A program made the position numbers and the translations under genes. A stretch of DNA of 51,457 bases from Gemmatimonadota bacterium (GTDB lineage Bacteria; JBHIER01; G020348925): assembly GCA_020348925.1 (NCBI GenBank), contig CP070758.1, positions 3,949,481 through 4,000,937 on the forward strand. Direction: 5' to 3'. Each line of letters opens with the position of its first letter. Within the stretch, counting starts at the first letter, position 1. Positions 1-51,457 of this stretch are shown one piece after another. The notes under the pieces were generated by a model, which was given only the letters and a program-made list of their open reading frames with translations, did no database searches and was not told the origin of the DNA.

Positions 1-98
1 CGACAGTCCAGTGAAAAAAGAGACGCACAGCAACTCACTGCGAATAGAACAGCCAACAACGATGGTGCTTTTGACCAAACCTTTATTTTCTGAGCCAT
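1..98 (-). CDS. Putative lipoprotein or secreted protein, N-terminal fragment cut by the window edge
   Basis: An open frame starts at ATG 98-96, two bases after the ychF stop, and runs off the left edge with no stop (32 codons seen). It encodes a basic start (MAQKIKVWSK) followed by a hydrophobic stretch, LLAVLFAVSCC. This looks like a signal peptide with a lipobox-like AVSC. The tight spacing suggests it is the next gene of the same minus-strand operon. No clear Shine-Dalgarno sequence is visible, and the function cannot be told from this fragment. It could also be a chance frame. Confidence 0.45.
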   Translation of the reverse strand, partial: MAQKIKVWSKAPSLLAVLFAVSCCASLFSLDC

Positions 99-99
99 G

Positions 100-1191
100 T
101 TACACATGGAAACGGTAGAAGATGATATCTCCGTCCTGAACAACATAATCACGCCCTTCTGACTGAAGCAATCCTTGATCACGGGCATGAGACCAACCAC
201 CAGCCTGTCTGAATATCTCGAACGGTACCACCTCAGCCTTTATAAATCCTCTCTCCATATCGGTATGTATCTTGCCCGCAGCTTGAGAGGCAGTGGTACC
301 TCTCACAATGGGTGTAGCCCTGACTTCATTGGGATTGAATGTGAAAAAAGTGATAAGATTTAAGAGTTCATAACTTTCTTGAACCACCTTCTTCAAGCTG
401 GACTCAGTCAATCCCATGTCCGATGAGAACTCTTGTGCTTCCTCGGGAGCCAACTCCGCCAGTTCAGATTCTAACTTGGCACAGACGTGAATGACCGAAC
501 TCCCTTGAGAGGCTGCGTACTCTTCCAACTCTTTGGTGAATCGATTCCCGCCAGCGGCAAGGGAGTCCTCATCTATGTTTGCCATATAGAGGATCTTCTT
601 CGACGTGAGAAAGAAATACTGACCGGCGATTTCGCGTTCCGTAGCACTGAATTCCAGCTCTCGAACAGGTTGAGTATCATTAAGAGAGTTCTCGATTTTT
701 TCTAAAATGACAAGCTCCTCTTGAAACTCTTTGTCCCCCGATTTCGCCTGTCTCTTCACTTTCTCTTTTCTCTTCTCGACGGTTTGCAAATCAGCCAACA
801 AGAGCTCAGTCTCAATAGTCTGAACATCACGGATGGGATCGATGGTGCCATCGACATGGGTCACTTGAGTATCCTCAAAACAGCGGACCACGTGGAGTAT
901 TGAATCTACTTCGCGGATATGGTGCAGAAACTTATTGCCAAGTCCTTCACCTCTGCTGGCTCCTTTGACCAGCCCGGCGATATCTACAAAGCGAACAACG
1001 GCCGGCGTCTTCTTCGCCGATTCACCAATTTCAAAAATATGGTCAAGGCGTTTATCATCCATCTCCGCCATACCCACGTGATGATCGGTGGTGCAAAAGG
1101 GATAGTTATCCACTTTCACCCCCGCCTTCGTCAAGGCGTTAAATAGTGTAGACTTACCGACGTTCGGCAGACCAACAATGCCTACCTGCAT
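100..1191 (-). CDS. ychF: YchF/OLA1-type ribosome-associated ATPase
   Basis: This is a 363-residue protein of the usual YchF length. Family knowledge: YchF is an Obg-related P-loop protein that prefers ATP, binds ribosomes and affects stress responses. Seen here: Walker [10 protein letters not shown] at residues 7-15, the switch region [10 protein letters not shown] at 70-79 followed by GEGLGNKFL, and NIDE at 205-208. NIDE replaces the GTPase NKxD motif and is the hallmark of YchF's ATP preference. A coiled-coil middle (about 130-170) and a C-terminal TGS domain (about 280-363) complete the family architecture. It follows the HIT gene by 90 bp, so it probably shares the transcript. The start ATG directly precedes the P-loop strand, so no alternative is needed. 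Confidence 0.97.
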
Positions 1192-1281
1192 GATGTCAAA
1201 CCCTTCAGAGTCATGGACTTTCTTTTCCGAAACAGGCCATCATTCTTCGGTAGAATTCTGCAGAGAAAATGGACCCCGCGT

Positions 1282-1761
1282 TCAGGGTTCAAATTCTTTA
1301 AAGAGTTTGTCGTACGTTTCCTCCAGTTCTTCGTTGATCACTTTCGTTTCCGAGAGAACCGGCATGAAATTCGTGTCCCCATCCCATCTGGGCACAACGT
1401 GGACATGGATATGGTCGATAACTCCTGCGCCGGCAACCTGTCCAATATTGATTCCGACATTAAATCCCTGAGGATTCAGTACTCTTTTGAATGTCCTCAC
1501 GCTCAGCTGGAGAAGCTTCATCAAATCCAGAGATTCAGCATCATTCAAATCCTCAAATTCACCCACATGCCGATAGGGAGCCACCATAATATGACCATTG
1601 TTATAAGGGAATCTGTTCATCATGACGAAGCAGGAAGATCCTCTGTGCAAAATGAGACCTCCTCTGTCGTCACCACGGACCACACCCTCACAAAAAATGC
1701 ACCCCTCCTTTTTTTCGGCAAGAATATATTTCATACGCCACGGTGCCCAGAGTTTATCCAT
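1282..1761 (-). CDS. HIT-family nucleotide hydrolase/transferase
   Basis: A 159-residue protein with the histidine triad HIHVHVV at residues 117-123 (H117, H119, H121), followed by PRW as in Ap4A phosphorylase-like HIT proteins. Family role: hydrolysis or phosphorolysis of nucleotide phosphate conjugates through a nucleotidyl-histidine intermediate. The N-terminal DKLWAPWRMKY and the CIFC pair at 21-24 match the common bacterial HIT subgroup, where the cysteines help bind zinc. It lies 18 bp after ptsI and upstream of ychF on the same strand, so it is probably a passenger in the PTS operon. The exact substrate cannot be read from the sequence. Confidence 0.95.
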   Translation of the reverse strand: MDKLWAPWRMKYILAEKKEGCIFCEGVVRGDDRGGLILHRGSSCFVMMNRFPYNNGHIMVAPYRHVGEFEDLNDAESLDLMKLLQLSVRTFKRVLNPQGFNVGINIGQVAGAGVIDHIHVHVVPRWDGDTNFMPVLSETKVINEELEETYDKLFKEFEP

Positions 1762-1779
1762 AGCAGCTCCGATCCGATC

Positions 1780-3594
1780 TTATAACGGTATTTCCCCTAA
1801 TCTCTCATGCAACTGCTTCCGCAGAAAATCCTCAACATCCTTCGCTTTCGTAAAGGACAATGCCTCGTTAGCAATCTCGAGTGCCTCTTTATAAGTTATT
1901 GTCCGGATCAAGCGTTTTGCTTCAGGAAGTGCAATCGGGCTCATACTGAATTCATCCAAACCCATACCCAACAGCAACCATACGCACAGCGGATCCCCAG
2001 CCATTTCCCCACAGAGCCCTGTCCAGATACCTCTCTCCTTCCCCGCCGTAATGATCATTTGAATGAACTTCAGCACAGCTGGGTGAAAATGGTTAAACAG
2101 GTACGCGATTTTTTCATTACCGCGGTCGACAGCAATAGTATATTGAATGAGATCATTCGTCCCGATACTGAAAAAGTCGACCTCCTGGGATAGTTCCCGA
2201 GCCACCAGGGCAGCCGCAGGAACCTCAATCATCACACCGATATGACAATCTTCATTGAAAGGAATTCCGTCCTCTCTCAATTCTTGCTGGACCTCATAGT
2301 AGAACTTCTTGACCTCCTGAAGTTCGCCCAGTCCTGATATCATGGGAAACATAATTCTGATATTTCCATGAATGCTCGCTTTTAAAATAGCGCGCAATTG
2401 CATCTTAAAAATGTCTTTTCTTTCCAGACAGATGCGAATGGCACGCCAGCCCAAATAAGGATTCGGCTCCGGGGCTATATTCAATCCTGAAACAAATTTG
2501 TCACCACCGAGATCGAGGGTACGAATCACCACAGGGTCAGGATTCATCCGCTCGGCAACTGATGCATACGCTTCGTATTGTTCACTCTCGCTCGGCAAAT
2601 CTGAGCGAGCCAGGTAAAGATACTCGGTGCGAAAGAGGCCGATGCCTCGGGCCCCGTGCGACAGAGCGGTCTCAACTTCGTCAGGGAGTTCTATGTTGGC
2701 TTGAAGCTCAATACTCCTGCCGTCCAGCGTAGCGGCGGGTTCATCTCTCAGACTGAGGAGTTCGAGATCGTGCTCGATGAATAATTTCTGCTTCTCTTCA
2801 TATTCAAGCAGCGTCCTCTCATCAGGATTAACGATAACTATTCCATGGACTCCATCGATTACGAGAAGATCACCAGGACAGACCTTCTGGGTCACCTCCT
2901 TGAGACCGACCACAGCAGGAATTTCGAGGGAACGGGCCATTATGGCTGCATGAGAAGTTCGTCCACCCAGATCCGTCACAAAACCCAATACTTTGTTCCG
3001 ATCGAGCTGAGCCGTATCCGACGGAGTTAAAAACTTTGCAAGAACTATACTTTGCCCCTCCGGACGATCGAAACTCTCCTGACCATCCCCTGCCAGGTTT
3101 CGTAATACTCGACGTTCGACATCCTGAAGATCCACAGCTCGTTCCCTTAAATACTCGTCTCCTGTGTCCAGAAGAGTCTTTCTCACATTCTCCAGGTTTT
3201 GGAAAAAGATAAACTCGGCGTTCTTCTTTTGCTTTTTGATACGATCGACGGTTTCGTCAATGGCCATTGTATCTTCTAACATTAAGAGATGAGCGTCAAA
3301 TATTCGTGCTTTCTCCTCTCCTAATTGATTGGCAATTTTCCTCTGAATGCTGGCAAAATCTTTCTTCGTTTTCGCCACTGCCTTTTCAAACCGTTTCACC
3401 TCGACTTCCACGCGCGATTCTTCGATATCAATCTCTTTGACCGACATTCGCTCCAGATCGAGAATATGTGCATGCCCGATGGCAATACCCGGTGAAGCAG
3501 GAATGCCTTTCAGAATGGAGACTTCTGGGTTTGAACATTTCAGGTTCCTGCTGCGTCTTCTTTTATTGGAATTCACCACGGCCGTATCCTTCAC
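1780..3594 (-). CDS. ptsI: PTS enzyme I (PEP-protein phosphotransferase)
   Basis: This cytosolic 604-residue enzyme transfers phosphate from PEP to HPr, the first step of the phosphotransferase system. Seen here: the swivelling-domain motif GGRTSHAAIMARS with phospho-acceptor H215, the PEP-binding barrel motif GIGLFRTEYLYL near 317-328, and TGLCGEMAGDP near the C-terminus holding the conserved cysteine. About 25 extra basic residues precede the usual start (ILKGIPASPGIAIG). The first codons overlap the HPr stop by 4 bp (ATGA), so the two are translationally coupled. A shorter start is possible, but the overlap supports this one. It is the general PTS enzyme for the EIIA/B/C/D genes of this operon. 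Confidence 0.97.
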   Translation of the reverse strand: MKDTAVVNSNKRRRSRNLKCSNPEVSILKGIPASPGIAIGHAHILDLERMSVKEIDIEESRVEVEVKRFEKAVAKTKKDFASIQRKIANQLGEEKARIFDAHLLMLEDTMAIDETVDRIKKQKKNAEFIFFQNLENVRKTLLDTGDEYLRERAVDLQDVERRVLRNLAGDGQESFDRPEGQSIVLAKFLTPSDTAQLDRNKVLGFVTDLGGRTSHAAIMARSLEIPAVVGLKEVTQKVCPGDLLVIDGVHGIVIVNPDERTLLEYEEKQKLFIEHDLELLSLRDEPAATLDGRSIELQANIELPDEVETALSHGARGIGLFRTEYLYLARSDLPSESEQYEAYASVAERMNPDPVVIRTLDLGGDKFVSGLNIAPEPNPYLGWRAIRICLERKDIFKMQLRAILKASIHGNIRIMFPMISGLGELQEVKKFYYEVQQELREDGIPFNEDCHIGVMIEVPAAALVARELSQEVDFFSIGTNDLIQYTIAVDRGNEKIAYLFNHFHPAVLKFIQMIITAGKERGIWTGLCGEMAGDPLCVWLLLGMGLDEFSMSPIALPEAKRLIRTITYKEALEIANEALSFTKAKDVEDFLRKQLHERLGEIPL

Positions 3595-3857
3595 TCCTCA
3601 TTGAATTTTGACTGAATGAGTGCCTCCAAGGCTTCGACTGCAGCTTCGGCATCAGATCCATTTGCCCGAATTACAATTTCACTTCCATACTCAGCAGCCA
3701 ACATCATTACTCCCATGATACTTTTTCCATTGACTTGAAGACTGTCTTTTACAAGAGTAATATTCGAAATAAATTTGCCCGCGGTTTGCACAATAAGTGC
3801 TGCTGGCCGAGCATGAAGGCCAAGCCTGTTTTGTATCCTCACCTTCTTTTCGATCAT
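3591..3857 (-). CDS. ptsH: HPr phosphocarrier protein with HPrK-target serine
   Basis: HPr relays phosphate from enzyme I to EIIA. This 88-residue protein has the active-site histidine H15 (GLHARPAA) and the regulatory serine S46 in NGKSIMGVM. The serine is the site phosphorylated by HPr kinase/phosphorylase. Both residues sit at the positions usual for HPr. Having S46 in a genome with hprK in the same operon (7894-8862) strongly suggests Ser-P control of PTS flux is active. The gene starts 1 bp after the EIID stop and overlaps ptsI by 4 bp, so the three are translated as a coupled block. Confidence 0.97.
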   Translation of the reverse strand: MIEKKVRIQNRLGLHARPAALIVQTAGKFISNITLVKDSLQVNGKSIMGVMMLAAEYGSEIVIRANGSDAEAAVEALEALIQSKFNEE

Positions 3858-3858
3858 A

Positions 3859-4650
3859 TCACAAAGAGCATCTAATATACGCCGTTATAAAACCAATGAT
3901 CAATGCTACCGGAATAACGAAGAACAGTGAAACTCGCCTCTTCAACGCAACCCAATAATAAATAATAAAAAGGAGGAAAAGAACCAAATAAGAAATAGAG
4001 ACCTGAAAACTGGAAACGCATTCAACACTCAGAAAGAACCCGACGGCTATGGCCCCTAACACGCGTATACTTCGTATGCTTTTCTTGTAGAGTGGTCGGA
4101 CGAGTTCAGAAAACACGCGTGGACCCAATTCAAATCCTCGCCGAAGTCCCCAATAGCGTACCCATAGATGGGGAAGATTGTAAACAGCCAGAAAAACAAT
4201 CGGTCCCCAAAGGCTCCCGCGAAGAGCGATGACAGCCCCAACAATTCCGGCCAGAGGGCGAAGACCGTTCCAGAAGAACTGGTCACCAAGGGAGCCCAGC
4301 GGCCCGCACAGCCCATTTTTGATCTTGCGTACCCGCTCACTTTTGTCATTCCTCCGACCATCTTCCACGTGAATTGCTGCCCCGAGAACGAAAGAGGCGA
4401 AATAAGGATGCGCGTTGAAGAATTCAAGGTGGCGGAGAAGAAAGTCGACTCGCTCTTCCTTTGTTCGACAGATCCTGTTTATAATTTGCGCCATTGAGTT
4501 GGCAAATCCTAATGCAAGCATTCTGGGATAGTTCCACGCTGCCTGGATATAGAACGATCGGAAAAATATATGTATCCAATCGCTTTTTCTAATACTCGCT
4601 GCGTTCATACCCAAAATATTTCGCCTAAGAGCACCGTGAATTTCACTCAC
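3859..4650 (-). CDS. PTS mannose/fructose/sorbose-family EIID component
   Basis: A 263-residue integral membrane subunit of a mannose-type permease. The N-terminal half carries the EIID-like segment FFRSFYIQAAWNYPRMLALGFA, followed by ILRRxLEFFNAHPYFA-type residues typical of ManZ (seen as LRHLEFFNAHPYFASFVLG). The C-terminal third holds several hydrophobic segments (about 190-262). With EIIC it forms the sugar channel; EIIA and EIIB donate phosphate. It overlaps the EIIC gene by 4 bp (4647-4650), so translation is coupled. The sugar specificity cannot be told. In related bacteria such permeases can be mainly regulatory. Confidence 0.92.
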   Translation of the reverse strand: MSEIHGALRRNILGMNAASIRKSDWIHIFFRSFYIQAAWNYPRMLALGFANSMAQIINRICRTKEERVDFLLRHLEFFNAHPYFASFVLGAAIHVEDGRRNDKSERVRKIKNGLCGPLGSLGDQFFWNGLRPLAGIVGAVIALRGSLWGPIVFLAVYNLPHLWVRYWGLRRGFELGPRVFSELVRPLYKKSIRSIRVLGAIAVGFFLSVECVSSFQVSISYLVLFLLFIIYYWVALKRRVSLFFVIPVALIIGFITAYIRCSL

Positions 4651-5330
4651 AGTATCGAGATTAAAATTCCACCTATGAATCCTACAGCGATGAAAGAAAC
4701 TGTTTTTTTCGATCCGAAAATAGTCAACACCACAGCGCCACCTAAGGCCATGAGAGAGAGAGTACTGATCTCACCGAATTCCGGACCAAAGAGGAGCGAA
4801 AATCCGGCCATTTTGGTGAGTCCCATGAGACCTAAGAGAAGTGTCACCCCGCTGTACACAAAACCGCGTCCAAAAGAATGGATCACACCCAACCAATTCT
4901 GAAGTTCAACGCCTCTGGCTTTCCCTTCTCTCGCAAATTTCAAGGCCCGCTCCATGAGCGTCGAATTTATTGTTCGCATGAAGACGATAAGCTTGCTTCC
5001 GATAAAAGCTACGGGCACCGAATACAGAATTGATATGAGAATTACGAAATGAGGGATGTTCGCATGGGGCTGGAATTTCACAGCCATGGCCACTGCCACA
5101 GCGCTGGCTACATTACTATCAGGGAAAACAGCAGCACGGACGGGCACGGCACCAGCACACAACAGCTCCATCAGAGCTCCCATGAAAAGGCCTGTCTGAA
5201 GATCACCAAGGAGGAGACCAACTACTGGACCACTCACAATTGGTCGGCAGATCATAACCTGCCAGGCCGCCGTCGTATCCACAGCAACGACTCCCCCAAC
5301 CAGACTCACAATAAGGAGATCAGTCCACAT
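4647..5330 (-). CDS. PTS mannose/sorbose-family EIIC component
   Basis: A 227-residue, strongly hydrophobic protein with about six membrane segments and the EIIC-man signature region near VDTTAAWQVMICRPIVSGP (residues 17-35), followed by GLLLGDLQTGLFMGALMEL. EIIC of this family forms the transport pore with EIID. The ATG at 5330-5328 shares its A with the TGA of a broken upstream gene (TGATG). This implies translational coupling to that gene before it decayed. In ordinary operons of this type EIIB directly precedes EIIC. Here an mlaD-like gene and a pseudogene lie between them, about 1.6 kb in all. Confidence 0.92.
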   Translation of the reverse strand: MWTDLLIVSLVGGVVAVDTTAAWQVMICRPIVSGPVVGLLLGDLQTGLFMGALMELLCAGAVPVRAAVFPDSNVASAVAVAMAVKFQPHANIPHFVILISILYSVPVAFIGSKLIVFMRTINSTLMERALKFAREGKARGVELQNWLGVIHSFGRGFVYSGVTLLLGLMGLTKMAGFSLLFGPEFGEISTLSLMALGGAVVLTIFGSKKTVSFIAVGFIGGILISIL

Positions 5331-5819
5331 CAGTCGAGAATTTCTCTTACCATCAAGACAACATCACTTTGTCCAATGTACCGTCATCATTGAGATCGGT
5401 TGCCCGGAATTGGCCGGATGTCGGCCTCACCGACCCAACATGGAAATCGATCAAGAGCAGAACATCTGTAATACTGACATGCCCGTCGTCAGCGACATCA
5501 CTTTTAGGATTCCATACTTTCGGCCTGCCACGTTTGAAGACACCACCATCTTTCGCTTCGACATATAAGACCTGCGGATTGGAAGCACTGCTAAACAACT
5601 TACGCTTGGATCTCTCAAGCCATCACCCACAGATTTCCACGCTTCACGCTCATCGAAGCCTCGAGAGACACGATCTGATGCAACGGCCTTAAGGACGTTT
5701 GATGATATAGGATCAAATCAAAACCTTCAACTCTTTTTTAAACGATATCAAGCGTAGAAACGTTGTCTAATAATCGATACTCCACCACAGCTCTCTTCAG
5801 ACACGTCTCATATTTTCTT
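5330..5819 (-). pseudogene. Remnant of a gene ending in a dockerin-like calcium-binding repeat pair, with several frameshifts
   Basis: The best-preserved piece (5353-5598) reads DVADDGHVSITDVLLLIDFH, a dockerin/EF-hand-type calcium loop and helix, then a second loop, ATDLNDDGT. There the frame is lost and the ORF ends in DKVMLS-stop. One base out of frame the same DNA continues as IGQSDVVLMVREILD-stop, which completes a textbook second repeat and ends in a TGA overlapping the EIIC start. Upstream, another frame gives SSNVLKAVASDRVSRGFDER and AWKSVGDGLRDPSVS (about 5717-5600). Further up a third frame gives CLKRAVVEYRLLDNVSTLD before a TAA (to about 5819). At least three lesions are therefore present. 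I infer a decayed secreted protein that was once translationally coupled to EIIC. Sequencing error could explain one frameshift but hardly all. Confidence 0.6.
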
Positions 5820-6043
5820 TTTATTATTTTCAATCTTCAACTCTTATTCTGATCTTTGCTCCCATATCTGTCTGACCGTTCCATTGATAACCTGAAAGAA
5901 TCCCTAATGAAATGCGGACCATATTATTACGAGCGAGGAGAAGAGCCTCCCGATGAAAGAAACCGCGACATATGATACTTGTTACAGCTCATGAGTATGT
6001 TATGCATGAAAGGACGTGAGGTGTCGAGGCGTTCAATGTATCG
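5820..6043. other. Low-coding stretch between the dockerin remnant and the mlaD-like gene
   Basis: About 220 bp, fairly AT-rich. No convincing gene or terminator was seen. On the minus strand a short frame (about 5990-5835) can be read that includes MVRISLGILSGYQWNGQTDM and then KIRIRVED-stop. It looks coding-like and may be another piece of the decayed gene or of an older neighbour, but it lacks a credible start signal. Confidence 0.35.
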
Positions 6044-6946
6044 TCAAAAATCAAAAACTGATATCTTGAAATATTTGTTGGGGTTCTTTTTGATGTCTTC
6101 GATAAGAAGGTTAATTTCCTCGGTCGTCCTCTGCAGCTTGTCGTAGAGTTCACGGCTGTTCACCAATTCACCAAGAGTTCCCTCACCCTGATCTATCCTG
6201 TCACTGATAATTTTGAAGGTCGAAGAAATTTCCTCCAAACGAAGGAGGACGGTATCGAAGCGTTCCGCTGAAGAACTGAATTGCATGATTGTGGAATCGA
6301 TGACTGTCCTGTTATCTCCGACGAGGTTTTTAAGCTCCTGTGAGGTCGTTTTGAAGTCCCGAACCGCATCGTTAAAACCCGGTCGGTTTTCATCGACAAG
6401 AGATCGAATCGATTTCATCAAAACCTGGGCATCGGTCAAGGTTTGCTCTATCGAGCCTAAAATTCCACTTCCACCTATTGAACGATCAATTTTCCCAACC
6501 AATTGACGGACCTCGGTAACAAGAGTGCCCAACATTCCAACCACCTCAAAAAGATCGGTCTGATGGACGCCCTCAACAACTTGAGAGGGATCCAAAGGAT
6601 GGCCGCTCTCCCCGGGATCAATCTCCACATATTTCATGCCGACGAACCCACTGCTCATAATCATAAATTTGGAATCATCGCTCAAGTGGACATCTGACTC
6701 CAAGAACACATCAACCTGAACTTTCCCTTGTCGTAGAGCAATGGATTTGACTGAACCTTTTCTCACTCCGGCCACCATGACAGGATCTCCCTCTTTCAAC
6801 CCACTGGCGTTGTCAAAAAGGACCGTAACGGAATATCGATGACGGTTGAATTTGAATTCTTTAAGAAAAAGAATGCCTGCGATCAGGATAATAATCGCAC
6901 AGAGACAGAACACGCCGACGATCAATTCAGTCTTCTTTCCTTTCAT
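6044..6946 (-). CDS. MlaD/MCE-family substrate-binding protein of a lipid transporter
   Basis: A 300-residue protein with one N-terminal membrane anchor (about residues 7-28, VGVFCLCAIIILIAGILFL). An MCE/MlaD domain follows (about 37-115, with FDNASGLKEGDPVMVAGVRKG), then a long helical tail (about 130-290) like that of periplasmic lipid shuttle components. Family knowledge: MlaD binds phospholipid in the periplasm and works with an MlaE permease and MlaF ATPase. Neither partner is in this window. The gene sits 11 bp after the PTS EIIB gene and splits the PTS set, so it is transcribed with PTS and LPS-export genes. A role in outer-membrane lipid balance is inference. Confidence 0.9.
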   Translation of the reverse strand: MKGKKTELIVGVFCLCAIIILIAGILFLKEFKFNRHRYSVTVLFDNASGLKEGDPVMVAGVRKGSVKSIALRQGKVQVDVFLESDVHLSDDSKFMIMSSGFVGMKYVEIDPGESGHPLDPSQVVEGVHQTDLFEVVGMLGTLVTEVRQLVGKIDRSIGGSGILGSIEQTLTDAQVLMKSIRSLVDENRPGFNDAVRDFKTTSQELKNLVGDNRTVIDSTIMQFSSSAERFDTVLLRLEEISSTFKIISDRIDQGEGTLGELVNSRELYDKLQRTTEEINLLIEDIKKNPNKYFKISVFDF

Positions 6947-6957
6947 TCAACTCTCCT

Positions 6958-7431
6958 CTATAACAGTTTTCGCATATCTATTTTTTTGGCTGTAGGAACA
7001 TCCCTGCATTCTACCTCAACGCCCATAGCTATCAGCTCTTTAAAAGCGTCGATATCCTGATTCGTGACATATACATATGGAAGCAAACGATCCTTCCCTT
7101 CGGTGTGATGCAATCCGCCGACATTGACACTCTTGATATCAATCCCCTTCCTCACAAGACTTAAAGCGTTCCGAGGAGACTCGACAATGACAAGAATTCT
7201 TTCTTCGTCGAACTCCCTTTCGGTAAGATACTTCACTGCCCTGTCAAGTCCTAAGATAGATACGCCGATCTCCGAAGGGACTGCTGCTTCGTACACTTCT
7301 CTGTGCCAAGAACTCTTGGCAATGTTATCGTTGACCAACACGATGCGATCGGGATGCAATGCATGAGCCCAACCCAGAATGACTTGGCCATGAATGAGAC
7401 GATCATCTATTCGAACAAGAACAAGAGCCAT
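6958..7431 (-). CDS. PTS mannose/sorbose-family EIIB component
   Basis: A cytosolic 157-residue phosphocarrier of a mannose-type PTS. The N-terminal RIDDRLIHGQV contains the phosphorylated histidine H14, the signature of this EIIB family. ILVNDNIA-type residues follow (IVLVNDNIAKS), as do the family's GGLHHTEGKD and VECRDVPT segments. It accepts phosphate from the EIIA protein encoded 43 bp upstream and passes it to the sugar bound by EIIC/EIID. EIIA and EIIB are separate polypeptides here rather than the fused ManX form. The mlaD-like gene follows after 11 bp. Confidence 0.95.
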   Translation of the reverse strand: MALVLVRIDDRLIHGQVILGWAHALHPDRIVLVNDNIAKSSWHREVYEAAVPSEIGVSILGLDRAVKYLTEREFDEERILVIVESPRNALSLVRKGIDIKSVNVGGLHHTEGKDRLLPYVYVTNQDIDAFKELIAMGVEVECRDVPTAKKIDMRKLL

Positions 7432-7474
7432 CCGTTCGCCTATATCTCTAAAGATGAACCGCCGTCCTCAGTGA

Positions 7475-7879
7475 TCACCGAGGAGGAAATAAGGTATAAT
7501 TTCCTACTTCAATTCCTGCCGTCCCTGCTTCGCGCAAATTTTCAACAAGGACCGGCAGTTCAAGATCATTCCTTTTGTAGAAAAACTGAAGCAGCATAGG
7601 CAAGTTGACGCCACTGACAACGTATACCGTTCTATGTTTCCGCCTCATTCTCTCCACAGCTACCCAACAACTTCCCCGCGCTAAATCGACGAAGATCACG
7701 GTGCCATCTCGAAAACCTTCTCTTGACAACGCTTCGCCCAGGACATCTTCCATGGCTGCCCCAGAGCACCCCTCATTCGACAAAGCCACCACATTTTCTT
7801 GTCTCCCTATGATACCCTCAGCCGTGCGCAGCAGCTCCTGTCCGATTTTGCCATGCGTGAAGAGAATTCCTCCTATCAT
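7475..7879 (-). CDS. PTS mannose-family EIIA component
   Basis: A small cytosolic protein of 134 residues. The N-terminal GGILFTHGKIGQELL contains the phosphorylated histidine H9 of EIIA-man proteins. The rest has the alpha/beta fold pattern of the family (VIFVDLARGSCW near 61-72, VVSGVNLPML near 88-97). It takes phosphate from HPr. It begins 14 bp after hprK. Being next to rpoN and hprK rather than to the permease genes suggests it may also have a regulatory role. That is inference from context. Confidence 0.94.
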   Translation of the reverse strand: MIGGILFTHGKIGQELLRTAEGIIGRQENVVALSNEGCSGAAMEDVLGEALSREGFRDGTVIFVDLARGSCWVAVERMRRKHRTVYVVSGVNLPMLLQFFYKRNDLELPVLVENLREAGTAGIEVGNYTLFPPR

Positions 7880-7893
7880 CGTTGGATAAAATC

Positions 7894-8862
7894 CTATTCT
7901 GTATCCTCGCGAAAATAATGATCAGCCTGGGTTTTGCTTCGTATCGCCTCGTGGAGCCTTTTGCTAAATTCCTTTGCAGGATAATAACCGTATATCTTCA
8001 AGAGATAGTTGAGGGCAATCACTTCGGCGATGACTGTAATGTTTTTTCCCGGAAAGATGGGAACTGTCACTTGTGGTATCTCCACCTCAAGAATCGCCGA
8101 TTTCTCCTCCTCAATCCCGAGTCTTTCGTAATCAAGAGTCTCATCGAAATCAACAAGCTGTACCTCAACCTCAATTCTCTTCTGAAGCCGAATTGCTTGC
8201 ACACCGAACACACTCCGGACATCAATGATCCCTACTCCGCGAATCTCGATATGGTGTCGCAACAGATCATTGCTGCTACCCAGAAGTAAACCCCGAGCAC
8301 TTCTTGTGACCGTGACCACATCATCAGCAACCAAACGATGACCTCGTTCCACCAGATCCAGAGCAATTTCACTCTTCCCGATGCTACTCCTTCCGGTGAA
8401 CAGGAGTCCCACACCATAGACATCCACGAGGGAGCCATGAATCGTCGTTTGTGGGGCAAAGCGGTCATCCAGGTAATAATTGAAGAGATGGACAAACTTC
8501 GTCGTGGGAAAGCTTGTTCGAAGAAGAGCGATCCCAGAACGCTCGGCAATTTCACGAAGCACCCCTGGAGGGTCATTTGCATTTGTAATAATGACACAGG
8601 GAAGATCGAATCTGAACAGAGTTTCCAGCGCTTGCTTTAAATCTTCCTGCGAAAGTCTTCTGAGGTAGGCGATCTCAGCATTTCCGAGAATCTGAACCCT
8701 CCTGAAGGCAAACAGATCGACGAAACCTGCCAGTGCTAATCCAGGGCGATGAATGTCATTCCTCGTGATCAGTTTACTGAGCCCGCTTTTACCACATAAA
8801 AGTTCCAAATCGAGCCGCTCCCGATTTTCTTCAATGAGTTTTTCGACCGTGATGCCTTCCAT
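7894..8862 (-). CDS. hprK: HPr kinase/phosphorylase
   Basis: A 322-residue bifunctional enzyme that phosphorylates and dephosphorylates HPr on Ser46 in response to metabolite levels. Seen here: an N-terminal regulatory domain (1-130), Walker A GRSSIGKS at 157-164 followed by the HPrK motif RGHRLVADDVV, and the signature EIRGVGIIDV. The P-loop has SS where GESGIGKS is most common, but the essential GKS is intact. An upstream IHGSLVDVYG supplies the conserved histidine region. The target serine is present in the HPr of this operon. It lies 26 bp after rpoN. Confidence 0.96.
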   Translation of the reverse strand: MEGITVEKLIEENRERLDLELLCGKSGLSKLITRNDIHRPGLALAGFVDLFAFRRVQILGNAEIAYLRRLSQEDLKQALETLFRFDLPCVIITNANDPPGVLREIAERSGIALLRTSFPTTKFVHLFNYYLDDRFAPQTTIHGSLVDVYGVGLLFTGRSSIGKSEIALDLVERGHRLVADDVVTVTRSARGLLLGSSNDLLRHHIEIRGVGIIDVRSVFGVQAIRLQKRIEVEVQLVDFDETLDYERLGIEEEKSAILEVEIPQVTVPIFPGKNITVIAEVIALNYLLKIYGYYPAKEFSKRLHEAIRSKTQADHYFREDTE

Positions 8863-8888
8863 AGGAACTCTGAAATGTTAAAGCCGGA

Positions 8889-10298
8889 TTATCGTTTGCG
8901 AAATCTGGCTGGCATTATTCTCAGCTGCTCTCGATATTTTGAAACTGTACGCCGGGCAATGTTGAAACCCTCCTCTTTCAATCTATTCGCGATTTCCTGG
9001 TCGCTGAGGGGTTTCTTTTGATTCTCCTCTTCAACAAGGCGAGTAATTCGCTCTTTCACCCGCTTCGAAGACACCTCCTCTCCGGCTCTACTTTCAATCT
9101 TTGCATCGAAAAAATATTTCAAAGGAAAGATACCGCGAGGAGTCTGGACATATTTATTACTGGTTACACGGCTGACGGTAGAAACAGACATCTCCAGTGC
9201 TTCCGCGACCTCCTGGAGGACCATGGGCTTCAAACGGGTAACGCCATGTTCCAAGAAATCACGCTGCGCCTGAGCCAAGTAATTCACAACCGCTAATATT
9301 GTGGACCGTCTTTGGTCAATGGACTTAATCAGCCATCGAGCAGCATTGAGCTTGTCGACGACGTATCTTTTCGTCTCAGGGCTCGAGGTCGAAGACCCTT
9401 CGAGAACGGAACGATACAGAGGATTCACCCTCAACATGGGTGAATTTTTATCGTTCAGCATGACGACGTAATTATTCTCAATCTTCTCAATAATCACATC
9501 GGGGAAAATCGTTCTGGCTCCCATCGAAGGTCCCCAGCCTGGACGTGGGTTCAACCGAGCAATCCGCGCCGCAGCTTTGTGCACGTCCTCTTCGCTCACT
9601 CCCAAGGTCTTTGCTATGAGTGCAAAGCGGCCTCGTTTCAAATCTAACAAGTGTTTGTCAACTATAGACCCGACGAGAGGATTTTGCACGTCTTTCCGAT
9701 TCAACTGAATAATGAGACACTCTCGAAGGTCTCTTGCCCCAACGCCTACAGGATCGAATGTCTGTATCACCTTCAAGACTTTCTCCACGTCATCAACAGG
9801 AACTGCAACAGCCGAGGCAATATCCTCGATGGGACATGTGAGATATCCATCATCATCCAAATTTCCAATAATATTCTCACCAATCCTCAATTCATCCTCG
9901 GACAGACTTGTCAGTTTTAACTGGGAGAGAAGATGCTCTTCCAAAGTTTCCTCTCGAGGAGGATATGTTTCGACCATCTCTTGATCCCCATCACCCTCCC
10001 GGCTACTGTATCCCATTTCGAAACCATCGCGAACGTATTCGCTCCAGTCGATCTGATCTCGGTCAACTGCGATTTCCTCTTCTTTTTCGTCCCGGGGTTC
10101 CTCCGTCGTTTCAGTCTGTTTCACTTCGACAAGGTCCGTGGTCTCTTCCAGAAATGGATTTATCTCCAATTCCTGTTTCAACAACTGTTCCAGTTCCAAC
10201 GTCGATAATTGAAGAAGCTGCAGCGATTGGATCAATTGAGGCGCAAGTTTCTGCTCCAACTTCAATCTTTGAGATAAATCCAAACCTGGCGACTTCAT
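8889..10298 (-). CDS. rpoN: RNA polymerase sigma-54 factor
   Basis: Sigma-54 directs transcription from -24/-12 promoters with the help of AAA+ activators. The N-terminal region I helix is glutamine/leucine-rich (LIQSLQLLQLSTLELEQLL). An acidic region II follows, then the core-binding domain, an HTH, and the RpoN box ARRTVSKYRE near the C-terminus. I place the start at ATG 10298-10296 (469 residues) because GGAGGAGGG lies about 10 bp upstream. The frame is open to a TTG at 10322, but that would put the ribosome site inside the gene. Its place after lptB matches the conserved lpt-rpoN-PTS gene order of many proteobacteria. No activator protein is in the window. Confidence 0.96.
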   Translation of the reverse strand: MKSPGLDLSQRLKLEQKLAPQLIQSLQLLQLSTLELEQLLKQELEINPFLEETTDLVEVKQTETTEEPRDEKEEEIAVDRDQIDWSEYVRDGFEMGYSSREGDGDQEMVETYPPREETLEEHLLSQLKLTSLSEDELRIGENIIGNLDDDGYLTCPIEDIASAVAVPVDDVEKVLKVIQTFDPVGVGARDLRECLIIQLNRKDVQNPLVGSIVDKHLLDLKRGRFALIAKTLGVSEEDVHKAAARIARLNPRPGWGPSMGARTIFPDVIIEKIENNYVVMLNDKNSPMLRVNPLYRSVLEGSSTSSPETKRYVVDKLNAARWLIKSIDQRRSTILAVVNYLAQAQRDFLEHGVTRLKPMVLQEVAEALEMSVSTVSRVTSNKYVQTPRGIFPLKYFFDAKIESRAGEEVSSKRVKERITRLVEEENQKKPLSDQEIANRLKEEGFNIARRTVSKYREQLRIMPARFRKR

Positions 10299-10324
10299 AT
10301 CAAATTTTCCCTCCTCCGTCAATC

Positions 10325-11047
10325 CTAATCCAACCGAAATTTTTCTCCAAGATAGATCCGTCTCGCTTCCGGATCGTTTGCTAAATACTGGGCGGTCCCT
10401 GATTTCAAAATCCTTCCCTCGCTCATAATGTATGCTCGGTCCGTAATTTGCAGTGTCTCTCGAACGTTATGATCCGTAATTAAGACTCCGAGCCCTTTTC
10501 CCCTTAACTGAGATACAATTCCCTGAATATCCTCGCGAGCAATGGGATCGACCCCGGTAAACGGCTCATCCAAAAGAATGAATTTTGGTTTCGTGGCCAG
10601 GGCTCTGGTAATCTCCACTCGTCTCCGTTCACCTCCAGACAGGGTGTAGGCTCGGTGCTTTGCCAGAGAGGTTATATCCAATTCCTCCAGGAGGGTTTTT
10701 AACTGCTGTTTGCGATCTTCCCCGGGCAAATGCATTGTTTCCAGAATGGCTTGAATATTCTGTTCCACGGTCAGTTTTCGAAAAATCGAGGGTTCTTGGG
10801 GCAAGTAACCGATACCCCGTCGAGCTCTCTTGTACATGGGCAAGGACGTAATTTCCTCACCGCCGAGCAATACTCTCCCATCATCGGGCTTGATCATCCC
10901 TACGATCATGTAAAAAGATGTAGTTTTTCCCGCCCCATTTGGACCCAAGAGACCCACAACCTCACCCTGATGTACCTCAATACTGACATCGTTCACGACC
11001 TTACGTTTGTTGTACACTTTCACCAGATTCTCCGACGCAATCGTCAA
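10325..11047 (-). CDS. lptB: LPS export ABC transporter ATP-binding protein LptB
   Basis: The cytosolic ATPase that powers LPS extraction by LptFG, 240 residues. Seen here: Walker A GPNGAGKT at 35-42, ABC signature [11 protein letters not shown], Walker [14 protein letters not shown], and the switch histidine in ITDHNVRE. Residues such as [13 protein letters not shown] match LptB closely. The start is TTG (11047-11045) with AGGTGAG a few bases upstream. It sits between lptC and rpoN. Unlike the E. coli arrangement there is no lptA between lptC and lptB, and lptF/lptG are not in the window. Confidence 0.96.
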
Positions 11048-11080
11048 CAGATCTCACCTCTCGGGTTCCAGATTCCACTT

Positions 11081-11638
11081 CTACGGTTCTCCGGTAACTC
11101 TTCTCTTCACCACCCCAGTAATATTTTCTTTGATCTTCCAATGTTCCAAATCAGCGTCCGATTCAAAACCGACGCCCGTAATCTCTTCATCTCCACTCTG
11201 AATAGTCACCAGCGTATCCGAAAGGATCCTCTGACTCTCATTGTGCCATTCCAGTTTCTCGGTTTTTAAACGTGATCCTCCTTCGGAAAGAACGAGGACA
11301 TTGCCGAAGGCCGTTAAGTTCTGAGAGATCTCATTCACTGCTCCACCATCGGCCGTAAGCACGGAGACATGGTTCCCGTTGTCATCGAAAAAATCCACCT
11401 GAATCCTTTCATCCATCTTGATAATATGACTTTCTTCAAATTTGAGTATGTGCCCCGCCCATACTTTCGCTCGATTCTGACCCCTGACAGACAGAATGAC
11501 TGTTGAATTCCATGATTCCTGCGAGGGAGTCTCCTTTCCTGTTGCCTCAGACATGGGCCGCTGTTCTCCCCTCTGGCAACTCAGAAGGGACAGCAGGGCA
11601 ATACCGAAAAAAAATGTGTCTACGGTTCTTGAGATCAT
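11081..11638 (-). CDS. lptC: LPS export protein LptC-like lipoprotein
   Basis: A 185-residue protein with a signal sequence ending in LLSCQ (residues 17-21), a lipobox that suggests attachment by a lipid rather than by the usual LptC membrane helix. The body (about 60-175) shows the beta-rich LptC/LptA pattern: KFEESHIIKMDERIQVDFFD, LTADGGAVNE, LTAFGNVLVL, RLKTEKLEWH. Family role: it links the LptB2FG transporter to the periplasmic LptA bridge. The gene lies 11 bp after kdsD and 33 bp before lptB. Only one OstA-like unit is seen, so it does not look like an LptC-LptA fusion. Confidence 0.88.
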   Translation of the reverse strand: MISRTVDTFFFGIALLSLLSCQRGEQRPMSEATGKETPSQESWNSTVILSVRGQNRAKVWAGHILKFEESHIIKMDERIQVDFFDDNGNHVSVLTADGGAVNEISQNLTAFGNVLVLSEGGSRLKTEKLEWHNESQRILSDTLVTIQSGDEEITGVGFESDADLEHWKIKENITGVVKRRVTGEP

Positions 11639-11649
11639 ACTCTGCCCTC

Positions 11650-12606
11650 TTAATAAACTCCGGCCCGCATAATATCATGAAGATGAACGATGCCTATCGG
11701 ACGTCGTTCAGCATCGATGACGACAAGGGAGGTTATCCCGTATTCCTCCATCAATTGAAGAGCCTCGGCTGCCAGTCTGTCCTGTGTAATCGTTTTGGGA
11801 TCTCGAATCATAACCTCCCGCACTTTTTTATCAAAGATATCCTTCGTTTTTTCCAATAATCTTCCCAGGTCACCATAAACGAAGATCCCCACCAATGTTC
11901 CGTTTCTATCGACGACACTGGTGACACCGCGTTTGGCAGTCATCTCCAAGATGGTTTTTTCCATGGAGAAATCTTCATCAACGATAGGAACTTCGTCGTC
12001 TGTCAGCATAACATCCTCGACAGTGAGTAAAAGCCGTCGCCCCAGAGCACCACCAGGATGGAGGAGAGCGAAATCCTCAGGACTGAAGTCCCTTCGATGG
12101 AGCAATGCAATTGCCAGTGCATCCCCCATAGCGACAGTGGCCGTTGTACTGGCCGTCGGAATGAGATCATAAGGACATGCCTCCTCCCTGACGCTGACGT
12201 CCAGAACCACGTCACTTCTCTTGGCAAGGGGTGAGTCTCGGTTCCCGGTTAATGTAATAATAGGTATACCCATCCGCTTGAAGAGTGGAACCAGTTGATA
12301 GAGTTCGTCGGTGTTTCCGCTTTTCGAGATGGCGATGACCACATCGTTTCTTTGAACAACACCCATGTCTCCGTGAACTCCCTCAACGGGGTGGAGGAAA
12401 ATAGCTGGGGTACCTGTACTGGACAGCGTCGCTGCAATTTTTTTTGCAACGATTCCGGATTTTCCCATGCCCGAAACGATGATCCGCCCTTTCGAGTGAA
12501 AGATGATGTCAAGGGCTCTTTCGAAATCCTTGTCAAGTCGCTCTTCAAGGGCAGCCACGGCAGCTGCCTCAATGCGGATCACCTCTTTACCTTTCTCAGC
12601 ACTCAT
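11650..12606 (-). CDS. kdsD: D-arabinose 5-phosphate isomerase with CBS domains
   Basis: It converts ribulose 5-phosphate to arabinose 5-phosphate, the first committed substrate of Kdo synthesis. The protein has 318 residues: a SIS sugar isomerase domain (about 30-185) with GMGKSGIVAKKIAATLSSTG and HPVEGVHGDMG, followed by two CBS domains (about 200-318). This is the standard KdsD architecture and length. It is followed 11 bp later by lptC and preceded by kdsA, so Kdo synthesis and LPS export genes are adjacent. No kdsC phosphatase gene is seen nearby. KdsC may be encoded elsewhere or replaced. Confidence 0.95.
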   Translation of the reverse strand: MSAEKGKEVIRIEAAAVAALEERLDKDFERALDIIFHSKGRIIVSGMGKSGIVAKKIAATLSSTGTPAIFLHPVEGVHGDMGVVQRNDVVIAISKSGNTDELYQLVPLFKRMGIPIITLTGNRDSPLAKRSDVVLDVSVREEACPYDLIPTASTTATVAMGDALAIALLHRRDFSPEDFALLHPGGALGRRLLLTVEDVMLTDDEVPIVDEDFSMEKTILEMTAKRGVTSVVDRNGTLVGIFVYGDLGRLLEKTKDIFDKKVREVMIRDPKTITQDRLAAEALQLMEEYGITSLVVIDAERRPIGIVHLHDIMRAGVY

Positions 12607-12649
12607 AACCCTAATGGAACACTCATGTGCTCAAGACCGAACACCAAAA

Positions 12650-13501
12650 TTAATTGCTCTTCACGAGATCGTCAATGGCCTTCAATTGAATCAATAATCC
12701 TTCAAGCTTTGCTAACGGCCACATGCTTGCTGCATCGCACAGAGCCTCTTTCACACACGGATGTGTCTCAATAAATATTGCGTCACATCCGGAAGCCACA
12801 GCTGCCCGGGCAAGATAGGGCACAAATTCCGGTTGCCCCCCCGATGGATCGCTACTGGATCGTCCATACACGCGGATAGCATGAGTTACATCAAAGATAA
12901 CCGGATATCCAAACCTTCTCATAATCGGCAGAGAGCGTATATCCACAACCAAATTGTGGTACCCGAAACAGGACCCCCTTTCGGTGAGCAAAATATTGGT
13001 GTTCCCGACATTTTCGAGTTTCCCCACAATATGCCGCACATCGTGCGGATCCAAAAATTGACCCTTTTTCACGTTCACCGCCTTGGCCCATTTGCCCACT
13101 TCGAGAGTCAGCTGGGTTTGCATGCATAAATAGGCCGGAATCTGAACCACATCCAAAACGTCACTTGCTTCTTTGGCTTCCGCAGCACAATGGACGTCCG
13201 AAAGAATCGGTACATGAATCGATTCTCTAACCTTCTCCAAAATTTTCAATCCCATTTTCAATCCCGGCCCTTGATACGTCTCAGCGGAAGACCGGTTATC
13301 CTTCAGATAGGAAGATTTGAAAATAAAGGACATTCCCACGCGTTGCGCTATCTCCTGAACTCGCTCACCTGTTTCGAGTGCGACCTCTTCGTTTTCGATG
13401 ACACACGGCCCCGCTATGAGCGCCAAAGGATGTCCCCCGCCGATGTGCACGGAGCCAACTGAAACCGTTTTCGTCGTTGGAACGTTCACGTTCATCCTCA
13501 A
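12650..13501 (-). CDS. kdsA: Kdo-8-phosphate synthase, probably metal-dependent class
   Basis: It condenses PEP with arabinose 5-phosphate. The protein has 283 residues in a TIM-barrel with the family motifs LIAGPCVIE, NRSSAETYQGPGL and VKKGQFLDP. The cysteine of GPC aligns with the metal-binding cysteine of the Aquifex enzyme rather than the asparagine of the E. coli enzyme. The other ligands are also visible: H in FDVTHA, E in FIETHP and D in LCDAAS. A metal-dependent enzyme is therefore likely (inference from family knowledge). The start ATG abuts the pyrG stop with no gap, so the two are probably translationally coupled. Confidence 0.96.
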   Translation of the reverse strand: MRMNVNVPTTKTVSVGSVHIGGGHPLALIAGPCVIENEEVALETGERVQEIAQRVGMSFIFKSSYLKDNRSSAETYQGPGLKMGLKILEKVRESIHVPILSDVHCAAEAKEASDVLDVVQIPAYLCMQTQLTLEVGKWAKAVNVKKGQFLDPHDVRHIVGKLENVGNTNILLTERGSCFGYHNLVVDIRSLPIMRRFGYPVIFDVTHAIRVYGRSSSDPSGGQPEFVPYLARAAVASGCDAIFIETHPCVKEALCDAASMWPLAKLEGLLIQLKAIDDLVKSN

Positions 13502-15995
<2,494 letters not shown>

Positions 15996-16092
15996 ACATC
16001 AGTCCTTCCATACATGACACCTCGCGCACAACCCTCCCTTCCGGTCATCAGCGCACCCCCAAACACAAGAATAATATAGCACATTTTTCATT

Positions 16093-16121
16093 ATTTTACA
16101 AAACCTTTTGTCCCGTGTCAA
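16093..16121 (-). promoter_or_regulatory. Sigma-70-type promoter for the kdsB operon
   Basis: On the minus strand, TTGACA (16121-16116), a 17-base spacer and TAAAAT (16098-16093). The match to a housekeeping promoter is near perfect, and the expected start lies near 16086, about 90 bases before the kdsB ATG. It is the only strong promoter I see for the run of co-directional genes down to position 1, although internal promoters cannot be excluded. Confidence 0.7.
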
Positions 16122-16329
16122 TGAAAAAACGAATACATTGCCAAGCCCCCTGTGCTCCCCACGGTCAATGCTACGGTCGACTGACATATGCTCCTCGGAG
16201 CATCGGATAAATCGAGTTCCGTCCGAATCTGCTGAGAAGGTACCGTCTCACGAAATTCTCTCCTTTCATACAATGAAATATTTTTTAACTTATAGTAAAA
16301 ACATAGGTTGTCATCGACACTATTAGTTC

Positions 16330-16358
16330 TTGACAACAATCTGCCACAGCCGTATATT
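16330..16358 (+). promoter_or_regulatory. Sigma-70-type promoter for the SLC12-type transporter
   Basis: TTGACA (16330-16335), a 17-base spacer and TATATT (16353-16358). Expected transcription starts near 16365, giving a leader of about 140 bases before the transporter ATG at 16505. Confidence 0.65.
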
Positions 16359-16504
16359 TGTGGGATTGCATCGCATGAGATGTGTCCCATCCGAGAGAAA
16401 GCTTTGGAGACTATGAAGGAAAGAAAAAGCAATTCGTTTCCGGTAAAGACGAGAACTAATCTTTTTCATAATGCTTTTATGAGATCGCAACCCTCCACAA
16501 TCAA

Positions 16505-18751
16505 ATGCCTGTAAGAAGAAAACCGCTCCCCTCAATAAATGGGGAGACAGAGTTAAAACCCCAGCCGGCTCAGAAGTTTGGCACATTTCTGGGCGTCTAT
16601 ACACCCAGCGTTTTGACCATCCTCGGACTCGTCATGTATCTGCGCTTCGGCTGGATTGTGGGGAACCTGGGATTGGGCATCACTATCCTCATTGTCCTCG
16701 TTGCCAGCTCCATCACTTTCACCACGGCTCTGAGCGCCTCGGCAATCGCCACAAACATGCGCGTCGGTGTGGGAGGCGAGTACTATCTCATATCCCACAG
16801 TTTAGGATTGGAGCTTGGGGGAGCCATTGGTATACCCCTCTTTTTATGCCGCACTTTGAGCATCACATTCTATAGCTTCGGCTTGGCCGAATCGATCCTA
16901 TCCTTCTGGCCGGATGCCTGGGGTGCCATGCCCGACTACACAATTCAGATCCTCACAGCGGCCATCATCGTAACCATCACAGCCGTCTCCGGCAAAAGCG
17001 CGGGTCTGGCTCTGAAAGTGCAGCTGCCCATCATGGCAGCGGTAGGACTGACGCTGGTGGCTCTGATGATCGGTGTCTTCACCGGGGGACTCCGCTCGCC
17101 GGAATGGACCGCGACCTATCGGACGGCACCCCAGGGATTTTGGTACGTCTTTGCTGTGTTCTTTCCGGCGGTAACCGGTTTTACGGCCGGTATCGGTATG
17201 AGCGGTGACTTGAAGAATCCCCAGCGCTCAATCCCTCTCGGCACCCTTCTGGCCGTAATAACCGGCGCCGGTATTTATCTCCTTGTTCCAATTCTTTTGG
17301 GAATATCTTCCCGGGTCAGTTTTGAAGAACTTGCCCAACCTGGGATTATCTGGAGTAAGATAGCCATACTTGGCGTCTGGCTCCTACTGCCGGGCATCTG
17401 GGGAGCCATACTCTCTTCCGCTTTCGGCAGTGTTCTCGGTGGGCCGCGTGTCCTCCAAGCCTTGGCCGACGATGGTCTGGCCCCCCGATTTCTTTCCCGC
17501 GTCTCCAGGACCGGGCAACCGACTATCGCCACATGGATCAGTGGCACCATCGCCCTGACTGCCGTCGCCTTCGGGGGCCTGAACGCCGTGGCCCAGTTCG
17601 TGACGATTCTCTTTCTGACCCTTTACGTCACGATTAACTTCAGCGCCGGCCTTGAAAAGCTTGTGGGCGACCCATCCTACCGGCCCACCATCAACGTCCC
17701 CTGGTACGTTTCACTCTTCGGGTGCCTCGGCGCCGTGGTGGTCATGTTTCTGATCAACCCGTTCGCGTGTGTCGCCGCGCTCGTACTTGAATCGATACTT
17801 TTCTTCCACCTCAGGCGGCGGTCTCTGAGCAAACGTTGGGGAGACGTTCGGGCCGGCCTGTGGGTGACCCTGGCACGATTCTCCCTCTTAAAGCTTCACC
17901 GCCACAGCAGCGATCCCCGCAACTGGCGACCGCATATCCTTCTGTTCCTGGCCGATCCAAAGAAACGGACCGGTATGGTCCGGCTCGCGAACTGGTTCAA
18001 CCAGAACCGCGGTATCGTCACGGCATGTCATCTCATTGAAGGTGACCTGGAACGTGAAAATATTGACATCAACGACAAACTTCAGGAGATGGATCAGCTC
18101 CTGCACAATGAAGGTCTGGTCGCTTTCAGCAATGTCAATGTCGTACCTGATTATGAAAGTGGAGCCATCGACACCATCCAGGCACACGGTATAGCCGGGC
18201 TCAAATCCAACACGGTCCTGTTCGGCATGCCTAAAAAGGAGGATCGACTGGCTTCCATCCTGCGTGTCATGCGAGCTATCTCGAGAATGGGCAAGAGTAC
18301 TATTATTGCCAATCTCAAGTGGGCGCATGAACCCGGTACAAGCAAACAGATCGATCTCTGGTGGCGCGGCCTTCAGGACAATGGCGACTTAATGCTTCTG
18401 CTCGCCCATTTGCTCAACCTCAATCCGGAATGGAGGGACGCGAAGATCGTACTGCGCTCAATAGTTTTGCAGCAGGAGGAACGCGAACACATGACTGCCA
18501 ACCTCAATACACTCATTGCTGAGACACGAATCAGGGCCAAACCGGAAGTTATCATCAAACCGCCCAATCGCACAGTCCTCGAAGTCATGCATGCCCTCAG
18601 TCACGAAGCGGATATTGTCTTTCTCGGATTGATGGAGCCCAAGCCGGGCGAAGAACCGGAGTACGCTGCAAGACTGATGAAGATGGTCAGCGGCTTCAAT
18701 ACTACCATCTTCGTTCGCAATGCAGGTGAATTCGCCGGACACCTGATTTAA
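16505..18751 (+). CDS. APC-superfamily permease resembling cation-chloride cotransporters (SLC12-like)
   Basis: A 748-residue inner-membrane protein. The first membrane helix region FGTFLGVYTPSVLTILGLVM, then LRFGWIVGNLGLG and the glycine-rich GVGGEYYLISHSLGLELGGA, match the cation-chloride cotransporter branch of the APC superfamily. About 12 membrane helices (30-450) are followed by a soluble C-terminal region (about 470-748) with two alternating alpha/beta stretches (WRPHILLFLADPKK, and EADIVFLGLM). This region is like the regulatory tail of SLC12 proteins. Substrates could be Na+/K+/Cl- or amino acids; sequence alone does not decide. By eye it is richer in G+C than its neighbours, which might mean a different origin. 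It has its own promoter and stands alone. Confidence 0.85.
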   Translation: MPVRRKPLPSINGETELKPQPAQKFGTFLGVYTPSVLTILGLVMYLRFGWIVGNLGLGITILIVLVASSITFTTALSASAIATNMRVGVGGEYYLISHSLGLELGGAIGIPLFLCRTLSITFYSFGLAESILSFWPDAWGAMPDYTIQILTAAIIVTITAVSGKSAGLALKVQLPIMAAVGLTLVALMIGVFTGGLRSPEWTATYRTAPQGFWYVFAVFFPAVTGFTAGIGMSGDLKNPQRSIPLGTLLAVITGAGIYLLVPILLGISSRVSFEELAQPGIIWSKIAILGVWLLLPGIWGAILSSAFGSVLGGPRVLQALADDGLAPRFLSRVSRTGQPTIATWISGTIALTAVAFGGLNAVAQFVTILFLTLYVTINFSAGLEKLVGDPSYRPTINVPWYVSLFGCLGAVVVMFLINPFACVAALVLESILFFHLRRRSLSKRWGDVRAGLWVTLARFSLLKLHRHSSDPRNWRPHILLFLADPKKRTGMVRLANWFNQNRGIVTACHLIEGDLERENIDINDKLQEMDQLLHNEGLVAFSNVNVVPDYESGAIDTIQAHGIAGLKSNTVLFGMPKKEDRLASILRVMRAISRMGKSTIIANLKWAHEPGTSKQIDLWWRGLQDNGDLMLLLAHLLNLNPEWRDAKIVLRSIVLQQEEREHMTANLNTLIAETRIRAKPEVIIKPPNRTVLEVMHALSHEADIVFLGLMEPKPGEEPEYAARLMKMVSGFNTTIFVRNAGEFAGHLI

Positions 18752-18844
18752 AGCGTATAAACATCGCGCAAGTGAAGAAACCGATTTCTTCTCACATTGA
18801 CGCGCCGCATCTCTTCCACGCGCGTTCGCCCAAGACAGGATAGA

Positions 18845-19771
18845 ATGGAAAAAGCTGCTGAACAACTGACTCAGAGTTTGGCCGAAGGAGGATTCAAGAG
18901 CACCATCTTGTCCACTCATCGCTTAGCTGATCTGAAGGCCGACTTCGAGCGTCTCTACGAACAAGGGACCTTCGATAACACGTTTTACAACGATAGGCTC
19001 TCATACTATACCTTCGACATACCGGAGGATTTCTCCGAGGCACAATCAATCATCCTCATCGCCGCTCCCCAACCTAAGGTAAAGGTCACATTCGAATATT
19101 CGGGCACACCGTATGTCACCATCGTTCCTCCCACGTATTCATACGATACGGATAAAATTGCATTGAAGTCTATCCTACAAACCTTACACACATTCGGCTA
19201 TCGGACACGTGATCCCGTTCTTCCTGTGAAATCTCTCGCTGTACGCAGCGGGCTGGCGAGCTATGGGAGAAACAACATGGCATACATAGGGGAGTGGGGC
19301 AGTTATTTCAGATTGAAAGCGTTCCTCTCCGATATGCCACATGCTGAAGATCATTGGCAGAATTACTGCGTAATGGACCGCTGCAATACCTGCGTTGCTT
19401 GTGTGAAAAAGTGTCCTACTGGGGCCATGAGCAGCGAACGATTTGTATTTCACGGAGAGAAGTGCATCACGTATTTAAACGAAGGATCGAACCCCTTCCC
19501 TGCCTGGGTTGATCCAGCCTGGCACAACTGTCTCATCGGATGCATGATCTGTCAGGATGTCTGTCCGATGAACAGGCACTTTGTCACCTGGACGATTGAA
19601 GATGGTGAGTTCTCCGAAGATGAAACATCAATGATACTCAGGGGAGTTCCGTCAACCGAACTCCCGGCGGTAACGAGAGAAAAACTGAACACATTGGATC
19701 TCTTGGAGGAGTATGAGTCGCTTGGTCGGAACTTGCGCGTTCTCATAAATGGACCTCAAGAAGAAGCATAA
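18845..19771 (+). CDS. Epoxyqueuosine-reductase-like protein with two 4Fe-4S clusters
   Basis: I place the start at ATG 18845 (308 residues), with AGGA 4 bp upstream; the frame is open to a TTG at 18797. The C-terminal half has CNTCVACVKKCPTGAM and then, after EKCITYLNEG, the second cysteine set CLIGCMICQDVCPMN. This double-cluster layout is that of QueG and its relatives. QueG reduces epoxyqueuosine in tRNA with cobalamin. The middle region VRSGLASYGRNNMAYI also resembles QueG. The N-terminal region looks diverged and the genes around it are not queuosine genes, so this may be a paralogue of different function. It is an accessory gene on the plus strand. Confidence 0.75.
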   Translation: MEKAAEQLTQSLAEGGFKSTILSTHRLADLKADFERLYEQGTFDNTFYNDRLSYYTFDIPEDFSEAQSIILIAAPQPKVKVTFEYSGTPYVTIVPPTYSYDTDKIALKSILQTLHTFGYRTRDPVLPVKSLAVRSGLASYGRNNMAYIGEWGSYFRLKAFLSDMPHAEDHWQNYCVMDRCNTCVACVKKCPTGAMSSERFVFHGEKCITYLNEGSNPFPAWVDPAWHNCLIGCMICQDVCPMNRHFVTWTIEDGEFSEDETSMILRGVPSTELPAVTREKLNTLDLLEEYESLGRNLRVLINGPQEEA

Positions 19772-19836
19772 TACACGAGCATCTGAGAAAACCTTCCTCT
19801 TCGATCCTGTCAACCGATTGAAGAGGAGGTCGACCA

Positions 19837-20643
19837 TTGAATATGCCCGCCATAGACTATTCAAAAGTTGCACATCTGTATGACATATACGTCAAAACTG
19901 ATGTCGACGTGCCGTTCTTTCTCAAGGAGGCACAGGGCTGTGATAATGTTCTGGAGCTGATGGCCGGCACGGGCCGGGTGTCCATTCCCCTCATTGAAGC
20001 CGGTCTACCTCTAACTTGTATTGACAGCTCCGGGGAAATGCTGGCGATCCTTCGTGGGAAACTTGAGGACAGAGGATTGTCTGCCGAGATTTATGAGATG
20101 GACGTCTGCAACCTGTCTCTTCGAGACACCTTTGACCTCATCATACTTCCTTTCAACTCCTTTGCTGAAATTGTATCCCCATCAGATCAGCGCAATGCGC
20201 TGTCAGCCATCAGGGAACACCTCTCCCATAGAGGCCGTTTCATATGTACATTGCACAATCCACTCATCAGGCTCGCATCAGTAGACGGACAACTCAAACA
20301 ATACGGAAAGTACTATCTCCCCGATAACACCGGAACACTTATTCTTTCCGCCATCGAAAACTACGAGCCAGAGAGGCACATGGTCAGTGGTTCCCAGTTT
20401 TATGAAATTCGAGATACGAATGGAAAAACTCTTTCCAAATATTCTATCGATATTACATTCTATCTTCACGAAAAAAACGACTTTGAAGCGTTCATTCAGT
20501 CCCAGGGTTTTTCTATCCGCAACCTGTTTGGTGATTACTCATATTCTCAGTTCGAGCCTGATACGAGTCCGTTCATGATCTGGATACTTGAAAAAGGGGA
20601 CAGTCCCCTTTTTTATAACTCACAAGGGAGGCGGAAAAAATGA
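19837..20643 (+). CDS. Class I SAM-dependent methyltransferase
   Basis: A cytosolic 268-residue protein. The SAM-binding motif I VLELMAGTGRV lies at 38-48, followed by the acidic motif LTCIDSSGEML and a motif IV region FDLIILPFNSF. Its substrate is unknown. The TTG at 19837 is preferred as the start because GAGGAGG lies 7 bp upstream; the nearby ATG at 19843 is second choice. The last codons contain a perfect terminator-like palindrome (20591-20614). The stop overlaps the start of the amidotransferase gene by 4 bp (ATGA), so the two are coupled and may act on the same pathway. The C-terminal residues GDSPLFYNSQGRRKK come partly from the palindrome. Confidence 0.85.
   Translation: MNMPAIDYSKVAHLYDIYVKTDVDVPFFLKEAQGCDNVLELMAGTGRVSIPLIEAGLPLTCIDSSGEMLAILRGKLEDRGLSAEIYEMDVCNLSLRDTFDLIILPFNSFAEIVSPSDQRNALSAIREHLSHRGRFICTLHNPLIRLASVDGQLKQYGKYYLPDNTGTLILSAIENYEPERHMVSGSQFYEIRDTNGKTLSKYSIDITFYLHEKNDFEAFIQSQGFSIRNLFGDYSYSQFEPDTSPFMIWILEKGDSPLFYNSQGRRKK
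20591..20614 (+). repeat. Terminator-like REP palindrome inside the end of the methyltransferase gene
   Basis: The bases AAAAAGGGGA, CAG, TCCCCTTTTTT form a perfect hairpin (10-bp arms, 3-base loop) ending in six Ts. GGGGACAGTCCCC palindromes of this kind are, from general knowledge, frequent REP-like elements in bacterial genomes. Here it lies within the last 20 codons of the methyltransferase and about 26 bp before the downstream start, so it could act as an intrinsic terminator or attenuator for the amidotransferase gene. Confidence 0.65.
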
Positions 20644-21332
20644 AGATCTTAGCAATCCAAAACTGCGAAATCGAAGGATTTGGGTTTTACGAACAACATC
20701 TCGTTGATCGGGGCATCGACTACAGATTGATCCACGCCTATGATGAGTGTTCCTTTCCACCGGTCGACGAATGCGATGCTTTCCTTATCGGTGGTACGCC
20801 CATATCTGCCAATGAGGTGCGTGAACACACATTTCTGCTCGAAGAATACGAATACCTCTCGGGCGCTATCGCTGCTGGAAAACCGTGCTTCGGGATTTGC
20901 TGTGGTGCCCAAATCCTGGCCCAGATTCTTGGGGCTCAGGTACGGAAGTGTGAGCAGATGGAGATTGGTGGTTATGAGGTGCGGCTTACCCCAGCAGGGC
21001 AGAGTAATCCTTTACTTGATGGATTTCCACTTCAATTCCCTGTCTTTCAGTGGCACGGTGACACTTTTGATCTTCCTGCCGATGCTGAGTTACTTGTTGA
21101 AGGTGATGTCTGCCGAAATCAGATGTTCCGGAAGGGAAATATAGCGGGCATGCTGTTCCACCTTGAAGTTACCACTAAGGAAGCGGTAAAATGGGCGGAA
21201 GAGTATGCAGATGAACTCGCCGAGGTAGATAAAAGTAAAGAACAAGTCGTAAGTGAATGTCACCAGCAGGAGCAAAAAATGAAGCCGCTTGCGAATCGGC
21301 TCATGGACAATTTTCTTAAAGATGTACTCTAA
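20640..21332 (+). CDS. Class I glutamine amidotransferase-like protein
   Basis: A 230-residue protein of the triad glutamine amidotransferase type related to the GMP-synthase glutaminase domain. The nucleophile C87 sits in GICCGAQ (85-91), and the triad completes with H174 and E176 in LFHLEVT. A charged tail of about 45 residues (from 185), probably helical, follows the domain. Family knowledge: such stand-alone domains release ammonia for an unseen synthase, or cleave gamma-glutamyl compounds. The start overlaps the methyltransferase stop by 4 bp, and a GGGAGG ribosome site lies in the end of that gene. The substrate is unknown. Confidence 0.88.
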   Translation: MKILAIQNCEIEGFGFYEQHLVDRGIDYRLIHAYDECSFPPVDECDAFLIGGTPISANEVREHTFLLEEYEYLSGAIAAGKPCFGICCGAQILAQILGAQVRKCEQMEIGGYEVRLTPAGQSNPLLDGFPLQFPVFQWHGDTFDLPADAELLVEGDVCRNQMFRKGNIAGMLFHLEVTTKEAVKWAEEYADELAEVDKSKEQVVSECHQQEQKMKPLANRLMDNFLKDVL

Positions 21333-21354
21333 TATTTAGAGAGAGAACATTCAA

Positions 21355-21555
21355 ATGAAAAGAATAGGCAAAGCAATTATTGAATTTCTGCTTACATTTG
21401 TGCTGGCCCTTGTTGTGACATCCATCGTATCCGTTCTCTGGAATTTGATAGTTCATGGTCAGGGCACAGTGGATTGGGCTACATCATTCCGGTTCGGCAT
21501 CGTGCTTGGCATCTTGTTGCCGTGGATGAATGCACGCAACAGGAAGAAGCATTAA
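21355..21555 (+). CDS. Small two-helix membrane protein
   Basis: Not recognised. The 66-residue protein has two hydrophobic segments: about 9-31 (EFLLTFVLALVVTSIVSVLW) and about 46-60 (FGIVLGILLPW), with a basic C-terminal tail, NARNRKKH. It starts 22 bp after the amidotransferase gene, with AGAGAG about 10 bp upstream of its ATG, so it probably belongs to the same transcript. Positive residues at both ends suggest both termini face the cytosol. Confidence 0.65.
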   Translation: MKRIGKAIIEFLLTFVLALVVTSIVSVLWNLIVHGQGTVDWATSFRFGIVLGILLPWMNARNRKKH

Positions 21556-21670
21556 AATAAATCAACAATAAGCATATTGTTTCCTTTAACGGAAGGGTGA
21601 GCATCTCCCCGAACCGATTTCCAAAAAGGGAATAATCCCAATACTTCTCAAAGGGTTTGAGGAACAGCAC

Positions 21671-21961
21671 ATGAGTTACTATTTTATAGCTTACATCAAG
21701 ATCTACGATCTCGAGGAATATGAAAAGTACCTTGAGGGATACGATGATATCTTCGAGAAATATAATGGCAAAGTCATCGTAGTCGATGACGGTCCCACAA
21801 TCCTTGAAGGCGATTGGCCTTATACAAGAGCCGTGGTGATCCGGTTTCCCAGTGAAGAGGAGCTACAGCACTGGTATGAGTCACCGGAATATCAGGCCCT
21901 GGCCAAACATCGCTTGCAGGCATCACAGGCGGACATCATAATTGTCAAGGGACGGGAATGA
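21671..21961 (+). CDS. DUF1330-family protein
   Basis: A 96-residue ferredoxin-like alpha+beta barrel protein. YFIAYIKIYDLEEYEKY at the start, the DDGPTILEGDWPYTRAVVIRF middle, and FPSEEELQHWYESPEYQAL all fit the DUF1330 pattern. The family has no settled function; members often sit in catabolic or stress loci. The ATG is preceded by GAGGA at 7 bp. It follows the small membrane protein by about 115 bp. Confidence 0.9.
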   Translation: MSYYFIAYIKIYDLEEYEKYLEGYDDIFEKYNGKVIVVDDGPTILEGDWPYTRAVVIRFPSEEELQHWYESPEYQALAKHRLQASQADIIIVKGRE

Positions 21962-21969
21962 GATGATTG

Positions 21970-22072
21970 TAATTCGAAGCAAGAATCTCGAATGCCGAAA
22001 CAAATCCTGAATGCATATGATAAAAACTTCCACAAGGAGTTTTGAGATTTGAATTTCGGATTTAACAGGAAA
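21970..22072. repeat. Degraded MITE-like repeat remnant
   Basis: The left part has ATTCGAAGCAAGAATCTCGA and CCGAAACAAATCC; the right part has GAGATTTGAATTTCGGATTT. The two halves are imperfect inverted copies around a unique centre. Similar strings are, from general knowledge, widespread non-coding mobile repeats in environmental bacteria. I cannot confirm other copies within this window. Confidence 0.35.
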
Positions 22073-22112
22073 CTGTGAGGACGGGCATCCTCGCAAGCCG
22101 ATGGAGTAAAAA

Positions 22113-23042
22113 ATGAAAAAATGTCGGACAGCAGCACTATTACTACTGGTGATTTTCTGTGCAACACTAACAGTGAATGGAAATCAAACAGATTCGGTTA
22201 CAACGAAAGTGGTATTACTGGGCACCGGTACCCCAAATCCTGACCCAGAACATTCCGGCAGTTCCGTTGCCGTTGTCGTCAATGAAACATCATACATCGT
22301 CGATTTTGGCCCCGGTTTGGTCCGACAAGCCGCCGCGTTATCTCCTCGATATGATGGAAATATTCAAGCCCTGGATATAATAAATTTGAAGAGGGCTTTT
22401 CTCACCCACTTACATTCGGATCATACGGTCGGCTATCCGGATCTCATTTTGACGCCGTGGGTTCAGGGAAGAGATGAACCTTTGGAAGTCTATGGATCCG
22501 AAGGAATAAAAGAGATGACGGATAACATCCTGAAGGCCTATCAGGATGACATAAAATATCGCTTGTATGGTCTCCAGCCGGCTAACAATCAGGGTTGGCG
22601 CGTTATCGCCCACGAGATAACTGAGGGTCTCATTTACGAGGATGAGCATGTTAAAGTTGAAGCCTTTTTAGTAAAACATGGGAGCTGGCCGAATGCTTAT
22701 GGTTTCAGGTTTACTACACCCGATAAGGTCATCGTCATTTCAGGCGATACGGCGCCCTGTGAAAACATCATAAAATACGGCAAGGGTGCGGACATTCTCA
22801 TTCACGAGGTCTATTCTCAGAGTGGATTTGAAAAAAAGGATGCGTTCTGGAAAATGTATCACTCTCAAAATCATACATCGACCTACGAACTCGCCGACAT
22901 TGCCAATAAGCTCAAACCGGGATTGCTCGTTTTCTATCACATTCTTTTCTGGGGTGCGACGGAAGAGCAGTTATTGGAAGAAATATCGCAAACTTACAAG
23001 GGAAAAGTCATCGTCGGATCCGACCTCGATGTGTTTGAATAG
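22113..23042 (+). CDS. Exported metallo-beta-lactamase-fold hydrolase (RNase Z-like)
   Basis: A 309-residue protein. A signal peptide (residues 1 to about 23) is followed by VVLLGTGTPNPDPEHSGSS, the opening strand-turn of the tRNase Z/arylsulfatase-type branch. The metal motif HLHSDH lies at 99-104, and later come HGSWPNAYGFRF, ISGDTAPCEN and HEVYSQSG. The late FYHILFW supplies the last metal histidine. Being secreted, it is unlikely to process tRNA; hydrolysis of an ester, lactone or phosphodiester outside the cytosol is more plausible. The start is supported by GGAG 6 bp upstream. No operon partner is evident. Confidence 0.88.
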   Translation: MKKCRTAALLLLVIFCATLTVNGNQTDSVTTKVVLLGTGTPNPDPEHSGSSVAVVVNETSYIVDFGPGLVRQAAALSPRYDGNIQALDIINLKRAFLTHLHSDHTVGYPDLILTPWVQGRDEPLEVYGSEGIKEMTDNILKAYQDDIKYRLYGLQPANNQGWRVIAHEITEGLIYEDEHVKVEAFLVKHGSWPNAYGFRFTTPDKVIVISGDTAPCENIIKYGKGADILIHEVYSQSGFEKKDAFWKMYHSQNHTSTYELADIANKLKPGLLVFYHILFWGATEEQLLEEISQTYKGKVIVGSDLDVFE

Positions 23043-23232
23043 TCGTTCTCACAATCACAAGGTAAGTTTTATCTATTTCTAAGCTGAACCATTTTTAAGA
23101 CTGAAGTACTGTATCTGTCATTCTGAACGGAGTTTCTCGAAGTGAAGAATCTCACTCATAAGGTAAGAGATTCTTCGCCCGATAAATCGTTCTCAGAATG
23201 ACATCTAAGTCATATTGGTCGCCAAGAATCGC
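23043..23232. other. Intergenic region between convergent genes, filled by a palindromic repeat
   Basis: The 190 bp separate the convergent MBL and GT39-like genes. The only structure I see is the long hairpin at 23116-23203, listed separately. No extra gene is visible. Confidence 0.6.
23116..23203. repeat. 88-bp imperfect palindrome with TGTCATTCTGA ends
   Basis: Outer arms TGTCATTCTGAACG (23116-23129) and CGTTCTCAGAATGACA (23188-23203) pair except for a 2-base bulge. Inner arms GAAGAATCTC (23144-23153) and GAGATTCTTC (23167-23176) pair perfectly. From general knowledge, TGTCATTCTGAACG...GAAGAATCTC strings are common intergenic repeats in Bacteroidetes-related and other environmental genomes. 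It lies between convergent genes and could serve both as a transcription end. Confidence 0.7.
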
Positions 23233-24984
23233 TCAATTTAAGTTGTTCATAGAACCCTGTAACCTTTGTAATGCTTCCCTGGCCTCTTTGTTATCCGGTT
23301 GTTTTTCCAAGAATGCCCTGTATTCACGGATGGCCTCGGTCGTTTTACCCTTCTTTTCGTAAATCCGCGCCATCTTGAGGCGGGCTTTCTTGAAGTGGGA
23401 TTTGATCTTCACAACCTCCTTGTACGTGTCCAAAGCCTCATCCATACGTCCGCTCATAGAGTATGTATTTCCGAGATTATAAAGTGTCGAGAGACTGCGC
23501 GGATTGATTTCAAGGTTCTTCTTGTATTCTTTGATCGCTTGTCCATATTCTTTCTTATCGAAAAAATGATTTCCGAGATTATAATGTCCTCCTCCCAGTT
23601 GAAACTTGTGGGCGTTGTCGATTTTGGATACGGACAGGAGAAAGAAGAGGAGAACAAGAATCATGAGAGCGAAACGCGACAGACCGGCTTTGCCCCTCAA
23701 CCGTTCATACATATCACTGATACCAAAAGCCGCAAATGGAATAAGAATCGACACGGCGGGCAGCCGGTATCTTGAAGAGACAAAAAAGAGCATCATGACC
23801 AGAAAATTCGCTGTGAGAAAGAAATAGAGCAGCGTCAGTTTTCTCCAGTGTTGTCTTGATACGAGCAAACCATACAGCCCAAATGAGATAATAAAAGCAT
23901 AAGGTATAAACAGAAGGCGAAGTGTTTTTATGTATTCCCTCTCCGTCGAGAGATTGTATTCCGTGGAATATTCAAAATTATTCAGGAAACGATACACCTT
24001 CATGACCTCCAATTTCATGTACCGAAGGGGATCTTCGAGAATGAATTGAATCCCTTTGCCAGACCAGTAACGAATCACCTCAGATCTCTTAAGGGATCTT
24101 CCGAGGGCCTTTTCGGCCAGCTTCTTCTCTTCCTGCCCCTGGGTCAACGGCGAACCGGAGAATTCGGAGAGAGAGACGTAGAGACCTTTTGCTCTTGGAT
24201 TGTTCCCCTGGTAAAACGTAATCCCTCCCTGGGAGGAGACGAGCACGAAATCATTGCTCACAAGGTAGTTTCTCAGTGTCACCGGCCCCACGCTTACACA
24301 AAACCCGAGAATCAGAAACGAGGTGAAGATCAATTTCCTTTTTATGGCAACGGAGAATCCTATCCATATCCAGACCAGAATAAAACCAAGAAAAAGAAGA
24401 TTTGCCGGACGATTCACGAGGGACAGACCGAGGAGTACCCCACCAATCATCCAATATATCCTCTTCGGATTATTCTTCACTTTCATGAACCATAGGAGCA
24501 CGAGAAGTGAGAGGAATACTGCCAGTGTTGTGGCCATAAGCTTCGTCTCGTAGAAGAGAAACGTCGGGTACAGGAGAGCTATGATAAAAGCGATCAAACC
24601 TGTGTTTTTGTTAAAAGCCTTCTTGCCAATAAAGTACAGTATCCCAAGGTTTAAAAACCCTAAGACCGTTTGGAACAGATATACGAGGAGATGCTCATCA
24701 CTCAGGAATTTGTAAATGACCGCAAGTAGATAAGGATATAGAGGGGCGGTATAGAAGGGCTCGGCGCCGATCCACTCCCCTGAGGCAATGGTCCTGGCTG
24801 CGGTGTCATACACTTCCGAATCGAGGAGGATATAATCGTAAAAAGGAGAGTTGAACCTGTACTCGAACATATAGATGATCCTGATCGCTGCGGCCAAAAT
24901 AATCACAAGACAGAGAATGTGTTTGTGAGTTATCATTCTTTTGAACTTCAATGTGCTCGTTCCCTTAAGTCGAAAACACCTCAT
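23233..24984 (-). CDS. GT39/ArnT-like membrane glycosyltransferase with C-terminal TPR repeats
   Basis: A 583-residue protein. The membrane part (about 20-445) opens with a helix and then an extracytoplasmic loop, LDSEVYDTAARTIASGEWIG plus FYTAPLYPYLLAVIY. Such loops are typical of polyprenyl-phosphate-sugar-dependent GT39/ArnT-type enzymes. About ten further hydrophobic segments follow. Residues 465-580 hold three TPR units (YNLGNHFFDKKEYGQAIKEY, YNLGNTYSMSGRMDEALDTY, KMARIYEKKGKTTEAIREY). Likely role: transfer of a sugar from a lipid carrier at the outer face of the inner membrane. The start is uncertain: ATG 24984 or ATG 24936, neither with a clear ribosome site. It is the only minus-strand gene in this accessory zone. 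Confidence 0.82.
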   Translation of the reverse strand: MRCFRLKGTSTLKFKRMITHKHILCLVIILAAAIRIIYMFEYRFNSPFYDYILLDSEVYDTAARTIASGEWIGAEPFYTAPLYPYLLAVIYKFLSDEHLLVYLFQTVLGFLNLGILYFIGKKAFNKNTGLIAFIIALLYPTFLFYETKLMATTLAVFLSLLVLLWFMKVKNNPKRIYWMIGGVLLGLSLVNRPANLLFLGFILVWIWIGFSVAIKRKLIFTSFLILGFCVSVGPVTLRNYLVSNDFVLVSSQGGITFYQGNNPRAKGLYVSLSEFSGSPLTQGQEEKKLAEKALGRSLKRSEVIRYWSGKGIQFILEDPLRYMKLEVMKVYRFLNNFEYSTEYNLSTEREYIKTLRLLFIPYAFIISFGLYGLLVSRQHWRKLTLLYFFLTANFLVMMLFFVSSRYRLPAVSILIPFAAFGISDMYERLRGKAGLSRFALMILVLLFFLLSVSKIDNAHKFQLGGGHYNLGNHFFDKKEYGQAIKEYKKNLEINPRSLSTLYNLGNTYSMSGRMDEALDTYKEVVKIKSHFKKARLKMARIYEKKGKTTEAIREYRAFLEKQPDNKEAREALQRLQGSMNNLN

Positions 24985-25257
24985 TGTATGTTTGGCATGT
25001 CTTCATCCATTAATACCAACAGCCACCTCCGAATAGAGTCTAATATACAACATGCATTCCATATAAGGCAACATCTCCTCCCGAAAAATATAAGGAACAG
25101 TCCTCTTTTTCCTTGATTGGTCTGACATGAGACCTGAAAGGTGAATATCCCAAGAGCTAATTAGACTGAGACTCCATTTTTCTCTGATTACAAAGAGTTT
25201 GACAAATATCAGCAGACGATGCACATTACATATGTATACCACATGGAGGCACATAGA
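24985..25257. other. Divergent intergenic region with a TACATATGTA palindrome
   Basis: The region separates the minus-strand GT39-like gene from the plus-strand RHH gene. A TTGACA at 25199-25204 could be a -35 box, but no good -10 lies at the right distance. TACATATGTA (25227-25236) is a perfect palindrome just ahead of the RHH ribosome site and could be an operator. Confidence 0.35.
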
Positions 25258-25407
25258 ATGCTCAGGATACCGATTTATCTGACAGACGAAGAACAAAAAG
25301 TCTTAAAAGCCATAGCTGATCGCTTAGGCCTAAGCCAAAGTGAAATTATACGAGGAGCCTTCGATCGAAATATTCCGCAATATCAAAAGAAAATTCGACT
25401 CGACTGA
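25258..25407 (+). CDS. Ribbon-helix-helix (CopG/antitoxin-like) small DNA-binding protein
   Basis: A protein of 49 residues from ATG 25258, chosen because GGAGG lies 8 bp upstream; the frame extends back to 25219. The strand RIPIYLTDEEQ, the helix KVLKAIADRLGL and the second helix SQSEIIRGAFDRNI fit the RHH fold of antitoxins and small repressors. No toxin gene follows. Past the TGA stop, the same frame continues LRKAEAFGRI for 19 codons before a TAA, resembling the tail of longer relatives, so the gene may be truncated by a stop codon. A TACATATGTA palindrome lies upstream. Confidence 0.7.
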   Translation: MLRIPIYLTDEEQKVLKAIADRLGLSQSEIIRGAFDRNIPQYQKKIRLD

Positions 25408-25732
25408 CTCCGTAAAGCCGAGGCATTTGGTCGGATCGCACCGATTTACCATATTTTGGAGCAATAAAGCGAGAAACAAAATAATTTTCGATAAATCCCG
25501 TTAAAGAAAAAAATGGCTATAATTCCCATTCCTCTCAACTTCTTTCCCTATTATCAACTCCGCTTGTATGATTTACTTATCACAACCTTAGCATGAAATA
25601 CCGATGTATATCTTCAGCTTGATTTATTAATCCATAATCGTTAAAATTCCGACGATTATTTCAAAGATGATTCAGTTGCGTTTTACAAATCTGCTCTTAT
25701 CTTATATACTACAATTGAAAAGGAGGTGAACG
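25408..25732. other. AT-rich intergenic region before the exported methyltransferase-domain gene
   Basis: The first 60 bp read through in the RHH frame and may be a truncated tail. The rest is AT-rich with no gene I can support. A promoter-like element is listed at 25683-25710. Confidence 0.5.
25683..25710 (+). promoter_or_regulatory. Promoter-like element for the exported methyltransferase-domain gene
   Basis: TTTACA (25683-25688), a 16-base spacer and TATACT (25705-25710). This places the transcript start near 25716, just before the strong ribosome site AAAGGAGGTG at 25719-25728. The leader would be under 20 bases. Confidence 0.5.
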
Positions 25733-27109
25733 ATGAAAAAATATACCATCCCATGTTTGGTTGTACTGACAGCTCTGTTCATCATAATTTCTATAACTTC
25801 ACTCATTTCAAACATCACCGCCTTGAGCTCCCAGGATTCCAGCACTAAAGAAATTGAAGGAAGTAAAAGGAACTATGCCGATTCTTTAAATACGCTTCCC
25901 TCAGTGGAGCAGATTCTGGAGCGATACATTCAGGCCATCGGAGGACGCGAGGCCATCGAGAGACTGACGAGCCGAGTGTGCACGGGGAAACTGATCCACG
26001 ATATTCCCTGGAGAAAACCTCCCTACGAAGAAGTACCTTTTGAGGCATATGCAAGAACTCCTGACAAATCGCTCTATATCGAGCACAGATCAGATGGTAT
26101 CTACAAGGAGGTATTCAACGGTAAAATTGGTTGGACCCAAGACGCCGACAGCATCACAATCGAAGAGAGTCCGAAGAGGTCGAAACTCGAGTTCCTCATG
26201 GATTCGCAGGGCGCTCTGCACATAGAGAATTACTTTCCCGGTCTTACTGTGGCAGGTAAGGACACCCTCTATGGACGTGAAGTTTACGCAGTCGAACCGG
26301 AAGGGCTCAAAAAAGCCCATTACTCATGTAACTTCGACGTCAAGACCGGCATGCTGATCTACATCGGCTACTACTGGGAATTGCTGGACTACCGCGAAGT
26401 GGACGGCGTTAAGTGCCCCTTTCGTATCGCCATGAGCAGGAAGAGTGGGTCGAGCACCTACGTCTTCGATGAGGTAAAGCACAACACCTCCATAGACGAG
26501 TCACTCTTCATCCCACCTGATACTGATGAAGCCTTGGAAGATCCCTTCCGGGGCATCGACGACCCGAAGGTCCTGCCTATGCTCAAGCACCTGCCCTACG
26601 AGCATGGGGGCATGAACATTCCACCCCAGGACGGCCGTTTTCTCTATAATCTTATTACAAAAAACGATTACACGCGAGGACTGGAGATCGGTACCTCCAA
26701 CGGGTACTCCACACTGTGGCTGGGGCTGGCTTTCCGAAAGACCGGCGGCAAGGTGATCACCATCGAGATAGAGTCTTTGAGAGCCAAGGAAGCCATGGAG
26801 AACTTCCGCAAGGCAGGACTGGACCATGTCATTGACACGAGAATCAACGACGCCTTCGAGGAGATCCCCAAGATCGAAGGGGATTTCGATTTTGTTTTCA
26901 TGGACGTCTGGAAGTCGGACTACATCAAATTCCTGCGATTATTGAGGGACAGGATCAGGCCCGGTGGCGCCATAACCGCTCACAACGTCAGTTCGCAATC
27001 TCATAGCATGCAGGATTTCCTGGATGCTATCCGGAACGATCCCGATCTTGAGACGACCTTACACGAGACAAGTGAGGCGTGGATATCGGTCAGTATTAAG
27101 CGAGAATAG
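25733..27109 (+). CDS. Exported or membrane-anchored fusion: LolA-like domain plus O-methyltransferase domain
   Basis: A 458-residue protein. An N-terminal hydrophobic segment (8-31) after MKKY acts as a signal peptide or anchor. Residues about 55-262 look like the beta-rich outer-membrane-lipoprotein-sorting type domain: SVEQILERYIQAIGGREAIE, VFNGKIGWTQD, GREVYAVEPEG, LLDYREVDGVKCPF. Residues about 275-456 form a class I methyltransferase of the catechol/caffeoyl-CoA type: motif I LEIGTSNGYS (317-326), VITIEIE, FDFVFMDVWKSDY, and RPGGAITAHNV. SAM is not normally available outside the cytosol, so the topology is puzzling. The ribosome site is strong (AAAGGAGGTG). No partner gene points to a substrate. 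Confidence 0.8.
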   Translation: MKKYTIPCLVVLTALFIIISITSLISNITALSSQDSSTKEIEGSKRNYADSLNTLPSVEQILERYIQAIGGREAIERLTSRVCTGKLIHDIPWRKPPYEEVPFEAYARTPDKSLYIEHRSDGIYKEVFNGKIGWTQDADSITIEESPKRSKLEFLMDSQGALHIENYFPGLTVAGKDTLYGREVYAVEPEGLKKAHYSCNFDVKTGMLIYIGYYWELLDYREVDGVKCPFRIAMSRKSGSSTYVFDEVKHNTSIDESLFIPPDTDEALEDPFRGIDDPKVLPMLKHLPYEHGGMNIPPQDGRFLYNLITKNDYTRGLEIGTSNGYSTLWLGLAFRKTGGKVITIEIESLRAKEAMENFRKAGLDHVIDTRINDAFEEIPKIEGDFDFVFMDVWKSDYIKFLRLLRDRIRPGGAITAHNVSSQSHSMQDFLDAIRNDPDLETTLHETSEAWISVSIKRE

Positions 27110-27116
27110 CAGTGTG

Positions 27117-27139
27117 ACCTTTTCAAAGGTATATTTATT
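27117..27139 (+). terminator. Weak terminator-like hairpin after the methyltransferase-domain gene
   Basis: ACCTTT (27117-27122) pairs with AAAGGT (27125-27130) and is followed by ATATTTATTT. The stem is short and AT-rich with a 2-base loop, so it is only a possible terminator. Confidence 0.3.
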
Positions 27140-27233
27140 TGAGCGGGGCTTAAAGTTGATGCTCCCCTCTCGTTTCCCCGCGATAGGGACAGGTCCGATT
27201 ACTTCACCTCTTGTGCTTAGGAAGGAATAAATT

Positions 27234-27980
27234 ATGAATTATAAGAAATACTTGCTGACATTTCTATTCGTTCTTACATCGGGTTTCGCATGCAGCCACT
27301 CCCAACAGTCAAACGAAAACGAACGATGGACCGAAAAACCTCAGAATGAATGGCCGCAAATTACGATGATAAATCAGATTACGTATGCTGATACAAGTTA
27401 TCCTATAGCCGGTTGTTCGTTCTTATTAGATACGGGTGAGGACACACTGGCAGCAACGGCGAAGCATATCCTGATATACTTTAAATCCAAAGATATGAAT
27501 TCCGTTTCTTTTGGGAGCACCTTAAAACGCTGGAAGATGTTCCCCAAAAACAATCCGGCCGATTCGGTCATCGTCGATGCACTCATCAACGAGAATCCGG
27601 AGGAACCCATCGATCACATACCACCCTCAAAGGACTGGCTCCTCTTCACGATAAAGGAAAAATTATCGAACATCCAGCCTCTAACCTTCAGGACAGAACC
27701 TTTCAAAAAGGGCGAGAGAGTCTACATCGTCGGCTGGCGATACTCGGACAAGGTTTGCCCTCAGGTGGTCTACGAAGGGAACTTCGTCGAATCACGAAAA
27801 GGATCCATCATCATCTCGACCAAGGAACTTGCGGACAATACCATGCCGGGATTGAGCGGCTCTCCCGTCATCGATTCGAAGGGCCACTTGATAGGCCTCA
27901 TGTCCCGCAAGGCCGGCAAGATGGAAGAACTGTCACCTATTGACTATCCGAAGGAGGTTATAGAAAACATTTTTAAATAA
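27234..27980 (+). CDS. Secreted trypsin-like serine protease, probable lipoprotein
   Basis: A 248-residue protein. The N-terminal signal sequence ends in TSGFAC (C20), a weak lipobox, so it may be lipid-anchored. The chymotrypsin-fold triad is visible: H78 in TAAKHI, D134 in DWLLFTI, and S208 in GLSGSPV, followed by IDSKGHLIGLMSRKAG as in HtrA-type and related proteases. No PDZ domain follows and the protein ends soon after the fold, so it is a single-domain enzyme. AGGA upstream supports the start. A good terminator lies 24 bp downstream, so it is a stand-alone unit or the end of one. Confidence 0.85.
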   Translation: MNYKKYLLTFLFVLTSGFACSHSQQSNENERWTEKPQNEWPQITMINQITYADTSYPIAGCSFLLDTGEDTLAATAKHILIYFKSKDMNSVSFGSTLKRWKMFPKNNPADSVIVDALINENPEEPIDHIPPSKDWLLFTIKEKLSNIQPLTFRTEPFKKGERVYIVGWRYSDKVCPQVVYEGNFVESRKGSIIISTKELADNTMPGLSGSPVIDSKGHLIGLMSRKAGKMEELSPIDYPKEVIENIFK

Positions 27981-28003
27981 ACCGACTTCCGTCCTCAATA
28001 GTT

Positions 28004-28024
28004 CAGGAGATGTCTCCTGGTTTT
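28004..28024 (+). terminator. Rho-independent terminator after the protease gene
   Basis: CAGGAGA (28004-28010), a TG loop, TCTCCTG (28013-28019), then GTTTT. The perfect 7-bp stem directly after the gene, with a T-tract, makes it a convincing terminator. Confidence 0.65.
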
Positions 28025-28059
28025 AAAATTATTTGGGACTTAAGTCTTTCTCCAATCTC

Positions 28060-28085
28060 TCGTCAGGGAAACATCTCCCAGACGA
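28060..28085. repeat. Hairpin with 10-base arms in the protease-SIMPL intergenic region
   Basis: TCGTCAGGGA (28060-28069) pairs with TCCCAGACGA (28076-28085) with one A-A mismatch and a 6-base loop. No T-run follows. It may belong to the repeat cluster that continues at 28129. Confidence 0.5.
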
Positions 28086-28128
28086 TCGTAGAAATTCAAC
28101 AGTTGAGATAGTGGTATGAATACATATT

Positions 28129-28202
28129 AAATCCCCCTAAATCCCCCTTTGGCAAAGGGGGACTTTCTCCCTCCTTTTTCAAAGGAGGGAAGGGGAGGAT
28201 TT
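28129..28202. repeat. AAATCCCCCTAAATCCCCC-type palindromic intergenic repeat
   Basis: The element starts AAATCCCCCTAAATCCC and ends GGGGAGGATTT, so its ends are inverted copies. Two perfect inner hairpins are nested: CCCCCTTT-GGC-AAAGGGGG (28143-28161) and CCCTCCTTT-TTC-AAAGGAGGG (28169-28189). From general knowledge, this string is one of the most widespread intergenic MITE-like repeats, seen in cyanobacteria and many environmental bacteria. It lies about 45 bp upstream of the SIMPL gene and may affect its leader. Confidence 0.75.
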
Positions 28203-28246
28203 CACATTTTTATCATAAAGTGGACATTCATCAAAGGAGGTGAATT

Positions 28247-28960
28247 ATGGACAAGAATTCGTCCCGGGGTTTTGCAGTCTCGGGCATTGCCATCGGTCTG
28301 GGCATTATTATTGCCGGCCTCAGCATGAGTGTTGCCTTTTATAGTACGCGCGCGACAGAACGGTACGTGACGGTCAAAGGACTGGCCGAGCGGAATGTTG
28401 AAGCGGACCTGGCCATCTGGCCGCTGTCCTTCAAGGAGACAGGCAATGACCTGATTGCCCTGCATGGAACCGTGAATTCAAAACGCCACACCATACAGCA
28501 GTTTCTTCTCGATGTAGGTTTTGATGAATCAGAAATGTCTCTGTCACCACCTTCAATCAGGGATTCTCAGGCGGAACCCCTTTACGGGGAACAGGCTATG
28601 CCGAAATTTCGTTACACTGCCCAGCAAACCATGAGTGTCCGAACGAACAAGGTCCCCTTGGTTAAACAGGCGATGGAAAACTCCGTCGAGCTCATAGGGA
28701 AAGGTGTTGTCCTGGTGGCAGGAGGGAATACCGAGTTTCTCTTCACGAGTTTGAATGAGATCAAACCTGACATGATCGCCGAAGCCACGAAAAATGCCAG
28801 AGAAGCAGCCGAACAATTTGCCAGAGATTCAGGGAGCAAAGTCGGTAAAATCCGCAAGGCAACACAGGGACTCTTCTCTATAAATGTCAGGGATTGGAAT
28901 TCTCCCGAGCAAAAGGTCGTTCGAGTCGTCACAACGGTTGAATACTATATAAAAGATTAG
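28247..28960 (+). CDS. SIMPL-domain (DUF541) membrane-anchored periplasmic protein
   Basis: A 237-residue protein. A single N-terminal membrane helix (about 12-32, VSGIAIGLGIIIAGLSMSVA) is followed by the SIMPL domain: RYVTVKGLAERNVEADLAIW, then LLDVGFDESEMSLSPPSIRD, and the late FARDSGSKVGKIRKATQG. Family knowledge: SIMPL/OMP26-like proteins are periplasmic and poorly understood, some linked to stress tolerance. The ribosome site AAAGGAGGTGAATT is strong, so the ATG at 28247 is secure. No operon partners are visible. Confidence 0.92.
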   Translation: MDKNSSRGFAVSGIAIGLGIIIAGLSMSVAFYSTRATERYVTVKGLAERNVEADLAIWPLSFKETGNDLIALHGTVNSKRHTIQQFLLDVGFDESEMSLSPPSIRDSQAEPLYGEQAMPKFRYTAQQTMSVRTNKVPLVKQAMENSVELIGKGVVLVAGGNTEFLFTSLNEIKPDMIAEATKNAREAAEQFARDSGSKVGKIRKATQGLFSINVRDWNSPEQKVVRVVTTVEYYIKD

Positions 28961-29088
28961 AATCGACTCGACAGAGTCTCGGCCTCCTACAAAAGACACG
29001 GAATTATGAAAATGGGTGTCCGCGCGGACCGATTGAGAAATTGAATCCTTCCCTATTTTTCAGAGAAGCTTCCGTGAAAGGAGACGTC

Positions 29089-29988
29089 ATGATTGATCTT
29101 GGACTGAAGGGAAAAGTGGCTGTTGTGACTGGTGGAAACAATCCCCATGGAATAGGCTCAGTCACAGTAAAAGCGTTCGCATCCCAAGGAGTAAAAGTTT
29201 TTATTCACTACTTCAGACAGAAAGTAGCATCCCCAAGAGATATGAACACGACCGACGATTTAGACAAACCCGGTTTGCTCTTCTTCTACGAACAGCAAAA
29301 GAAAACCGCACATGAAACTGTAGAATCGATACGAAAAGATGGCGGACAAGCGGAGTCATGGGAGGCCGATCTTGGGGATCCGGAAAAAATTCCGGAGATG
29401 TTCGATAGGGCCGAAAAAGCCTTCGGACACGTGGACATTCTTGTCAACAACGCTGCCGATTATGCCGCCGACACATTTTTGCCGGATTCCATCTTGAAGG
29501 ATGAAAAATCGTTATGGGAAGGCGGTCCTTTAAAATCGACCATCACGGTTGAGAGTCACGATCGCCAATTTGCTGTGAATACACGCGCCGCGGCATTGGC
29601 CATGGCGGAATTCGCACGGCGAATCATTACAAAGAATTGTGCCTGGGGTAGAATTATCAATATCAGCGCTGATTGCGCCTGGGGCTGTCCCGGGGAAATA
29701 TCATACAGAGCGAGCAAATATGCTCTGGAATCATACAGTCGCAGTGCTGCTGCGGAATTGGGTCCATTCGGAATCACCGTCAACATTGTGTCTCCCGGAC
29801 CTGTTCAAACCGGATATATTTCATCCGTAATGGAAGAATCACTTATACCGGAGATTCCATCAGGACGAGTCGGAAAATCTGAAGATATCGCGAATGCGGT
29901 GCTCTTTTTTGCATCCGAAGAGGCAGGATGGATCACGGGCCAGCTGCTCGTTGTACACGGCGGCCACCGGATGGCATTGGGTGTGTAG
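29089..29988 (+). CDS. Short-chain dehydrogenase/reductase (SDR)
   Basis: I place the start at ATG 29089 (299 residues) because AAAGGAG lies about 6 bp upstream; the frame is open to a TTG at 29041. The nucleotide-binding motif is the variant TGGNNPHGIGS near residues 13-23, then VDILVNNAADYA, serine in IINISADCAWG, and the catalytic YRASK. An insertion after the second strand (about 45-80) is longer than in classical FabG-like SDRs. The end, SEEAGWITGQLLVVHGGHRM, is the usual SDR C-terminus. Substrate unknown. No clustering with fatty-acid genes on the same strand, although a FabH-like gene is convergent. Confidence 0.9.
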   Translation: MIDLGLKGKVAVVTGGNNPHGIGSVTVKAFASQGVKVFIHYFRQKVASPRDMNTTDDLDKPGLLFFYEQQKKTAHETVESIRKDGGQAESWEADLGDPEKIPEMFDRAEKAFGHVDILVNNAADYAADTFLPDSILKDEKSLWEGGPLKSTITVESHDRQFAVNTRAAALAMAEFARRIITKNCAWGRIINISADCAWGCPGEISYRASKYALESYSRSAAAELGPFGITVNIVSPGPVQTGYISSVMEESLIPEIPSGRVGKSEDIANAVLFFASEEAGWITGQLLVVHGGHRMALGV

Positions 29989-30003
29989 TTTCATGAGGTC
30001 ATT

Positions 30004-30046
30004 CTCCGGTATGACCGGAGGATTCAGGAAAATGAAAATTTTTATT
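30004..30046 (+). terminator. Possible terminator between the SDR and the FabH-like gene
   Basis: CTCCGGT (30004-30010), an ATG loop and ACCGGAG (30014-30020) form a perfect 7-bp stem. The T-rich stretch (AATTTTTATTT) begins only about 17 bases later, so termination is uncertain. It lies between convergent genes. Confidence 0.4.
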
Positions 30047-30141
30047 TGAGGATGCTGTCCCTGGATTGCTCGATCGAGCCTGTTCTGGGTATCATCGAAC
30101 GATCGGCAATGACAGTATTCTATTTTGAACCACTCAGTGCA

Positions 30142-31170
30142 TCACGCCCTCCTCAGTATAGCCCCGGAGGCGAAGCCGGAGCCGAAGGCGACATCGATGA
30201 CGATCTTGCCTTTCACTTTTCCCAGAGTATCAACGTAGCCGATGGGGATCGAAGCAGCGGACGTATTCCCGTATTTTTTGATCCCATCGGTGTAAATGCT
30301 CTCCAGTGGCATTTTCATAAAATCAGCAATCGCTTTGATGATCCGTAAATTAGCCTGATGGGGAAAGACATATTCAACATCTGTAAGTCGAATGGGCTCA
30401 CCTGACGAGCTCGCATTGTAGCGTTCAATAACTTTCTTCATGTTACTGATCATGGTCCGAACTGCAACGGGAAACACTTTCTTTCCTTGCATGTGAAGAA
30501 AAGGTCGATCAATTTTCTTTTCATTCGAAAAACACACCTGATTCTCACCAGTGAGTTGATTGTTTAAAAATTCATCCAAATAGAGCAGATCCCCATATTT
30601 GCCTGCCGCCTCAGTACATGTTGCCAGGATCTCGTTATCCTCTGTCCGTCCCATAACTACGGCACCGGCTCCATCGGCGAGCAGTACACAGGTCGTCCGA
30701 TCGGTCCAATCAACCACAAGCGAGAGGCCGTCGACGCCGATCACGAGGGTTTTCACATCTCTCCCATATTTCATCTTTTCAATAACGATCTTGTTGAATG
30801 CATCCTCTACGGCATAGATGAAACCAGAACACCCTGCAGACACGTCCGAGGCTGAGGACTCCTTCGTTCCAAGAGCGTACTGCACCTGAGTGGCCAGGCT
30901 GGGAAATCGGTTCCATGTATTGACCCCGACCCGGATGTCACCGATGTCATCTGGCGAGAGTCCTGCGTCGGCAAGCGCCCGCTTCGACGCCTCAACGGCC
31001 ATTTGGAGAACGGATTCATTCTTGTTCATGACAAACCGTGTCTGGATACCGGTCCGCTGCTGAATCCACTCATCGCTCGTATCCACTATCCTCTCGAGAT
31101 CCTCGTTCGTAACAACTACGGAAGGTATGTAGGATCCATACCCCAGGTACCCTATTCTCATTCTATCCAT
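30142..31170 (-). CDS. 3-oxoacyl-ACP synthase III-like (FabH-type) ketosynthase
   Basis: It condenses an acyl-CoA starter with malonyl-ACP or a related extender. From ATG 31170 (342 residues; GAGGA lies 9 bp upstream) it has the FabH start YGSYIPSVVVTNEDL and DEWIQQRTGI. The nucleophile cysteine in SAGCSGF is near residue 114, followed by the late FPHQANLRII (histidine) and YGNTSAAS (asparagine). The full triad is intact. No acpP, fabD or fabG neighbours are present, so it may serve a specialised lipid rather than bulk fatty-acid synthesis. It follows pcrA by about 60 bp on the same strand. Confidence 0.88.
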   Translation of the reverse strand: MDRMRIGYLGYGSYIPSVVVTNEDLERIVDTSDEWIQQRTGIQTRFVMNKNESVLQMAVEASKRALADAGLSPDDIGDIRVGVNTWNRFPSLATQVQYALGTKESSASDVSAGCSGFIYAVEDAFNKIVIEKMKYGRDVKTLVIGVDGLSLVVDWTDRTTCVLLADGAGAVVMGRTEDNEILATCTEAAGKYGDLLYLDEFLNNQLTGENQVCFSNEKKIDRPFLHMQGKKVFPVAVRTMISNMKKVIERYNASSSGEPIRLTDVEYVFPHQANLRIIKAIADFMKMPLESIYTDGIKKYGNTSAASIPIGYVDTLGKVKGKIVIDVAFGSGFASGAILRRA

Positions 31171-31233
31171 AGAACACATTCCTCAAGTTTCATATTCCAA
31201 AATACATTCTATTCAGCCGATAACCCCCGAGCA

Positions 31234-33411
31234 TCAGGATAGCTGGAGATTCGCATATTTGACCATGATCTTCTTCCTCACATCGTGATCAAACAGAATG
31301 GTTACCTTAAGGTTTTCCCCCCGCCCATCTTTATCCAAAATACGACCGCGTCCGAAACTGGGATGGATCACCCATTGCCCGACCTCCAGATGCGGAAAAG
31401 AAGATAGTTCATCCTGAAAACCTGAGGGGGAGTTCGAAGAGTGATATTCCTCAGGAGTGTAAAGAATATCTTCTATACCCTCTGCCGATGATTCTTCGAA
31501 GAAATCAAGAGGGACCTCTTCCAAAAACCGTGAGCGCAAACTGCCCAGGCTCTCACTGTACCGATGCCGTCGACAGGCTAATGACAAGTAGAGTTTCTCT
31601 TTTGCCCGCGTCATGCCCACGTAGAAGAGCCGGCGTTCCTCCTCCAACTCGTGGGGATTGTCGAAAACACGGGCGAGGGGAAACAATCCGTCCTCCAATC
31701 CGGTGATGAAGACCACAGGAAATTCCAGACCTTTGGCACAATGGAGGGTCATCAACGTCACCACCTCAGTCCGGTCGTCCCATTGATCGATATCCGTCAC
31801 CAGTGATACTTCGGCCAGAAAGGATTCCAAGGTTGCCTGCTGTGTTCGGGCCATATACTCCGATATGGCATAGAGTAATTCGCGGACGTTCTCGGCCCGG
31901 TTTTCGGAATCGATGGTCCCCTCGGCAGCAAGCATTTCGAGATAACCCGATGCTTCGATCAACTCCCTGGCCACTGTTTCCGCAGATTCCTGTTCTTTCC
32001 TCGTCCTATACTTCTTCATAAGCTGCCAGAAACTACCCAGCATATCCTTCAACCGGGGCGATATACCCTCGATCTCCTCGAGCCGTTCAAAGACCTCGTA
32101 GAGAATGACTTCTCTCTCTGCAGCAAATGCTTCCAATTTCGTGACCGTGACCTCTCCGATGCCACGTTTCGGAACATTGATAATCCGTTTCAGACTCACC
32201 GTATCCCTGGGATTGACCAAAACTTTGAGATACGCCAGAACGTCCTTCACCTCTTTACGCTCGTAAAATTTCAGACCACCGACAATCGTATAGGGAATTC
32301 CCGAGCCGCGAAGTCGATCCTCGAGGGCTCTCGACTGGGCGTTGGTGCGGTAGAGAACGACAAAGTCCTTAAGGCTTCTCCCATTAGCGACCAGCTCCTC
32401 CTGTATTCTGTCAGCGACATGTTGTGCCTCCTCGCGCTCATCATACCCCTCCATGAGGACAATCTTCTGCCCCAGAGTATTCTCCGTCCACAGCTCTTTC
32501 CCTTTCCGGCCACGATTATGGGCGATGACTGCCCCGGCTGCAGCAAGGATCGTTTTTGTCGATCGGTAGTTCTGGTCCAGACGAACAATCTTGGCCTCCG
32601 GATAGTCCTTTTCGAAATCGAGAATGTTCTTAATGTCAGCGCCCCGCCAGCCGTATATGGACTGATCGTCGTCACCCACGACACACAGGTTTCGATGGGA
32701 CGAGGCCAGCTGGTTGATGAGCACATACTGGGCATGATTCGTATCCTGATATTCATCGACCAAAATGTACCTGAATTGCTTCTGATACCGGCCCAGCACC
32801 TCGGGATCTTTTTTGAAGAGCACCGCCGTTTGCATGATCAAGTCCCCGAAATCAAAAGCGTTGTTCTCCCTCAGACGGCGCTGGTACTCCCCGTAGATTT
32901 TGCTCGTTTTCTCCTCGAAATACCCGCCCGCGTATGAGCCATACTCGTCCGGGCCGATGACTTCGTTCTTGGCGCCATCGATGTGGGCGCGCACTGCTTT
33001 CGCCGGGGTTTCACGTTCGCCTATATTGAGTTCTTTCATAACCTCTGCGATCACTTTCAGTTGATCCTCAGGATCGTAAATCGCGAAATTGGTGCCGTAA
33101 CCGACCCGCTCGGCCTCACGCCTCAAGATCCGCGCACACACGGAATGGAAGGTTCCCAGCCAGATTTCCCTGGAACCGAAACCGACCAGCTTCTCCACCC
33201 TCTCCCGCATCTCTCCCGCTGCTTTGTTCGTGAAGGTCACCGCCAGGATATTCCAGGGCTTGATCCCCCTTTCACCAATCAGGAAAGCAATGCGGTGAGT
33301 AAGCACTCTGGTCTTTCCGCTGCCGGCCCCGGCCAGAACCAAGAGCGGGCCTTCGGTTTGTCTGACCGCCTCTCCTTGCGCGGGATTCAGTCGATCAAGT
33401 ATTGATTTCAC
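31234..33411 (-). CDS. pcrA: UvrD/PcrA-family DNA helicase
   Basis: A superfamily 1A 3'-5' helicase for nucleotide-excision and replication repair. From the GTG at 33411 it has 725 residues and begins SILDRLNPAQGEAV, exactly where the family begins. Motifs seen: Q motif LNPAQ, Walker A LAGAGSGKT, DEYQDTNHAQ, GDDDQSIYGWRGA, the late TLHCAKGLEFPVVF, and VGMTRAKEKL. The C-terminal segment VGQWVIHPSFGRGRI (about 685-700) is the short tudor-like fold common to PcrA. The frame extends to an ATG at 33465, but that codon lies in the T-run of the rmuC terminator, so I reject it. Confidence 0.95.
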   Translation of the reverse strand: MKSILDRLNPAQGEAVRQTEGPLLVLAGAGSGKTRVLTHRIAFLIGERGIKPWNILAVTFTNKAAGEMRERVEKLVGFGSREIWLGTFHSVCARILRREAERVGYGTNFAIYDPEDQLKVIAEVMKELNIGERETPAKAVRAHIDGAKNEVIGPDEYGSYAGGYFEEKTSKIYGEYQRRLRENNAFDFGDLIMQTAVLFKKDPEVLGRYQKQFRYILVDEYQDTNHAQYVLINQLASSHRNLCVVGDDDQSIYGWRGADIKNILDFEKDYPEAKIVRLDQNYRSTKTILAAAGAVIAHNRGRKGKELWTENTLGQKIVLMEGYDEREEAQHVADRIQEELVANGRSLKDFVVLYRTNAQSRALEDRLRGSGIPYTIVGGLKFYERKEVKDVLAYLKVLVNPRDTVSLKRIINVPKRGIGEVTVTKLEAFAAEREVILYEVFERLEEIEGISPRLKDMLGSFWQLMKKYRTRKEQESAETVARELIEASGYLEMLAAEGTIDSENRAENVRELLYAISEYMARTQQATLESFLAEVSLVTDIDQWDDRTEVVTLMTLHCAKGLEFPVVFITGLEDGLFPLARVFDNPHELEEERRLFYVGMTRAKEKLYLSLACRRHRYSESLGSLRSRFLEEVPLDFFEESSAEGIEDILYTPEEYHSSNSPSGFQDELSSFPHLEVGQWVIHPSFGRGRILDKDGRGENLKVTILFDHDVRKKIMVKYANLQLS

Positions 33412-33467
33412 TCCGTAATTCTCTTTCTCCAAGAAAATAGCCCTCGAACACAAAATAGCATGCATTC

Positions 33468-33497
33468 AAAAAACAGGACAGACTCGAAAGTCTGTCC
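33468..33497 (-). terminator. Rho-independent terminator of the glmM-rmuC operon
   Basis: On the minus strand, GGACAGACT, loop TTCG, AGTCTGTCC, then TGTTTTTT. The 9-bp perfect stem with a stable TTCG tetraloop and a T6 run lies 58 bp after the rmuC stop. It separates that operon from pcrA. Confidence 0.8.
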
Positions 33498-33554
33498 CGC
33501 TGTCTTTCGCATTGTGACGTTTAAAATAACCTGTCCGAATCACAATGTCAATTG

Positions 33555-34616
33555 CTATTGATTCTCTTCTGAATTTTCCGAAAGAAGAGCCACCGCTTCC
33601 CCCTCCAACCTTGGGTGCTCGGAGGCTTTGAGTCGACTTGTATCCTCAATCTTGGAAAACAACCGCTCATAATCCGTGCACACGCGATCGATGGCATTCT
33701 TGGCGTGCGTCAGATGAGTATTGAGAACGCCCAGGCTCTCGCGAAATTTCGTCGAATCGTTCCGGATAGTACTGAGAGCCTCGAGAATGCGCTGGCTCGT
33801 CTCCTCGATCTTCTTTCCCTCAAGACCCAGCATTATGACCCGGAGAAAATAGTAAAAGCTGTTGGGTGAAACGAGAAGGACTTTCTTATCATGAGCGTAT
33901 GTATTGAGATTGGCGTTGTGCATCACGATCTCATAGTAGATGGCCTCGGCCGGAACGTACATGACGGCAAAGTCAACCGTTCCCTCTTGGGGCAGGATAT
34001 ACTTCCGACCGATTGTGTCGATGTGTTTCTTCACGTCCCGTACAAAATCTTTCGTCACCCGCTCCCTCTCATCCTCGGATTCTGACTGCACAATTCGCCG
34101 AAAGTTCTCCATGGGAAATTTGGCATCGATGGGGATAAGACCTTTATCGGTAATAACAGCGGCGTCCACAACCTCGCCTGCCTTGAATCGATGCTGAATC
34201 CGGAAATTCTCCTTGGGCAGTATCTGTTCGAGGAGATCCCTCAGGACCTGTTCACCGATATTGCCTCTCAGTTTTGGTGAACGGAGGAAGTCTTGAAAAT
34301 CTTTCATGGTCCGCCCGATCTCCTGGACGTGCCCCAGCTCTTTGTTTACTGCGCTGATGACTTTGGCGGCATTGTCCAAGCGTTCGCCGATAACTTTGTG
34401 TGTCCGGTCCAACTGTTCCGTAAATGTAGCCCGATTCTTGTCCAGACTGCCCCGCATATCTTTCAGCCACTCGGTGATCACCTGAAACGTCTGATCCTTC
34501 CCCTGCCGCTCCTGGAATTCCTGCCAGCGCCGTTCCTGCCGTCTCATGAAGACCCACAGTCCTGCGAGGAATACAAGAACCAACACACCCAACACCACAA
34601 TGATAATGACATCCAT
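33555..34616 (-). CDS. rmuC: RmuC-family DNA recombination protein
   Basis: RmuC limits DNA inversions and has a PD-(D/E)XK-type nuclease-like core. From ATG 34616 (353 residues; GGAG 9 bp upstream) it has an N-terminal membrane helix (DVIIIVVLGVLVLVFLAGLW). A long helical/coiled-coil stretch (about 25-105) follows, then the RmuC domain with SPKLRGNIGEQVLRDLLEQI, GLIPIDAKFPMENFRR and DFAVMYVPAEAIYYEI. Length and layout are normal. It is the last gene before the terminator and follows the helicase/nuclease gene by about 145 bp, consistent with a shared DNA-repair theme. Confidence 0.93.
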   Translation of the reverse strand: MDVIIIVVLGVLVLVFLAGLWVFMRRQERRWQEFQERQGKDQTFQVITEWLKDMRGSLDKNRATFTEQLDRTHKVIGERLDNAAKVISAVNKELGHVQEIGRTMKDFQDFLRSPKLRGNIGEQVLRDLLEQILPKENFRIQHRFKAGEVVDAAVITDKGLIPIDAKFPMENFRRIVQSESEDERERVTKDFVRDVKKHIDTIGRKYILPQEGTVDFAVMYVPAEAIYYEIVMHNANLNTYAHDKKVLLVSPNSFYYFLRVIMLGLEGKKIEETSQRILEALSTIRNDSTKFRESLGVLNTHLTHAKNAIDRVCTDYERLFSKIEDTSRLKASEHPRLEGEAVALLSENSEENQ

Positions 34617-34761
34617 CGATGCTGACTCCAACTCAACTATGCCCTAATATCTTATTCACCGCATTCCGTATCGCAATCATAACTCATACAATAATAACGT
34701 CTCTGACCTTGAAGAGCAACAGATTTCACTCACCTTCAAAACTGGGAGCGACGGAGGAACA

Positions 34762-37707
34762 TCAACTGCTGGCCGTGGCCGGGCAAATGTTGGAATAGGC
34801 ACAGTACCTACAGTTGTTAAAGTCCGGTTTCGCCGTATAGTCTCTGGCCCGGATACCTTGGGCCGCTTGACAGATCTTCTCAATGGTTCGCTCCAACCTT
34901 TTTTCTGATGGTTGAGCCCTCCCGACCAATCCAGAGTCCAAAAAGTGGAGTTCAACCAGATCAGGCACCCTGTCATGATTTTCCTGATAGGCTATGGCGT
35001 AGATGGCCAGTTGGAGGCTTTTCCTGGCCTTTTCGTCGGCCTTCTCCTGTTCCCTTACCTCGGATGATTTAAAATCGATAATAATTACCTGGTCCTCCCG
35101 AACATCGACCCGATCCCAACGGCCGACGACCCTGTTGCTCCCCAGGTGAAAGCTGAACTCCTCCTCGACATATGTTGGAATAACACCAGATCGCTCCTGC
35201 TCCTCGAAGAAATTGATCAAGGCCCGGCGCCCCGCTGCCAGTCTGCGCTCCTCATGCTCCCGCGTCAGAAAGCCCTCGCTCATCCAAGACCGCTCGAAAA
35301 CGGTGATCACCTCCTCAGCAGTGACCGGTCTACCGTTCAACTTCCGGCGGTGATACTCTTTGATCGCTTCATGGATAGCCCGGCCATAGACGACAGAGTG
35401 GTGGGGCAGAATGGGGACTCTGAGGATGTGGATGTACTTGTACTTCAGAGGACAGGTGATATAGTCGTCGATTTGAAAATGGCTCAGATTGAGGACCTGG
35501 TCATCAGGGATGGCGCCAGCCTCATCGGGAGAGCTCTCTTGAGGAGGAGCGTGTCGCTGGATCGCCTCCAGGGCGGAGGTGCGGAGGTACTCCTCGTCTG
35601 CACGCGGTTTGTCCATGGCCTCCATGACGAATTGGCTCACCTTCCGCTGACGGACGCTCCCGTAGTCCCGTCCGCTTGTGAGGTACAGCTCCTTCTGGGC
35701 CCGCGTCATGCCGACATAGAAGAGCCGGCGCTCCTCCTGAAGGTGCACATCACCCTCGGGTAGAAGTTCTTTGATCAAGGGATCCGGCAATGCGATGGGT
35801 TCACTCCGCCTGCGAACAGGAAACCGATCATGGACCAAACTGACTAAAAAGACCACCGGAAACTCCAACCCCTTGGCTTTATGAACTGTGAGCACGTGGA
35901 CCGCATCGGTGTCTGGATCGGATTCGGCAGTGGCCGGATCATCGCCTGCTTCGATAAGGAGATCGAGATGGCTGACGAATTGGAGCACACGGTCTTCCGC
36001 AGTTAAGTTGGAAAAATTGCCCACGACATCGAAGAACCTGGCGATATTCCGAATCTTCTGCTCGGCAATCACGGTCCCGGCGTGAGTCAACCGTTTCAAA
36101 TAGCCACTCTCTGTCAGAAATTGGTACAATACGACGCCGGTTTGGTGGTCCCGGGAGCGGTCGACAAATTTTTTTATGTCGGAGAGGATCTTCCCTATCG
36201 TTGCCCTACTCTCCGCCGACAATACGTCCAATTCGGAAACTTCGTCCACGTGTTCGAAGACGTGATGCAACGTCCTATTTCGACGCTTCGCCACGGTCAT
36301 GCACCGGATCAGATCGGTCATATCCATCTGATACATCTCCGAGCCGGCAAGATGATAGAGGCTGACCGAGTCGCTGAAATTGGAGATGGCTCGCAGAAAG
36401 GAGATAAGGAAACGCACCTCTTCACGACTGTAGAGCCCCCGACTTCCGGAAAACGTGAAGGGAATGGACCTCATATTCAACGCCCGAAGGAAAGGATCGG
36501 CGTGGTTGTTGGCCCGGACCAAAATGGCAAAATCCTTAAAGGCATATTGGCCCGTTGCCACCTTCTCCTCAATCAGTTTCGCCACTGCATCCGATTCGCT
36601 GGCCAGGGTGTCGTAATGGAGATGGCAGACGGGCTGCCCTTCAGGATCGCTGGCGGAGAGTCGCTTGTCAATAGTGTTGCGCACTTCGAGGCGGTCAGGA
36701 TTGTTGTGGGTAATGAGACGGTAGGCCGTATCCAATATGGCCTGGGAGGAACGATAATTCTTTGTCAAGACAATCTGTTTCGCACGATGATACGTGTCCA
36801 TGAAATTGAGGATGTTTGAGATGGCTGCACCTCTGAACTTGTAAATGGACTGGTCATCGTCGCCTACAACGGTGACATTCTCATGTTCTTCGGCCAAAAG
36901 CCGAATCAATTGAAACTGGGCGTAATTCGTGTCCTGAAACTCATCGATGAGAATGTATGCGAACCGCCCTCGATACGCTTTCAGAATCAGAGGGTGTTCA
37001 CGAAAGAGCTTGAGGGTCAGGGCCACCAAGTCGCCAAAATCGACCTTCCCCTCCCTGGCGAGGAGATCCTGGTACCTTTGGAACGTCCCGGCTATCTCCT
37101 TTTGCTGGAAAGCCTTTTCCTCCAACTCTGGCTCACCAGGCTGGGCCCGAGCCTCTTTTTCAAGCTTTCGGGCAAACTCAAGATACTCCTCGGTAGTAAC
37201 GTCTTCATCTTTCGCCCGACTGATCACCTTCGTCAAGGCACTGATATGTTTCGTCGGATTGCCCAAAGGGCGGTAATAGTCCAGGGGAAACTCAAAGAGG
37301 TGTTCACGAAAAAAGATGGCCTGCTCCGCTTCGGAGAGTGTCATGAAATCAGATGTCAGCCCGAGTTCAAGAGCATGCTCTCGCAACACGCGTTCTCCGA
37401 AAGCATGAAAGGTGCTGATCCAAACGTTCGCAAACCCATACGGCAGCATGATGTCCACCCGCTCCTCCATCTTCGCCGCCGCCTTCTCCGTAAAAGTGAG
37501 CGCCAGGATCTGTTCGGGCTTGGCCCGTTTTGATGCGATAAGATACGCGATACGGTGGGCGATCACCTTCGTCTTCCCGGTCCCGGCCCCTGCCACGATC
37601 AGCACAGGTCCATCGCCGTACGTGACGGCAGTGGCCTGTTGTGGATTTAAATCCTTCAAGATGTTTTCGGTCGTTACGTCCGACCGAACGTCTTCACTTT
37701 TCTTCAT
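34762..37707 (-). CDS. UvrD-like helicase fused to a RecB-type nuclease with a probable Fe-S cluster
   Basis: A 981-residue protein. Helicase motifs: LNPQQATAV, VAGAGTGKT (Walker A near 40), DEFQDTNYAQ, GDDDQSIYKFRGA, LTVHKAKGLEF and VGMTRAQKEL. From about 740 the C-terminus is a PD-(D/E)XK nuclease: RWDRVDV and IIIDFKSSEV give the D...DxK motif. C in YITCPLKY plus CRYCAYSNIC near the end give the four cysteines of an AddB-type 4Fe-4S cluster. It thus resembles a one-polypeptide AddAB/RecB-like end-resection enzyme. It starts within the end of mltG (14-bp overlap), so the two are coupled. No recC/addB partner is in the window. Confidence 0.92.
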   Translation of the reverse strand: MKKSEDVRSDVTTENILKDLNPQQATAVTYGDGPVLIVAGAGTGKTKVIAHRIAYLIASKRAKPEQILALTFTEKAAAKMEERVDIMLPYGFANVWISTFHAFGERVLREHALELGLTSDFMTLSEAEQAIFFREHLFEFPLDYYRPLGNPTKHISALTKVISRAKDEDVTTEEYLEFARKLEKEARAQPGEPELEEKAFQQKEIAGTFQRYQDLLAREGKVDFGDLVALTLKLFREHPLILKAYRGRFAYILIDEFQDTNYAQFQLIRLLAEEHENVTVVGDDDQSIYKFRGAAISNILNFMDTYHRAKQIVLTKNYRSSQAILDTAYRLITHNNPDRLEVRNTIDKRLSASDPEGQPVCHLHYDTLASESDAVAKLIEEKVATGQYAFKDFAILVRANNHADPFLRALNMRSIPFTFSGSRGLYSREEVRFLISFLRAISNFSDSVSLYHLAGSEMYQMDMTDLIRCMTVAKRRNRTLHHVFEHVDEVSELDVLSAESRATIGKILSDIKKFVDRSRDHQTGVVLYQFLTESGYLKRLTHAGTVIAEQKIRNIARFFDVVGNFSNLTAEDRVLQFVSHLDLLIEAGDDPATAESDPDTDAVHVLTVHKAKGLEFPVVFLVSLVHDRFPVRRRSEPIALPDPLIKELLPEGDVHLQEERRLFYVGMTRAQKELYLTSGRDYGSVRQRKVSQFVMEAMDKPRADEEYLRTSALEAIQRHAPPQESSPDEAGAIPDDQVLNLSHFQIDDYITCPLKYKYIHILRVPILPHHSVVYGRAIHEAIKEYHRRKLNGRPVTAEEVITVFERSWMSEGFLTREHEERRLAAGRRALINFFEEQERSGVIPTYVEEEFSFHLGSNRVVGRWDRVDVREDQVIIIDFKSSEVREQEKADEKARKSLQLAIYAIAYQENHDRVPDLVELHFLDSGLVGRAQPSEKRLERTIEKICQAAQGIRARDYTAKPDFNNCRYCAYSNICPATASS

Positions 37708-38713
37708 TACGAGTATTCCGTCTCACCCTCCACTTCGCCCGAGTATGCTCCTCCAGCGATCGACTGAAAATATGACGTCCATTGCCCTCGGAGACAAAGT
37801 AAAGGTAATCGACGTCGGCCGGGTAGAGAGCGGCCTCGATCGACGCCTTGCCAGGATTACATATCGGCCCCGGCGGCAGACCGGCGTACACATACGTATT
37901 ATAGGGGGACTGAACCTGCAAATCTTCCTCGGTCAGGCGTGGCTTATGAATACCCAGAGCGTACTCAACTGTGGCACAGGATTCCAAGGCACGTCCGAGT
38001 TTGAGCCTGTTGTGAAAAACGGCCGAGATAATGGGCCTCTCCTCCGGAACCATGACCTCCCTCTCGATAATAGAAGCCAGTGTCAGAACCTCCCGAACCG
38101 AGAGCCCCAGCTCCTCAGCTCGTACCTCATACTCCGAAGAAAAAACCCTCTTGAAGGCTTCGACCATCCCGGCGATAATCTCTCTGGGATCCATCTCCCA
38201 ATAAACCATATACGTGCTTGGGAAGAGATACCCCTCTAAGTTGTGGGTTCGCAGTTCCAGAGTACGGATAAAACCTGTGTCGGCTATTACATGAAGAAAC
38301 GTTTGAGAATCGATCGCAGCGGCAACCTTGAATCGGTGAGCCACTTCCTCAGCCGTCAATCCTTCCGGCAGGGTTACCTTTTCGTAGGCAACCTCCCCCT
38401 GGACCAAACGGTTCAAAACCGATATGATCGAATTTCGCTCAGGAAAAGTATACCGACCGGCTTGAAGGTTTTCCTCCTTCCCGAAGAACTTTACCGCCAA
38501 GAGAAATTGAAGTTTCCCGGATATAATACCTTCTTTTTCGAGCAAGGAACCTATGCTGCGCACATCCATTCCCTTGGAAACAACGACCGTCCGCATGCCT
38601 GCACCATCAATCGAGTTTGACTGGGGGACGAAAAAGGTGAACACAAACAGGAGAAACAGGGGGAAGAGTGTGAGTGAAACAGCTTCAAAAAGGTGGACTC
38701 GAATGTGATTCAT
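37694..38713 (-). CDS. mltG: Endolytic murein transglycosylase MltG
   Basis: MltG cuts nascent peptidoglycan strands at the inner membrane. The 339-residue protein has an N-terminal membrane helix (about 10-29, VSLTLFPLFLLFVFTFFV), a LysM-like subdomain (about 40-100), and the YceG catalytic domain with SIIEREVMVPEE. The glutamate in IIERE is the family's catalytic residue. Later come FHNRLKLGRALESCATVEYA and GLPPGPICNPGKASIEAAL, both highly typical. It lies between ruvX (29 bp upstream) and the helicase/nuclease (14-bp overlap). The ruvX-mltG pairing is common in bacteria. Confidence 0.95.
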   Translation of the reverse strand: MNHIRVHLFEAVSLTLFPLFLLFVFTFFVPQSNSIDGAGMRTVVVSKGMDVRSIGSLLEKEGIISGKLQFLLAVKFFGKEENLQAGRYTFPERNSIISVLNRLVQGEVAYEKVTLPEGLTAEEVAHRFKVAAAIDSQTFLHVIADTGFIRTLELRTHNLEGYLFPSTYMVYWEMDPREIIAGMVEAFKRVFSSEYEVRAEELGLSVREVLTLASIIEREVMVPEERPIISAVFHNRLKLGRALESCATVEYALGIHKPRLTEEDLQVQSPYNTYVYAGLPPGPICNPGKASIEAALYPADVDYLYFVSEGNGRHIFSRSLEEHTRAKWRVRRNTRNEEK

Positions 38714-38742
38714 AGAAAAGGAGGGATAGAAAAATCATCCAG

Positions 38743-39336
38743 TTATTCGTTATCTTTCCGGACACGATCCAAATAATTCTGCAAAATCAGTGCGGCGGCG
38801 ATGCGATCAACTTTACCCTTGGCTCTCTTCGCTTTTTTGCCCATTTCGTGCATGGTGCGATGGGCGGCGGTGGTGCTCAGTCGCTCATCCCAGGGGACCA
38901 CTGGCAGCCGAAAGTGAGTCCGTACATTTTCGATGAAATCCTGGACCGTCTTGGCTTTCTCGCCACACGTTCCGTCCAATGAGAGCGGCAGTCCCACGAC
39001 GATCTCGGCCACCTCATACGCCTCAATCACAGCAGCCAATCGCACAAACAGCTCTTCCTCATGTGCGTACTCTATGGTCTCCAGTCCCTGAGCGGTGATA
39101 CCGAGGGGATCGCTCACGGCCAAACCCACTCTTCGACTCCCAAAATCTATGCCCAGGATCCGGCTCATGAGCCTGGGCTCATTTTCGGTCAGCTCACTTC
39201 GAATATGATCTTTCGCGCGCGCGCTCTCTTTCGATCGACGATAGAGTTTCTCGCTCTCCACGACACGTGTTGCCGGGTTGACCTCCCACACCCGGCGCCT
39301 CTTTGATTTCTGAACCCGGAGCGTTCGCTTGGCCAT
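38743..39336 (-). CDS. ruvX: RuvX/YqgF Holliday-junction-resolvase-fold protein with a basic N-terminal extension
   Basis: The RNase H-fold domain begins ILGIDFGSRRVGLAVSDPLG and includes VVGLPLSLDGT and the later PVVPWDERLSTTAA. Family role: 16S rRNA 5'-end processing or Holliday-junction cleavage. The start at ATG 39336 (197 residues) is supported by GGAG 5 bp upstream, within the glmS end (TGAcgATG). This gives an extra 56 residues before the usual start at ATG 39168. The extension is strongly basic and includes KSKRRRVWEVNPATRVVESE and KLYRRSKES. A short form from 39168 is possible but has only a weak ribosome site. Confidence 0.9.
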   Translation of the reverse strand: MAKRTLRVQKSKRRRVWEVNPATRVVESEKLYRRSKESARAKDHIRSELTENEPRLMSRILGIDFGSRRVGLAVSDPLGITAQGLETIEYAHEEELFVRLAAVIEAYEVAEIVVGLPLSLDGTCGEKAKTVQDFIENVRTHFRLPVVPWDERLSTTAAHRTMHEMGKKAKRAKGKVDRIAAALILQNYLDRVRKDNE

Positions 39337-39338
39337 CG

Positions 39339-41165
39339 TCACTCCACGGTCACGCTTTTCGCCAGGTTCCTGGGCTGGTCGACATCACATTCCCTTAATA
39401 CTGCCATGTGGTATGCAAGGAGCTGAAGAGGAATGACGGAGAGAATCGGTGTTAAAAGCTCCAATGTTCTTGGGATGTATATGGCATTGTCAACGTACTT
39501 CTCCATCTTCTCGTCACCCTCGTTGGCTATAACGATAACCGAGCCCTTCCTCGCCTTCACCTCGGCAATGTTACTCATCACTTTTTCTCGGACACTGTCA
39601 AGGGTTGCAACGAAAACGACGGGCATATTTTCATCGATGAGAGCGATGGGGCCGTGCTTCATCTCAGCGGCAGGATATCCTTCGGCATGGATGTATGAGA
39701 TCTCTTTCAATTTCAGGGCACCCTCCAGTGCAACAGGAAAATTGTACCCTCTCCCAAGATACAGGAAATTGTTCTGGCGAAAGAAACACTGGGCAATCTT
39801 CTGAATGTGTTCTCCCTGATCAAGAATGCACTGAACCTGATCAGGGATGGCTGTGAGGGCACGAATGATTTCCGTTCCTTGATCCCGGGACATACCTCGC
39901 ATTCGACCCAGAAGGATGGTAAAAAGAGCGAGAGCCGTCACTTGTGACGTAAAAGCCTTCGTCGATGCGACACCGATCTCGGGACCGGCATGAATGTAAA
40001 TCCCGCCGTCGCACTCCCTGGCAATTGTGCTTCCAACCACATTGATAATTCCCAGAGCTTTTGCCCCATGCCGCTGTGCCTCCCTCATGGCCGCCAACGT
40101 ATCTGCGGTTTCGCCCGATTGGCTTATGGCCACCACAAGCGTACCATTTTCAACAATCGGATTCCGATAGCGAAACTCAGAGGCATATTCGACTTCAACC
40201 GGAATACGGGCATATTCTTCGATCATGTACTCGCCAATGAGAGCCGCATGCCATGAGGTTCCGCAAGCGGTGATAACAATATTCCGCACGCGTCGCAGAT
40301 CTTCCTTGAAAGGAAGCAGTCCCCCAAAACGAACAGTTCCCTCCTCCTGATCCAACCGTCCCCGCAATGTGTTTCGTACCGTCTCGGGTTGTTCGTATAT
40401 TTCCTTGAGCATAAAGTGGGGAAATCCTCCCTTCTCGATGGTATCGATATCCCACAGAATTTCCTCAATTTCAGGAGTAACCGGCTCCTTATCGATCGTC
40501 ATGGTTTGAAACGTATCTCTCTCAATCACTGAGATCTCTCTATCCTTGAGGTAGATCACCTGTCGGGTGTGATCCACAATGGCGGATACATCCGAAGCAA
40601 CGATATACTCTCCATCTCCGATACCGATAACCAGAGGACTTCCATTTCGAGCAACGACCACCTTGGACGGATCATCCGAGCAAATGACGGCCAACCCGTA
40701 TGCTCCCACAACACCCTTCAACGCTTTTCTCACCGCGCGGGTCAAGTCCCCTTCAAAATAGTGCTCGATCAAATGGGCCAACACCTCGGTATCCGTATCC
40801 GTTCGAAACGTGTGTCCGCGATTGATGAGGGTCTCGCGGAGTTCAGCGTAGTTTTCAATGATACCGTTATGAATGACCGCGATCTTCGAGGCACAATCAA
40901 GATGCGGATGGGCGTTGATTGAAGAGGGCACTCCATGAGTGGCCCAGCGTGTGTGGGCGATCCCAACGTTGCTTGCCATGGGGTTTTCTTTGACCATTTC
41001 CTCCAAAGCGGCAATCTTCCCTTTGGTTTTTTGACACTGCACCCGCTGTCCATCCACGACAGCGATACCGGCAGAATCATACCCTCTGTATTCAAGGCGC
41101 TTGAGCCCCTCAATCAGAATAGGCACAGCATTTCGCGGTCCAATATATCCAATAATGCCACACAT
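39339..41165 (-). CDS. glmS: Glutamine-fructose-6-phosphate aminotransferase (glucosamine-6-phosphate synthase)
   Basis: It makes glucosamine 6-phosphate, the entry to UDP-GlcNAc for peptidoglycan and LPS. The start is ATG 41165 because the protein must begin Met-Cys: MCGIIGYIGPRNAV puts the nucleophile cysteine at position 2, and GAGG lies 6 bp upstream. This gives 608 residues. An N-terminal glutaminase domain (HTRWATHGVP, ETLINRGHTFRTDTDTEV) is followed by two SIS domains (TACGTSWHAALIGEY, SQSGETADTLAAMRE) and the C-terminal DVDQPRNLAKSVTVE. All family hallmarks are present. No glmS ribozyme is expected or seen. It is 8 bp after glmM. Confidence 0.97.
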   Translation of the reverse strand: MCGIIGYIGPRNAVPILIEGLKRLEYRGYDSAGIAVVDGQRVQCQKTKGKIAALEEMVKENPMASNVGIAHTRWATHGVPSSINAHPHLDCASKIAVIHNGIIENYAELRETLINRGHTFRTDTDTEVLAHLIEHYFEGDLTRAVRKALKGVVGAYGLAVICSDDPSKVVVARNGSPLVIGIGDGEYIVASDVSAIVDHTRQVIYLKDREISVIERDTFQTMTIDKEPVTPEIEEILWDIDTIEKGGFPHFMLKEIYEQPETVRNTLRGRLDQEEGTVRFGGLLPFKEDLRRVRNIVITACGTSWHAALIGEYMIEEYARIPVEVEYASEFRYRNPIVENGTLVVAISQSGETADTLAAMREAQRHGAKALGIINVVGSTIARECDGGIYIHAGPEIGVASTKAFTSQVTALALFTILLGRMRGMSRDQGTEIIRALTAIPDQVQCILDQGEHIQKIAQCFFRQNNFLYLGRGYNFPVALEGALKLKEISYIHAEGYPAAEMKHGPIALIDENMPVVFVATLDSVREKVMSNIAEVKARKGSVIVIANEGDEKMEKYVDNAIYIPRTLELLTPILSVIPLQLLAYHMAVLRECDVDQPRNLAKSVTVE

Positions 41166-41173
41166 CGTTATCC

Positions 41174-42562
41174 TCACATAGTCGTACGCAACGTTTGACT
41201 CTCTTTGAGACTCTCAATTGTCCGAATCGTTCCATCACACAGTTCCTCGGCCTCTTTGTGCGTCGGAGCTTCTGCAATCACTCTCAGAACCGGTTCCGTA
41301 TTCGAACTTCGAACGTGCACCCAACGATCCGACCAATTCACTTTCACCCCGTCGCTGACATCAGGAGACTGTTTCGCATATACATCGGCGAGCATCTCCA
41401 TCACGGCAGCAGGTTCTTCACCCCTGAGCTCGTATTTACGCTTGACAATATGATATCTGGGCATGGTCTCCACCACTTCTGAGAGAGCCGCTCTCCATTC
41501 CCCTAAGGCTTGAAGAATAAGGGCTATACCGACCAAAGCGTCTCGCCCGTAATGGGCTTCCGGAAGGATCACCCCACCGTTACCCTCTCCCCCGAATATG
41601 CTGTCCACCTCTCGCATTCGCAGTGCGACATGAATCTCCCCGACCGCTGTCCGTATGACCGGGACATCCGCTTCGGCGGCGATGTCGTCGATCATCTTCG
41701 AGGTTGAAAGGTTGACGACCACAGGACCCTTCCTCTTCGACACCATATATTTGGCGGCAATGGCCAAGGTATATTCTTCACCCAGAGCCTCCCCCTGATT
41801 CGATACAATGCTCAGACGATCCCCATCGGGATCGAGTGCAAAACCGACGTCCGCATTCTTATTCTTGACGGCCGAACAGAGATCATCCAGATGAGCGGGG
41901 ACAGGTTCGGGATTGTGAGGAAAGACACCTGTCGGTTGACAATGAAGCGCAATTACCTCACACCCCAGCGCACTCAGAAGTTGAGGTCCGACTGTACTCG
42001 CTGCCCCGTTACAGCAATCGATTACCACAGAAAATTTCCGTCGCCGTACCGCTTCGACATTCAATAACTCCAACCGAAGGATTCTATCGATATGTCCTTT
42101 CAGAGCGTCTCGCCGGTGCACAATATCCCCCGACGCATCCCAATTCGCATAATGAATTGTATTGTGCTTGTAGACATGTAAAAGTTCCGCCCCCTGATCG
42201 GTATCGAGAAACAGACCATTCCCACGGATGAATTTCAACCCATTCCATTCTGCGGGATTATGACTGGCCGTAATGACCACCCCGCCGTCGTATTCCTCGG
42301 CCATCAGCTGCACCGTTGGGGTTGGACATATGCCCAGATCAACGACGCCACACCCTGTCGAGAGAAGCCCGGAAACAACAGCATGCTTCATCCATTCACC
42401 AGATTCCCTCGAATCCCGTCCTATCACTACGTGCCCTCGCTCCATGAATGTACCGAAAGCAGCGGCAAATCTCGCGACAATATCGGGTGAAATGCTCCTG
42501 CCGACAATTCCACGAACGCCGGAGACGCTGATCATGAAATCATTCATCATCATATTTGACAT
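41174..42562 (-). CDS. glmM: Phosphoglucosamine mutase-type phosphohexomutase
   Basis: It converts glucosamine 6-phosphate to the 1-phosphate or performs the equivalent phosphosugar step. From ATG 42562 (462 residues; GAGG 5 bp upstream) it has FMISVSGVRGIVGRSISP and the phosphoserine loop VITASHNPAEWNGLKF. Metal loop DPDGDRLSI, sugar loop GEGNGGVI and phosphate loop RSSNTEPVLRVIAEAP follow. The serine loop and the start resemble the archaeal/PMM-like branch rather than the E. coli GlmM branch. Next to glmS the GlmM role is most likely; phosphomannomutase or phosphoglucomutase activity is the alternative. Confidence 0.88.
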   Translation of the reverse strand: MSNMMMNDFMISVSGVRGIVGRSISPDIVARFAAAFGTFMERGHVVIGRDSRESGEWMKHAVVSGLLSTGCGVVDLGICPTPTVQLMAEEYDGGVVITASHNPAEWNGLKFIRGNGLFLDTDQGAELLHVYKHNTIHYANWDASGDIVHRRDALKGHIDRILRLELLNVEAVRRRKFSVVIDCCNGAASTVGPQLLSALGCEVIALHCQPTGVFPHNPEPVPAHLDDLCSAVKNKNADVGFALDPDGDRLSIVSNQGEALGEEYTLAIAAKYMVSKRKGPVVVNLSTSKMIDDIAAEADVPVIRTAVGEIHVALRMREVDSIFGGEGNGGVILPEAHYGRDALVGIALILQALGEWRAALSEVVETMPRYHIVKRKYELRGEEPAAVMEMLADVYAKQSPDVSDGVKVNWSDRWVHVRSSNTEPVLRVIAEAPTHKEAEELCDGTIRTIESLKESQTLRTTM

Positions 42563-42590
42563 CACAACCTCAAAATCTTCTCTCAAAGAA

Positions 42591-42617
42591 GTTATACGTC
42601 TGACGAATCTTTGTCAA
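42591..42617 (-). promoter_or_regulatory. Promoter-like element for the glmM-glmS-ruvX operon
   Basis: On the minus strand, TTGACA (42617-42612), a 15-base spacer and TATAAC (42596-42591). The spacer is short. Transcription would start near 42584, about 20 bases before the glmM ATG at 42562, which rules out the TTG start at 42586. Confidence 0.45.
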
Positions 42618-42779
42618 GCTCTCTTTTATCCTGTGAGGACTAAGCACAAACGCACGAACGTACAGAAAAAACAATAATTTTAAATGATTTATCCACTGAG
42701 ATATAACTCGTATGCCCCGACGGTGAAGATGTGAGGCCATCGATGTTTTTCTCAAAAAAATTTCAAATTCCAGTTCTCA

Positions 42780-43202
42780 TTAAGATACAAGAGATTTTCG
42801 ACGATGCAGCGCAATCCATAGGATAATCGCAGTAAGGACCCCCAAGGCGTCTGCCGCGGCATCATACGGATCTGCTGCTCTGCCGGGTATGATTGATTGA
42901 TACATCTCGTCAAAGAATCCATAAAGCGTCCCGATGATAAAAGCCAGTGCAATCCTTCTCGGAGACAGACTTGTTTTCGTCGCTGCAATGGCGGACACAA
43001 GCAGATATCCGAATATACCGAACTCAATGCAATGAAATATCTTATCAATAATCCTGAAGGTGGGTGCAGGAGTTGATAGATGCGGAACAGAGGAGATACC
43101 GAAAATGAGAAGCGCCCAGAGTACGACGGGCCAGTACCTCGAGACGAACCCTTTTCTTGCGGTCTGCGGACTCATAGTTCTTGAAGCCCGCTTAGAGAAC
43201 AC
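42780..43202 (-). CDS. VanZ-like family membrane protein
   Basis: A 140-residue protein with about four membrane segments. After SRYWPVVLWALLIFGISSVP come DKIFHCIEFGIFGYLL, then GTLYGFFDEMYQSIIPGRAADPYD and ADALGVLTAIILW. The H..EFG and DE..Q...PGR..D..D residues are the VanZ signature. The function is not settled; VanZ itself gives low-level teicoplanin resistance and some members act at the cell surface. The frame begins at GTG 43202; ATG 43175 is an alternative, neither with a strong ribosome site. It follows the EIIA(Ntr)-like gene by 99 bp. Confidence 0.88.
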   Translation of the reverse strand: MFSKRASRTMSPQTARKGFVSRYWPVVLWALLIFGISSVPHLSTPAPTFRIIDKIFHCIEFGIFGYLLVSAIAATKTSLSPRRIALAFIIGTLYGFFDEMYQSIIPGRAADPYDAAADALGVLTAIILWIALHRRKSLVS

Positions 43203-43301
43203 CGATGTTCAATGGGATTTTGCATTCTTTACACGAAACCATCTTTTTCAGCATTGAAAGGACAACGAGGATGCACCGGTTCTGTCCCGGGAAGGAGAAA
43301 A

Positions 43302-43775
43302 TTAGCCGTTTTCGGTGAACATCACCTCAGCGTCATTCATGATCCGAATGACGTCATCAGCGGACGTGGCATGGAGCAATTTCTGACAGAACTTTTTATG
43401 ACTGGTCAATCGTGAGATCCGGCTGAGCGCTTTGATGTGAAGAATAGGATCTTCTTCCGGTCCAACCAAGAGAAAAATCAATCGGACAGATTTTCCATCG
43501 AGAGACTGAAAATCAACATCTTCGGCCGTCTTGCCGAATGCTGCCTGGATGTGTTTCACTCCCTCCGATTTTCCGTGAGGAATGGCCACACCATTTCCCA
43601 CGCCGGTGCTCATCAATTTTTCCCGCTTTAAAACGGAGTCCAGGACCTTATCCTTATCGGCAATTTTGCCGGCACCATCCAAAAGATCGACCATCTCTTT
43701 GATGAGGCCTCTTTTACTCTTTTTCTGTAAAGGGATTTTAATACATCCCTCATCTATAATATCAGTCAGGCGCAC
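43302..43775 (-). CDS. PTS EIIA of the fructose/nitrogen (PtsN) type
   Basis: A 157-residue protein. The phosphorylated histidine lies in VAIPHGKSEGV near residue 68, and GVGNGVAIPH, IFLLVGPEEDPILHIKALSR and the C-terminal helix region fit EIIA(Ntr)/EIIA(Fru). No EIIB/EIIC fructose partners are adjacent, so it is likely a regulatory phosphocarrier receiving phosphate from an HPr. The start is GTG 43775, fixed by GGAGG (43786-43782) with a 6-bp gap. It stands outside the rpoN-PTS operon (30 kb away), unlike in E. coli where ptsN follows rpoN. Confidence 0.92.
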   Translation of the reverse strand: MRLTDIIDEGCIKIPLQKKSKRGLIKEMVDLLDGAGKIADKDKVLDSVLKREKLMSTGVGNGVAIPHGKSEGVKHIQAAFGKTAEDVDFQSLDGKSVRLIFLLVGPEEDPILHIKALSRISRLTSHKKFCQKLLHATSADDVIRIMNDAEVMFTENG

Positions 43776-44035
43776 ATTGAGCCTCCAGCTCCGACATGTA
43801 CAGAATTCCCCATGAATTTAATTCTATAAATGAAATATATTTCGAAGGCCAAGTCAAATAGAATTTACCACATTTTTGAAAAAGTGCCGGTGGCGACACA
43901 GATGAAACGGGACGGTTCAGGAAATATGAGTGACATCATCGATGCCATTCATGTTATTCCGGAGCGAAATTCTCCCGATATTCGACACATTTCAAATGAT
44001 TTATCAAAAAAGTGGACACCTCGCGATGAAAAAAC

Positions 44036-44064
44036 TTGACACTGGAACAAATTTGACCTATTTT
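44036..44064 (+). promoter_or_regulatory. Sigma-70-type promoter of the secretion locus
   Basis: TTGACA (44036-44041), a 17-base spacer and TATTTT (44059-44064). Transcription is expected to start near 44071, producing a leader of about 190 bases before the ATG at 44264. Confidence 0.65.
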
Positions 44065-44070
44065 ACGTCA

Positions 44071-44263
44071 AAATACCAAAGAAAGGAGAATGCCCATACG
44101 TACTTGCTAAAGGTGTGTAATTTGACAGTTCGAGAGTAGTTTGTGAAGCCATTGAGCGGCGACCTTTAGCAAATCGAAGTATTGGCGTTTCCAATACACG
44201 GAGAGATGACCGGGTCGCCAACAAAGTGGCGCACTCGGTTTTTTACTTTCAAGGATACTGAGT
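44071..44263 (+). promoter_or_regulatory. Structured leader RNA with competing helices ending in a T6 run (attenuator or riboswitch candidate)
   Basis: Three helices share bases and cannot coexist. (A) TTGCTAAAGGT (44104-44114) pairs with ACCTTTAGCAA (44162-44172), 11 bp perfect. (B) GGCGACC (44158-44164) pairs with GGTCGCC (44213-44219), 7 bp perfect, enclosing the hairpin GTATTGG-CGTTT-CCAATAC (44179-44197). (C) CGCCA (44216-44220) pairs with TGGCG (44227-44231), and T6 follows at 44239-44244. A and B share 44162-44164; B and C share 44216-44219. Forming A would free the 3' side of B for C, the terminator-like helix. I do not recognise a known riboswitch class. The T-run starts 7 bases after stem C, so C is a weak terminator at best. 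Confidence 0.55.
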
Positions 44264-45418
44264 ATGAAACGTCCATGGACTCTGTGCATGTTTTTTATTA
44301 TCATAGTGAATATGATCCTTTCCTGCGCGGATGACAACCCTCTCGAGCCTGAGGATCGGAATCCAGCCATCACTGAGGTGAGAGTCCCTGAGAAAATGTG
44401 GACCGGAACGCAAACGAAGGTTATCGTCAGCGCTATCATCAATGACGCTCAGGGTCCGGCGGACATCGATTCGGCATCCCTGACGGTGCTCAGACCGGAT
44501 TCCATGACCGTCGCGCTCCACACTCTGCTCAACGATTCAGCCGCCCGCGGCGATCTGATCGCTTTCGATGGCGTCTTTTCCCGGGAAATCAGCACCGCTT
44601 TCGCTCAGGGTGAGGAGGGCCTCTACTTCTTTCTCTTTCGAGCCGTTGACAGCAAAGGATTCCGCAGCGAGGTTGTCGTTGCGTCCGTCCCGGCTCTTCT
44701 GGGATCGAAAAACGATCCACCCTCAATATCCGACATCACCCTTCCGAACATTATTTCAGTCGATCCGTCGATCGAATTCCTTTGTAAAGTCTATGCTGAT
44801 GATCCCCAGGGTGTTATCGATTTAAGTTTTGTGATCTTCAGAATTCATCATTGGGAAAACCCAACCGTGATCAACACGGACACGATCTACGACGATGGTA
44901 TTGATCCGGATGCGATCAATGCGGACGGTATTTTTACGGGGACCTTTACGCCAGCCTTCGCTGACAGTGTGGTTGGATTCTATCCCTTTTCTTTTCAGGC
45001 CGTTGACATAAGTGGAGACGTAACCGATCTTGTTCGACGCGATGTACAGGTTATTTTTGAAGATAACTGGCCTCCGACGATTTTCAATCTCTCGGTCCCA
45101 GATACCTTCGATTCGGGCGCAGGGATCGACAACTTTCTCATCACGCTGGAGGTGGTGGATCCCCAGGGACTGGCCGATATAGATTCGGTCCACTTCACAT
45201 CTTTGAAGCCTGACAGTACATGGGCAAACAACGGACTTCCAATCCCGCTCTTCGATGATGGAACGTTCGGTGATGTCGTTCCAGGCGACGGTGTGTACTC
45301 CTTCAAGGCTATTTTCGATCCAACAGCTCAAAAAGGAGACTACGTCTGGACATTCGAGGCCGTGGATCGAAGTGGGGCGAAGTCAAACACGATAGTTCAC
45401 ATCCTTACTATTCAATAG
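44264..45418 (+). CDS. Lipoprotein with tandem Ig-like repeats
   Basis: A 384-residue protein. The signal peptide ends in the lipobox-like MILSC (C about 21) before ADDNPLEPEDRNP. The rest is about three repeats of roughly 110 residues, each with PP or NP followed by I..V..P, a central DPQG(L/V)(A/I)DIDSV-like segment, DDG or GDG before an aromatic turn, and a closing Y.F.F.AVD..G..S. This looks like a beta-sandwich stalk. The protein is probably displayed on the outer membrane or in the periplasm. AAGGA lies 8 bp before the ATG. It heads a plus-strand set with the propeller and PorV-like genes, 5 bp before the next gene. Confidence 0.75.
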   Translation: MKRPWTLCMFFIIIVNMILSCADDNPLEPEDRNPAITEVRVPEKMWTGTQTKVIVSAIINDAQGPADIDSASLTVLRPDSMTVALHTLLNDSAARGDLIAFDGVFSREISTAFAQGEEGLYFFLFRAVDSKGFRSEVVVASVPALLGSKNDPPSISDITLPNIISVDPSIEFLCKVYADDPQGVIDLSFVIFRIHHWENPTVINTDTIYDDGIDPDAINADGIFTGTFTPAFADSVVGFYPFSFQAVDISGDVTDLVRRDVQVIFEDNWPPTIFNLSVPDTFDSGAGIDNFLITLEVVDPQGLADIDSVHFTSLKPDSTWANNGLPIPLFDDGTFGDVVPGDGVYSFKAIFDPTAQKGDYVWTFEAVDRSGAKSNTIVHILTIQ

Positions 45419-45423
45419 GCACA

Positions 45424-46833
45424 GTGAAAACACATATTCTTTCAATTTTTATTCTTTTCTTATCAATAAACTCCGGGGACTCCCAACTACTCAACAAGGG
45501 TTCGTTCACGTTTGAGGGCGAGATGTCGACAGGTCTCGCCGGAAATGGTATTATCGACATCCTTGCTGACGACGGTACCATTTGGGTGGCGACCGGCAAC
45601 GGATTAAATAAAACAACGGATGGCGGTCAGACATGGATTACCTATGATCACAGAAACGGCCTCGGTCGTGGCGGTGTGAGTGCCATCGCCATACGGAACG
45701 ACATCGTATGGGTCGCCACAGCCTATGACACCACCGTCCAGGGTGACGATCTGCCAACGGGCGGAGGTCTCAGTTACTCCCTCAATGACGGTGACACGTG
45801 GACCCACATCCCGCAACCGGGGATCACACCCATCCAGGGCTTGTCCTACGACATTGCTCTCACGGATTCCAGCATATGGCTGGCCAGTTTCGGGCAGAGC
45901 CTCCAGTTTTCGGCCGACGGCGGTTCCAGTTGGACCACAAGGGTTCCGGACCGATTTCCGTGGGATCCCTTGAAATATCTGAATCACCGTGCGTTCTCCG
46001 TGATCACGACGGAGAACGACATCTGGGTTGGTACTGCCGGCGGTATCAACCGCAGTAGTGACGGCGGTCGGACATGGAGGAATATGAACCACGACAACGC
46101 GGGACTTTCCGGAAATTTCGTCGTGGCCTTGGGGGAGCAGAAGTATGACGGCAAAAGCGTCATCTGGGGGGCCACCTGGAAGGCGGAAGGCCCGGGCGAA
46201 TACTACGGCGTCAGCAAGACCGAAAACAACGGCCTGACCTGGAAGACCTCTCTCAAAGGAGAGTTCGTGCACAATTTCGCCTTCGACGGATCAACGGTGT
46301 ATGCGGCCACGGACAATGGACTCATGAAATCAAACGACGGTGGAGAGACCTGGGGTACGTTTCCGCAAATGGTGGACAAAGACACCGGAGAAAGGATCGA
46401 CTGGCGCGTATTTTACTCCGTGCGAGCCCACAACGGGGTTCTCTGGGCCGGTGGCGCCGACGGACTGGCGAAGACCGAGGATAATGGCCTCAGCTGGACT
46501 GTCTTCCGGGCCTTTGATCCGACCCAAAAAGAGGAGACATACGCCTACCCCAACCCCTGGTCCCCTCTGCGTTGGGAGAGCAACGATCTCCCACCACTTC
46601 GACTCCAATATCACACGACCAAAGACACGAGAGTAACCATAAAGATTTACGATTTTGCTCTAGATCACGTCAGAACTCTCGTGGACGGGAAGTTCCGCGG
46701 TCCCGGGGATTTCTCTGAAATCTGGGATGGGCGAAATGAGGGTGGTGAGGTTGTGGCCAATGGAGTCTATTATTACGTGGTCGAGAAAGCAGAAGACGGA
46801 ACAGCTCATGGGAAGATCGTTATCTTGGACTAA
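45424..46833 (+). CDS. Secreted Asp-box beta-propeller protein with a FlgD-like C-terminal domain
   Basis: A 469-residue protein starting at GTG 45424 with a signal peptide (about 1-20, HILSIFILFLSINSGDSQ). At least seven Asp-box-like turns are present: TTDGGQTW, LNDGDTW, SADGGSSW, SSDGGRTW, TENNGLTW, SNDGGETW, TEDNGLSW. They imply a seven-bladed sialidase/BNR-type propeller. The last 95 residues start AYPNPWSPLRWESNDL and include VTIKIYDFALDHVRTL and GEVVANGVYYYVV, a FlgD Ig-like domain of the kind that directs or follows type IX secretion in FCB bacteria. Function is probably structural or binding; no enzyme residues stand out. Confidence 0.85.
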   Translation: MKTHILSIFILFLSINSGDSQLLNKGSFTFEGEMSTGLAGNGIIDILADDGTIWVATGNGLNKTTDGGQTWITYDHRNGLGRGGVSAIAIRNDIVWVATAYDTTVQGDDLPTGGGLSYSLNDGDTWTHIPQPGITPIQGLSYDIALTDSSIWLASFGQSLQFSADGGSSWTTRVPDRFPWDPLKYLNHRAFSVITTENDIWVGTAGGINRSSDGGRTWRNMNHDNAGLSGNFVVALGEQKYDGKSVIWGATWKAEGPGEYYGVSKTENNGLTWKTSLKGEFVHNFAFDGSTVYAATDNGLMKSNDGGETWGTFPQMVDKDTGERIDWRVFYSVRAHNGVLWAGGADGLAKTEDNGLSWTVFRAFDPTQKEETYAYPNPWSPLRWESNDLPPLRLQYHTTKDTRVTIKIYDFALDHVRTLVDGKFRGPGDFSEIWDGRNEGGEVVANGVYYYVVEKAEDGTAHGKIVILD

Positions 46834-46839
46834 ACAGGT

Positions 46840-47769
46840 ATGATGAGAAAGAATATCACGTACATCTTGATCGTAACGGCTTTCCTTCCCCACGTGCTCC
46901 GGGCAGATGATGGTCACGGAGGGTATGCTGGGGCATTTTTGAAAATAGGAGCAGGAGCACGAGCGTTGGCCATGGGAAGCGCCTTCACGGCTGTGGCCGA
47001 CGACCACTCGGCCTTCATATACAATCCGGCGGGTGTAGCCCTCATTATGGGACAGGACGTGGGCCTTTCTTACGCCCTCATGTCCTTCGACCGTAGACTC
47101 GGTTTTATCGGTTTCGTAACGGAACTGAAGCCGAACGGCGGACTCGGCCTCGGATGGATCAACGCCGGAGATTCGAACATCGATGGTCGTGACACGAACG
47201 GGCAGCCTACAGGTGATCTCTCCTATTCCGACAACGCCTTCTTCTTCTCCTTCGCCCAACAGATCGGACGATACGGAGCCCTCGGTATTGGAATGAGATA
47301 TTTATATCAAAAACTGGAGGACCAGACGGCCAAGGGCTTTGGGATCGATGCCGGCGCCCGTCTTCACATTCTGCCTCAACTCTGGATTGGTGGTGTGGTC
47401 CAGAATATAAACGCCAAATATACATGGAACACCTCTTACTGGGAAAGAGAAACGACGACCAAGGACGAAGTCCCCCTTCAGTTCAGGATGGGCTCAGCCT
47501 ACCGACTCCTCCAGAACAAACTCCTCTTGGCTATCGATGTCGGTAAAAACACGGAACAGGATGTGGCTTTCTACGGTGGCGGTGAATACCGGGTCAATGG
47601 CCAGTTCAGCCTGCGAGCCGGCTTGAAAGATGGTGAATTGACAGCCGGAGGAAGCTTTCTTCAATTTGTGCAATGGGGCGACATGCGCATCGACTACACC
47701 TTCATAGCCCACATGAGGGGCCTGGGAAGCACACATCTCTTCTCACTGGGCTATCGCTTTTCGGACTGA
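46840..47769 (+). CDS. PorV/PorQ-like outer-membrane beta-barrel protein (first copy)
   Basis: A 309-residue protein with a signal peptide (1 to about 22). After it come AGAFLKIGAGARALAMGSAF and the DHSAFIYNPAGVALI segment, which are the conserved opening of the PorV/PorQ (UPF0164) family. Alternating beta-strands follow, ending in the aromatic LFSLGYRF near the C-terminus. Family knowledge: PorV is the type IX secretion shuttle that takes cargo from the translocon to the attachment complex; other members have less clear roles. It lies 6 bp after the propeller gene and 42 bp before a second copy, so cargo and shuttle genes share a transcript. Confidence 0.88.
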   Translation: MMRKNITYILIVTAFLPHVLRADDGHGGYAGAFLKIGAGARALAMGSAFTAVADDHSAFIYNPAGVALIMGQDVGLSYALMSFDRRLGFIGFVTELKPNGGLGLGWINAGDSNIDGRDTNGQPTGDLSYSDNAFFFSFAQQIGRYGALGIGMRYLYQKLEDQTAKGFGIDAGARLHILPQLWIGGVVQNINAKYTWNTSYWERETTTKDEVPLQFRMGSAYRLLQNKLLLAIDVGKNTEQDVAFYGGGEYRVNGQFSLRAGLKDGELTAGGSFLQFVQWGDMRIDYTFIAHMRGLGSTHLFSLGYRFSD

Positions 47770-47811
47770 GACTTCGTACCATCTCTCTAACGATTTTGCA
47801 GGAGAAACGAG

Positions 47812-48729
47812 ATGAAAAAATTGTATTCCGTTGTCCTCATAGTCATTATGGCTTCACCGCCCGCCCTCTCGGGAGAGATTTATTCCAAAGCCGGTTCCAA
47901 AGGACTCTCGTTCCTCAAAATTGGCCTTGGAGCCAGAGCCGGGGCTCTGGGTGACGCCTACGTCTCCCTAGCAAACGATGCCACCGCGCCGCTGTGGAAC
48001 CCTGCAGGACTCAACTCCATCGATGGCAGAGATGTTCTTTTCATTCACAACCAGTGGTTCCAGGACATCCGGAGCGAATTTGTGGGAACTGCAATGACCT
48101 TTGGGAATGACGGTTTCGGTCTAGGTTTCCTGTTCAACACCGTTGGAGACATTGAGAACAGGGCTCCACAAACCGGAAAACTGATCGGCACCTTCAGCAC
48201 CTACGACATCGCTTTCACCGGGGCGTATGCGAGGCGTTTCACTCGACAGATAAGCCTCGGTATGACGCTCAAAATTCTCTATGAAAAGATCCACATCTAC
48301 TCATCCTCAGGGTTTGCTCTCGATTTAGGAGCTCGTATTTCCCCGGGAATTGACAATGTAACCTTAGGGGCTGTCATACAAAATATTGGAAAGATGGGCA
48401 CCATGAGGAACGAAGAGACGCCCTTGCCCTTGACGACGAAGGTAGGTCTCAATTATGTATCGACAGTTGAATCGCTCAACGGCACCCTCCTTTTCACAGC
48501 CGATGTCAACAAAGCTTCAGACTACAGAACGACCTTTCACACCGGTCTCGAATACAGCCTGAACCAACGTCTCGCCCTACGTGGCGGCTATCAATTCGGA
48601 CAGGATGAACGGAGCTTTTCGGCTGGCATAGGACTCAGGCTCAACATGTATCGCCTGGACTATGCTTACGCTCCATACGATTATGATCTGGGGGATACAC
48701 ACAGACTGACCTTTGGAATCTCCTTGTAA
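47812..48729 (+). CDS. PorV/PorQ-like outer-membrane beta-barrel protein (second copy)
   Basis: A 305-residue protein with a signal peptide (about 1-21), then SFLKIGLGARAGALGDAYVS and DATAPLWNPAGLNSIDGRDV, the family opening. It ends LTFGISL as barrel proteins do. It is clearly a paralogue of the preceding gene: the IG.GARA.A.G.A and NPAG motifs line up, but the loops differ. CAGGAG upstream fixes the start. A tandem pair suggests different cargo or shuttle/translocon roles. The sequence cannot say which one, if either, is the true PorV. Confidence 0.88.
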   Translation: MKKLYSVVLIVIMASPPALSGEIYSKAGSKGLSFLKIGLGARAGALGDAYVSLANDATAPLWNPAGLNSIDGRDVLFIHNQWFQDIRSEFVGTAMTFGNDGFGLGFLFNTVGDIENRAPQTGKLIGTFSTYDIAFTGAYARRFTRQISLGMTLKILYEKIHIYSSSGFALDLGARISPGIDNVTLGAVIQNIGKMGTMRNEETPLPLTTKVGLNYVSTVESLNGTLLFTADVNKASDYRTTFHTGLEYSLNQRLALRGGYQFGQDERSFSAGIGLRLNMYRLDYAYAPYDYDLGDTHRLTFGISL

Positions 48730-48762
48730 ACTGATTCAAAGAGGAAACCATTCACAAAAACC

Positions 48763-48791
48763 TTGACACAACCCCTGTATTTTTATAATAT
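48763..48791 (+). promoter_or_regulatory. Promoter for the DUF11-repeat protein gene
   Basis: TTGACA (48763-48768), then either TAATAT at 48786-48791 (17-base spacer) or TATAAT at 48784-48789 (15-base spacer). It lies 34 bp after the second PorV-like gene and about 45 bp before the next start, so that gene has its own transcript. Confidence 0.6.
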
Positions 48792-48835
48792 AACACATTG
48801 AAGGGCAATCTGAGGGGGTAGCATAGGAGACAGAC

Positions 48836-50773
48836 ATGACACGCGTGGTCTCCACGTTAGCGAGAAAACGTATGCTGCTCCACATCTTACTTTCCAGGCA
48901 TTTCAGGGAAAAGCTCCGTTATCTCATCCCCTGCCTGGCCTTGATACTCAATCCACTGACGATCCGAGGACTCGACGCTCAGGGGAAGGGTGCCTCGAGT
49001 CATCCGGACAGTCTTTCTGCGCCACAATGGCGTCTGTCCGTTAGCGATCCTTACTATCCCATCCGTCCCGGTTTAACCATTATATATATAATCACTTATG
49101 AAAACACAGGCGGCTCCCCTGCTGCGAACGCAACACTTGTAAGCATTCTGGATCCCCTGACTGAATATTTGCTGAGTACCGGAGCCGGCATCTATAATGG
49201 AAACTGTCATTGCGTCACCTGGGACCTGGGAGAAATAGAACCCGCTGGGGGAGGCCGCGTCATTCTGAGAGTTCAAACCCTCGAGGGAATCCCCCATGGA
49301 ACCGAAGTCGTGAACTCGACAACCATATCCTGCGCTGAAGGCATACACAGCGATACAACTCTCATAACACCCATCACCTATATCTCCATCCTCAAGATTT
49401 ACAAAACGACTCCTGTGATATCTGCTTATCCTGGCCAGGAGATCGTCTACGATTTACAATATACCAATGTAGGGGACACCTCTGCCGCAAACGTTCTGCT
49501 TACTGACCTTTTGCCCCGGCAAACAAGCTTTGTTTCTTGCACCCAGGGTTGTCTTTTCGACTCCTCGGAGGAGAGTATCTCGTGGGAAATTGGAGAGGTC
49601 CGACCCGGAAGTCTGTTCGCCGTCCAGCTCATCCTGCGCATAGACAGCACATTCAGCGGTGAGACCTCCATCATCAACGAAGCCAAAATCACATGTGATG
49701 AGGAAAGCTCCGACAGCAGTTTTTGCGTAACCACTGTAGACACGACAGCGACCACTTCGGGGTTCCCCGCGTTTGCTTTTTTCATCAAAAGCCGGGATCA
49801 CTTCGTTTCAGCAGGAAACGAGATGCTTTACCGAATACATTGCGAAAACATCGGGAGAGAAACGGCGCACGCCCTCATGATAACGAACCCTATTCCCGAA
49901 CATACCGACTACGTCAATTCCAGCAATGGCGGCCAATACGACCCATCATGCGAAAAAGTGACATGGTCTCTCGAAGAACTGGAACGCCATCAAGAAAAGA
50001 CAGTGACGCTCACAGTAAGTGTTACAAGCCCCCTTTCACCTCGAACGGTTATTATAAATAGGGCAACCGTCACCTGCTCTGAAGGTTTTTCAGCCAGTGC
50101 TCTTGACACGACAATCGTCCTCTCGTCCCCAAAATGGGATCTCCGAACTTGGACCATCCCTCAGATCATCATTCCCGGTCAACCTGTCATTATAACAACA
50201 CGATTGAGCAACGTGGGAAATATGAATGCCACAAACACTGTCATCACAAATCCCATACCACCCTACACCTTCCATGTCAACAGCACGAACGAAGGGGTCT
50301 TTGATGCCGAGGAAAATGCCGTAACCTGGAATATTGGAGCTCTCAACGTGAATGATGCATCGACAGTTTCTTTAACCCTATCCTCTGACGCGAATTTTCC
50401 TCCTGACGAGGAAATCATCAACCGGGTTTATGTTCGAAGCCAGGAAACAGCTGATTCTGCGGCAATTTCCATTCCGGTGTTCATACCTCAGGGCCACCAA
50501 CTCAGTCAAAATCATCCAAATCCTTTCAATAAGAACACCACGATAGACTATCAACTCTCGAAAGATGATCGTGTTCTTTTAAAAATACACAATATCCTCG
50601 CTCAAGAAATCGCAATCCTCGTCGATGAGTACAAAAAGGCCGGTGTGTATTCTGTAGGATGGGACGGAAGAGACGCACAAGGGCAGAATGTCCCAAGTGG
50701 AATTTACCTTTTCACTTTGTCCGTACATAACGGAGTGTGGTCAGAGACGAAGAAAATGGTGTTGCTGCAATGA
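48836..50773 (+). CDS. Secreted DUF11-repeat protein with a type IX-like C-terminal sorting domain
   Basis: A 645-residue protein. A long basic N-terminus precedes the hydrophobic signal (about 28-45, YLIPCLALILNPLTIRGL). Four DUF11-type repeats follow, each opening like PGQEIVYDLQYTNVGDTSAA, with N.G. then .T.LLP or .TNPIP, and a later (V/I)(T/S)W.(I/L)GE. These are beta-sandwich adhesin-like domains. The last 90 residues begin SQNHPNPFNKNTTIDYQL and end with GIYLFTLSVHNGVWSETKKM, an almost classical type IX sorting/FlgD-like tail. It is a probable cell-surface or released cargo of the system whose PorV-like shuttles lie just upstream. AGGAG lies 6 bp before the ATG. Confidence 0.85.
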   Translation: MTRVVSTLARKRMLLHILLSRHFREKLRYLIPCLALILNPLTIRGLDAQGKGASSHPDSLSAPQWRLSVSDPYYPIRPGLTIIYIITYENTGGSPAANATLVSILDPLTEYLLSTGAGIYNGNCHCVTWDLGEIEPAGGGRVILRVQTLEGIPHGTEVVNSTTISCAEGIHSDTTLITPITYISILKIYKTTPVISAYPGQEIVYDLQYTNVGDTSAANVLLTDLLPRQTSFVSCTQGCLFDSSEESISWEIGEVRPGSLFAVQLILRIDSTFSGETSIINEAKITCDEESSDSSFCVTTVDTTATTSGFPAFAFFIKSRDHFVSAGNEMLYRIHCENIGRETAHALMITNPIPEHTDYVNSSNGGQYDPSCEKVTWSLEELERHQEKTVTLTVSVTSPLSPRTVIINRATVTCSEGFSASALDTTIVLSSPKWDLRTWTIPQIIIPGQPVIITTRLSNVGNMNATNTVITNPIPPYTFHVNSTNEGVFDAEENAVTWNIGALNVNDASTVSLTLSSDANFPPDEEIINRVYVRSQETADSAAISIPVFIPQGHQLSQNHPNPFNKNTTIDYQLSKDDRVLLKIHNILAQEIAILVDEYKKAGVYSVGWDGRDAQGQNVPSGIYLFTLSVHNGVWSETKKMVLLQ

Positions 50774-51350
50774 TTGGTACTCCAAAAAATCATGTGCAGA
50801 GGGTCAATGCTAATTGTTGCGTCTGTTGCGCCGGGAAAAACACCTTACCGGAGTATTCATGAAATCTCTCTGAGAGTCAGGTCCAAGGCGAGCTTTCAGA
50901 ACACTCCTATGATATAGGATTTTCAAATCGACTTTCGATCGCTTCCGCGCTGGTCTCTCACGGCATTCCAGATTACCGGGTCGTGGCAAAAAAACTCTTC
51001 GGCTCCGCTTCGCGAAGTCTGTCCCGAGTTTGATTCAGTACCCATAATGAAAGCCTGTCATTCCGACCGGAATGAGGCTCGTACGGTCACATGAAGTGGA
51101 GAAATTTGAGAATGGCACCACATGTGCAATATCCCGTTTGGAAGGAAATTTCCCTCTTTGAGAATATGATCTGTGCAGCGAGGAGATTCCCATAGAGCTC
51201 GCGGCAAGTGCGGTACATCGACCGGAACGACTGTTTCTGAAGAGAACAGACTTGAGAAAAGGCGAGCGGGAATTCGCGCATACTATGAGTCACCGCTAGC
51301 GCCAAGTATTGAGTACGCGCACAAGTCCAATCCCGCGCTTCTTATCAAAA
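50774..51350. other. Gene-free region with several palindromes
   Basis: The 577 bp carry no gene I can support. From about 50988 to 51080 palindromic pieces cluster: AAACTC...GAGTTT enclosing CTTCG...CGAAG (about 50990-51031), then the hairpin at 51052-51079. AGTCTGTCCCG at 51016-51026 also occurs in the rmuC terminator region (33489-33499), which hints at shared REP ancestry. Confidence 0.45.
51052..51079. repeat. REP-like hairpin with a CATTCCG/CGGAATG core
   Basis: AGCCT-GT-CATTCCG-AC-CGGAATG-AGGCT: the core and outer arms pair perfectly, with GT bulged on the left. It is similar in its TGTCATTC start to the 23116-23203 palindrome. No T-run follows, so it is a repeat rather than a terminator. 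Confidence 0.55.
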
Positions 51351-51457
51351 TTATTGCCACTCTCCTGTGTGCGATAACAACTGCTCATAAAGAGCATCTA
51401 TTCTCTCAATCATTATCTCCGCGCTGAAATCTCTCAATACTCTGCTCTGAGCGTTCT
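51351..51457 (-). CDS. C-terminal end of a probable glycosyltransferase (GT4-like), cut by the window edge
   Basis: The minus strand is open from the right edge to TAA 51353-51351, giving 34 residues that include RVLRDFSAEIMIERIDALYE and a short tail, QLLSHTGEWQ. The aromatic FS..I...RI..LYE..L pattern is the usual end of family 4 glycosyltransferases, where this helix folds back on the N-terminal domain. The call rests on that tail only; the catalytic part lies outside the window. Confidence 0.5.
   Translation of the reverse strand, partial: NAQSRVLRDFSAEIMIERIDALYEQLLSHTGEWQ

Follow-up and report, generated by a model that had tools for sequence, protein, structure and literature searches.

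Several described systems resemble the leader analysed here. In OFF-type riboswitches such as the purine and SAM-I classes, a 5′ leader likewise carries a sensor whose 3′ strand is common to the antiterminator, and a U-tract terminator lies before the first gene. Ribosomal protein leaders and attenuators of the TRAP/PyrR/BglG type also have mutually exclusive terminators and antiterminators, with conserved sequence in the paired strands, and T-box leaders place the same choice ahead of an operon. The present leader, at positions 44071-44263 of the analysed stretch of DNA (51,457 nucleotides, hereafter the window), differs from each of them. As compared with OFF-type riboswitches, its sensor is a long stem of two helices in which no junction can be recognised, its regulon is made of PorV/secretion genes and it falls outside the Rfam classes. 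In contrast to the protein-controlled attenuators, it precedes an operon with no ribosomal protein, trp, pyr or PTS gene, and a cognate protein is only hypothetical. Unlike for T-boxes, no tRNA-synthetase or amino-acid gene is found here, and the Rfam scan gave no T-box match. The S6-S18-Chlorobi leader (RF03134) produces a sub-threshold covariance match over 44104-44172 (14 bits, E 8.9, for a gathering score of 47.4), mainly to the closing helix; with this score, and with no ribosomal protein gene downstream of the window leader, membership in that family was rejected. An earlier note on this DNA knew of no riboswitch class that would fit, and this held: Rfam 15 gave no match for the window, the leader or its homologues, in permissive scans too, and no family, c-di-GMP-I and T-box included, reached its gathering score for the leader. 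PorV-type proteins serve the type IX sorting system. Dosage control of this system appears unstudied: text searches of the literature, with incomplete coverage (a large 2017 structured-RNA survey, for example, lay outside), returned no paper in which a leader of this kind is connected with PorV, KSB1 or type IX secretion.

Comparison with homologous sequences makes it very probable that the window leader is a cis-acting transcription attenuator and that it belongs to a conserved RNA family, not catalogued before, whose targets are PorV-type (type IX secretion-like) operons. The features of the leader are the following.

44036-44064, forward strand: promoter, with -35 TTGACA (44036-44041), a 17-nt spacer and -10 TATTTT (44059-44064); consensus scan
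44085-44099, forward strand: 5′ arm of helix P0, GGAGAaUGCCcAUAC; minimum free energy (MFE) fold and R3 alignment
44104-44114, forward strand: 5′ arm of helix A, UUGCUAAAGGU; fold and alignments
44115-44161, forward strand: variable apical region within helix A; leader comparison
44158-44165, forward strand: 5′ strand of the antiterminator (helix B), GGCGACC(U); fold and permutation tests
44162-44172, forward strand: 3′ arm of helix A, ACCUUUAGCAA, overlapping the 5′ strand of the antiterminator; fold and alignment
44179-44192, forward strand: 3′ arm of helix P0, GUAUuGGCGUUUCC; 44179-44185 alternatively pairs with 44191-44197 (hairpin inside helix B); folds
44210-44244, forward strand: intrinsic terminator, stem 44210-44220 with 44227-44238 (one bulge) and U-run 44239-44244; fold and homologues
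44212-44219, forward strand: 3′ strand of the antiterminator (helix B), GGGUCGCC, within the 5′ arm of the terminator; permutation tests
44251-44255, forward strand: likely Shine-Dalgarno sequence AAGGA of the first gene, as judged from the sequence

The earlier note had described an 11-bp helix A, a helix B (44158-44164 with 44213-44219, GGCGACC/GGUCGCC) and a perfect 7-bp hairpin enclosed by B (44179-44185/44191-44197), all of which are found where it had placed them. Its helix C (44216-44220 with 44227-44231) is present as well; however, the T6 does not follow C itself but the full terminator stem, of which C is only the upper part. An additional helix had been missed: P0 (13 pairs) encloses A in the MFE fold and competes with the small 7-bp hairpin. 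The whole leader folds with a z-score of -3.2, none of 200 dinucleotide shuffles being as stable, and the terminator stem folded alone reaches -19.7 kcal/mol, for a shuffle mean of -9.1 (z -4.2). In the R3 alignment described below, GGAG in the 5′ arm of P0 is nearly invariant among KSB1 leaders. The apical region spans only 26-28 nt in the closest homologues before the lipoprotein operon and is longer in the porV leaders.

From the position of the promoter, transcription is expected to start near 44071, that is, upstream of helix A, so that the whole element would lie inside the 5′ leader. A start downstream of 44114, which the earlier note had named as incompatible with its model, is not what the promoter indicates, either here or before most homologous leaders; similar promoters, with 16-19 nt spacing, precede about 30 of 44 of them. 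The U-run ends about 20 nt ahead of the ATG at 44264. With a promoter upstream and so short a gap between terminator and start codon, the first gene should depend on readthrough of an intrinsic terminator that stands between the element and its coding sequence. Assignment of this terminator to the upstream gene was set aside, since that gene, ptsN, is on the opposite strand.

Homologous leaders were sought around the operon. Whereas a search of genome contigs with the lipoprotein alone returned no relative, alignment of the propeller did, and a propeller-profile scan yielded 80 loci, mostly from KSB1, Kryptonia and Ignavibacteria. In many of these, a domain with helices resembling P0/A comes first and is followed by a U-tract terminator whose stem is CCGAG..CUCGG or CCGAAUG..CAUUCGG; the lipoprotein start is mostly 10-55 nt further on. 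Within the 769 kb of these loci, both strands included, CTCGGTTTTTT or CATTCGG[AT]TTTT is present 20 times, and 19 of the 20 are at the leader position (those of the window and of 18 other loci, that of L063 lying farther upstream, in a partial leader); as a background, a simple scan of the same 769 kb finds 74 hairpin-plus-T6 sites in all. At leader positions of L045-L124, the terminator core CCGA:UCGG (CCGR..UCGG) shows more conservation across phyla than termination alone would require, which raises the question of recognition by a protein.

Covariation was examined in an alignment, based on sequence only, of L065, L066, L077 and the window with its apical loop trimmed. All four sequences retain ten of ten consecutive aligned pairs of helix A, and three of these pairs show two-sided changes (an alternative register would give five; the smaller count was used). 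As high a covariation was reached by 7 of 500 shuffles, and sliding controls were much lower. MAFFT had mis-registered the 3′ half of the window leader, with its long apical loop; this was mended by the trimming and by model-based alignment. A covariance model built from L065 and L066 only (R1), too narrow for general search, ranks 44083-44199 of the window among two non-self sense matches in 725 kb; the match is weak when taken alone (E 4.2) and at the expected place. In many KSB1 genomes a recognisable leader is absent before the operon, and a search of 98 whole genomes with the leader DNA gave chance matches only. Some upstream regions show related elements. In two KSB1 genomes (L218, about 755-800, and L220, about 730-775, strand-corrected), a leader-like start GGAG..UUUGUUACC precedes the operon without a recognisable terminator, and is possibly a decayed or translational version. 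Upstream of position 3336 in L082, a promoter is followed almost directly by a short CCGAAC/GTTCGG terminator without sensor domain, a possible minimal or degenerate leader.

A second genomic context emerged with a model of P0 and A from the window, L065, L066 and L077 (R3), from which the terminator was left out. Run on 82 genomes of the KSB1 phylum, R3 recovered three of its own training loci and about 15 further sense matches (E 9e-7 to 0.4), one per genome. Each of the 13 inspected matches is immediately followed by a gene other than that of the lipoprotein, a stand-alone porV (..AVSEAAVLFLLISPGARAAGMGEAFVALADDATAVYWNPAGLAFQ..), and a terminator stands between leader and porV in 11 of them, in 10 by the simple pattern CCGAAUG..CAUUCGG and in L261 by eye, the other two being unclear. 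Neither the porV context nor the terminator was part of the model. When 14 leaders from both contexts are aligned, 8 of 15 pairs show two-sided changes, a count somewhat flattered by the fitting of R3 alignments to the model's own structure; the covariation score was reached by none of 500 shuffles and sliding controls were far lower. The window locus is the single R3 match in its genome, where the second porV (G000:C1:3291125) directly follows a sorting-tail gene and has no leader. In 386 other genomes R3 gave one further match (G596, E 0.017), not before a porV and judged to be chance, and it gave none in six genomes of the phylum of G055. Several of the porV leaders are located behind gcvH or gcvPA-like genes, as assigned by eye (L252-L264 and L268, around 1501-1620); this link to glycine cleavage genes may be positional only.

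In Ignavibacteria, a probable diverged version of the leader precedes the same lipoprotein operon. A separate model from five Ignavibacteria leaders (R2) found six further genomes beyond its training set at E ≤ 0.004 (L102/L228, L243-L247). All these new matches are at the lipoprotein start with a terminator in between, the propeller comes next wherever enough downstream DNA was present, and there is one strong copy per genome. Two-sided changes affect 7 of 19 pairs, and none of 500 shuffles equalled the covariation. Thus, the covariation that the earlier note had asked for in homologous leaders is observed against shuffles in the four-leader, 14-leader and Ignavibacteria alignments, and the element has a conserved sensor domain of the kind expected of a riboswitch, ligand binding itself being hypothetical. 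R2 and R3 do not find each other's leaders. It is nevertheless likely that the KSB1 and Ignavibacteria leaders form one family, because they share architecture, position, the terminator core and a GUUCG(A/U)UA motif, and because L081 and L247 are intermediates. Taken as a whole, these RNAs are a candidate new class of the attenuator-leader kind and a candidate family for Rfam.

To assess the antiterminator in 21 leaders, the 62 nt preceding the terminator were paired with the terminator 5′ arm/loop, and the best uninterrupted helix was taken. This helix is stronger when a leader is combined with its own terminator than when the terminator comes from another species; the permutation test gives p about 2e-5 for contiguous helices and 4e-4 when duplex energies are used instead. 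In the window, the terminator segment was shuffled 300 times, and the pairing GGCGACCU:GGGUCGCC was better in every case (p 0.003). Corresponding pairs are CGGACUAGG:CCUAGUCCG in L065, CGAACCAGG:UCUGGUUCG in L066, UCCCGGCA:UGCCGGGA in L057, GCCCAGUU:GACUGGGC in L074, GCUUUAUUCU:AGGAUAAAGU in Ignavibacteria and GACUGUU:AACAGUC in L247. In these examples the 5′ strand of the antiterminator lies in or beside the 3′ side of A/P0, so that sensor, terminator and antiterminator are mutually exclusive; in the window, helix B competes with both helix A and the terminator. A conserved antiterminator sharing bases with the sensor helix and the terminator is therefore found, except in about 6 of the 21 leaders (L054, L089, L097, L063, L177, L217), where it is not convincing.

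The following mechanism can be proposed. RNA polymerase would first produce the sensor domain, in which P0 encloses helix A with its variable apical loop. As long as P0/A stays closed, the terminator at 44210-44244 would form and stop transcription shortly ahead of the lipoprotein gene (OFF). Should A/P0 be opened, or kept from forming, the freed 3′ strand would pair with the terminator 5′ arm/loop as helix B, the terminator would not form and the operon would be transcribed (ON). Hence, a trigger that stabilises P0/A, be it a small molecule or an RNA-binding protein, would repress, and one that opens P0/A would induce. Calculated energies give some indication of timing. Once the 3′ strand of the antiterminator has been fully transcribed, just before completion of the terminator, the energies of the sensor and antiterminator folds lie 0-6 kcal/mol apart in 10 of 12 leaders, with a gap of 1.5 kcal/mol in the window. 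After completion, the terminator fold has an advantage of 5-20 kcal/mol over any alternative containing the antiterminator, so that switching must be kinetic or need a strong trigger. Near-balance before completion of the terminator and its win afterwards are the timing expected, according to these folding models, of a co-transcriptional switch. The earlier note had deduced from shared bases that A would favour the terminator and B prevent it. This attenuator logic is supported by the species-matched antiterminators, by covariation and by the lack of an Rfam match; the riboswitch part of the proposal stays a prediction, which the sequence comparisons do not yet support.

Two triggers can be considered within the attenuator explanation, as refinements of it rather than as competitors. 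In two unlinked contexts, both strands of helix A carry near-invariant nucleotides (UUCGUUAAAG/CUUUAACGAA), and these, like GGAG, are conserved beyond the needs of pairing. This conservation, along with the near-balance of both folds at the decision point, would suit a metabolite or ion bound by P0/A and the apical region, as in an orphan riboswitch. However, aptamers typically have a conserved junction of several helices or a long unpaired core that is invariant, and neither is seen here; the apical loop varies in length and sequence, and the regulon comprises only PorV/secretion genes and no metabolic gene, which leaves this trigger possible but doubtful. An RNA-binding protein that opens or holds P0/A, either in an envelope/secretion feedback or as a dedicated antiterminator, comes closer to an even chance. 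The conserved sequence is in the paired A strands and in the CCGA:UCGG terminator core, as a protein reading double strands would need, and leans slightly toward such a trigger. Moreover, the genes of the regulon make up a single protein machine, a situation known from autogenous regulation, and the folds alone favour OFF. Against this, no candidate protein gene was seen travelling with the leader. On the metabolite side, it may tentatively be suggested that the leaders of KSB1 and Ignavibacteria together constitute a new riboswitch class, which would sense a small molecule or ion and thereby adjust how much of the PorV-type outer-membrane sorting machinery is made.

Explanations other than attenuation fare less well. 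With its own promoter, stable fold and strong terminator, the element might be a free-standing small RNA of about 165-170 nt that merely precedes porV. Such a reading is improbable, as the gap from terminator to start codon, mostly 10-55 nt before the lipoprotein operon, leaves little or no room for a second promoter; the element is also next to PorV operons in two contexts and its antiterminator strand is conserved. In the window, GGAG is followed by an ATG and a 6-codon reading frame (44090, ATG CCC ATA CGT ACT TGC TAA) on which a stalled ribosome could set the fold. But only about 1 nt separates this Shine-Dalgarno-like motif from the ATG, a start codon is missing at this place in most homologues, and no run of regulatory codons is found; leader-peptide attenuation was accordingly rejected as highly unlikely. 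Hardly more credible is the idea that the arms are inverted half-sites of a DNA operator instead of RNA structure. Although both arms of helix A have a well-conserved sequence and form a near-dyad, the distance between them ranges from about 26 to more than 60 nt, the site is downstream of the promoter, the arms covary with G-U pairs included, and a terminator with a matched antiterminator follows.

The attenuator would thus control an operon that the earlier note had read as lipoprotein, propeller and PorV genes, and this assignment is borne out.

44264-45418, forward strand: lipoprotein with choice-of-anchor X stretches, first gene of the operon
45424-46833, forward strand: beta-propeller protein with a FlgD-like C-terminal sorting tail
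46840-47769, forward strand: PorV/PorQ family protein (NCBIfam NF033709, 120.6 bits, cut-off 90)
47812-48729, forward strand: second PorV/PorQ family protein (NF033709, 186 bits)

The same operon recurs in distant genomes, and the propeller is present in 71 of the 82 searched KSB1-phylum genomes, nearly always as a single copy. FlgD-like/type IX C-terminal sorting tails are encoded at about 145 places in the window genome, which suggests that the PorV/type IX system is probably responsible for much of the cell surface. If the proposed switch is real, this secretion system would be under control at the RNA level, and an RNA of 170 nt with one terminator, conserved across uncultured KSB1 and Ignavibacteria, would offer a small and directly testable entry to it. 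Among the sorting-tail places of this genome, the operon's propeller is the only full-length one. Downstream of the PorV pair, positions 48836-50773 encode a protein with DUF11 repeats and a sorting-type tail; it may be a secreted client, or its gene may close the operon.
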